A stretch of DNA of 36,335 nucleotides from Nonomuraea rhizosphaerae (GTDB taxonomy: Bacteria > Actinomycetota > Actinomycetes > Streptosporangiales > Streptosporangiaceae), in the NCBI RefSeq assembly GCF_019396405.1, contig NZ_JAHKRL010000489.1:1-36335 (forward strand), written 5' to 3'. Positions 1 through 36,335 of this stretch are shown piece after piece. The notes under the pieces were generated by a model that had not been told where the DNA came from, ran no database searches, and saw only the letters and a program-made list of their open reading frames with translations. The position numbers and the translations under genes are program-made. Within the stretch, counting starts at the first letter, position 1. Each line of letters opens with the position of its first letter.

Positions 1-208
1 GCCGGGCGGCGTCCACGTCGAGCACCGAGGGCGGCCGGCCGCCCCCGGAGACGCCGACGCCGGACTCGTGGACGTATCCGGCCTCGATCAGCCGGTCCAC
101 CCGGTCGGTGATCGTCGACCGGGACAGACCGGTGTACTCGATGAGCTCCTTGCGCGTACGGCAGGCCCTGGTGCGGATCAACTGGAGGATCTGGCCCGCC
201 GTCAGCAT
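1..208 (-). CDS. ROK-family transcriptional regulator, N-terminal fragment (cut by left edge)
   Basis: Only the first 69 residues are in the window; the gene continues past base 1. It begins at ATG 208, with an AAGGGG ribosome site six bases upstream, three bases after the stop of the sugar permease, so it is the last gene of the uptake operon. Residues about 5-55 form a winged helix-turn-helix (RKELIEYTGLSRSTITDRVDRLIE read as helix-turn-helix in two pieces), followed by the Gly-rich GGGRPP wing typical of ROK repressors. ROK proteins bind DNA through this domain and usually sense a sugar or sugar phosphate through a C-terminal kinase-like fold, which is not visible here. It probably controls the neighbouring transporter through the palindrome at 3464-3481 (inference). 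A MarR-type protein is the alternative, but the GGGRPP wing favours ROK. Confidence 0.8.
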   Translation of the reverse strand, partial: MLTAGQILQLIRTRACRTRKELIEYTGLSRSTITDRVDRLIEAGYVHESGVGVSGGGRPPSVLDVDAAR

Positions 209-211
209 GGT

Positions 212-1057
212 CTACCCCTTCTCCGCTCCTGCCGTCAGCCCCTCCGTCAGCAGGCGCTCGCTGGCGAAGAACACGATAACGATGGGCAGCGTCAGGACCA
301 CCGATCCCGCCATGAGCACGGTCGTCGGGATCTCGATGCTGCCCGCCAGCTGGGAGAGCCCCAGGGAGACCGTCCAGCTCTCCCGCTTCTCGAGCAGGAA
401 GAGCAGGGCGAACAGGAACTCGTTCCAGGCGATCATGAACGCGTAGAGACCCGTCGCCATGAGCGCGGGCTTGGACAGCGGCAGCACCACCCGCCAGATG
501 GTCGACAGGCGGGTGCAGCCGTCGATCGCCGCCGCCTCCTCCACGCTCTGCGGCACGGTCTCGAAGTAATTGCGCAGCATGTATACCGTGACGGGCACCG
601 TCTGTGCGACATATACCAGGATCAACCCCAGCAAGGAGCCCCGGAGCCCCAGCATCGTGAAGAGCACGAACAGCGGGATGGCCAGCACGATCGCCGGGAA
701 CAGGTAGACGGCCAGGAACAGGAAGTGCACCTGCCGCCGCCCGAAGAAGCGCAGCCTGGCCACGGCGTACGCGCCCGGGATCGAGATCAGCAGCGTGACC
801 GCCACCGAGATGACCGAGACGATCGCGCTGTTGCGCATGAACGTGACGAAACCCTGCCGGGTCAGCACGTTCACGTACGTGTCGAAGGTGAACGAGCGCG
901 GCCAGATCGAGCCCCGCTCCAGGATCAGCTCCTGGATGTCGCGCACCGACAGCGTCACCATGTAGAAGAACGGGAACGCGGTGACCAGGAACAGCACGAG
1001 GATCACCAGCGGCTTCAGCCACCTGAACAGCGCCCGCTCGAACCTATCCCTGCTCAC
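212..1057 (-). CDS. Carbohydrate ABC transporter permease, MalG type
   Basis: 281-residue inner-membrane permease of the CUT1 sugar-importer class. Six hydrophobic segments are readable, starting with one at about residues 15-35. The cytoplasmic EAA loop that contacts the ATPase is clear (EEAAAIDGCTRLSTIWRVV, about residues 170-190), followed by LPLSKPAL. The start is GTG 1057, with GGGAGG six bases upstream, and overlaps the end of the partner permease by 14 bases, so translation is coupled. Together with the MalF-type permease and the lipoprotein it forms an importer. No ATPase gene is in the operon, so it probably uses a shared MsiK-like ATPase, as is usual in actinomycetes (inference). 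The substrate is unknown; the divergent catabolic genes suggest a glycoside or small saccharide. Confidence 0.93.
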   Translation of the reverse strand: MSRDRFERALFRWLKPLVILVLFLVTAFPFFYMVTLSVRDIQELILERGSIWPRSFTFDTYVNVLTRQGFVTFMRNSAIVSVISVAVTLLISIPGAYAVARLRFFGRRQVHFLFLAVYLFPAIVLAIPLFVLFTMLGLRGSLLGLILVYVAQTVPVTVYMLRNYFETVPQSVEEAAAIDGCTRLSTIWRVVLPLSKPALMATGLYAFMIAWNEFLFALLFLLEKRESWTVSLGLSQLAGSIEIPTTVLMAGSVVLTLPIVIVFFASERLLTEGLTAGAEKG

Positions 1058-1952
1058 GCTCGCCTCCCGAGAAGAACCTGAGGTACAGGGCCAGGAACAC
1101 GACCAGGACGAGCGCCAGCACGATCGCCTGCGCGGCCGAGGCGCCGATGTCGTTGCGCGCGGTCAGGAAGTCGTAGACGCGCACGCTGACCACCCCCGTC
1201 CCCGCCTCGCCGCCGGTCAGCAGGTACACGTCGTCGAACTTGGTGAAGGTGAAGACGAACCGCAGCACCGACAGCAGCGCGACCACCCGCCAGAGCTGCG
1301 GCATGATCACGTGACGGAAGCGCTGCGTCGGCGTGGCCCCGTCCACCACCGCCGCCTCCTCCAGCTCCCCGGGCAGCGCCTGCAGCCTGGCCAGGATGAA
1401 CAGGAACGCGAACGGGAAGTACCGCCACGCCTCGAACGCGATCACGGTCAGCAGCGCCACCGGCACCTCGACGCCCAGGAACGTGCCCTTGGCCTGGGTG
1501 AGGAAGGCGATGTGGGTGCCCAGCCAGGAGTTGACGATGCCGTAGTCGGGGTTGAGCATCGTCTCCCACAGGAAGGCTGCCGCCACGACCGGCGCCACGT
1601 ACGGGATGAGGATGGAGGCCCTGACGAGCGTGCGCCCCTTGAACCGGTCGCGCAGCGCCAGCGCGGCCACCAGCCCGATCACGATCGACAGCGCGGTGCC
1701 GGCGACGGTGTAGATGAGCGTGTTGACCAGGGAGGACCAGAACCCCGGCTCGGAGATCACGTACGCGAAGTTCTCCAGCGTGTAGTGCCCGAAGACGCCC
1801 ACCCTGCGGATGTTGATCAGCCGCACGTCCTGGAACGCGAGCATGATCGCCCACAGCAGCGGCACCACCACCACGACCAGCGTGATGATCAGTGTCGGCG
1901 AGATCAGCGCCAGCCCGGCCCTGTTCTCCCTCTGCTTCAGGGTCCGGGTCAC
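1044..1952 (-). CDS. Carbohydrate ABC transporter permease, MalF type
   Basis: 302-residue permease of the CUT1 class. I place the start at GTG 1952, which overlaps the stop of the sugar-binding protein gene as GTGA. An upstream ATG at 2114 in the same frame only adds an Arg/Ala/Gly-rich stretch that is antisense-like read-through of the preceding gene. The first membrane helix follows a short basic N-terminus (LALISPTLIITLVVVVV, about residues 13-30). An EAA loop is present (ELEEAAVVDGATPTQRFRHV followed by IMPQLW). It is the membrane partner of the MalG-type protein. The order binding protein-MalF-MalG-ROK is a common actinomycete sugar-uptake layout. Confidence 0.92.
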   Translation of the reverse strand: MTRTLKQRENRAGLALISPTLIITLVVVVVPLLWAIMLAFQDVRLINIRRVGVFGHYTLENFAYVISEPGFWSSLVNTLIYTVAGTALSIVIGLVAALALRDRFKGRTLVRASILIPYVAPVVAAAFLWETMLNPDYGIVNSWLGTHIAFLTQAKGTFLGVEVPVALLTVIAFEAWRYFPFAFLFILARLQALPGELEEAAVVDGATPTQRFRHVIMPQLWRVVALLSVLRFVFTFTKFDDVYLLTGGEAGTGVVSVRVYDFLTARNDIGASAAQAIVLALVLVVFLALYLRFFSGGEREQG

Positions 1953-3316
1953 CCTCGGATCCCGCGCTTGATGGTCTCGACGTCCTTCTTGGCCTGGTCG
2001 GCGGCGGCCTGCGGGGTCAGGGAGCCGTCCACCAGCCCGCTCAGCGCCCTGGGCACGGGCAGCTCGCCCATCGTGGCGCCGATCAGCTTGCCCTGGCCCT
2101 GCGGGATGCCCCACCGGGCGAAGGTGTCAGGGCTCTTGCGCAGCGTGTCCAGCACCTCGGCCGGGTAGACCTCGGCCAGCGGCTTCTTGGTGTCCACGCC
2201 GGCGGGCAGCTTGTTCCACTTGTCGGCGAAGCCGGTCCGGGTGGGGAACTTGCCCTCCGGAGCCATCCCGATCCACCGGTCGTAACCCTCGTTCATCATG
2301 TACGAGACGAACTGGGCGGCGGGCTCCTTGGCGGCGTCCCGGATGACGGCCCAGGAGACGATCTCCCCGTACTGGGCGGGAGTCCCGTCGGGCCCCTTCA
2401 GCGCGGTGACCACGCCGGTGTTCTTGGCCAGCCACTCGGGGTCGCCCTTGCACTCGGGGCAGCTCGGCTTGGCGTCGTTGCGCAGCCCGGCCAGCTCGTC
2501 CAGGATGAACGACGACCAGATCGTCATCGCCGCCCTGCCCGCGAAGTAGGTGGCACGGGTGGAGTCGACGTCCTGCTTCCCCTTGACCGAATAGTCTTTT
2601 GCGAGCTTTGCGTAGAAGTCAAATGCTTTCACGCACTGTGGCGCATTAAGGGCAACATTTCCGGAATTGTCGACTAGCTGGCAGCCGTTCGCGAGGGCCA
2701 CGTGCTCAAAGCTCTGCGCGGTGAACGAGTCCTTCGGCGCCACGGCCAGCGTGATGCCCGCGACCCCGCCCGTGTTCAGCTTCTTCGCCGCCGCCTCCAG
2801 CGCCTCGTAGGTGTCCGGCGGCTCCAGCCCGGCCTTCTGGAACAGGTCCTTGCGATAGAGGATGAGCTGCGCCCACCCGTCGCTCGGCACGGCCAGCAGT
2901 TTGCCGCCCGACGAGTCGAGCTCCAGCGCCCGCGCCGAGAACCCGCTCCTGCCGAGCTTGTCGACGATCCGGCCGGGCGTCTCGGTGTCGAGCAGGTCGT
3001 TGGCCTCCAGCTCGCGGATGGAGGCCAGGGGCAGCGCGCCGATCACGTCGGGCAGGTCGTCGGCGGCCGCGGCCGTGGTGATCACCTGGCTGAACTGGTC
3101 CTCGGCCACGCCGACCAGCTTGACCTTGATACCGGTCTTCTTGGTGAAGTCGGCGACGATCTGGTTCTGCACGGTCATCCGGTCCTCGAGGTTCTCCTCG
3201 GTCCAGACCGTGATCTCGTCGGCGGCCTGCGAGCCGCCTCCGTCGTCGCCGCACGCCGTCAGCGAGGCCGCTGCCAGCAGGGCGACGGCGAGGACGGCGG
3301 GCATCTGATGGGGCAT
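1949..3316 (-). CDS. Extracellular sugar-binding lipoprotein of ABC transporter (family 1)
   Basis: 455-residue solute-binding lipoprotein. The signal peptide is MPHQMPAVLAVALLAAASL, and the lipobox is LTAC with Cys22, followed by a Gly/Asp/Ser-rich tether. The mature part begins with EITVWTEEN, the usual family 1 start, and carries hinge-like segments such as PDVIGALPL and GKLLAVPSDGWAQLILYRKD. ATG 3316 is chosen because GGGAGGAG lies seven bases upstream; a longer in-frame extension to 3436 has no ribosome site and would bury the signal peptide. It captures a sugar outside the cell and delivers it to the two permeases encoded next. The stretch at about 2585-2700 has unusually AT-rich codons for this gene. 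Confidence 0.94.
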   Translation of the reverse strand: MPHQMPAVLAVALLAAASLTACGDDGGGSQAADEITVWTEENLEDRMTVQNQIVADFTKKTGIKVKLVGVAEDQFSQVITTAAAADDLPDVIGALPLASIRELEANDLLDTETPGRIVDKLGRSGFSARALELDSSGGKLLAVPSDGWAQLILYRKDLFQKAGLEPPDTYEALEAAAKKLNTGGVAGITLAVAPKDSFTAQSFEHVALANGCQLVDNSGNVALNAPQCVKAFDFYAKLAKDYSVKGKQDVDSTRATYFAGRAAMTIWSSFILDELAGLRNDAKPSCPECKGDPEWLAKNTGVVTALKGPDGTPAQYGEIVSWAVIRDAAKEPAAQFVSYMMNEGYDRWIGMAPEGKFPTRTGFADKWNKLPAGVDTKKPLAEVYPAEVLDTLRKSPDTFARWGIPQGQGKLIGATMGELPVPRALSGLVDGSLTPQAAADQAKKDVETIKRGIRG

Positions 3317-3456
3317 GACGCACTCCTCCCGTACGGGGATATGCGGCCCTTTACCCCTAAGTCGGGCGACGCAACTAGCGGTAGTCGAGACGAGACCGGT
3401 CTGTACCCGGCTCGTGTTCGGGGGCGCGCCGGACAAGAGGGGTAGGTAGCGGACGG

Positions 3457-3481
3457 GTTATATCGGTAAGCTCGCTTACCG
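3457..3481 (-). promoter_or_regulatory. Promoter -10 box and palindromic operator of the sugar-uptake operon
   Basis: The 308-base space between the divergent binding-protein and dehydrogenase genes holds a perfect inverted repeat, CGGTAAGC-TC-GCTTACCG, at 3464-3481. Directly next to it, on the leftward strand, is a good -10 box, TATAAC (3462-3457). No convincing -35 is seen, as is common for regulated actinomycete promoters. A protein on the palindrome would lie in the -35/-10 spacer and block the uptake operon. The ROK protein at the end of that operon is the obvious candidate (inference). The leader to the lipoprotein start would be about 135 bases. Confidence 0.6.
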
Positions 3482-3624
3482 GAAGACACTCTTGAGAAAC
3501 GCCAATTTCGGTAGTGGCGTCGGGCGGAAGTCGTAGACTTACGAGTGTTCTGAGCGCAAGTATCGTGTGCGAACAACTACTAAACCTTTACCTTCTGTCT
3601 GATCAAAAAGCGTAAGTGTGGGGA

Positions 3625-4653
3625 ATGCGCGTCATCACCTTTGAAGAGCCAGGCCGTGTCCGCGTCGGCCTGGAGTCGCCCGCCGAGCTTGAGGCGGGCT
3701 GCGTGCGGGTCCGTACGCTCTATTCGGGCGTCTCCGCGGGCACCGAACTCACCGCCTATCGCGGTACGAACCCCTATCTCTCCCGCAAATGGGACGCCGA
3801 GCAGCGGCTGTTCCTCAACGGCAAGACCCACGCCTACCCGCTGGCCGGCTGGGGCTACCAGGAGGTCGGCGAGGTGGTGGAGGCGGCGCCCGACGTCGCC
3901 GACCCGCCGGTCGGTCAGCTCGTCTGGGGCATCTGGGGCCACCGAAGCGAGGCCGTCGTCCCTGCCGAGAGGCTGGTCGGCCACGTCCTGCCGCCCGGCG
4001 CGGAGCCGATCGGCGGCGTCTTCGCCCGCGTCGGCGCGATCGCGCTCAACGCCGTGCACGCCGCCGACATCCACCTGGGCGACCAGGTCGCGATCTTCGG
4101 GCAGGGCGTCATCGGCCTGCTGGCCACCCGGCTCGCCGTGCTGAGCGGGGCCAGGGTCGTCGCCGCCGACGCCATCCCCGCCCGCCTCGAACTGGCCAGG
4201 TCGTACGGCGCCGCCGAGACCTTCGACGTCACCGGCGGAAGCGTGGCCGAGTTCATCCGCAAGCGGATCGAGGGCGCCGACACCGCCATCGAGCTGAGCG
4301 GCAACCACCTGGGCCTGCACGAGGCGATCAGGACCGTGCGCAGGGGCGGCCGGGTCGTGGCCGCGGGCTTCTACCAGGGCGACGGCGCCGGGCTGCGGCT
4401 CGGCGAGGAGTTCCACCACAACCAGGTGCAGCTCGTGTCCTCGCAGATCGGCGGCGTCGCCTCGTGGCTGTCGCACCGCTGGGACGTCGAACGACTCCAG
4501 CGCACGTTCATGGAGCTCGTGCACCGGGGCGAGATCGACGTCCAGAGCCTGGTCAGCCACGTCATGCCGGTCGGCGACGCGCCCGCCGCCTTCGACCTGA
4601 TCGACAGGCACCCGTCCGAGGTGCTTCAGCTCGTCTTCCAATTCGAGGAGTGA
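3625..4653 (+). CDS. MDR-superfamily dehydrogenase (BchC-like), first copy
   Basis: 342-residue medium-chain dehydrogenase/reductase. The N-terminal GroES-like half contains SGVSAGTELT (34-43), then GTNPYLS; the Rossmann half has GQGVIG (159-164) for the dinucleotide. The usual catalytic-zinc Cys in the GroES domain is replaced by the SAGTE segment and no four-Cys structural-zinc lobe is seen, so a classical zinc alcohol dehydrogenase mechanism is doubtful. It would oxidise or reduce a hydroxyl/keto group on a sugar-like substrate (family-level inference). ATG 3625 is preferred over GTG 3616 because MRVITFEEPGRV aligns with the start of the paralogue at 6626-7729; a ribosome site is weak. It is first in an operon with an isomerase and a glycosidase. 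Confidence 0.85.
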   Translation: MRVITFEEPGRVRVGLESPAELEAGCVRVRTLYSGVSAGTELTAYRGTNPYLSRKWDAEQRLFLNGKTHAYPLAGWGYQEVGEVVEAAPDVADPPVGQLVWGIWGHRSEAVVPAERLVGHVLPPGAEPIGGVFARVGAIALNAVHAADIHLGDQVAIFGQGVIGLLATRLAVLSGARVVAADAIPARLELARSYGAAETFDVTGGSVAEFIRKRIEGADTAIELSGNHLGLHEAIRTVRRGGRVVAAGFYQGDGAGLRLGEEFHHNQVQLVSSQIGGVASWLSHRWDVERLQRTFMELVHRGEIDVQSLVSHVMPVGDAPAAFDLIDRHPSEVLQLVFQFEE

Positions 4654-4655
4654 CA

Positions 4656-5441
4656 GTGAGGCTTGCCGCACAGGAGCAGCTTCTGCCCGGTCGCACGCTG
4701 CAGGAGAAGTTCGCGTTCGCGCTCGACGCCGGGTTCGACGCGATCGAGCTGCGCGGGAAGGGGGACTTCCACTTCGCCGGCCGCCTGACCGAGCTCAAGC
4801 GGGCCCTGGCCGACGGCGTCGTCATGCCGACCGTGTGCGTGGAGATGCCGCACTTCATCGGCGACTTCGACCCCGGCAAGCGCATGGACGCCATCCAGCA
4901 GCTGCGCTCGCAGCTCACGGTCATCGCCGAGCTGGGCGGCATCGGGGTGATGACGCCCGCCTCCTGGGGCCAGTTCTCGCGCAGGCTGCCGCCGTTCGAG
5001 CCGCCGCGCAGCCCGGAGGAGGACCGCGAGGTACTGGCCGAGGCGCTGGCCGTGCTCGGCGAGCACGCGCACCGCAACGGCGTGCTGATCATGCTGGAGC
5101 CGCTCAACCGCTACGAGAACCACATGGTCAACACCCTCGCCGAGGCCGTGTCGTACTGCTCCATGGACTCCATCAGGATCGTCGGCGACACCTACCACAT
5201 GAACATCGAGGAGGACGACCCCTGCCGCTCGCTGATTGAGGCGGCGCCCTACCTCGCGCACATGCAGATCAGCGAGTCGAACCGCAACCAGCCGGGCACC
5301 GGCCACCTCGACTGGGGCGCGCAGCTGGCCACCCTCGACGCCCTCGGCTACGACGGCTACCTCGCGCTCGAATGCCGCCTGCGCGGCGAGCCGGAGATCG
5401 TCCTGCCCCAGACGGCGGCCTTCATCAGGAAATACCTATGA
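4656..5441 (+). CDS. Sugar phosphate isomerase/epimerase family TIM-barrel protein
   Basis: 261-residue AP-endonuclease-2-like TIM barrel, the fold of xylose isomerase-like and tagatose-epimerase-like enzymes. The expected metal ligands can be placed at Glu148 (in LEPLNRYENH), Asp178 with His181 (GDTYHMN), His202 and Glu239 (ALEC), matching the Glu-Asp-His-Glu pattern of the fold. GTG 4656 is used because GAGGAG precedes it by five bases and it lies two bases after the preceding stop. Family members isomerise or epimerise keto-sugars; some act with Gfo/Idh/MocA oxidoreductases in beta-elimination of 3-keto-glycosides. Which reaction applies here cannot be told from sequence. Confidence 0.87.
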   Translation: MRLAAQEQLLPGRTLQEKFAFALDAGFDAIELRGKGDFHFAGRLTELKRALADGVVMPTVCVEMPHFIGDFDPGKRMDAIQQLRSQLTVIAELGGIGVMTPASWGQFSRRLPPFEPPRSPEEDREVLAEALAVLGEHAHRNGVLIMLEPLNRYENHMVNTLAEAVSYCSMDSIRIVGDTYHMNIEEDDPCRSLIEAAPYLAHMQISESNRNQPGTGHLDWGAQLATLDALGYDGYLALECRLRGEPEIVLPQTAAFIRKYL

Positions 5442-6757
5442 TCCTCCGCGACGCCGTGCGCGTCCTGGTCGCCAACTGGGACGGCAGCTACACCGTCCCC
5501 TCCCGCCGGCTCTACCCCCATCAGTGGAGCTGGGACTCCGCCTTCATCGCCATCGGCAACGCCCGCTGGTCGCCGCGCCGGGCCAGGTCGGAGCTGCTCG
5601 CGCTGTTCGGCTCCCAGTGGCGTGACGGCAGGGTGCCGCACATCGTGTTCAACCCCAGGGTGCCCGAGGGCGCCTACTTCCCCGGCCCCGAGTTCTGGAT
5701 GGTGCGCGCCCCCTCCGGCTCGGCCACCTCCGGCATCGTGCAGCCGCCCGTGCACGCGCTGGCCGCCTGGCAGGTGCACCTGGCCGAGCCCGACCCGGTC
5801 TTCCTGCGCAGGCTCTACCCGCGGCTGGTCGCCCAGCAGGACTTCCTGCGCGCCGCGCGCCGCTCGCCCGAGGGGCTGATCTCGATCGTGCACCCCTGGG
5901 AGTCGGGCATGGACAACAGCCCGGCCTGGGACCTGCCGCTGGCCGCCGTCGAGGCCGGGCCCGCGGGCGTCACCCGCAAGGACCTCGGTCACGTCAGCGC
6001 CGACGAGCGGCCCACCGACCGCGACTACGAGTGCTACGTCGCGCTCGCCCGCGCCTACCGCGACACCGGTTACCGGCGCGCCGGCGCGTTCCGTGTCGAG
6101 GATCCGCTGTTCAACGCCGCGTACGGGGTGGCGGAGCTGTCCCTGGCGAAGATCGCGGAGGTGTGCGGCGCGGACCCGGAGCCGCACCACCAGGAGGCCG
6201 CCGCCATCACCGCGGCCATGGTCGAGCATCTCTTCGACGAGGGCCTGTTCCACTCCCGCGACGTGCTCACCGGCCACCTGCTGCGCTCCAGCAGCGCCGC
6301 CGGGCTGGTCCCGCTCATGCTGCCGGACCTGCCGCGCGACATCGCCAACACGCTGATCGGCACCGCGCTCGACCTGTTCGGGCTGAAGGACGGGGTGCTG
6401 CCCAGCTTCGCGCCGTCCGCGCCCGAGTACGACCGGGCGCGCTACTGGCGCGGGCCGAGCTGGATCAACCTGTCCTGGCTGGTCTGGCAGGGCCTGCGGC
6501 ACCGCCGCGCCGACCTGGCCGGGCCGCTGGCCGACGGCATGATCAGGGCGGTCACCGAGTCTGGGTTCCGCGAGTACTTCGACCCGTTCACCCTCCAGGG
6601 CCACGGCTGCCACGACTTCAGCTGGTCAGCCGCGCTCGTCCTCGACGTCGCCGCGGAGCACGGCCTGGACGGAGTGCCGGCTCCGGGCGGCCAGCTCGGA
6701 CAGGAACTGGGGGGCCTCGGCGAAGCCGACGACGTCGGTGATCACGTGCCGGCGTAG
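5438..6757 (+). CDS. GH63-like (MGH1-like) glycoside hydrolase, possibly glucosylglycerate/mannosylglycerate hydrolase type
   Basis: 439-residue (alpha/alpha)6-barrel glycosidase. ATG 5438 overlaps the isomerase stop as ATGA. Typical blocks of this family are present: WSWDSAF (30-36), HPWESGMDNSPAWD (152-165), YWRGPSWINLSWL (336-348) and GHGCHDFSWSAAL (388-400). Asp159 and Glu379 (FREYFDP) sit where the general acid and base are expected. The length and motif set match small actinobacterial GH63 enzymes acting on glucosyl- or mannosyl-glycerate rather than large eukaryotic glucosidases; trehalase-like enzymes are an alternative. No signal peptide is seen, so it acts in the cytoplasm on an imported or internal glycoside. 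The last about 40 codons lie over the 3' end of the facing dehydrogenase gene (132 bases shared). Confidence 0.82.
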   Translation: MILRDAVRVLVANWDGSYTVPSRRLYPHQWSWDSAFIAIGNARWSPRRARSELLALFGSQWRDGRVPHIVFNPRVPEGAYFPGPEFWMVRAPSGSATSGIVQPPVHALAAWQVHLAEPDPVFLRRLYPRLVAQQDFLRAARRSPEGLISIVHPWESGMDNSPAWDLPLAAVEAGPAGVTRKDLGHVSADERPTDRDYECYVALARAYRDTGYRRAGAFRVEDPLFNAAYGVAELSLAKIAEVCGADPEPHHQEAAAITAAMVEHLFDEGLFHSRDVLTGHLLRSSSAAGLVPLMLPDLPRDIANTLIGTALDLFGLKDGVLPSFAPSAPEYDRARYWRGPSWINLSWLVWQGLRHRRADLAGPLADGMIRAVTESGFREYFDPFTLQGHGCHDFSWSAALVLDVAAEHGLDGVPAPGGQLGQELGGLGEADDVGDHVPA

Positions 6758-7729
6758 CAGGTCACCGCGCTGCCGCAGCAGCGCGATCGTCTCGTACGAG
6801 AGCCGCTCGCGGTCCCAGGCGTGCGCCAGGCCGCGCGGCACCCTGCCGATCTGGGCGCAGCGCACCGACAGGCCGTTGTGGTGGAACTCCTCGCCCAGGC
6901 GCACCTCGTCCGCGCCCTCGGTGTAGAAGGCCAGGTCCACGAGCGTGCCCTGCGGCCGGAGCAGCCTGAGCCCCAGGGCCAGAGCCCGGGGCCTGCCGCG
7001 GCACTGGAACACCACGTCGGCGCCCCGGTCGTCGGGGGCGTGCCGCCAGCGCCGCTTCAGCTCCACGGCGGGGTCCTGCTCCGTGGCCAGTACGTCGGCC
7101 CCGAGCGCCGCGGCGATGTCCAGCCTGGCCGGGGTCTCGTCCACGACCACGACCTCCGCCGCGCCGTACGCGAGGGCGAACGAGGCCGTCAGCAGCCCGA
7201 CGACCCCTGCGCCGACCACGGCCACGCGCCTGCCGCGCACCCCGTCGCCGAGGTCCCGGACGGCGGGGCCGTGCAGGTCGGCGGCGGCGTGCAGGAGCCC
7301 GTTCGCGCAGATCGGCCCCATGTGCGCCACGTAGACGCCGAGCATCGGGTCCAGGTCGCCGGGCAGCTCCACGAACCTGTCGGCCAGTGGGTCGGCCACG
7401 TAGCCGGTGCGGTGCCCGTACGCCATCGCCACCAGCGCGCCCTCGCGCACGGCCCGCGTCCGCGTCTCGACCACCCGGCCCACCTGCATGTACCCGATGC
7501 CGCGCACGGGGTAGCCGATGGACGGCGTGCCCTCGGCGAACAGCCCGAGCGCCCGGTCCCAGCTCGCCGACAGGTACGGGTTGGTGCCCTTGACGTAGGT
7601 CAGCTCGGTGCCGGCCGAGATCCCGCTGTAGGCGGTGGCGACCCGGAAGCCGCCCTCCGGCACGTCCGCCGGCTTCTCCTCCACCAGCGTGACCTCGCCA
7701 GGTGCCTCAATGCTCAAGACGTTGATCAA
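6626..7729 (-). CDS. MDR-superfamily dehydrogenase (BchC-like), second copy
   Basis: 367-residue paralogue of the dehydrogenase at 3625-4653. Both share SAGTELT, GTNPYLS followed by a Trp-Asp pair, RLGEEFHHN and a later Trp-Asp-x-Glu-Arg-Leu, and both lack the usual zinc Cys. The Rossmann motif is GAGVVG within a hydrophobic strand. The start is probably TTG 7729, which gives MINVLSIEAPGEV in register with the paralogue; GAGAGG lies about 12 bases upstream and no ATG is available. It overlaps the end of the Gfo/Idh/MocA gene by 23 bases and so is the second gene of a leftward pair. Two related dehydrogenases with a third oxidoreductase suggest successive redox steps on one substrate (inference). 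Confidence 0.83.
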   Translation of the reverse strand: MINVLSIEAPGEVTLVEEKPADVPEGGFRVATAYSGISAGTELTYVKGTNPYLSASWDRALGLFAEGTPSIGYPVRGIGYMQVGRVVETRTRAVREGALVAMAYGHRTGYVADPLADRFVELPGDLDPMLGVYVAHMGPICANGLLHAAADLHGPAVRDLGDGVRGRRVAVVGAGVVGLLTASFALAYGAAEVVVVDETPARLDIAAALGADVLATEQDPAVELKRRWRHAPDDRGADVVFQCRGRPRALALGLRLLRPQGTLVDLAFYTEGADEVRLGEEFHHNGLSVRCAQIGRVPRGLAHAWDRERLSYETIALLRQRGDLLRRHVITDVVGFAEAPQFLSELAARSRHSVQAVLRGDVEDERG

Positions 7730-8669
7730 GTGTCACCGGTTTCCTCTCGATGGCCGACCGCGCCAGGGCGAGGGCCAGCCTGTGGGTCCTCAGCGCCTCT
7801 TGGTAGGGCGCGCGCACGTCGGCCTCCCTACCCTGTACGGCGTCGACGAACGTCCGATCCACCCGGGTCTTGGCCTGTCCGTCCGCCTCGATCACGGTCT
7901 CGCCGTCGATGAGCAGCCGTTCCTCGCCGAGCTCCAGCGTGATGCCCTCGGCGTGCACCTCCAGCCCGGCCCGGTGTTTGCGGACGAGCAGGCTGGTGGC
8001 GGCCAGCGTCCCGGCCGCGCCGCCGGCGAAGCGCAGCACCGCGGCCGTGGCCCGGTCGACCTCACCGGCCGTGCTGTTGTCAGCCGGTACGGCGTGCACC
8101 ATGGACACCTCGCCGACCAGCACGCGGGCCAGGTCGAGGACGTGGACGGCCTGCTCGACCAGCTGACCGCCCGACATGTCCGGCTTCAGCCACCAGCCGA
8201 CCGGGGGCACCTTGTCCAGCCAGTACCCCAGCGCCAGCCGCACGGGCCGGTCCCCGAGCAGGTCCCGGGCCTGGTAGAGGATGTCGAGGTAGCGCCAGTG
8301 GTGCCCGACGGCCGAGGGCAGGCCCCGGCGGTCGAGATCCGCGGCGATCCGCTCGGCGGTGGCCAGGTCAAGGGAGAGCGGTTTTTCCACAAATAGTGGG
8401 AGATCGCATGACAGGGCGTCTTCTTCCGGGGTGCCGTGGGCGAAGGGCGGCACGCAGACGTACGCGGCGTCCAGCCCGCCGGCCTCCAGGAGGCCGGCGT
8501 GGCTCTCGAAGGCGGGCGAGCCGTGCTTCGCGGCGAGCGCCTGGGCTCTGCGCAGGTCCGGGTCGGCGACGCCGGCGATGGAAACATCCGGAAAACCGGA
8601 CAAGACGTCAGCGTGACGGGCAGCAACATTTCCGGCACCGATGATGCCGATACGCGTGATGGGCGACAC
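7707..8669 (-). CDS. Gfo/Idh/MocA family NAD(P)-dependent oxidoreductase
   Basis: 320-residue two-domain oxidoreductase. The N-terminal Rossmann fold has GAGNVA (11-16) and the family hallmark EKP (95-97, in LFVEKPLS). The catalytic region GGQLVEQAVHVLDL places His176 and Asp179 as in glucose-fructose oxidoreductase and inositol dehydrogenase relatives. GTG 8669 follows a purine-rich AAGGCGGGA. Enzymes of this family oxidise sugar or inositol hydroxyls, often at C3 of glycosides. It is first in a leftward pair with the second MDR and is divergent from gpgS across a 105-base gap that holds a palindrome. No export signal is visible. Confidence 0.9.
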   Translation of the reverse strand: MSPITRIGIIGAGNVAARHADVLSGFPDVSIAGVADPDLRRAQALAAKHGSPAFESHAGLLEAGGLDAAYVCVPPFAHGTPEEDALSCDLPLFVEKPLSLDLATAERIAADLDRRGLPSAVGHHWRYLDILYQARDLLGDRPVRLALGYWLDKVPPVGWWLKPDMSGGQLVEQAVHVLDLARVLVGEVSMVHAVPADNSTAGEVDRATAAVLRFAGGAAGTLAATSLLVRKHRAGLEVHAEGITLELGEERLLIDGETVIEADGQAKTRVDRTFVDAVQGREADVRAPYQEALRTHRLALALARSAIERKPVTLDQRLEH

Positions 8670-8688
8670 GTCCCGCCTTATCCCACAA

Positions 8689-8703
8689 TTTCATTGAATG
8701 AAA
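8689..8703. promoter_or_regulatory. Palindromic candidate operator between the oxidoreductase and gpgS genes
   Basis: TTTCATT-G-AATGAAA is a perfect 15-base odd-centred inverted repeat in the 105-base divergent space. It is AT-rich against a GC-rich background. It lies 19 bases from the oxidoreductase start and 71 from the gpgS start, so a bound regulator could affect both. The binding protein is unknown; TTTCA/TGAAA half-sites are seen for several sugar regulators, which is only suggestive. Confidence 0.5.
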
Positions 8704-8774
8704 CGAAGATGTTCAGAGATGCCTTGATGGGGCAGATGTCGCCGACCTGAACAGAACAGATCGGGGCATACTGC

Positions 8775-9746
8775 ATGGGGAAAGATTTGCGGGCCTTGTC
8801 CAGAGTCCAGGAATGGTACGGCCCCCACTCGAGCGTCGCGGCCGAGTGGCCGGTCGAAGCCCTCCTGCTGGCCAAGGGAACGACCACGGTGAGTGTCGTC
8901 CTGCCTGCTCGTGACGAAGAGAGCACAGTGGGCGAGATCGTCACCGTGATCCGCCGCGACCTCGTCGAACGGGCACCCCTCGTGGACGAGATCGTCGTCG
9001 TCGATTCCAACTCCACCGATTCGACCGCCGCCGTGGCCGCCGCCGCCGGAGCCCGCGTGGTGGCGCAGAACGCCGTACTGTCGCACCTTCCACCGCTGAC
9101 CGGCAAAGGGGAGGCGCTGTGGAAGGGGCTGGCCGCCGCCAAGGGCGACCTGATCGTGTTCGTGGACGCCGATCTGCGCAACTTCGGCTCCCACTTCGTC
9201 TCCGGGCTGCTCGGGCCGCTGCTCCTGGACCCCAAGACCCACTTCGTCAAGGCCGCCTACGAACGCCCGTACACCGGCGAGGACGGCGTGCCCCAGCGCG
9301 GCGGCGGCGGCCGGGTCACCGAGCTGCTGGCCAGGCCGTTGCTCAACCTGTTCTGGCCGGAGCTGGCGGGGTTCGTCCAGCCGCTCGGCGGTGAGTACGC
9401 CGCCCGCCGCGAGGTCCTGGAACAGGTCCCGTTCGTCACCGAGTACGGCGTCGAGTTCGGCCTGCTGGTCGACCTGCTCGAACTGACCGGCCTGGACGCG
9501 ATGGCCCAGGTCGACCTCGGCACCAGGACACACGCGCACCAGCCGATGCCCGCGCTGGGCCGGATGGCCGGCCAGATCATGCTCACCGCCTGGTCCCGCC
9601 TGGAACGGCAGGGCCGGGTGGTGAGCGCGCAATCGCCCGATCACATGCTGCTGCAGTTCGGGCTGGACGGGGAGACGGACCTGGTGGACATGACCGTCGC
9701 CGAGCGGCCTCCGCTCGCCACGCTCGCGGTGGGGGACGTCGCGTGA
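8775..9746 (+). CDS. gpgS: Glucosyl-3-phosphoglycerate synthase (GT81 family)
   Basis: 323-residue cytoplasmic glycosyltransferase that transfers glucose from NDP-glucose to 3-phosphoglycerate, the first step to glucosylglycerate and, in mycobacteria, to methylglucose lipopolysaccharide. Visible signatures are VVLPARDEE (41-49) at the nucleotide site, VDSNSTDST (76-84), the metal-binding VDAD (130-133), GGGGRVTELLARPLLN (176-191) in the acceptor region, and HAHQPMPALGRMAGQIM near residues 253-269, as in Rv1208-type GpgS. ATG 8775 is assumed; the ribosome site is weak (CGGGG eight bases upstream) and TTG 8787 or 8796 are alternatives. No phosphatase gene (GpgP) is seen beside it, so dephosphorylation would be encoded elsewhere. 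Confidence 0.9.
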   Translation: MGKDLRALSRVQEWYGPHSSVAAEWPVEALLLAKGTTTVSVVLPARDEESTVGEIVTVIRRDLVERAPLVDEIVVVDSNSTDSTAAVAAAAGARVVAQNAVLSHLPPLTGKGEALWKGLAAAKGDLIVFVDADLRNFGSHFVSGLLGPLLLDPKTHFVKAAYERPYTGEDGVPQRGGGGRVTELLARPLLNLFWPELAGFVQPLGGEYAARREVLEQVPFVTEYGVEFGLLVDLLELTGLDAMAQVDLGTRTHAHQPMPALGRMAGQIMLTAWSRLERQGRVVSAQSPDHMLLQFGLDGETDLVDMTVAERPPLATLAVGDVA

Positions 9747-10861
9747 ACATCCTGATGAACGCCGGGCCATGGCTGCCCGTACCGCCCGCCGGCTACGGCG
9801 GGATCGAGAACGTGGTCGCCACGCTCGTGCCCTGCCTGCGCGAACGCGGGGTGCGGATCGTGCTGGCCTCCGTCGGGTCGAGCACGATCGAGGTGGACGA
9901 GCTGATCAGCGTCTTCGACGAGGGCCAGTTCGGCGACCTGCAGAAGCCGTACAACCAGGTCATGGGCATCGCGCACGCCCATCAGGCCCGCGTGGCGCGC
10001 GAGATCGCCGCCCGCGACGACCTCGACCTGGTCCACGACCACCTGGAGGTGGTGGGACCGGCCGTGCTGGCCGCGCTCGGCGGCCCGCCCGTCCTGCACA
10101 CGCTGCACTGGGACCTGCGCAAGCACGCCGCCTTCTATGGAGCGTTCCCGCGCTCGATCGCGGTCAACGGCGTGTCGGACTCCCAGATCGCCCGCGCGCC
10201 GGAGGCGCTGCGCGCGGCCTCGCTCGGCTCCGTCCTGCTGGCCACCCCGCTGGCCGACCGCGACATCCGCGCCGAACGCGGCGAGCACCTGGCCGTCATG
10301 GGCAGGGTCTGCGGGCTCAAGGGGCAGCACGTGGCGGCCAGGATCTGCCAGAAGCTGGGCCTGCCGCTCGTCCTGGCCGGGCCGGTGAGCGGCCTGGACA
10401 CCCCCGCCGAGCTGGAGGCGGTCGTCCAGGACCCGGAGCATCCGCTGCACGGGCACCCCGACGTCCGCTACTACGCGGACACGCTCGCGCCCTACCTCGA
10501 CGGCGACCTGGTGCGCTGGATCGGCTCGGTGGGCGGCGACACGCGCGACCAGCTCTACGCCTCCGCGCGAGCCGCGCTGTTCCCCATCCAATGGGACGAA
10601 CCCGGCGGCACCGCCGTGGTGGAGGCCCTGTCGCTGGGGGTGCCGCCGGTGGCGCTGCGGCGCGGCTGCATGCCGGAGATCATCGAGCACGGGCGTACCG
10701 GGTTCCTCGCCGACACGGAGGAGGAGCTGGCCGAATGGGTGCTGCGGATCGACGAGATCGACCCGGAGGAGTGCCGCGCGGAGGCGCGCCGCCGCTTCTC
10801 GCCGTCGGTCATGGCCGACCGCTACCTGGAGCTGTACGAGCAGGTGCGGAAACGGTCCTAG
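9743..10861 (+). CDS. GT4-family (GT-B fold) glycosyltransferase
   Basis: 372-residue retaining glycosyltransferase. The N-terminus has the acceptor-side loop PPAGYGGIENVV, typical of GT4 enzymes. The C-terminal donor domain has the E-x7-E pattern at Glu286 and Glu294 (EPGGTAVVE), followed by PPVALRRGCMPEII and GRTGFL. GTG 9743 overlaps the gpgS stop as GTGA, with GGGGGA six bases upstream, so the two enzymes are translationally coupled and probably work in one pathway, for example extending or decorating a glucosylglycerate-type product (inference). Donor and acceptor cannot be read from sequence. Its stop shares the four bases CTAG with the stop of the facing stress-protein gene. Confidence 0.88.
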   Translation: MNILMNAGPWLPVPPAGYGGIENVVATLVPCLRERGVRIVLASVGSSTIEVDELISVFDEGQFGDLQKPYNQVMGIAHAHQARVAREIAARDDLDLVHDHLEVVGPAVLAALGGPPVLHTLHWDLRKHAAFYGAFPRSIAVNGVSDSQIARAPEALRAASLGSVLLATPLADRDIRAERGEHLAVMGRVCGLKGQHVAARICQKLGLPLVLAGPVSGLDTPAELEAVVQDPEHPLHGHPDVRYYADTLAPYLDGDLVRWIGSVGGDTRDQLYASARAALFPIQWDEPGGTAVVEALSLGVPPVALRRGCMPEIIEHGRTGFLADTEEELAEWVLRIDEIDPEECRAEARRRFSPSVMADRYLELYEQVRKRS

Positions 10862-11652
10862 GAGAAACCGCGGGGCAGGACGGCGACCGGGCACGCGGCT
10901 GACTTGAGCACCTTCATCGCCACCTCCCCGAGGAAGACCCGGTGCGGCTGCGCGTCCTCGCTGGCCGCGCAGACGAGCAGCTCACCGGGCAGCCACTCGA
11001 TCGTCGCGAGGGCCGCGGCCACGTCGTGCCCCTCGGCGATCTCCGACTCCGCCTCGATCCCGGTCGTCTCCCAGGCCAGGCGTACGGCCAGCGCCAGGTC
11101 GTCGCCGAGCCGGCCGGGATCCTCCGTACGCAGGTCCAGCGTGATCAGCCGGAGCGGCGCCCCCAGCCGGAGCGCGGCCCGCGCCACCCGCTCCACGGCG
11201 GCGTCGCACTGCGGCCGGTGCACGTACGCCAGCGTGAGCCGCGACGGCTCGTCCGGCGGCAGGTAGCCCGACGGCGCCAGCATCACCGCCTCGGGGGACA
11301 GGTGCAGCAGGTGGTCGGACGTGGCGCCGATCGTGATGCCGCCGTGCCGGCCGCCGCGCGCCGACCCGGCCACGATCAGGTCCGCCTTGATCCGGCTCGC
11401 CAGCACCGCCAGGCCGCGCCCGGAGCCCCTGCTCTCGAACGCCATGTACTCGGCCGGCACGTCGCCCAGCTCCTTGGCCGCGTGCGCCAGGTTGGCCTGC
11501 GCCTCGACCGCCAGCCCCGGGCTGCCCGGCGGGTAGATCACCGCCACGGTGAGCTCGCCGCCGGTGACCCGCGTGATCGCGGCACCCAGGGCGAGAGCGT
11601 CGCTTCCCCCTGCGTCGCCGTTGTACCCGACGATCACGTGCTCTCCGATCAC
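10858..11652 (-). CDS. Universal stress protein with two UspA domains
   Basis: 264-residue tandem Usp protein. Domain 1 (about 1-125) starts VIVGYNGDAGGSDAL and ends with an ATP-loop-like GSARGGRHGGITIGATSD. Domain 2 (about 133-264) ends VLKSAACPVAVLPRG, the standard Usp C-terminus, but lacks the Gly-x2-Gly-x9-Gly-Ser loop. The asymmetry suggests ATP binding only in the first half (inference). GTG 11652 follows AAGGA with six bases between. Tandem Usp proteins are common in actinomycetes and respond to redox, hypoxia or stationary phase; no matching operator was identified upstream. The gene is transcribed alone, divergent from the PAP2 gene. Confidence 0.92.
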   Translation of the reverse strand: MIGEHVIVGYNGDAGGSDALALGAAITRVTGGELTVAVIYPPGSPGLAVEAQANLAHAAKELGDVPAEYMAFESRGSGRGLAVLASRIKADLIVAGSARGGRHGGITIGATSDHLLHLSPEAVMLAPSGYLPPDEPSRLTLAYVHRPQCDAAVERVARAALRLGAPLRLITLDLRTEDPGRLGDDLALAVRLAWETTGIEAESEIAEGHDVAAALATIEWLPGELLVCAASEDAQPHRVFLGEVAMKVLKSAACPVAVLPRGFS

Positions 11653-11695
11653 GGATGGTCCTTACCCGCTGTGAGCTGGGCATACGCCTCCACTC

Positions 11696-11719
11696 TCCTC
11701 CATACGGAGGACCCCTTTT
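11696..11719 (+). terminator. Short hairpin followed by TTTT in the divergent usp/PAP2 gap
   Basis: TCCTCC-ATAC-GGAGGA forms a six-pair stem with a four-base loop, followed by CCCCTTTT on the + strand. It lies in the 152-base gap between two divergent genes, so there is no obvious transcript for it to end. It may instead be an attenuator in a leader, or chance. Confidence 0.3.
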
Positions 11720-11804
11720 CAGGAATTTTGGTCGTTTGGTGGAGATGTCGGACGGTGATCGTTTGTAGGGTCGCGTCATCACCGGTTCATCGATTGGACA
11801 TGTT

Positions 11805-14213
<2,409 letters not shown>

Positions 14214-14217
<4 letters not shown>

Positions 14218-15173
14218 CAGGCGCGGGGAGTGGCGGCTCGCCGTGCTCGCTCGACCAGATCGGCCGCGGCGGCCGCCCATTCCCCGTGCTCGAAGACGAA
14301 CCCCGCGCCGAGCAACCTGCCCGGGACCACCCGGCGGCTCTTGAACAGCAGCTCGGTGTCCGATCGCAACGCGAGCGCGCCGAGCTCCGCCATCCACCTG
14401 GTCGCAGGCAGCCCCACCGGAACACCCCATGCCTGCCGCAGCACCCGCATGAACGCGCGCTGCGGCAGAGGACCGGGAGCGGCGAGGTTGACCGCCCCGC
14501 CGAGATCATCCCGCTGGGCCAGAAACTGAACAGCCCGGACAAAATCCCGCTCGTGGATCCATGACACGTACTGCGCCCCGCCCGCCACCGGACCACCCAG
14601 CCCGATCCGCGCCATCCGCGACAGAACGTCGAAGACCCCGCCCCGATCCGGACTCATCACCATGGCGGTGCGCAGGCTCACCTTACGCGTGTGCGGGGTC
14701 TCGGCCTCCTCCTGCGCCCGCTCCCACTCCTTCGCGATCTTGACGCTGTACGCCCAGTAACGCGGGACATCGGGCTCCGCGCCGCCGATCACACCGGTGG
14801 CCTCGTCGTTGGGCGCGTCGAAGCGGTGGGCGTAAATGGTGGCGGTGCTCATCTGCAACCAGACCCGGGGCGGCAGCGCGGCGGCCGCGATCGCCTCCCC
14901 CACGGCCCGGGCGGAGCGCACCCGCGAGTCCATCATCGCCTGGAGGCTCGCCGGGGTGTAACGGCAGTTCACGCTGCGCCCGGCCAGGTTGACGACAAGG
15001 TCGCTGCCGTCGACCTCCCTCACCCACGGCCCCAGGCTCTCGCCGTCCCAGTGAACCTCACGCTCGCGTACCGGTCGCCTGGTCAGGATGACGACCTCAT
15101 GGCCGCCGGCCGTGAGCGCCCGATCGAGAATCGCCCCGACCTGCCCCGTTCCTCCCGCCAGCACCACCTTCAT
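14214..15173 (-). CDS. TIGR01777-family NAD-dependent epimerase-like protein
   Basis: 319-residue extended short-chain dehydrogenase fold, YfcH/SulA-like. The nucleotide loop is GGTGQVG (7-13). The conserved NLAGRSVNCRY, STATIYAHR and YVSWIHERDF blocks and the C-terminal DUF1731-like region (QAWGVPVGLPATRW to FKSRRVVPGRLL) are all present, so length and domain order are complete. ATG 15173 overlaps the upstream stop as ATGA and has GGGAGAG six bases before it. The family has no firmly established substrate. Its partner is the small unknown gene upstream, with which it is translationally coupled. Confidence 0.9.
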
Positions 15174-15757
15174 CAGGCGCTCTCCCACCGCAGGCGCTCC
15201 AGGAATCCCCGCTCCCCGATGGCGTACTCATGGAAGGCCCGCCGGATCTCCTCCAGCTCACCGACCTCCGCCCGCCGCAGCGTCCCTTCCTTGTACTCCA
15301 CCTCAAATCCCCCCTTTTCGGGAGAAACCTGGATGAAGTGCCGCCCGAAGTTCACCAGCGCCACGAACGGGTTCTGCGGCGCCATGGTGCCCAGCACGTC
15401 GCGCACCAGGCCCAGATCGGGATCGTGCACCACCATCCCGTCCCCGGTGTGCAGCTGCATCCCCTCGTACACGCCGAGCGGCGCGACGTTGTGCACCAGA
15501 TCCCGCTGCGGGTCGTAACAGACCAGCCCATGCGCCCGTGCGACCCCGAACACCTGCCCGGACATCTCATCCATCGTGTCCGGGGTCATCGTCACCAGCA
15601 CATGTCCTGGATAAGCCGTGACAACACCCGGCAGCTCCTTGGCCACCTCGGGCACGTCTGTCGTGGGCTCGCCCCGCTTGGCCTCCAGGTAGACGGCCCG
15701 CGCCTGATCCTTGCCGATCGGCGCGGCCTCGTCCCAGACCATCAACTCAACGCTCAT
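15173..15757 (-). CDS. Hypothetical protein, 194 aa
   Basis: I do not recognise a named family. The protein is soluble and acidic, with no signal peptide or membrane segment. It starts MSVELMVWDEAAPIGKDQA and has a repeated 'HNVAPLGVYEG / HTGDGMVVHDPD' sheet-like middle, and ends with a charged helix (RRAEVGELEEIRRAFHEY). ATG 15757 is chosen because residues before it in the longer frame (to 15847) run into mscL and look non-coding; the ribosome site is weak. It is coupled to the TIGR01777 gene by ATGA, which suggests joint function, unknown. Confidence 0.75.
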   Translation of the reverse strand: MSVELMVWDEAAPIGKDQARAVYLEAKRGEPTTDVPEVAKELPGVVTAYPGHVLVTMTPDTMDEMSGQVFGVARAHGLVCYDPQRDLVHNVAPLGVYEGMQLHTGDGMVVHDPDLGLVRDVLGTMAPQNPFVALVNFGRHFIQVSPEKGGFEVEYKEGTLRRAEVGELEEIRRAFHEYAIGERGFLERLRWESA

Positions 15758-15795
15758 CCGCCCATCTTGTCGGATGCCGTCCCGCCGGCTGCCGC

Positions 15796-16215
15796 CTACT
15801 GCGGTTTGTGCGAGTCCGGGACCAGCTCCGCGGTGCAGTGAGCACACCGCCGCGCCTCCGCCGGAATCTCACTCAGACACTCCGGGCACTCCTTGGTCGT
15901 GGCCGCCTTGTCCTTCTCGAACAACGCCACCAGCCGGTTCATCGGCGCCACGATCAGCCAGTAGACCACCGCCGCGATGACGATGAAGGTGATGAGGTGG
16001 TTGAGGAAGTCACCGTACTTGAACTGGCTGCCGTTGATCGTGAAGGTGTACTGGGCGAAGTCCGGCTGCTTGCCGCCGGTGATCGCCCCGATCAGAGGGG
16101 TGATGAGGTCGGCGACCAGCGCCTGCACCAGGCCGCTGAAGGTGGCCCCGACAATGACCGCGATCGCCAACTCGACGATGTTGCCACGTAACAGAAACTT
16201 CCTGAATCCGCCCAT
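15796..16215 (-). CDS. mscL: Large-conductance mechanosensitive channel with C-terminal zinc ribbon
   Basis: 139-residue MscL, a pentameric channel that releases solutes during hypo-osmotic shock. The N-terminal amphipathic helix FRKFLLRGNIVELAIAVIVG (4-23) leads into TM1, the pore-lining segment, and TM2 is at about 72-92 (NHLITFIVIAAVVYWLIVA). The normal C-terminal helix is followed by CPEC (110-113) and CAHC (124-127), a zinc-ribbon-like pair not found in E. coli MscL. This tail would lie in the cytoplasm. The start codon is part of a 15-base palindrome (16213-16227). It sits before the unknown small gene on the same strand, 38 bases away. Confidence 0.95.
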   Translation of the reverse strand: MGGFRKFLLRGNIVELAIAVIVGATFSGLVQALVADLITPLIGAITGGKQPDFAQYTFTINGSQFKYGDFLNHLITFIVIAAVVYWLIVAPMNRLVALFEKDKAATTKECPECLSEIPAEARRCAHCTAELVPDSHKPQ

Positions 16216-16227
16216 AGCATCGCTATG
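16213..16227 (-). promoter_or_regulatory. Palindrome overlapping the mscL start codon
   Basis: CATAGC-GAT-GCTATG, read on the mscL strand, is a perfect inverted repeat whose last three bases are the ATG start. No clear Shine-Dalgarno site is present upstream. In RNA it could hide the start codon; as DNA it could be an operator. Effect not shown by sequence alone. Confidence 0.4.
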
Positions 16228-16269
16228 TAGCCGGTCGAAGGACAGTCAAACGCTACGCGGTCCTGATGT

Positions 16270-16281
16270 CGGCATATGCCG
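16270..16281. promoter_or_regulatory. CGGCATATGCCG palindrome upstream of mscL
   Basis: A perfect 12-base palindrome, 55 bases upstream of mscL and 48 bases after the end of the first DUF397 gene. Its core half-site GGCATA recurs as an inverted pair upstream of the XRE regulator gene (18545-18571), so the two may be bound by the same protein, perhaps that regulator (inference). Confidence 0.4.
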
Positions 16282-16328
16282 GGGCTCGTGGTGAAACCTT
16301 GATCTTGCACAGAGCCATGTGCGGAACG

Positions 16329-16553
16329 TTACCGCTGGTCAGGCCTGGAAGCGAGCTGTTCCCGATCGAAGAGACCCTTCTTCGCTCCTTCGATGAAGGT
16401 ATCCCACTCTTCGTACGTGAACGCTTGGACGGCGCCGGTGACGTCCGTGCTGCCCCGCACCCAAACCCGGTTGTCCAGCACGGTGACTTCGACGCATGAG
16501 CCGTTGTTACACGAGTGCCAGACGGCGCGGCTTAGGCCAGGTGGGGGTTTCAT
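16329..16553 (-). CDS. DUF397 domain-containing small protein
   Basis: 74 residues, nearly all of it the DUF397 domain: WHSCNNGSCVEVTVLDNRVWVRGS, read as the usual Trp/Ser/Asn-Gly/Cys-Val-Glu-Val start, then FTYEEWDTFIEGAKKG. DUF397 proteins are small partners of WhiJ-like XRE/DUF5753 regulators and influence development and antibiotic production in streptomycetes. ATG 16553 has GGGAGG six bases upstream. It lies on the same strand as the second DUF397 gene and the regulator at 17548-18387, but terminator-like hairpins separate them, so each may have its own promoter. Confidence 0.9.
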   Translation of the reverse strand: MKPPPGLSRAVWHSCNNGSCVEVTVLDNRVWVRGSTDVTGAVQAFTYEEWDTFIEGAKKGLFDREQLASRPDQR

Positions 16554-16671
16554 GCGCTACCTCCCGCAGAGTCGGCTATAGGGGTTTGCGCCGACGCGAT
16601 TTTACTACTGTGCCGAGAGGGCGTTTGTGGCCGTTGTGATTCAAGAGGAGCATGTGGAGAACGGGTCGCTT

Positions 16672-16701
16672 CGGGGTGGCCATCTGCTGATGCCCACCCC
16701 G
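16672..16701 (-). terminator. Hairpin terminator after the second DUF397 gene
   Basis: CGGGGTGG-C-CATC pairs with GATG-C-CCACCCCG around a TGCT loop: twelve pairs with one C-C mismatch. It lies 22 bases beyond the stop of the DUF397 gene at 16724-16924 in its reading direction. There is no long U-run, as is normal in actinomycetes. Confidence 0.55.
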
Positions 16702-16723
16702 CTTCACGTAAAGCTCGAGTCTG

Positions 16724-16924
16724 TTATTCGCCGCCCTGAAGCCGGTTGACGAATTTACGCCACTCGGCGATGGTGAAAGTTAGTACAGGGCCGTTCTGGA
16801 CTTTGTTGTCGCGAACGCCTATGGTGTTGTCGGAGATGCGGGCGACCTCTACGCAGTTTCCGTTGTTGCAGCGTGATGAAGTGCGCCACTGAATATCCGT
16901 TTCAATATTCGACGGATTAGGCAC
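16724..16924 (-). CDS. DUF397 domain-containing small protein
   Basis: 66-residue DUF397 protein: WRTSSRCNNGNCVEVARI, then GVRDNK and LTFTIAEWRKFVNRL. It is closer to the family consensus than the copy at 16329-16553. GTG 16924 follows AGGAGG with five bases between, a strong site. It lies about 620 bases downstream of a WhiJ-like regulator gene on the same strand, with an intervening strong hairpin. In this family the small protein and the regulator are usually functional partners. Codon use is visibly less GC-rich than in the neighbouring housekeeping genes, in line with an accessory origin. Confidence 0.9.
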   Translation of the reverse strand: MPNPSNIETDIQWRTSSRCNNGNCVEVARISDNTIGVRDNKVQNGPVLTFTIAEWRKFVNRLQGGE

Positions 16925-16994
16925 GGTGCCTCCTCTACGTTTATAGCCGCACGCTCAGGTCGGGCGACGTGCAGCAGAAGCAAGGTGAAATGGG

Positions 16995-17029
16995 CGATCG
17001 GGCACAGAAGAACCCCCTGTGCCCGATCG
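16995..17029 (-). terminator. Strong 13-bp hairpin, likely terminator
   Basis: CGATCGGGCACAG and CTGTGCCCGATCG pair perfectly around a nine-base loop. It is on the upstream side of the second DUF397 gene, 71 bases before its start, and 47 bases beyond the possible small ORF at 17077-17283. It would stop leftward transcripts from the regulator before they reach the DUF397 genes. Confidence 0.65.
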
Positions 17030-17076
17030 GCTGGAGATTGCGCTCTCCAGTAGACGTGAGAGACGCACTTTATCAC

Positions 17077-17283
17077 TCATGCACTTGCCAGTGGCGCTTG
17101 CCTTGGAGGTATTTCTGCACGCTTTACCTGGACAAAGGCGCTCAGAGCCTCCCATAGCAGCAGACTCGTGACACGTTGGGGGAGTCCGGGTAGCTTGGTG
17201 CGGGATCGAAGCCCGTGCGACGGCAACGAGTGGTGATCGCCGCAAGTCCCTGCAGCGACCCTTCGGGACAGGCCGATCGGCAC
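17077..17283 (-). CDS. Possible small ORF, 68 aa, unknown
   Basis: Starts at GTG 17283 with GGAGGAG six bases upstream, one of the better ribosome sites in the patch, and is followed by the strong hairpin at 16995-17029. The product is basic, begins MPIGLSRRVAAG and has a hydrophobic-aromatic centre, PQRVTSLLLWEALSAFVQV. I recognise no family. Codon bias is weak, so this may be a chance frame or the tail of a degraded gene. Confidence 0.25.
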   Translation of the reverse strand: MPIGLSRRVAAGTCGDHHSLPSHGLRSRTKLPGLPQRVTSLLLWEALSAFVQVKRAEIPPRQAPLASA

Positions 17284-17547
17284 GTGCTTCTCCTCCAATG
17301 CGTTACGAGGTCGCAGTCTGCTTGCCGCAACAGAAAGAAAGCAGTGATCGGCCGGTCGGTGATCGAATATGTTGGTGTGCGAATCTGCTCGTTTACCGCC
17401 GCCATGAGAGCGTGCGGAACGGTGGCCTGTGTGTGCTGTCGGCCATCCGGTGAGATAAATTTCCGCTTCACAGTTCCAGGCATTGTCATATGGCGAGACG
17501 CGCCGCCTCGCATAATACGCTGAAGCCGTAGGTCGGGGCGACATTAG

Positions 17548-18387
17548 TTAGGGGTGGAATTTTGTCGCCATATCGGTTATCCGTTTCCTGGAGTCCTGCG
17601 GGCTCTCCGCCATCGCGCGCAGGTAATCGATGATTTCCTTGAATCGGTCGACCCGGTAGCCCTCCAGATAGAAGTGGCCCATCTGGTGCTCCACGAAGAC
17701 GGTGTCGGCGATGCCTGACTTGTTGTCGAACGCGAGATGCCTGAAAGCGCTGTCGAAGCCCATGTGGGCGCCCACAGTGAAGGGGATCACCTGAATCGTG
17801 ATCTGCGGCAGCTCGGCCATCCGGGCGAGGTGATCCAGCTGCTCGTGCATCGTCTGTACGCCGCCGACATGTCTCCAGAGCGCTGACTCGTCGAGCAGCA
17901 CCCAGTATCGCGGGGGGTCGAGTCTGTGCAACAGGTCCTGACGCTTCATACGCGCGGCCACGCGATCGTCCAGGATGTCGCCGGCTATGCGGGGTAGCCA
18001 GCCCCGGATCATGGCCCTGGCGTAGTCCTCCGTCTGGAGCAAACCGGGCACAGTGGTGGTCTCGTACTCGACGATCGCCGACGCCTCCACCTCCAAGCCG
18101 ATCATGTCCCGGAATTCGGGGTCGTCGTACTCCTGCCACCATTCCCTCTGCTGGGCGTCCTTGGCGAGGGCCATCAGGGGTGACGGGTCGGCGTTGTAGA
18201 GGTTGCAAAGGTCGCGGACGTCGCGCAGGCTGACGCGGCGCTGAGCGGTCTCTATCCGGCTGATCTTGGCGGGTGAGCACAGAAGTCTCTCGGCGACGTC
18301 GGCGATGTTCAGTCCTGCCTGGTGACGTAGGTCGCGTAGACGGGCAGCGAGTTGCCTCTGCCTGAGGGTGGGGTTCGGCGTAGTCAT
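17548..18387 (-). CDS. XRE-family regulator with DUF5753 domain (WhiJ-like)
   Basis: 279 residues. The N-terminal helix-turn-helix spans about 13-68 (ARLRDLRHQAGLNIADVAER, then SPAKISRIETAQRRV). The rest is DUF5753, with the standard VPGLLQTEDYARAM, RQDLLHRLDPPRYWVLLDES and MGHFYLEGYRVDRFKEIIDYLR blocks. Such proteins are cytoplasmic DNA-binding regulators of development and secondary metabolism and pair with DUF397 proteins; two of these lie downstream. ATG 18387 has AAGGA seven bases upstream. GGCATA-type inverted repeats 160-185 bases upstream may be its own operator (inference). Many paralogues exist per actinomycete genome, so the exact regulon is unknown. Confidence 0.93.
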   Translation of the reverse strand: MTTPNPTLRQRQLAARLRDLRHQAGLNIADVAERLLCSPAKISRIETAQRRVSLRDVRDLCNLYNADPSPLMALAKDAQQREWWQEYDDPEFRDMIGLEVEASAIVEYETTTVPGLLQTEDYARAMIRGWLPRIAGDILDDRVAARMKRQDLLHRLDPPRYWVLLDESALWRHVGGVQTMHEQLDHLARMAELPQITIQVIPFTVGAHMGFDSAFRHLAFDNKSGIADTVFVEHQMGHFYLEGYRVDRFKEIIDYLRAMAESPQDSRKRITDMATKFHP

Positions 18388-18544
18388 CGAGTGTCCTTCT
18401 GCGCCGCGGTGTCCAGGACCGGCCTGGCGTACAGGTCAGGATGTTGCGCAGTCCCGCCTACCGTAGCGGCCGCGCGGTTGCCTTCGGCGCCATTGCCCTC
18501 GCTCATGACCGATCCCCCTCATGCATAGGGGCGTGTCGAGAGCT

Positions 18545-18621
18545 TATGCCTCTGTGTTTGCTTGTGGCATATCAGTAAGGCAAACGTCACCGACACGTTC
18601 CATTGGCAATTGCCATAGGCA
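18545..18621. promoter_or_regulatory. Cluster of GGCATA/TGGCA inverted repeats upstream of the regulator and the small-ORF operon
   Basis: In the 290-base divergent gap: TATGCC (18545-18550) and GGCATA (18566-18571) form an inverted pair 15 bases apart; TGGCAATTGCCA (18604-18615) is a perfect 12-base palindrome; and TGCC-ATA-GGCA (18611-18621) overlaps it. The same GGCATA core forms the palindrome at 16270-16281. The density suggests a control region shared by the XRE gene and the rightward small genes. Confidence 0.45.
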
Positions 18622-18677
18622 CTCCCATCAACGGGTACAACGCCGCTATGAGGAGCTAAAGACACAAGGAGGACGTG

Positions 18678-18839
18678 ATGCCCGTAGGAAGAGCGCCCCG
18701 GGTTCCAGCCGCCCGGGTCTCACGACGCCAGGCCGAGACGCGAAGCGGGGCCGGTGTAGCCGCACCGGCCCCGCTGAAGATCGATCATCCAACGCTGCCA
18801 GAGCCAAAGGACGATCCACCGTGGATGTTAGCAACATAG
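18678..18839 (+). CDS. Small ORF, 53 aa, unknown
   Basis: ATG 18678 has one of the best ribosome sites in the window (AAGGAGG, five bases before the start). The product begins MPVGRAPRVPAARVSRRQAE, a basic, Pro/Arg/Ala-rich N-terminal half, and ends with an acidic, Pro-rich tail (PTLPEPKDDPPWMLAT). No Cys, no membrane segment, no family recognised. It overlaps the start of the next gene by 19 bases, which fits translational coupling in a small operon with the zinc-motif and membrane proteins. Confidence 0.45.
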   Translation: MPVGRAPRVPAARVSRRQAETRSGAGVAAPAPLKIDHPTLPEPKDDPPWMLAT

Positions 18840-19102
18840 CCAGAAAACCGACGGTTCGTAATACCTTCAGTCGCCTCCTCGTCAACCTCCTCGAGATTCT
18901 CGACTCCTGGGCGTTCGCCGACCTCGATGACCGAGCGCGTGGCCTGGGGTTGCAGGTGCGCCGACCGGCGCTGCTCACGCGGGTCTATCGGGCACCCGAG
19001 TTCGACGCCTACGTACTCTGCGACGCCTGCGAGGGCGATGGCCACACCGGTCAGGGGACGTGCCGCGCCTGCCTGGGGCGGGGACGCGTGCGGCCATGGT
19101 AG
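18821..19102 (+). CDS. Small protein with two DnaJ-type CxxCxGxG zinc motifs
   Basis: 93 residues from GTG 18821 (AAAGGA nine bases upstream). The C-terminus carries CDACEGDG (67-74) and CRACLGRG (81-88), two CxxCxGxG motifs, which in DnaJ form one zinc site. The N-terminal 60 residues are helical and not recognised. A longer frame reaching back to 18521 is possible but passes through the small ORF and a regulatory region, with composition unlike coding DNA. It overlaps the next gene by seven bases. Small proteins of this kind occur in mobile-element gene sets of actinomycetes; the role is unknown. Confidence 0.65.
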   Translation: MDVSNIARKPTVRNTFSRLLVNLLEILDSWAFADLDDRARGLGLQVRRPALLTRVYRAPEFDAYVLCDACEGDGHTGQGTCRACLGRGRVRPW

Positions 19103-19650
19103 AGCGGCGCCTGCTCGACGAGCTGAACCGCGCCACCACCCCCATATCCCGGCCGAACCCCCTGGTCGTGCTCTGGCGGTGGCGGTACGAGGCCGCGGCG
19201 GTCGCGCTGCTGCCACTCCTCGCGAACACTGTCGTCGACTCCTTCGGTGCCTTCTCCCTGGCGGTGGTGGTCGTTCCCGCCGCGGCGCTCCTCTGGCCGT
19301 CCGCGCGGTCGGAGGCGTGGGGGCGGATCCGGTGCGTGGTCACCGCGCACCGGATCCGTGTAGGGCTCGTCGAGGCGTTCGTCGTCAGCCGGCGAGGCAA
19401 GATCCCGGTCATCGTCTGGTGCGCTCCGGCGCCGTTCGGTGAGCGGGTGTGGCTGTGGTGCCGGGCCGGGACCACCGCGTCGGCCGTCGAGAAGGGCCGG
19501 GACGTCATCGCGACCGCCTGCTGGGCCACGGAGGTGATCGTGCGGCCGAAGGCCGACAGTCCGCACTGGGTGCTGCTGGAGATCGTCCGGCGCGGCCGTG
19601 CGTACAGGACTGTGCCGGATGAGCCTCGGTCAGCCCGGGGGATGCTGTAG
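19096..19650 (+). CDS. Membrane protein resembling those encoded beside TraB/FtsK genes of actinomycete conjugative elements
   Basis: 184 residues from ATG 19096. Two hydrophobic segments (about 32-47 and 52-67) follow a short basic N-terminus with WRWRYE. The soluble part has VVTAHRIRVGLVEAFVVSRRGKIPVIVW, read as two consecutive strands, then FGERVWLWCRAG and ACWATEVIV. This pattern is what I associate with the protein that precedes the FtsK/SpoIIIE-type DNA translocase in actinomycete integrative conjugative elements; that is from memory of the family, without a search. No translocase gene follows; instead a terminator and then glgX. It is therefore either a stranded remnant or a free-standing relative. 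Confidence 0.65.
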   Translation: MVERRLLDELNRATTPISRPNPLVVLWRWRYEAAAVALLPLLANTVVDSFGAFSLAVVVVPAAALLWPSARSEAWGRIRCVVTAHRIRVGLVEAFVVSRRGKIPVIVWCAPAPFGERVWLWCRAGTTASAVEKGRDVIATACWATEVIVRPKADSPHWVLLEIVRRGRAYRTVPDEPRSARGML

Positions 19651-19655
19651 AACAT

Positions 19656-19691
19656 GAGCCGCCTCTGATACCGCGCCGTCAGGGGCGGCTC
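19656..19691 (+). terminator. 13-bp hairpin terminator after the membrane-protein gene
   Basis: GAGCCGCCTCTGA pairs with TCAGGGGCGGCTC around a ten-base loop, with one G-U pair. It begins five bases after the stop of the gene at 19096-19650 and closes the small-gene operon ahead of glgX. Confidence 0.8.
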
Positions 19692-19806
19692 GCCGCTGTG
19701 AATTTTGCCGGAACTCCTGCTCTGCCTTGCCGTAGCTCCCGTCGTGAAAACCATCACAAAGGGCGTGTTTCATCTTTTGATGGGCAGGACCCCATGATCA
19801 GAGAGG

Positions 19807-19820
19807 CCGGACTTGTCCGG
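19807..19820. promoter_or_regulatory. CCGGAC-TT-GTCCGG palindrome upstream of glgX
   Basis: A perfect 14-base inverted repeat, 46 bases upstream of the glgX start. It is the clearest operator candidate for the trehalose-synthesis operon. The TTG at its centre (19813) could be read as an early start for GlgX, which the palindrome argues against. Confidence 0.45.
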
Positions 19821-19866
19821 TGAAGCGGGGGAACAGAACATGGGGAAAAGCGGCGAGGGAGCCTCG

Positions 19867-21960
19867 ATGATCGAAACTTGGCCGGGAGACCCCTACCCTC
19901 TCGGGGCTACCTACGATGGGGCCGGCACGAATTTCTCGCTGTACACGGAGGTCGCGGACAAGGTCGAGCTGTGTCTGTTCGACGATGACAACGTCGAGTC
20001 CAGGGTGCCGCTCACCGAGGTGGACGGGTTCATCTGGCACGGTTACCTGCCGGGCATCGGGCCGGGTCAACGGTACGGCTACCGCGTCCACGGCCCGTAC
20101 GAGCCCTCGAAGGGGCTGCGGTGCAACCCCTCCAAGCTGCTGATCGACCCGTACGCCACGGCGATCGAGGGCGGCGTCACCTGGAACGAGGCGGTGTACG
20201 GCTACCCTTTCGGCCAGCCGGACGCGCGTAACGACGAGGACTCCGCCCCGTACGTCCCGCGTTCCATCGTGATCAACCCGTTCTTCGGCTGGGGGCACGA
20301 CCGGCCGCCGGCCACCCCGTACCACGACACGGTGATCTACGAGGCGCACGTGCGCGGCCTGACGATCAGCAACCCGAAGATCCCCGAGCGCATCCGCGGC
20401 ACGTACGCGGCGCTCGGCCACCCGGAGATCATCGATCACCTGACCAAGCTGGGCGTGACCGCGATCGAGCTCATGCCGGTCCACCAGTACGTGACCGACG
20501 ACATCCTGGAGCAGCGCGGGCTGGCCAACTACTGGGGCTACAACTCGATCGGCTTCTTCGCCCCGCACAACCGCTACTCCAGCCAGGGGCAGCGCGGCGG
20601 CCAGGTGCCGGAGTTCAAGGCCATGGTCAGGGCGCTGCACGAGGCGGGCATCGAGGTCATCCTGGACGTGGTTTACAACCACACGGCGGAGGGGAACCAT
20701 CTGGGGCCGACGCTGTCGTTCAGGGGGATCGACAATGCGAACTACTACCGGCTGGTCGACGGGGACAGGCGTTACTACCTGGACACGACCGGCACGGGCA
20801 ACAGCCTGTTGATGCGCTCACCGCACGCCCTTCAGATGATCATGGACTCGCTCCGCTACTGGGTCATCGAGATGCACGTCGACGGGTTCCGCTTCGACCT
20901 GGCCTCGACCCTGGCCCGGGAGCTGCACGAGGTGGACCGGCTGAGCGCGTTCTTCGACCTGGTCCAGCAGGACCCGGTGTTGTCGCAGGTCAAGCTGATC
21001 GCCGAGCCTTGGGACGTCGGGCCGGGCGGCTACCAGGTCGGCAACTTCCCCTCCAGATGGACCGAGTGGAACGGCCGTTACCGCGACACCATCCGCGACC
21101 TGTGGCGCGGGCAGCCGGCGACGCTGCCGGAGTTCGGCTCCAGGTTCACCGGGTCGAGCGACCTCTACCAGGACGACAACCGCCGCCCGGCGGCCTCGAT
21201 CAACTTCGTCACCTGCCACGACGGCTTCACCCTCCAGGACCTCGTCTCGTACAACGACAAGCACAACGAGGACAACAAGGAGGGCAACCGCGACGGCACC
21301 GACGACAACCGGTCGTGGAACTGCGGCGCGGAGGGCCCGGCGAACCTCGCCATCGAATCGCTGCGTGAGCAGCAGAAACGCAACTTCCTGACCACGTTGT
21401 TCCTGTCGCAGGGCGTGCCGATGCTCTCCCACGGCGACGAGCTGGGCCGCACCCAGCAGGGCAACAACAACGGCTACTGCCAGGACAACGAGCTCACCTG
21501 GGTCGACTGGTCCGACATCAGGGAGAACTGGCTGATGCTGGAGTTCACCCAGAAACTGGCCGCTCTGCGGAAGAAGCACCCCGTGTTCCGGCGCAGGCGC
21601 TTCTTCTACGGCAAACCGGTACGCGGCCTGGCCGACATCGCCTGGCTCACCCCGGCAGGGGAGGAGATGACCGACGGCGACTGGAACGTCGGCTACGCGA
21701 AGTCGCTGGCGGTCTTCCTCAACGGCGAGGCCATCACCGAGCCGGACCGGCGCGGCCGGCCGATCAGGGACGACTCGTTCCTGCTGCTGTTCAACGCCCA
21801 CCACGACACGATCAGGTTCACGATTCCCAAGGACTACGGGGAGATGTGGCACACGGAGATCGACACCGCCATGCCGATCACCGTGGACGTCCGGATGTGC
21901 CGAGCAGGGGAAGGGGTCGCGGTGCCTGGTCGCAGTGTGCGGGTGCTCCGCCGTGTCTAG
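19867..21960 (+). CDS. glgX: Glycogen debranching enzyme GlgX/TreX
   Basis: 697-residue GH13 isoamylase-type enzyme that cuts alpha-1,6 branches of glycogen or limit dextrins. An N-terminal CBM48 domain (WPGDPYPLGATYDGAGTNF) precedes the barrel. Catalytic blocks are DVVYNHTAEGN, GFRFDLAS with the nucleophile Asp, LIAEPWD with the acid Glu, and FVTCHDGFTL with the third carboxylate. ATG 19867 (MIETWPG) is chosen from the family start and the GAGGGA six bases upstream; ATG 19840 and TTG 19813 are longer options. First in the operon glgX-treY-treZ: it frees linear chains for TreY and TreZ to turn into trehalose. Confidence 0.95.
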   Translation: MIETWPGDPYPLGATYDGAGTNFSLYTEVADKVELCLFDDDNVESRVPLTEVDGFIWHGYLPGIGPGQRYGYRVHGPYEPSKGLRCNPSKLLIDPYATAIEGGVTWNEAVYGYPFGQPDARNDEDSAPYVPRSIVINPFFGWGHDRPPATPYHDTVIYEAHVRGLTISNPKIPERIRGTYAALGHPEIIDHLTKLGVTAIELMPVHQYVTDDILEQRGLANYWGYNSIGFFAPHNRYSSQGQRGGQVPEFKAMVRALHEAGIEVILDVVYNHTAEGNHLGPTLSFRGIDNANYYRLVDGDRRYYLDTTGTGNSLLMRSPHALQMIMDSLRYWVIEMHVDGFRFDLASTLARELHEVDRLSAFFDLVQQDPVLSQVKLIAEPWDVGPGGYQVGNFPSRWTEWNGRYRDTIRDLWRGQPATLPEFGSRFTGSSDLYQDDNRRPAASINFVTCHDGFTLQDLVSYNDKHNEDNKEGNRDGTDDNRSWNCGAEGPANLAIESLREQQKRNFLTTLFLSQGVPMLSHGDELGRTQQGNNNGYCQDNELTWVDWSDIRENWLMLEFTQKLAALRKKHPVFRRRRFFYGKPVRGLADIAWLTPAGEEMTDGDWNVGYAKSLAVFLNGEAITEPDRRGRPIRDDSFLLLFNAHHDTIRFTIPKDYGEMWHTEIDTAMPITVDVRMCRAGEGVAVPGRSVRVLRRV

Positions 21961-24088
21961 ACCGGTTTCGACCTATCGGGTGCAGTTGACGCCGGACTTC
22001 GGGTTCGCCCAGGTCGGGGAGATCGCCGGGTATCTGCGGGATCTGGGCGTCAGCCATGTCTACCTGTCGCCGATCCTCCAGGCCACGCCGGCCTCCCTGC
22101 ACGGCTACGACGTCACGGACCACTCCCGGATCAGGGAGGAGTTCGGCGGCGCCAAGGGGTTCCGCGAGATGGCCGAGCGACTGGCCGCGCAGGATCTGGG
22201 CGTCATCCTCGACATCGTGCCCAATCACATGAACACCACGAACGACCAGTTCTGGGCCGTACTCGCCGATGGCCCGGATTCTGCTTATGCGAGCTGGTTC
22301 GACATCGAGTGGGTGGACGGGAAGGTGGCGCTGCCGGTCGTCGGCGACGACGTGGAGCCGGTCGTGGACGGCGACGTGCTGCGCTACCACGAGCACGTCT
22401 TCCCCTATCCCGGGCACTACCGGCTGGTCGACTGGCGGCAGGGGCCCGGCTACCGGCGCTTCTTCGACGTCTCGACGCTGATCGGGCTGCGGGTCGAGGA
22501 CCCGGCGGTGCTGTTCGCCACGCACGAGGTGATCTTCTGGCTGCTCGACGAGGGCCTGGTCGACGGTTTGCGCGTCGACCACCCGGACGGGCTGGCCGAT
22601 CCGCGTGGCTACCTCGATCGGTTGCGTACCAGGGCGGGCGGTGCGTGGACGGTTGTCGAGAAGATCCTGATCGGCGAGGAACAGCTGCCCGCCGACTGGG
22701 CCTGCGAGGGCACCACCGGCTATGACGTGCTGAACCGGGTCAACGGCCTGTTCGTGGACCCGGCGGGCAAGGAGCCGCTGGTCGAGCTGTTCACCCGGCT
22801 GACGGGGCAGCCCGGCGACTACGCCCCGGTGATGGCGCGGGCCAAGCGCGAGGTGATCGACCTGTTCTTCGGCGCCGAGATCCGCCGCCTGGCCCGCTCG
22901 ACGGGCTGCGAGCCGGAGGCGATCGCCGAGCTGCTGGCCGCGATGCCGGTCTACCGGGCGTACGTGGGGCCGGGCGAGCCGCCGCCGCCCGAGTCGGTGG
23001 CGATCGTCGAGCAGGCCGCCGCGACCTGCGCGTCCGACGTGCGGCCGCTCGTCGAGCAGGTCCTGTACGGCCCGGCCGACGCGATCACGCGCTTCCAGCA
23101 GACCTGCGGCCCGGTCATGGCCAAGGGGGTCGAGGACACGGCGCTGTACCGGTGGTACCCGCTGTCCTGCCTGAACGAGGTGGGCGGCGAGCCCGACCGG
23201 TTCGGCGTCCCGGTGGAGCACTTCCACGACTTCTGCCGTGACCTGCGGCCGTACACGATGACCACGCTCTCCACGCACGACACCAAGCGCTCGGAGGACG
23301 TGCGCGCCCGGCTGTCCGTGCTGTCGGAGATGCCCGAGGAGTGGGAGCGGGCGGTGTCGGAGTGGTCGGCGGCGGTGCCCTTCGATCCTCAGCTCGACTA
23401 CCTGGCCTGGCAGAACCTCATGGCCGCGTGGCCGATCTCCTGCGAGCGGTTCACGGAGTACCTGCTCAAGGCCGCTCGGGAGGCCAAGACCGCCATTTCC
23501 TGGATAAATCCGGATCCGGGGTACGAGCAGCGGCTACGCGACTTCGCGGTGGCGGCCGTCAAGCAACCGGTCGGCGAGTTCACCGAGCGCGTCGACGGCT
23601 TCGCCATGGTCAACTCGCTCGGGGCCAAGCTGGTCCAGCTCATGATGCCCGGCGTCCCTGACGTCTACCAGGGCAATGAGATGACCGACTTCTCCCTGGT
23701 CGATCCGGACAACAGGCGACCTGTCACGTTCGAGCGGACTCCGGCCTCCGCCTGGGACGAGGCCAAGCTCGCGGTGACCACCCAGGCGCTCAGGCTGCGC
23801 CGCCGGCTCGACCCCGAGGCCCCGTACACGCCGCTCCAGGCGGAGGGGGAGGCGGCCGAGCACATGATCGCCTTCGCGCGCGGCGACGCCCCGCAGGCGG
23901 TCGCGGTCGCCACGCGGCTCCCCGTACGGCTGGCCCGCCGCGCCGGTGGCTGGGGCGGCACCACGCTCACCCTGCCCCCGGGAAGCTGGCGTGACCTGCT
24001 CACCGGCGGCCGTTACACCGGCCGCATCCCGCTGGCCCACCTGCTGGGCCGCCATCCTGTCGCGTTGCTGGAGAGACATGATCTTTGA
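21953..24088 (+). CDS. treY: Malto-oligosyltrehalose synthase
   Basis: 711-residue GH13 enzyme that converts the reducing-end alpha-1,4 bond of a maltodextrin into the alpha,alpha-1,1 bond of maltooligosyl-trehalose. TreY hallmarks are STYRVQLTPDFGF at the N-terminus, SPILQATPASLHGYDVTD, DIVPNHM, GLRVDHPDGLADP (nucleophile Asp), KGVEDTALYRW and STHDTKRSEDVRAR. GTG 21953 overlaps the glgX stop by eight bases, giving MSRPVSTYRVQL. Length is normal for the family. It works between GlgX and TreZ in the same operon. Confidence 0.96.
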   Translation: MSRPVSTYRVQLTPDFGFAQVGEIAGYLRDLGVSHVYLSPILQATPASLHGYDVTDHSRIREEFGGAKGFREMAERLAAQDLGVILDIVPNHMNTTNDQFWAVLADGPDSAYASWFDIEWVDGKVALPVVGDDVEPVVDGDVLRYHEHVFPYPGHYRLVDWRQGPGYRRFFDVSTLIGLRVEDPAVLFATHEVIFWLLDEGLVDGLRVDHPDGLADPRGYLDRLRTRAGGAWTVVEKILIGEEQLPADWACEGTTGYDVLNRVNGLFVDPAGKEPLVELFTRLTGQPGDYAPVMARAKREVIDLFFGAEIRRLARSTGCEPEAIAELLAAMPVYRAYVGPGEPPPPESVAIVEQAAATCASDVRPLVEQVLYGPADAITRFQQTCGPVMAKGVEDTALYRWYPLSCLNEVGGEPDRFGVPVEHFHDFCRDLRPYTMTTLSTHDTKRSEDVRARLSVLSEMPEEWERAVSEWSAAVPFDPQLDYLAWQNLMAAWPISCERFTEYLLKAAREAKTAISWINPDPGYEQRLRDFAVAAVKQPVGEFTERVDGFAMVNSLGAKLVQLMMPGVPDVYQGNEMTDFSLVDPDNRRPVTFERTPASAWDEAKLAVTTQALRLRRRLDPEAPYTPLQAEGEAAEHMIAFARGDAPQAVAVATRLPVRLARRAGGWGGTTLTLPPGSWRDLLTGGRYTGRIPLAHLLGRHPVALLERHDL

Positions 24089-25790
24089 GGTTTGGGCACC
24101 GAAGGCCACGTCCGTGGAGCTCGAAGCGCTCGACGGACGCCACGCGATGACGGCCACCGAAAGGGGCTGGTGGAAGGCCGAGGTGCCGCAGGCCGGGCAC
24201 GGAACTCTCTACCGGTACGTGCTCGACGGCGACGGCCCGTACCCCGACCCGCGCTCGCTCAGGCAGCCCGAGGGCGTCTTCGGGCCGAGCGCCGTCTACG
24301 AGCACGACCGCTACACCTGGTCCGACCACGACTGGAAGGGCCGTGACCTGCGCGGCGCGGTGATCTACGAGCTGCACATCGGGACGTTCACCGAGGAGGG
24401 CACGTTCGAGGCGGCGATCGGGAAGCTGGATCACCTGGTCGAGCTGGGCGTGGACTTCGCCGAGGTCATGCCCGTCGCCCCCGTGCCGGGCGGGCGCAAC
24501 TGGGGCTACGACGGGGTGGACCTGTACGCGGTCAACGAGACGTACGGCGGCCCCGACGGCCTCAAGGCATTCGTGGACGCCTGCCACAGAGCGGGCATCG
24601 GCGTCATCCTGGACGTCGTCTACAACCACCTCGGACCTTCGGGAAACTTCCTGCATCCGTTCGGACCGTACTTCGCCGGCTTCGCCGGGAGTTACTGGGG
24701 CGAGGCGGTCAACCTCGACGGATCGGGCTCGGACGAGGTGCGCCGCTACTTCGTCGAGAACGCGCTGCAGTGGCTGCGCGACTACCACATCGACGGGCTG
24801 CGGCTCGACGCCGTCCACGCGCTGCACGACAAGCGGGCCACCCACCTGCTGGCCGAGCTGTCCGGCGAGGTGGACGCGCTGTCGTGCGCGGTGGGCCGGT
24901 CGCTGTCCCTCATCGCCGAGTCCGACCTGAACGATCCGCGTATGGTCACCTCGCTGGACGCCGGTGGCCTCGGGATGACGGCGCAGTGGGACGACGACGT
25001 CCACCACGCGCTGCACTGCGCGGTCAGCGGCGAGCGCCACGGCTACTACGAGGACTTCGCCGACCTGTCCGCGCTGGCCAAGGTCCTGACCCACGGCGTC
25101 GTGCACGACGGGGGCTGGTCCAGCTTCCGCGGCCGCTCGCACGGCGCCCCGTACGGCGGGATCCCCGGCCACCGGCTCGTCGCCTGCCTGCAGAACCACG
25201 ACCAGATCGGCAACCGGCCCGCCGGTGACCGGCTGCCGCTCGCGGCGCTCAAGCTCGGCACGGGGCTGCTGCTGACCTCGCCGTTCACGCCGATGCTGTT
25301 CATGGGGGAGGAGTGGGGGGCCAGCTCGCCCTTCCTGTTCTTCTCCGACCACGTCGAGGCGCACCTGCGCGACAGCGAGGGCGGGCGCAGGGAGAAGGAG
25401 TTCGACGGTTTCGGCTACGCGTGGGAGGCGCCGGACCCGTCGCACGAGGAGTCGTTCCTGCGCTCGAAGCTCGACTGGGACGAGCTGAAGCAGGAGATCC
25501 ACTGGTCCCTGCTGTGCTGGTACCGGGATCTCATCGCGTTGCGTAAAGCGCTGCCCGAACTGTCTGACCCGCGCTTTGACAACGTCCGGGTAGAGTTCGA
25601 TCCGGCCGGGAAATGGCTGGTCATGTGGCGTGGGTCACTGTGCGTTACCGTAAATTTTTGTCCAGATTCTGTGGCATTGCCGCTGTCCGTCGGAGTCGCT
25701 CTGCTGGCCTCGGACGAGCCTGTTAGTGCTGGTCAAGACGGTGTCAGGCTGCCTGGTCAAAGTCTGGCCATCTTCAGATCGGGTGGTTGA
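24078..25790 (+). CDS. treZ: Malto-oligosyltrehalose trehalohydrolase
   Basis: 570-residue GH13 enzyme that releases trehalose from maltooligosyl-trehalose. The N-terminal beta domain begins MIFEVWAPKATSVEL; then come VIYELHIGTFTEEGTF, VMPVAPVPGGRNWGYDGV, DVVYNHLGPSGN, GLRLDAVHAL (nucleophile), LIAESDLND (acid) and QNHDQIGNR. The start ATG 24078 lies inside the treY end (11-base overlap), with GGAGA close upstream. With GlgX and TreY it completes the TreYZ route from glycogen to trehalose, an osmo- and desiccation-protectant and reserve sugar in actinomycetes. Confidence 0.96.
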   Translation: MIFEVWAPKATSVELEALDGRHAMTATERGWWKAEVPQAGHGTLYRYVLDGDGPYPDPRSLRQPEGVFGPSAVYEHDRYTWSDHDWKGRDLRGAVIYELHIGTFTEEGTFEAAIGKLDHLVELGVDFAEVMPVAPVPGGRNWGYDGVDLYAVNETYGGPDGLKAFVDACHRAGIGVILDVVYNHLGPSGNFLHPFGPYFAGFAGSYWGEAVNLDGSGSDEVRRYFVENALQWLRDYHIDGLRLDAVHALHDKRATHLLAELSGEVDALSCAVGRSLSLIAESDLNDPRMVTSLDAGGLGMTAQWDDDVHHALHCAVSGERHGYYEDFADLSALAKVLTHGVVHDGGWSSFRGRSHGAPYGGIPGHRLVACLQNHDQIGNRPAGDRLPLAALKLGTGLLLTSPFTPMLFMGEEWGASSPFLFFSDHVEAHLRDSEGGRREKEFDGFGYAWEAPDPSHEESFLRSKLDWDELKQEIHWSLLCWYRDLIALRKALPELSDPRFDNVRVEFDPAGKWLVMWRGSLCVTVNFCPDSVALPLSVGVALLASDEPVSAGQDGVRLPGQSLAIFRSGG

Positions 25791-25801
25791 CCAGCAAAGT
25801 C

Positions 25802-25825
25802 AAACGTAACTCAGCGTTACGTTTT
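25802..25825 (+). terminator. Hairpin with U-run after treZ (or operator of the peptide-transporter operon)
   Basis: AAACGTAAC-TCAGC-GTTACGTTT is a perfect nine-pair stem with a five-base loop, ending in TTTT, twelve bases after the treZ stop. This fits an intrinsic terminator. A TATTCT -10-like box at 25832-25837 lies just downstream, so the same repeat could also act as an operator for the ABC-transporter operon. Confidence 0.65.
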
Positions 25826-25936
25826 GCCCGATATTCTCGCAACGGTCGCCCGAAACAGCTGTGAGCTCGGCTGCGGGCGTTTTCGTCGCGGGGGCGTCCT
25901 CCATTTCTGACCCCCGTTCATTCCGGACGGAGGGTG

Positions 25937-26914
25937 ATGGGGAAGTACCTGCTGCGCAGGTTCGCGGTCAATCTCATCCTGGTCGCCGTGGCGGCGAGCC
26001 TGGCGTACCTGCTGGCCGCGAGCAGCCTCCACCCTCGCGCCAACTTCGCCGGCCGCAACCCGGCGCCCGCCGTCGAGGTGGTGGACGCGGCGCTCGACGA
26101 CGCGAACATCAACGACAAGACCCCCTTGCTGCAGCGGTACGGCACCTGGGCGGCCGGAGTCGTCCACGGCGACTTCGGCAAGACCTGGGAGGGCGGCTCG
26201 GTCAACGACGAGATGGGCCGCAGGATCGGCGTCAGCCTGCGCCTGCTGTTCATCGGCACCGTGCTCGGCTCCGCCCTCGGCGTCATGGTCGGGGCGTGGG
26301 CGGCGATCCGCCAGTACCGGGTCAGCGACCGGGTGATCGGCGTCAGCTCGTTCGTGATCATGGCGATCCCGGTGTTCGTGGTCGCCACCATGCTCATGAT
26401 CGGCGTCGTGGGGCTCAACCGGGCCGCCGGTAGCACGCTGATCGAGTACACCGGCGAGTACAACCCCACGCTGACCGGCTTGGACCAGCTCGCGAACCGG
26501 CTCAACCACCTGATCCTGCCCACGATCTCGCTCTGTCTCGGACAGATCGCCTACTACAGCCGCATCCAGCGCAACATGATGCTCGACGTGCTCGGCCAGG
26601 ACTTCGTCCGCACGGCCATGGCCAAGGGGCTGCGCCGCCGCACCGCGCTGTTCAAGCACGCGCTGCGCACCGCGCTGATCCCGGCCGCGACGTACTTCGC
26701 GTTCGCCTTCGGCACGCTGCTGACCGGCGCGACCTTCACCGAGAAGATCTTCGGCTGGCACGGCATGGGCGCCTGGCTGGTCGACTCGATCTACACCAAC
26801 GACGTCAACTCGGTCGCCGCCGTGAACCTGTTCGCCGCCGTCTGCATCCTTATCGCCGGCTTCCTGTCCGACGTGATCGTGGCCGCGCTCGACCCCCGGG
26901 TGCGGGTGAGCTAG
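25937..26914 (+). CDS. Oligopeptide-type ABC transporter permease, DppB-like
   Basis: 325-residue inner-membrane permease of the peptide/nickel class. TM1 is at the N-terminus (RRFAVNLILVAVAASLAYLL in two steps), then a periplasmic loop, GDFGKTW, and five more helices. The EAA-type loop reads RTAMAKGLRRRTALFKHALR, and GATFTEKIFGWHGMGAWLVDSI is typical of DppB. ATG 25937 is used; GTG 25934 is directly before it, and GGAGG lies three bases upstream of the GTG-ATG pair. It is the first gene of a four-gene importer operon and ends immediately before the DppC-like start. Confidence 0.93.
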   Translation: MGKYLLRRFAVNLILVAVAASLAYLLAASSLHPRANFAGRNPAPAVEVVDAALDDANINDKTPLLQRYGTWAAGVVHGDFGKTWEGGSVNDEMGRRIGVSLRLLFIGTVLGSALGVMVGAWAAIRQYRVSDRVIGVSSFVIMAIPVFVVATMLMIGVVGLNRAAGSTLIEYTGEYNPTLTGLDQLANRLNHLILPTISLCLGQIAYYSRIQRNMMLDVLGQDFVRTAMAKGLRRRTALFKHALRTALIPAATYFAFAFGTLLTGATFTEKIFGWHGMGAWLVDSIYTNDVNSVAAVNLFAAVCILIAGFLSDVIVAALDPRVRVS

Positions 26915-27754
26915 ATGCGCAACAAGGTCGTTCTGCGGCGGTTGCTGGCCAACCGCCAGGCACGGTACGGGCTGATCGCACTCGCCCTGCTGGTCGTGCT
27001 CGCGTACTTCGGTCCGTACATCGGGGCCCATGACTGGAGCGAGAAGGACTTCCTCAGCTTCCTGAGCGCGCCCTCGGCCGACCACTGGTGGGGCACGAAC
27101 CAGATCGGCCAGGACATCTACGCCGTCACCCTCCACGGCATGCAGAAGTCGATCGTGATCGGCCTGCTCGTCGCGGTGATCTCCACCGGCCTGGCCGCCC
27201 TGGTCGGCGCGTCGGCCGGGTACTTCGGCGGCTGGCTCGACCGGGCCATGACGTGGTGCGTGGACCTGCTGCTGGTGCTGCCGTCGTTCCTGGTCGTGGC
27301 GGTCATCTCGCCCCGGCTGAAGAACGCCTCGTGGCTGTGGCTGGTGGTGCTGCTGGCCGTCTTCGGGTGGATGATCACCTCGCGCGTGGTGCGCAGCATG
27401 ACGCTGTCGCTGCGCGAGCGGGAGTACGTCCTGGCCGCCCGCTACATGGGCATCCCCGGCTGGCGGATCATCCTGCGGCACGTGCTGCCGAACCTGTCCT
27501 CGCTGCTGATCATCGACGCGACCCTCAACGTCAGCGGCGCGATCCTCGGCGAGACCTCGCTGTCGTACTTCGGCTTCGGCGTGCAGCCGCCCGACGTGTC
27601 GCTCGGCACGCTCATCGCGGCCGGCAGCGACAAGGCCGTGGTCTACCCATGGCTGTTCTTCTTCCCCGCGGGCCTGCTCGTGCTGCTGGTGCTGAGCGTG
27701 AACCTCATCGGCGACGGCCTGCGTGACGCACTCGACCCGGGGAGCACCCGATGA
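26915..27754 (+). CDS. Oligopeptide-type ABC transporter permease, DppC-like
   Basis: 279-residue permease, partner of the preceding gene; the ATG follows its TAG without a gap. The N-terminus has the usual [20 protein letters not shown], then [14 protein letters not shown], the DppC signature for the loop after TM1. The EAA loop is [40 protein letters not shown] near the end is diagnostic for the DppC family. It forms the membrane channel with the DppB-like protein. Translation of the ATPase gene starts in its stop codon (ATGA). Confidence 0.94.
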
Positions 27755-29805
27755 GCCTGCTCGAGGTGAAGGACCTGACCGTCACGTTCGCTGGCGGCAT
27801 CGAGGCCGTGCGCGGCGTCAGCTACGAGGTCTCGCGCGGCGAGGTGCTCGGCATCGTCGGCGAGTCCGGGTCGGGCAAGTCGGTGACCTCGCTCGCCGTC
27901 ATGGGCCTGCTGCCGGAGAACGCCCAGGTCAGCGGCTCGGTCAAGCTCCACGGGCGCGAGCTGCTCGGCATGCGCGAGGACGACCTGATCAAGGTGCGCG
28001 GCAAGGCGATCAGCATGATCTTCCAGGACCCGCTGTCCGCGTTCACCCCCGTCTACACCATCGGCGACCAGATCGCCGAGGCCGTCCGCGTTCACCAGCG
28101 GATCGGCAAGGACAAGGCCGCCCGCCAGGCCGTCGAGCTGCTCGACCTGGTCGGCATCCCGCACCCCGACGTGCGGGCCCGGTCGTTCCCGCACGAGTTC
28201 TCCGGCGGCATGCGGCAGCGCGCGATGATCGCCATGGCCATCGCCAACGACCCCGACCTGCTGATCTGCGACGAGCCGACCACCGCGCTCGACGTCACGA
28301 TCCAGGCACAGGTGCTCGAAGTGCTCAAGACCGCTCAACGCGAGACGGGCGCCGGCATTGTGATGATCACCCACGATCTGGGCGTCGTGGCGGGGATGGC
28401 CGACCGGGTGCTGGTGATGTACGCGGGCAGACCGGTCGAGCAGGGGCCGGTGGACGACATCTACTACCGGCCGCGCATGCCGTACACGATGGGGCTGCTC
28501 GCCTCGATCCCCAGGATCGACGGCGAGGAGGGGCCGCTCGTGCCGATCGAGGGCAGCCCGCCCTCGCCGAGGGCGCTGCCGCCCGGCTGCCCGTTCGCGC
28601 CGCGCTGCCCGATGAAGGTGGACGCGTGCGACGACGAGGAGCCGGACCTGACCGCCGTCGGCGGCGGCCGGCAGGTCGCCTGCATCCGCTCGCGCGAGAT
28701 CGAGGACAAGGGGCTGACCGGCGCGGACGTGTTCCCGGTGCCGGTGATTCCCGCGGACGAGCTCGTACGGGTGCCGCGCGCCGAACGGTCCACCGTCCTG
28801 GAGCTCGACGGCCTCGTCAGGCACTACCCGCTGATGAAGGGCTCGGTCTTCAAGCGCCGCGTCGGCACCGTGTACGCGGTGGACGGCATCTCCTTCGACA
28901 TCGCCGAGGGCGAGACGCTGGCCCTGGTCGGCGAGTCCGGCTGCGGCAAGACCACCACGCTCCAGCAGATCATGCAGCTGGAGGCGCCCCAGGACGGCCG
29001 GGTCGTCGTGCTCGGCAAGGACAGCGCGAACCTGGACAGAAGCGCTCGGAAAGCGCTCCGGCGCGATCTGCAGATCGTCTTCCAGGACCCGATGGCCGCG
29101 CTCGACCCGCGCATGCCCGTCGGCGACATCATCGCCGAGCCGCTGCGCGCGCACGGCTTCCCCGACAGGGTGGATGAGCTGCTCGAACTCGTCGGCCTGT
29201 CGCCCGCGGACGCCGGCCGCTACCCGCAGCACTTCTCCGGCGGCCAGCGCCAGCGCATCGGCATCGCCCGCGCGCTCGCGCTGGAGCCCAAGCTGCTCGT
29301 GCTCGACGAGCCGGTGTCCGCGCTCGACGTGTCCATCCAGGCGGGCGTGATCAACCTGCTCGACTCGCTGAAGGCGCGGCTCGGGCTGTCGTACCTGTTC
29401 GTGGCGCACGACCTGGCCGTGGTGCGGCACCTCGCCGACCGCGTGGCCGTCATGTACCTGGGCAGGATCGCCGAGATCGGCACGGTGGAGAACGTCTACG
29501 ACCGGCCCGCGCACCCGTACACGCAGGCGCTGCTGTCGGCGATCCCGCTGCCCGATCCGGCGATGGAACGCTCCCGCAAGCGGATCCTGCTCGAAGGAGA
29601 CCTGCCCAGCCCGGCCGATCCGCCGTCGGGCTGCCGGTTCCGCACCCGTTGCCCCCTTTTCGCGCGGCTCCCGGAGTCGCAGCGGCGGCGGTGCGTGGAG
29701 GAAGAACCCTCGGTCGTACGGCAGGCCCGCGATCACGGTGCCGCCTGCCATTACGCGGAGGAGATCGAGGTCATCACGGCCTCGGACGATCAGGAGGAAA
29801 AGTGA
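27751..29805 (+). CDS. Peptide ABC transporter ATPase, fused DppD-DppF type
   Basis: 684-residue protein with two complete ABC domains. Domain 1: Walker A GESGSGKS (37-44), signature FSGGMRQ from 150, Walker [13 protein letters not shown], then an oligo_HPY-type Cys motif ([14 protein letters not shown]). Domain 2: Walker A GESGCGKT from 394, signature FSGGQRQ from 495, Walker [13 protein letters not shown], then [18 protein letters not shown]. Most peptide importers encode these as two proteins; here one chain supplies both ATP sites. It powers uptake through the DppB/DppC-like pair. The start overlaps the previous gene and the stop overlaps the next (GTGA). Confidence 0.95.
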
Positions 29806-31514
29806 AGGTTCGGTACAAGGCCACGGCGGGGATCGCCGTGCTGGCTCTGGCTGTCGCGGCCTGTGGCGGTGGAGGCGGCGGCTCGTCCAAGCCGGACGCC
29901 GAGTCGTCCCAGCAGGCGCAGGAGCAGGCCGCGAACCTGCCCAAGCGCTCCATGGGGGACGTCGATTACGCCCAGGTCAAGGACGGCGGCACGCTCAAGC
30001 TGGCGATGACCCAGTTCAAGACCCAGTGGAACTACAACCAGGTCAACGGCACCCAGTCCGACGTCGGCGACGTGGTCGAGCTGATCATGCCGACGATGGG
30101 TCTCGCGGACGAGAACGCCACGGTCACGAACGCTCCCGACTACGTCACCTCGTGGAAGGTCGGGACGACCGGCGGCAAGCAGGTCGTCACGTACCAGCTG
30201 AACGAGAAGGCCGCCTGGTCGGACGGCACGCCGATCACGTACAAGGACCTCGTCGCGCAGTGGAAGGCGCTGAACGGGTCCGACAAGAAGTACCAGGTGT
30301 CCTCGACCGACGGCTACGACCGGATCTCCTCGGTGGAGAAGGGCGCGACCGACAAGGACGTCGTGGTCACCTTCGACAAGACGTACCCGGACTGGAAGGG
30401 CCTGTTCAGCCCGCTCTACCCGGCCGCCACGAACGAGACGCCCGAGGCCTTCAACAAGGGCTGGATCAGCAAGATGCCGGCGACGGCCGGGTCGTTCAAG
30501 TTCGACTCGATCGACGCCACGTCCAAGACCGTCACGTTCGTCCGCGACGACAACTGGTGGGGCCGCAAGGCCAAGCTCGACAAGGTCATCTTCCGGGCGC
30601 TGGACGACAACGCCACCCCGAACGCCTTCGCCAACGGCGAGATCGACGCCTACAAGGTGTCGGTCAACGCGGCCAACCTCAAGCGTGCCAAAGAGGTGCC
30701 GAACGCCCAGATCCGCACCGCCGCCGGCCCCGACTGGCGTCACTTCACCATCAACGGCTCCAGCGAACTGCTGAAGGACAAGAACGTCCGCCAGGCGATC
30801 GTGTACTACGGCATCAACCGGGACGCCATCATCCAGTCCGACCTCAAGGACATGGACTGGCCGGTCCAGGCGCTGAACAACCACATCTTCATGAACACGC
30901 AGAAGGGGTACGTGGACAACTCCGGCGACTTCGGCGCGTACAACCCGGAGAAGGCCAAGCAGCTCCTCGACGCGGCCGGCTGGAAGCTCGACGGTGACGT
31001 CCGCAAGAAGGACGGCAAGGAGCTCAACCTCAACTTCATGATCCCGGCCTCCTCCACCTCCGCCAAGCAGGAGGGCGAGCTGACGCAGGCGATGCTGAAG
31101 GAGATCGGCGTCAAGGTCTCGATCAACTCGGTGCCGGACGACACGTGGGACGTCGACCACCTGATCCCGGGTGACTTCGACATCGCGCCGTTCTCGTGGC
31201 TGGGGACGCCGTTCCCGATCCCCGGCCTGGCGCAGATCTACAAGACGCCGGCCAGCAAGGACAACTTCGGCAGCAACTTCCCGCGCATCGGCACGCCCGA
31301 GCTCGACGCCAAGATGGCGCAGGCCGGGGGCGAGATGGACCCGGACAAGGCCATCGGGTACGCCAACGAGGCGGACAAGATGATCTGGGACGAGGTGCAC
31401 ACGCTGCCCCTTTACCAGCGGCCGCAGATCGTGGCGGTGAAGCAGACCCTGGCCAACTACGGGGCCAAGGGGTTCTCGAGCATCGACTGGACGGGGGTCG
31501 GGTTCACCGGCTGA
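29802..31514 (+). CDS. Substrate-binding lipoprotein of peptide-type ABC transporter (family 5)
   Basis: 570 residues. The signal peptide is followed by the lipobox VAAC with Cys21 and a Gly/Ser tether. [10 protein letters not shown] opens the mature family 5 fold; [13 protein letters not shown] is the conserved family block, and [13 protein letters not shown] is near the end. GTG 29802 overlaps the ATPase stop and has AGGAGG four to five bases upstream. The substrate is unknown: family 5 includes binders of peptides, nickel and some sugars. The operon ends with the terminator at 31529. The gene has strikingly high Lys and Asp use for this genome, as is normal for secreted binders. Confidence 0.94.
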
Positions 31515-31528
31515 CCGTCTGTCCGGTG

Positions 31529-31564
31529 GGTCCCGGCTGGGTCGCCTGGCCGGGACCTTCTTTT
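31529..31564 (+). terminator. Intrinsic terminator of the peptide-transporter operon
   Basis: GGTCCCGGC and GCCGGGACC pair perfectly around an eleven-base loop, followed directly by TTCTTTT. It starts 15 bases after the binding-protein stop and ends just before the DnaA-box cluster. Confidence 0.88.
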
Positions 31565-31570
31565 GCCGAG

Positions 31571-31661
31571 TTATCCACAGAGTTTGGAGTTATCCACAGG
31601 ATCGGGGCGTCAACCCCCTGGTTATCCACAGGGGCGGCGTGGATTTCGCTGCTTGTCCCCA
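31571..31661 (+). promoter_or_regulatory. Cluster of DnaA boxes (three perfect, one near match)
   Basis: TTATCCACA occurs at 31571-31579, 31590-31598 and 31622-31630, each inside the longer identical core GTTATCCACAG. TTGTCCCCA, one base from the streptomycete-style box TTGTCCACA, is at 31653-31661. All point the same way; starts are 19, 32 and 31 bases apart, about two, three and three helical turns. CCCCTG and CAGGGG flank the third box as a short inverted repeat. No oriC marker gene (dnaA, dnaN, rpmH, parA) is in the window. It lies upstream of the hypothetical gene at 31737. Confidence 0.8.
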
Positions 31662-31736
31662 GAACCGCGTTCGGCTGCTCGGCGTCCGGCCCCGATCGCG
31701 GATCCTGAGTGCCTCACCGCACTCCCGGAGGCACCC

Positions 31737-32918
31737 ATGAAGATCGCTCTTCCTCTTCCCGCCCGGCTGACCTCGCACTTCGTCGTGCCCGTCGAGCGTG
31801 GCCCCTTCGACGTCGAGTCGTTCGTGCCATGGCGGGTCGGCGTGCCGTACAGACGGGCGGCCAACGCCGTGCTCGGCACCGCGCTTCTGACCGTCACCCA
31901 CCACCCCGCCCCCTGGAAACCGAACGGCGTCACGCTCAGCGTCGAGGAGCGGCATCTGCTGCGGAGGGCTCGCGAGCACGTGGTGGTGTCATCGACGGCG
32001 CCCTTGCCCGGCCTTCCCACGAGCGTCCAACTGGCCCGCGCCACGGCTCGTGCGCTCGCCCGCGAGTGCGGCGGCCTGGTCATCGACCCGTTGACGGGGA
32101 TCACGCTCCGCGGCTGCCCCCCATGCTCGTCCTCTTCCTTCACCGCCGCCGGCGCCGTCGTCCCCGTGCCACCGAGCTCCCGGCCGGCCGGCCCTCTTCC
32201 CTTCGACATGGCGGATGAGCCGCACGGCTTCCGGCTCGCCGACGACTGGCTCGGCTGGGACGTCCAGGTGCACGCCGACGCCACCTGCCCGCCGTGGGAC
32301 CCGGCCGACACGGGCGCCTGCGACTGCCTCCGGGTCACCTCCCGTGGCCTGCACCGTTTCGCCCTGCCCGAGATCACCCTCGACGGCGCGGCCTGCGCCC
32401 ACAGCCTGTGCGCCACCGGCCTCCTGCGCCGGGTGGCCCACCGGCTGGTCACCGACCACCTGTCCTACCTCGCCACCCACCCGGACACCGGGGAGCGCCT
32501 GATCGACGATCACCTGCGCATAGAAGCCCCGCTCTCACCGGACGAGCGCGCCGGCTCCCCGTTCACCGTCCGCCTGACCCCCTGCGACACGGACCCGGCC
32601 GCCCACGGCCGCGTCACCCGCCTGAAAGTCGCCCCACCGCCCACGGCCCAGGCCGCCCGCCGCGTCCCGGCGCCCCGCACGGGCCCCGACCGGCTCGCCC
32701 GTGTGGCCCTGGCCCCTGGATCGCCACAGATCACCAGCCCGCTCGCCCTCGCCACACCCCCTCCCGCTCGCCGGGTCACCCACCTCAAGGTGGGCCCGCC
32801 GCTGGGGTTCACCGGCTCACTCAACGACTGGCTCTGCGCCACCCAACGCCCCGCAGCCGCCGCCTCCCACGCGGCCGGCTACGACCTGACCGACCCCTCA
32901 TCCGTCCTGGCCGCATAG
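31737..32918 (+). CDS. Hypothetical protein, 393 aa, with a duplicated C-terminal motif
   Basis: No family recognised. ATG 31737 has GGAGG five bases upstream; the frame is open back to 31563 but that part covers the DnaA boxes and reads as non-coding. The middle is Cys-containing (GCPPCSSSSF, CPPWDPADTGACDC), and two C-terminal segments repeat: RVTRLKVAPPP near 292 and RVTHLKVGPPL near 346, separated by a Pro/Ala-rich linker. No signal peptide or membrane helix is seen. The protein starts MKIALPLPARLTSHFVVPVE. Codon bias is strong throughout, so it is a real gene. Its position right after the DnaA-box cluster may mean DnaA control (inference). Confidence 0.75.
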   Translation: MKIALPLPARLTSHFVVPVERGPFDVESFVPWRVGVPYRRAANAVLGTALLTVTHHPAPWKPNGVTLSVEERHLLRRAREHVVVSSTAPLPGLPTSVQLARATARALARECGGLVIDPLTGITLRGCPPCSSSSFTAAGAVVPVPPSSRPAGPLPFDMADEPHGFRLADDWLGWDVQVHADATCPPWDPADTGACDCLRVTSRGLHRFALPEITLDGAACAHSLCATGLLRRVAHRLVTDHLSYLATHPDTGERLIDDHLRIEAPLSPDERAGSPFTVRLTPCDTDPAAHGRVTRLKVAPPPTAQAARRVPAPRTGPDRLARVALAPGSPQITSPLALATPPPARRVTHLKVGPPLGFTGSLNDWLCATQRPAAAASHAAGYDLTDPSSVLAA

Positions 32919-32969
32919 ACGGGCAAGGCGGCAACCGGCAGGGGCAACGGCAATGGACGCACCTGAACG

Positions 32970-32981
32970 TGGCACGTGCCA
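32970..32981. promoter_or_regulatory. TGGCACGTGCCA palindrome upstream of the coiled-coil gene
   Basis: A perfect 12-base palindrome with a CACGTG core, followed by TACGAT (32991-32996), a possible -10 box, and GTG 33016. If translation instead began at ATG 32953, the palindrome would be coding. Its position favours a control site. Confidence 0.4.
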
Positions 32982-33015
32982 GGAACACCGTACGATCGCC
33001 ATTCGTAGAACCCAT

Positions 33016-33969
33016 GTGGACGCTTTCGACGACATTGACCGCAAACTGCGAGAGTCACGCGAGCAGGTTCGCCAATTCGAGCACCTGGCCTCCAGGCGGA
33101 AGACCATAACCCTCCAGGCCCGTGAGGTCACTGCGCTGATCGGTGAGCTGGAGACCCAATCGGTCAAGGAAGAGCGCGACGTCGCCCGGCTGGAGGGCAG
33201 GCTCGGCGGCTTCCTGGCCGGGATCATGAGCCCGTTCTCGGGGCCCAGGGACGAGCGCCTGACCAGGGAACGGGCCGAGGCCGAGGCGGCGTTGGACCGG
33301 CTCCACGGCCAGCGGCGCAGGCTCGAGGAGCTGACCGCCGACCTCAAGACCACCGAACGCGAACTGGCCGCCGTCTCAGGCGCGCCCGAGGCGTACAGGA
33401 AGATCCTCGCCGACAAGGAGCGGCTGCTGATCGATGTGGGCGACCCGCGCGGGCTGCAACTGGCCAGGACGGCGCAGAAGCTGGCCGACACCCAGGCCGA
33501 CCTGCGGGAGTACGGCGAGGCCATCCGCGCGGGCACGGCGGCGGGCGAGGCGCTGAGCATCGTGCTGAGGCTGCTGGGCAAGGCGCAGGGCGCATCCACC
33601 TGGGACCTGTTCGGCGGAGGCGGACTGGCCGACATGGTCGAACACGGCCATCTGACCAGGGCCGACCAGGCGGCCTGGCACGCCCAGCGGGCGCTGGACG
33701 TGTTCTCGCGGGAGCTGGCGGACATCGGGTGGACCACCGACCTGCAGCTTCCCAAGGTGGACACGCGCTGGTTCGCGGACACGTTCTTCGACAACATCAT
33801 CACGGACGCACTCAAGCACCAGCGCATCAACCGGACCCGCGACGCGGTCGCCGCGATGGCCCAGTGGGTGGACGAGGCGTTGCAGAGGCTGTCCCGGCGT
33901 CGGACGCAGTTGGAGGGGCAGTACAGGGCTTTGGTGGATGAACGGGAGCAACTGATCGCCAGCTACTGA
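33016..33969 (+). CDS. Hypothetical coiled-coil protein
   Basis: 317 residues from GTG 33016 (MDAFDDIDRKLRESREQV); ATG 32953 would add 21 residues of non-conserved look and swallow the palindrome at 32970. No Shine-Dalgarno site is clear for either. Residues about 5-115 are heptad-rich and highly charged (RKLRESREQVRQFEHLASRR, later RLTRERAEAEAALDRLHGQR), interrupted by a Gly/Pro-containing GGFLAGIMSPFSGP turn, so probably an antiparallel coiled-coil hairpin. The C-terminal half is mixed helix with DLFGGGGLADMVEHGHL and a final helical segment, DEALQRLSRRRTQLEGQYR. No enzyme motif, signal peptide or membrane helix. Role unknown; related proteins I recall in actinomycetes are also uncharacterised. 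Confidence 0.72.
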   Translation: MDAFDDIDRKLRESREQVRQFEHLASRRKTITLQAREVTALIGELETQSVKEERDVARLEGRLGGFLAGIMSPFSGPRDERLTRERAEAEAALDRLHGQRRRLEELTADLKTTERELAAVSGAPEAYRKILADKERLLIDVGDPRGLQLARTAQKLADTQADLREYGEAIRAGTAAGEALSIVLRLLGKAQGASTWDLFGGGGLADMVEHGHLTRADQAAWHAQRALDVFSRELADIGWTTDLQLPKVDTRWFADTFFDNIITDALKHQRINRTRDAVAAMAQWVDEALQRLSRRRTQLEGQYRALVDEREQLIASY

Positions 33970-34344
33970 TACGGGGGGTGTTTCTTCGGGGACGGGCGGG
34001 CGGGGGTGGGGCGTGGGGGCAGGTTTGCGGTCCCACGACGGCTGGGGTGTGGGTGAGCTGGTCGGGGGAGTCGCCGGCACTGGTCGCGCGCAGTCCGGAC
34101 CGCTGCTGCCCGCGCAATTGTCGCGCTGCAGACGGGAGAGGTCCGGGGGCGGCGGATCGGTCAGCTACGGGTATCAGCGTCCGGTGGACCGGTCAGTTAC
34201 GGCTCCTCCGAGCGGAGGAGCCATGAACGAAGCCTGGCCAGATATGTGATCGTTCGAGCGTAAGAGGCGCGAAGGAGCGGATCGGGGCGGTTGCGGGTGA
34301 GGCCGCTCAGGCGCCCGTCGAGCCCGTTGGGTTCGTCGGGTCCT
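33970..34344. other. 375-base intergenic region without a gene
   Basis: G-rich from about 33974 to 34030. It holds a direct repeat, CGGTCAGCTACGG (34158-34170) and CGGTCAGTTACGG (34190-34202), 32 bases apart, and the hairpin at 34201-34222. No frame in it has convincing codon bias. Confidence 0.6.
34201..34222. terminator. Nine-pair perfect hairpin between convergent genes
   Basis: GGCTCCTCC-GAGC-GGAGGAGCC. It lies between the convergent coiled-coil and monooxygenase genes, so it could end transcripts from both sides. No U-run on either strand. Confidence 0.55.
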
Positions 34345-35940
34345 TCAGCGGCTGAGGATCTGCCTGAGGACCTGTTCCAGCGTGCTCGCCGGATCCGCGA
34401 CGGCGTCGGGGGAGCGCCAGGCGACGTACCCGTCCGGTCGGATGAGGACGGCGCCGCCCCTGCTCACGCCGTACCTGTCCGCCCATTGGGCGTTGACGTC
34501 CATCAGCTCCTCGTCCACCAGCACGCGGGTGAGCCCGACCCGCAGCCGCTCCTTCACCAGCCGTCCCGCGTCCATCCACGGCTGCCCCGCCGACCCGGCG
34601 ATCAGGACGAACCCGGCTCCGAACAGGTCGATCGTCGAGATCAGCTGCCCGTCCCAGTCGAGCTCCACGTGTGGCGCGCGGCTGCCGGGGCGTCCGATCG
34701 GCACGCGTGGATCCTCCAGGAGCGACCCGTCGTCTCCGGGCTCCTCCAGGATCGCGGTGGAGTGGTAGCGATATCCGATCATGGCCGCGATGGGGTCTTC
34801 GAGCGGCTCCGGGTAGTCGGTGCGCATCGCGGGAGGCATGCGAACCCCCAGGTTCGCCAGCTGGGCGTCGGCCGTCAGCGTGCCGATCGGGCGGCGCTCG
34901 GCGTCGTACGTGTCCAGGAACCCCGTCCCGGCCTGCCCCGTCGCCACCAGCCACAGCCGCCAGGCGATGTCGCAGCCGTCCTGGAGCGCCGTGCTCCCGC
35001 CCTGACCACCGGTCGGCGGCATCGTGTGCGCCGCGTCGCCGGCCAGGAACACCCGGCCGTCGCGGTAGCGGTCCGCCGTGATGTGGGCCATGGCGAACGT
35101 GGCCGTGTCCAGCACCTGCACGTCCAGGTCGGGGATGCCGGTCGCCACCCGTACCAGCTCGACGCAGCGCTTCTCGGTGAAGTCGGCCGCGCTCTCGCCC
35201 TTGGCGGGATCGAAGTTGACGCCCACCACGTGCATCCCGACGCCTGTGCCGGTCACGATGACGCCGGTGAACACGTCGTTCTGCAGGTACCAGAGCGTCA
35301 CCTCACGCTCCCGCACCAAGCCGGAAAGGTCGGCGTCGAACATGATCGAGCACATCTGCCCGAGTTCGCCCTTGCCCGCGGTGGGGATGGCCAACTGGGT
35401 GCGGAGCGGGCTGCGGTACCCGTCGGCGGCCACCACGTAGTCAGCTCGTACGACGCTGTCGACGCCGTCGGCTCTGATCACTGCGGTGACGCCCTCGGGG
35501 TCCTGTTCCAGCGAGATCAGCTCGGTGGAGAAGCGCAGGTCAGCGCCCAATTCTTCGGCCTTGGCGCGCAGCACCCGCTCCACCTCGGCCTGCGGGGCGC
35601 CCACCTGCGCGGCGGGCGTGATGTCGGCGAGGAACGACATCTCCTCCTGCTCGTCGGTGATGATCATGTGCGGGTTCGGGTCGCTCAGGCTGGATCCGAT
35701 CGCGATGCGCATGCCGTCGCCGATGCCCGCCCAGATCTCCCGCAGCTCCTGCTCGATCCCGGGCACGGGACGCAGCAGCTCCACGGCTCGCGGCCCCATG
35801 CCGAACGCCTTGGGCTGGATCGACGTGCTGGGATGCCGCTCGACCAGCATGACGGGCACCCCGCGCCACGCCAGCATCGTCGCCGCACTCAGCCCGGCAT
35901 AGCCTCCGCCGACCACCAGGACGGGCACTCGCTCATGCAT
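34345..35940 (-). CDS. FAD-dependent aromatic-hydroxylase-type monooxygenase
   Basis: 531-residue class A flavoprotein monooxygenase (FAD_binding_3). GxGxxG for FAD is GGGYAG (11-16), leading to VERH at 34-37; the DG motif is AADGYRSPLR (171-180), and the GD motif FLAGDAAHTMPPTGGQGG has Asp302. The C-terminal thioredoxin-like domain (SAGQPWMDAGRLV) is as in polyketide hydroxylases (RdmE/PgaE-like) and phenol-type hydroxylases. It would hydroxylate an aromatic substrate using NAD(P)H and oxygen; antibiotic-modifying relatives exist, but substrate is not deducible. ATG 35940 with GGAGG seven bases upstream is chosen over the frame start at 35967. No partner genes in view; the promoter carries a large operator. 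Confidence 0.92.
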   Translation of the reverse strand: MHERVPVLVVGGGYAGLSAATMLAWRGVPVMLVERHPSTSIQPKAFGMGPRAVELLRPVPGIEQELREIWAGIGDGMRIAIGSSLSDPNPHMIITDEQEEMSFLADITPAAQVGAPQAEVERVLRAKAEELGADLRFSTELISLEQDPEGVTAVIRADGVDSVVRADYVVAADGYRSPLRTQLAIPTAGKGELGQMCSIMFDADLSGLVREREVTLWYLQNDVFTGVIVTGTGVGMHVVGVNFDPAKGESAADFTEKRCVELVRVATGIPDLDVQVLDTATFAMAHITADRYRDGRVFLAGDAAHTMPPTGGQGGSTALQDGCDIAWRLWLVATGQAGTGFLDTYDAERRPIGTLTADAQLANLGVRMPPAMRTDYPEPLEDPIAAMIGYRYHSTAILEEPGDDGSLLEDPRVPIGRPGSRAPHVELDWDGQLISTIDLFGAGFVLIAGSAGQPWMDAGRLVKERLRVGLTRVLVDEELMDVNAQWADRYGVSRGGAVLIRPDGYVAWRSPDAVADPASTLEQVLRQILSR

Positions 35941-35966
35941 CTCTCCACCTCCGGTACGGCACGACA

Positions 35967-36044
35967 CGACGCGACATATCGCGTTATCGATCGTGCGACA
36001 CGATATGTCGCGTCGGAGGGACTGGTCAAGACATATCTCGATAT
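35967..36044 (-). promoter_or_regulatory. Promoter and multi-part operator of the monooxygenase gene
   Basis: A 15-base perfect inverted repeat, CGACGCGACATATCG (35967-35981) and CGATATGTCGCGTCG (36001-36015), with a 19-base spacer. Nested in it is ATCGTG-CGA-CACGAT (35990-36004), and 18 bases further out is ATATC-TC-GATAT (36033-36044). On the gene's strand a -35-like TTGACC (36029-36024) and a -10-like TATCGT (36005-36000) are 18 bases apart, so the right arm of the repeat fills the promoter spacer and touches the -10. This is the arrangement of a tightly repressed promoter, probably by a TetR-, PadR- or MarR-type repressor not in this window. Confidence 0.72.
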
Positions 36045-36335
36045 CGGCTAGCCGTCTGCGGGTCTGGGCCGACCGGAGAACGGTGGATCTGCAGTCTGCG
36101 GAGGGCGGCGAGCGTGCTACTTCTAGGGAAAACGATCTTTCGGCTGGCGATCCGCCTACGAGCGCTGAACACTCCCACGGGTCTCGCCTACGGGTGGGAG
36201 AGCGAAGCGGTGGTGGGGCAGAGCTGGCGGCGGACCGGCGGACCGGCGGACCGGTGGGCCTGTGGGCCTGTGGAGCGGCGGCGGGGGTGGGGGTAAGGGG
36301 TGGCGGAGCGGTGGAGGGGTGGTGGGGTGGTGCCT
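36045..36335. other. Right-end region without a recognisable gene
   Basis: The only open frame (36114-36296, +) has no ribosome site, no codon bias and an Arg/Gly/Trp-rich product. The last about 90 bases are G-rich, low-complexity sequence (GGTGGGG-type repeats). A divergent regulator gene, if present, would begin beyond the window. Confidence 0.5.

Follow-up and report, generated by a model that had tools for sequence, protein, structure and literature searches.

Transformation in the actinobacterium Micrococcus luteus depends on Tad/Flp genes together with comEA-comEC, as described in four reports (PMC4322843, PMC8467076, PMC12849477, PMC6667448). In these reports, point mutations in or before the gene for a small HTH_17 protein (Mlut_14660) that lies beside the pilus genes are described as altering comEA expression (PMC8467076), and loss of an IclR-type regulator (Mlut_08730) as lowering transformation (PMC6667448). 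ComK, SigX and CRP/Sxy are mentioned in PMC8467076, M. luteus itself is without ComK and ComX (PMC12849477), and as late as 2026 the upstream signals and regulators of its competence are said to remain to be identified (PMC12849477). A promoter element is not described in the sections examined of these four reports. Among the open-access papers returned by literature searches, likewise, none has a title or abstract opening that describes the element treated below, subscription papers lying beyond the scope; the one paper returned on Nonomuraea together with natural transformation is a review.

The window analysed here is the whole of a 36,335-nucleotide stretch of DNA from Nonomuraea rhizosphaerae, which is one contig (C312) of a 5.9 Mb metagenome-derived assembly that is 64% complete. 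Ahead of a gene for a 393-aa protein it carries a short composite element that recurs, in this and related genomes, before comEA-comEC, Tad/Flp genes and genes for DNA processing.

Box cluster and promoter element

The original prediction had described a same-strand cluster of DnaA boxes at 31571-31661, and the cluster is confirmed as three copies of TTATCCACAG and one TTGTCCCCAG on the + strand. It sits in the gap between a gene for an SBP_bac_5 binding protein (29649-31514, + strand), an upstream neighbour outside the system, and the 393-aa gene (31737-32918, + strand), which lies downstream of the element. A terminator-like hairpin with a 14-pair stem and a T run is found 3' of the SBP_bac_5 gene (31528-31558, + strand; mean in shuffles 0.3, sd 0.6). 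The 9-mer TTATCCACA occurs on the + strand at 31571-31579, 31590-31598 and 31622-31630, each time within GTTATCCACAG. Taken as TTATCCACAG, the distal boxes on this strand are box 1 (31571-31580), box 2 (31590-31599), 19 bp past box 1, and box 3 (31622-31631), 32 bp past box 2 and 31 bp ahead of the proximal box. The near match TTGTCCCCA, at 31653-31661 on the + strand and 31 bases past the third TTATCCACA, is the start of the conserved proximal element. With at most one mismatch, TTATCCACA has five matches in the window, against a mean of 1.23 and a maximum of 4 in 100 shuffles, and 3 of the 15 copies of TTATCCACAG in the 5.9 Mb assembly are those of the cluster (reversed control, 0); the cluster is therefore not a chance occurrence, in line with the original prediction. 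The pattern TTRTCCACA occurs 41 times in the assembly, and by position 9 of the 41 fall in promoters bearing 7 of the 9 element copies described below.

No Rfam family is matched at gathering scores within 31300-31900, and no sigma-70 consensus promoter is found within 31450-31760. Neither DnaA (PF00308) nor ComEC (PF03772) is matched in the assembly, a result probably due to its completeness of only 64%, and for the same reason little can be read from the absence of oriC genes.

The box that is conserved is the fourth, "near" one, which opens a promoter element with the consensus TCCMCAGAAYNNNRTTCG. In the window this proximal composite element reads TCCCCAGAACCGCGTTCG (31656-31673, + strand) and contains the inverted repeat GAAC-N3-GTTC. 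It is followed on the same strand by a predicted -10 hexamer, GATCCT (31701-31706; xAnnnT at offsets 27-32 after the element), and by GGAGG (31727-31731), by its sequence a likely ribosome-binding site. Exact copies of the element number nine in the N. rhizosphaerae genome, where the reversed pattern gives 0, and five to eight in each of five relatives, where the reversed controls give none. Across 68 distinct exact copies, the xAnnnT at offsets 27-32 has A at offset 28 in 76% and T at offset 32 in 81%, which places the element at a set distance from the core promoter, and no -35 is conserved. If xAnnnT is the -10, the element would cover about -57 to -40 and a further box 31 bp upstream would lie near -88, a layout usual for activator sites.

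Within 100 bp of the 68 copies there are 48 upstream boxes, 18 of them at 31 bp, the commonest spacing, 29 at 29-32 bp and 7 at 18 bp, the core columns being fixed by the search pattern here as in the counts for presumed oriC sites and for class-wide yraN given below. A distal box at 29-32 bp is present for only 29 of the 68 elements. Of the 138 same-strand TCCACAG pairs counted in eight relatives, 84 have a spacing of 29-33 bp; with every spacing from 22 to 52 equally likely, 22 would fall in that range. These eight are the ones of 14 genomes that were listed in full, orthologous pairs recur and the counts are not independent, and some of the pairs outside 29-33 bp belong to the dnaA region.

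The inverted repeat was also compared with the LexA/SOS box, GAAC-N4-GTTC, which was rejected: the repeat in the window is GAAC-CGC-GTTC, with three bases between its arms, and the N3 form is found in the ortholog sites inspected as well.

Boxes or box-like repeats are arrayed on two other contigs of the assembly. At about 2301-2580 of locus L057 (contig C186), between an rplI-like gene, recognised by eye, and the next gene, five TCCACAG boxes follow in a row, several of them about 31 bp apart, forming a candidate array outside the com genes; this contig has another box (L003) immediately ahead of a 496-aa ORF. At about 2435-2505 of locus L054 (contig C336) three copies of TTGTCCACA recur at intervals of exactly 30 bp within the beginning of an ORF. 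These are probably a coding tandem repeat and, lying inside an ORF, were left out of the analysis.

Conservation ahead of the 393-aa gene

The 393-aa gene was matched in 23 of 41 genomes tried, N. rhizosphaerae included, all of one genus. A set of 36 named loci is almost entirely from Nonomuraea and also includes [Actinomadura] parvosata, Thermoactinospora rubra and Microbispora oryzae. Throughout, loci L039-L045, which duplicate others, were not counted a second time. The part kept before the orthologs is TCC(A/C)CAGAAY-NNN-RTTCG, mostly 75-135 bp ahead of the start codon. In the first set, comprising 22 of the 23 loci (the gene start is absent from L037), the element is present with at most two mismatches before 21 of 22 orthologs; the other one has 6 mismatches, the reverse-complement control 4-7 and the inside-gene control 5-7. 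In the named set, comprising 34 of the 36 loci (gene start absent from L219 and L224), 33 of 34 orthologs have it within the same mismatch limit. Nonomuraea jabiensis (L192/L019) is the exception in both, with no element upstream of its 393-aa gene. The original prediction had looked to the intergenic region of relatives for conservation of the boxes; the number of boxes varies between orthologs, and it is the proximal element and the gene that are conserved. The N. jabiensis stretch ahead of the gene carries short repeats resembling CAGCAGTCCACC.

The 393-aa protein has no match in Pfam or NCBIfam. Its AlphaFold2 model is partly confident (mean pLDDT 69) and suggests an alpha/beta N-terminal domain. 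ZipA is the best match both in Foldseek (E 0.012) and in VIA-align (Z 6.0; 94 residues, 3.5 A), where many unrelated rows follow within 1-2 Z; given such weak matches amid unrelated ones, no function is claimed for the protein. Directly under the element in two other genera, L118:574-1467 and L122:627-1460 encode diverged relatives. A profile comparison aligns these with the 393-aa family across 264 columns (from shallow alignments; probability 96, E 2.5e-9), and they reach only 10.5 bits in a plain HMM search. On the profile comparison, the family is wider than plain sequence search indicated. Judged by its promoter alone, the 393-aa protein is a putative accessory competence protein.

Genes under the element

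In N. rhizosphaerae the nine genes under the element encode two SSBs, a DUF559/MTES_1575-like protein (an assignment below Pfam cut-offs), an M23 peptidase, YraN, a DUF4244 protein that is probably a Flp pilin, TadZ/Ssd, MTAP and the 393-aa protein. In an order-wide survey of 297 genomes the exact element occurs in 181, comprising 181 of 293 in the own family and 0 of 4 elsewhere, with six control matches counted; by genus, 37 of 62 have exact matches and 25 have none. Thirty sites from 11 other genera were examined for the gene that follows, one site per genome and with 10 of the 30 genomes from one genus, and 18 of them precede ComEA (4), YraN (4), DUF4244/TadE (4), TadZ/Ssd (5) or SSB (1). 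The rest of this set precedes DUF4192 (2), diverged 393-aa relatives (2), M23 (1), an MTES_1575-like protein (1, below cut-off), a ParA-like ATPase (1) and prephenate dehydratase (1), and 4 of the 30 are without an assigned gene (L117, scanned without a match; L101, without a clear ORF; L112 and L114, left out of the scan). In both genomes inspected (G105, G024) comM follows yraN, with dprA next in G105. One element is in this way common to promoters of DNA uptake and DNA processing, namely those of comEA-comEC, yraN-comM-dprA, SSB, TadZ and DUF4244. No regulator gene was found among the genes under the element, and the ORF lists of two tad regions, inspected by eye, hold no recognisable regulator.

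MTAP (S-methyl-5'-thioadenosine phosphorylase) lies directly under the element in N. rhizosphaerae (L056, 2384-3246, by HMM) and in N. jabiensis (L072, by eye), and is an odd member for a competence regulon.

A weight matrix was trained on 21 promoters of 393-aa-gene orthologs only, the locus without the element (L019) being excluded from the training and yet counted as the miss above, and was then run, in 30 genomes, against the DNA ahead of the ComEC domain and the surroundings of YraN. These genomes were selected on the basis of exact matches, or the lack of them, in the genus; some of the matches had already been noted at comEA or yraN, so that the hold-out is by gene rather than by genome. 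Ahead of comEA-comEC a score of at least 18 is reached in 20 genomes out of 29, comprising 18 out of 22 where the genus has exact matches and 2 out of 7 where it has none. At yraN it is reached in 21 out of 30, comprising 21 out of 23 and 0 out of 7, respectively. The cut of 18 was chosen post hoc at a gap in the scores, with matches at 18.3 or above and the rest at 11.9 or below. The reversed control scores at most 10.9. All matches read in the same direction as the gene, and at yraN 19 out of 21 lie 98-101 bp ahead of the YraN domain. By profile, the comEA element is missed in G298, G093, G117, G001 and 5 of the 7 genomes of genera without exact matches, two of these misses (G001 and, among the five, G042) being cut by contig ends; the yraN element is missed in G117, G093 and all 7 genomes of genera without exact matches. 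The yraN promoters in genera without the full element still bear a TCCACAG box.

Reach of the box across the class

Within the 250 bp ahead of yraN, forward TCC[AC]CAG is present at 28 of 28 loci of the own family, at 21 of 29 loci representing 20 further families of the class, and at 0 of 24 loci from other classes. The same pattern in other windows of these loci, taken as background, gives 3/280, 2/290 and 5/240, and the reversed pattern upstream of yraN gives 2/28 in the family and 1/29 in the class. The class list draws on 29 of 53 matched genomes of other families and leaves out L302 (contig edge) and L307 (same family), and the other-class list draws on 24 of 35; the remaining genomes were without the locus or dropped. 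Loci shorter than 3200 bases (L160, L188, L262 and L263) were dropped from the yraN count, and of these L160 and L188 do bear a box. Among 24 class loci taken with a slightly wider box, 17 have xAnnnT at a distance of 45-47 nt from it; the best single position of xAnnnT at class yraN is shared by 7 loci, where 2000 shuffles give 2.4 on average and never more than 6. On these counts, much of the class seems to share both the box and its spacing from the -10 at yraN, the one gene at which this was tested. The inverted repeat looks like a local elaboration.

Discussion

What is observed is the element and where it lies, the -10-like hexamer and the genes that follow; on this basis the cluster is quite probably the operator part of an activator-dependent promoter belonging to a competence regulon of Streptosporangiaceae-type actinobacteria. 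A DNA-binding activator would recognise TCCACAG-type boxes, of which the proximal one is fused to the inverted repeat (TCCMCAGAAYNNNRTTCG, about -57 to -40) and is often accompanied by one or more distal boxes about 31 bp, or three helical turns, apart. The bound activator would recruit RNA polymerase to a -10 hexamer lacking a good -35, and would thereby switch on comEA-comEC for DNA uptake, the Tad/Flp pilus, and yraN-comM-dprA and the SSBs for DNA processing, along with accessory genes that would include the one for the 393-aa protein. A simpler form of the promoter would act ahead of yraN in much of the class, and the element may be a common switch for natural transformation in actinobacteria. 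The activator site, the joint switching-on of these genes and competence as their output are predictions from sequence. Several results count against this reading: genes with no evident competence role under the element (MTAP, DUF4192, prephenate dehydratase and a ParA-like ATPase), the four sites without an assigned gene, the profile misses at comEA and yraN, the distal box at 29-32 bp in only 29 of the 68 elements, the N. jabiensis locus without the element, the 25 of 62 genera without exact matches, and the search for a regulator gene under the element, which found none.

One proposal of the original prediction was that DnaA controls a promoter of the gene at 31737. The part that concerns a promoter is strongly supported; for the part that concerns DnaA, the TCCACAG core is kept and the 5' TTR is often lost. 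DnaA itself as the activator would be a special case of the regulon reading, one that would couple DNA-uptake genes to the replication cycle, and we regard it as a rather unlikely case, with DnaA nevertheless a serious candidate for the reader of the element. The boxes in the window are perfect DnaA boxes, and DnaA is universal, which is consistent with the class-wide conservation. Downstream of dnaA, a stretch presumed to be oriC, 116 sites in 8 Nonomuraea genomes fit TCC[AC]C[AG], with G next in 69%. The complete TTRTCCACA, however, is not kept in the orthologous promoters. The 5' half of the box is also variable ahead of the 393-aa gene, forward TT[AG]TCC[AC]CA occurs at only 7 of 29 class yraN loci whereas TCC[AC]CAG occurs at 21 of 29, and C takes the place of the second T of the DnaA box in 59% of 39 class-wide yraN boxes, class-type boxes being GTCGTCCACAG. 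The proximal element also has an inverted repeat that the DnaA box is not known to contain. All 29 of 29 distal boxes read TCCACA, against 47% TCCCC at the presumed oriC, a comparison that is weak because the oriC sites are themselves loose, with T in 57-59% at their first and second positions. TCCCC does occur among the proximal boxes. It is similarly unlikely that DnaA, or a factor reading the same core, serves as a class-wide master activator of competence in Actinomycetes. If it did, com promoters would be made of DnaA-type boxes phased by three helical turns, and uptake and recombination genes would follow the state of the replication cycle.

Slightly less likely still, the regulon could belong to another process, such as envelope or Tad pilus development or general recombination, that shares competence genes and does not serve DNA uptake. 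Such a process would accommodate the cell-wall hydrolases under the element (M23, NlpC/P60) as well as the genes for MTAP, DUF4192 and prephenate dehydratase. It fits less well with the occurrence of comEA, the yraN-comM-dprA operon, SSB and Tad pilus genes under one element, since the role of ComEA-ComEC in DNA uptake is established.

A datA-like locus titrating DnaA away from oriC, with any promoter role secondary, is very improbable and found no support. The four boxes in 91 bp do lie distant from dnaA in two relatives (orthologous gene at 4,898,593 and DnaA C-terminal domain at 3,050,220 in G010; 8,303,487 and 10,175,572 in G023; about 1.85 Mb in each), but box number differs among orthologs and what is conserved is the proximal element, tied to one gene family and at a fixed distance from the -10, with the same element at the promoters of one coherent functional set. 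The plasmid or secondary origin raised along with it found no support either: none of the six window proteins scanned is a rep protein, and the orthologs with boxes lie on long contigs of genus-mates (up to 13 Mb), two of them about 1.85 Mb from dnaA.

On the reading as an activator-dependent competence promoter, the element could serve as a bait for the missing regulator and as a marker for possibly competent species, and it nominates candidate competence genes, e.g. the 393-aa family and DUF4192. The question of how DNA uptake is controlled in actinobacteria would in this way become testable. Transformation would also be a useful tool in Nonomuraea and its relatives, which produce antibiotics.

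Comparison with known systems

Clusters of DnaA boxes at oriC and datA have the 9-mer TTATCCACA in common with the window, whereas the element has a set position relative to the -10, recurs at com promoters and has an unconserved 5' half. The CRP/Sxy sites of gammaproteobacteria are likewise activator sites upstream of a core promoter in a competence regulon; they differ in sequence and in clade. The competence promoters of Bacillota, with the ComK box or the ComX/SigX cin-box, similarly place one short element before DNA-uptake, dprA, ssb and pilus genes. In contrast to these, the promoters described here have boxes about 31 bp apart and an inverted repeat upstream of an xAnnnT -10, and to our knowledge the sequences of the ComK box and the cin-box are unrelated to the element. 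The com/Tad system of M. luteus resembles the gene set of the element in joining Tad/Flp genes with comEA-comEC, and does so within an actinobacterium.
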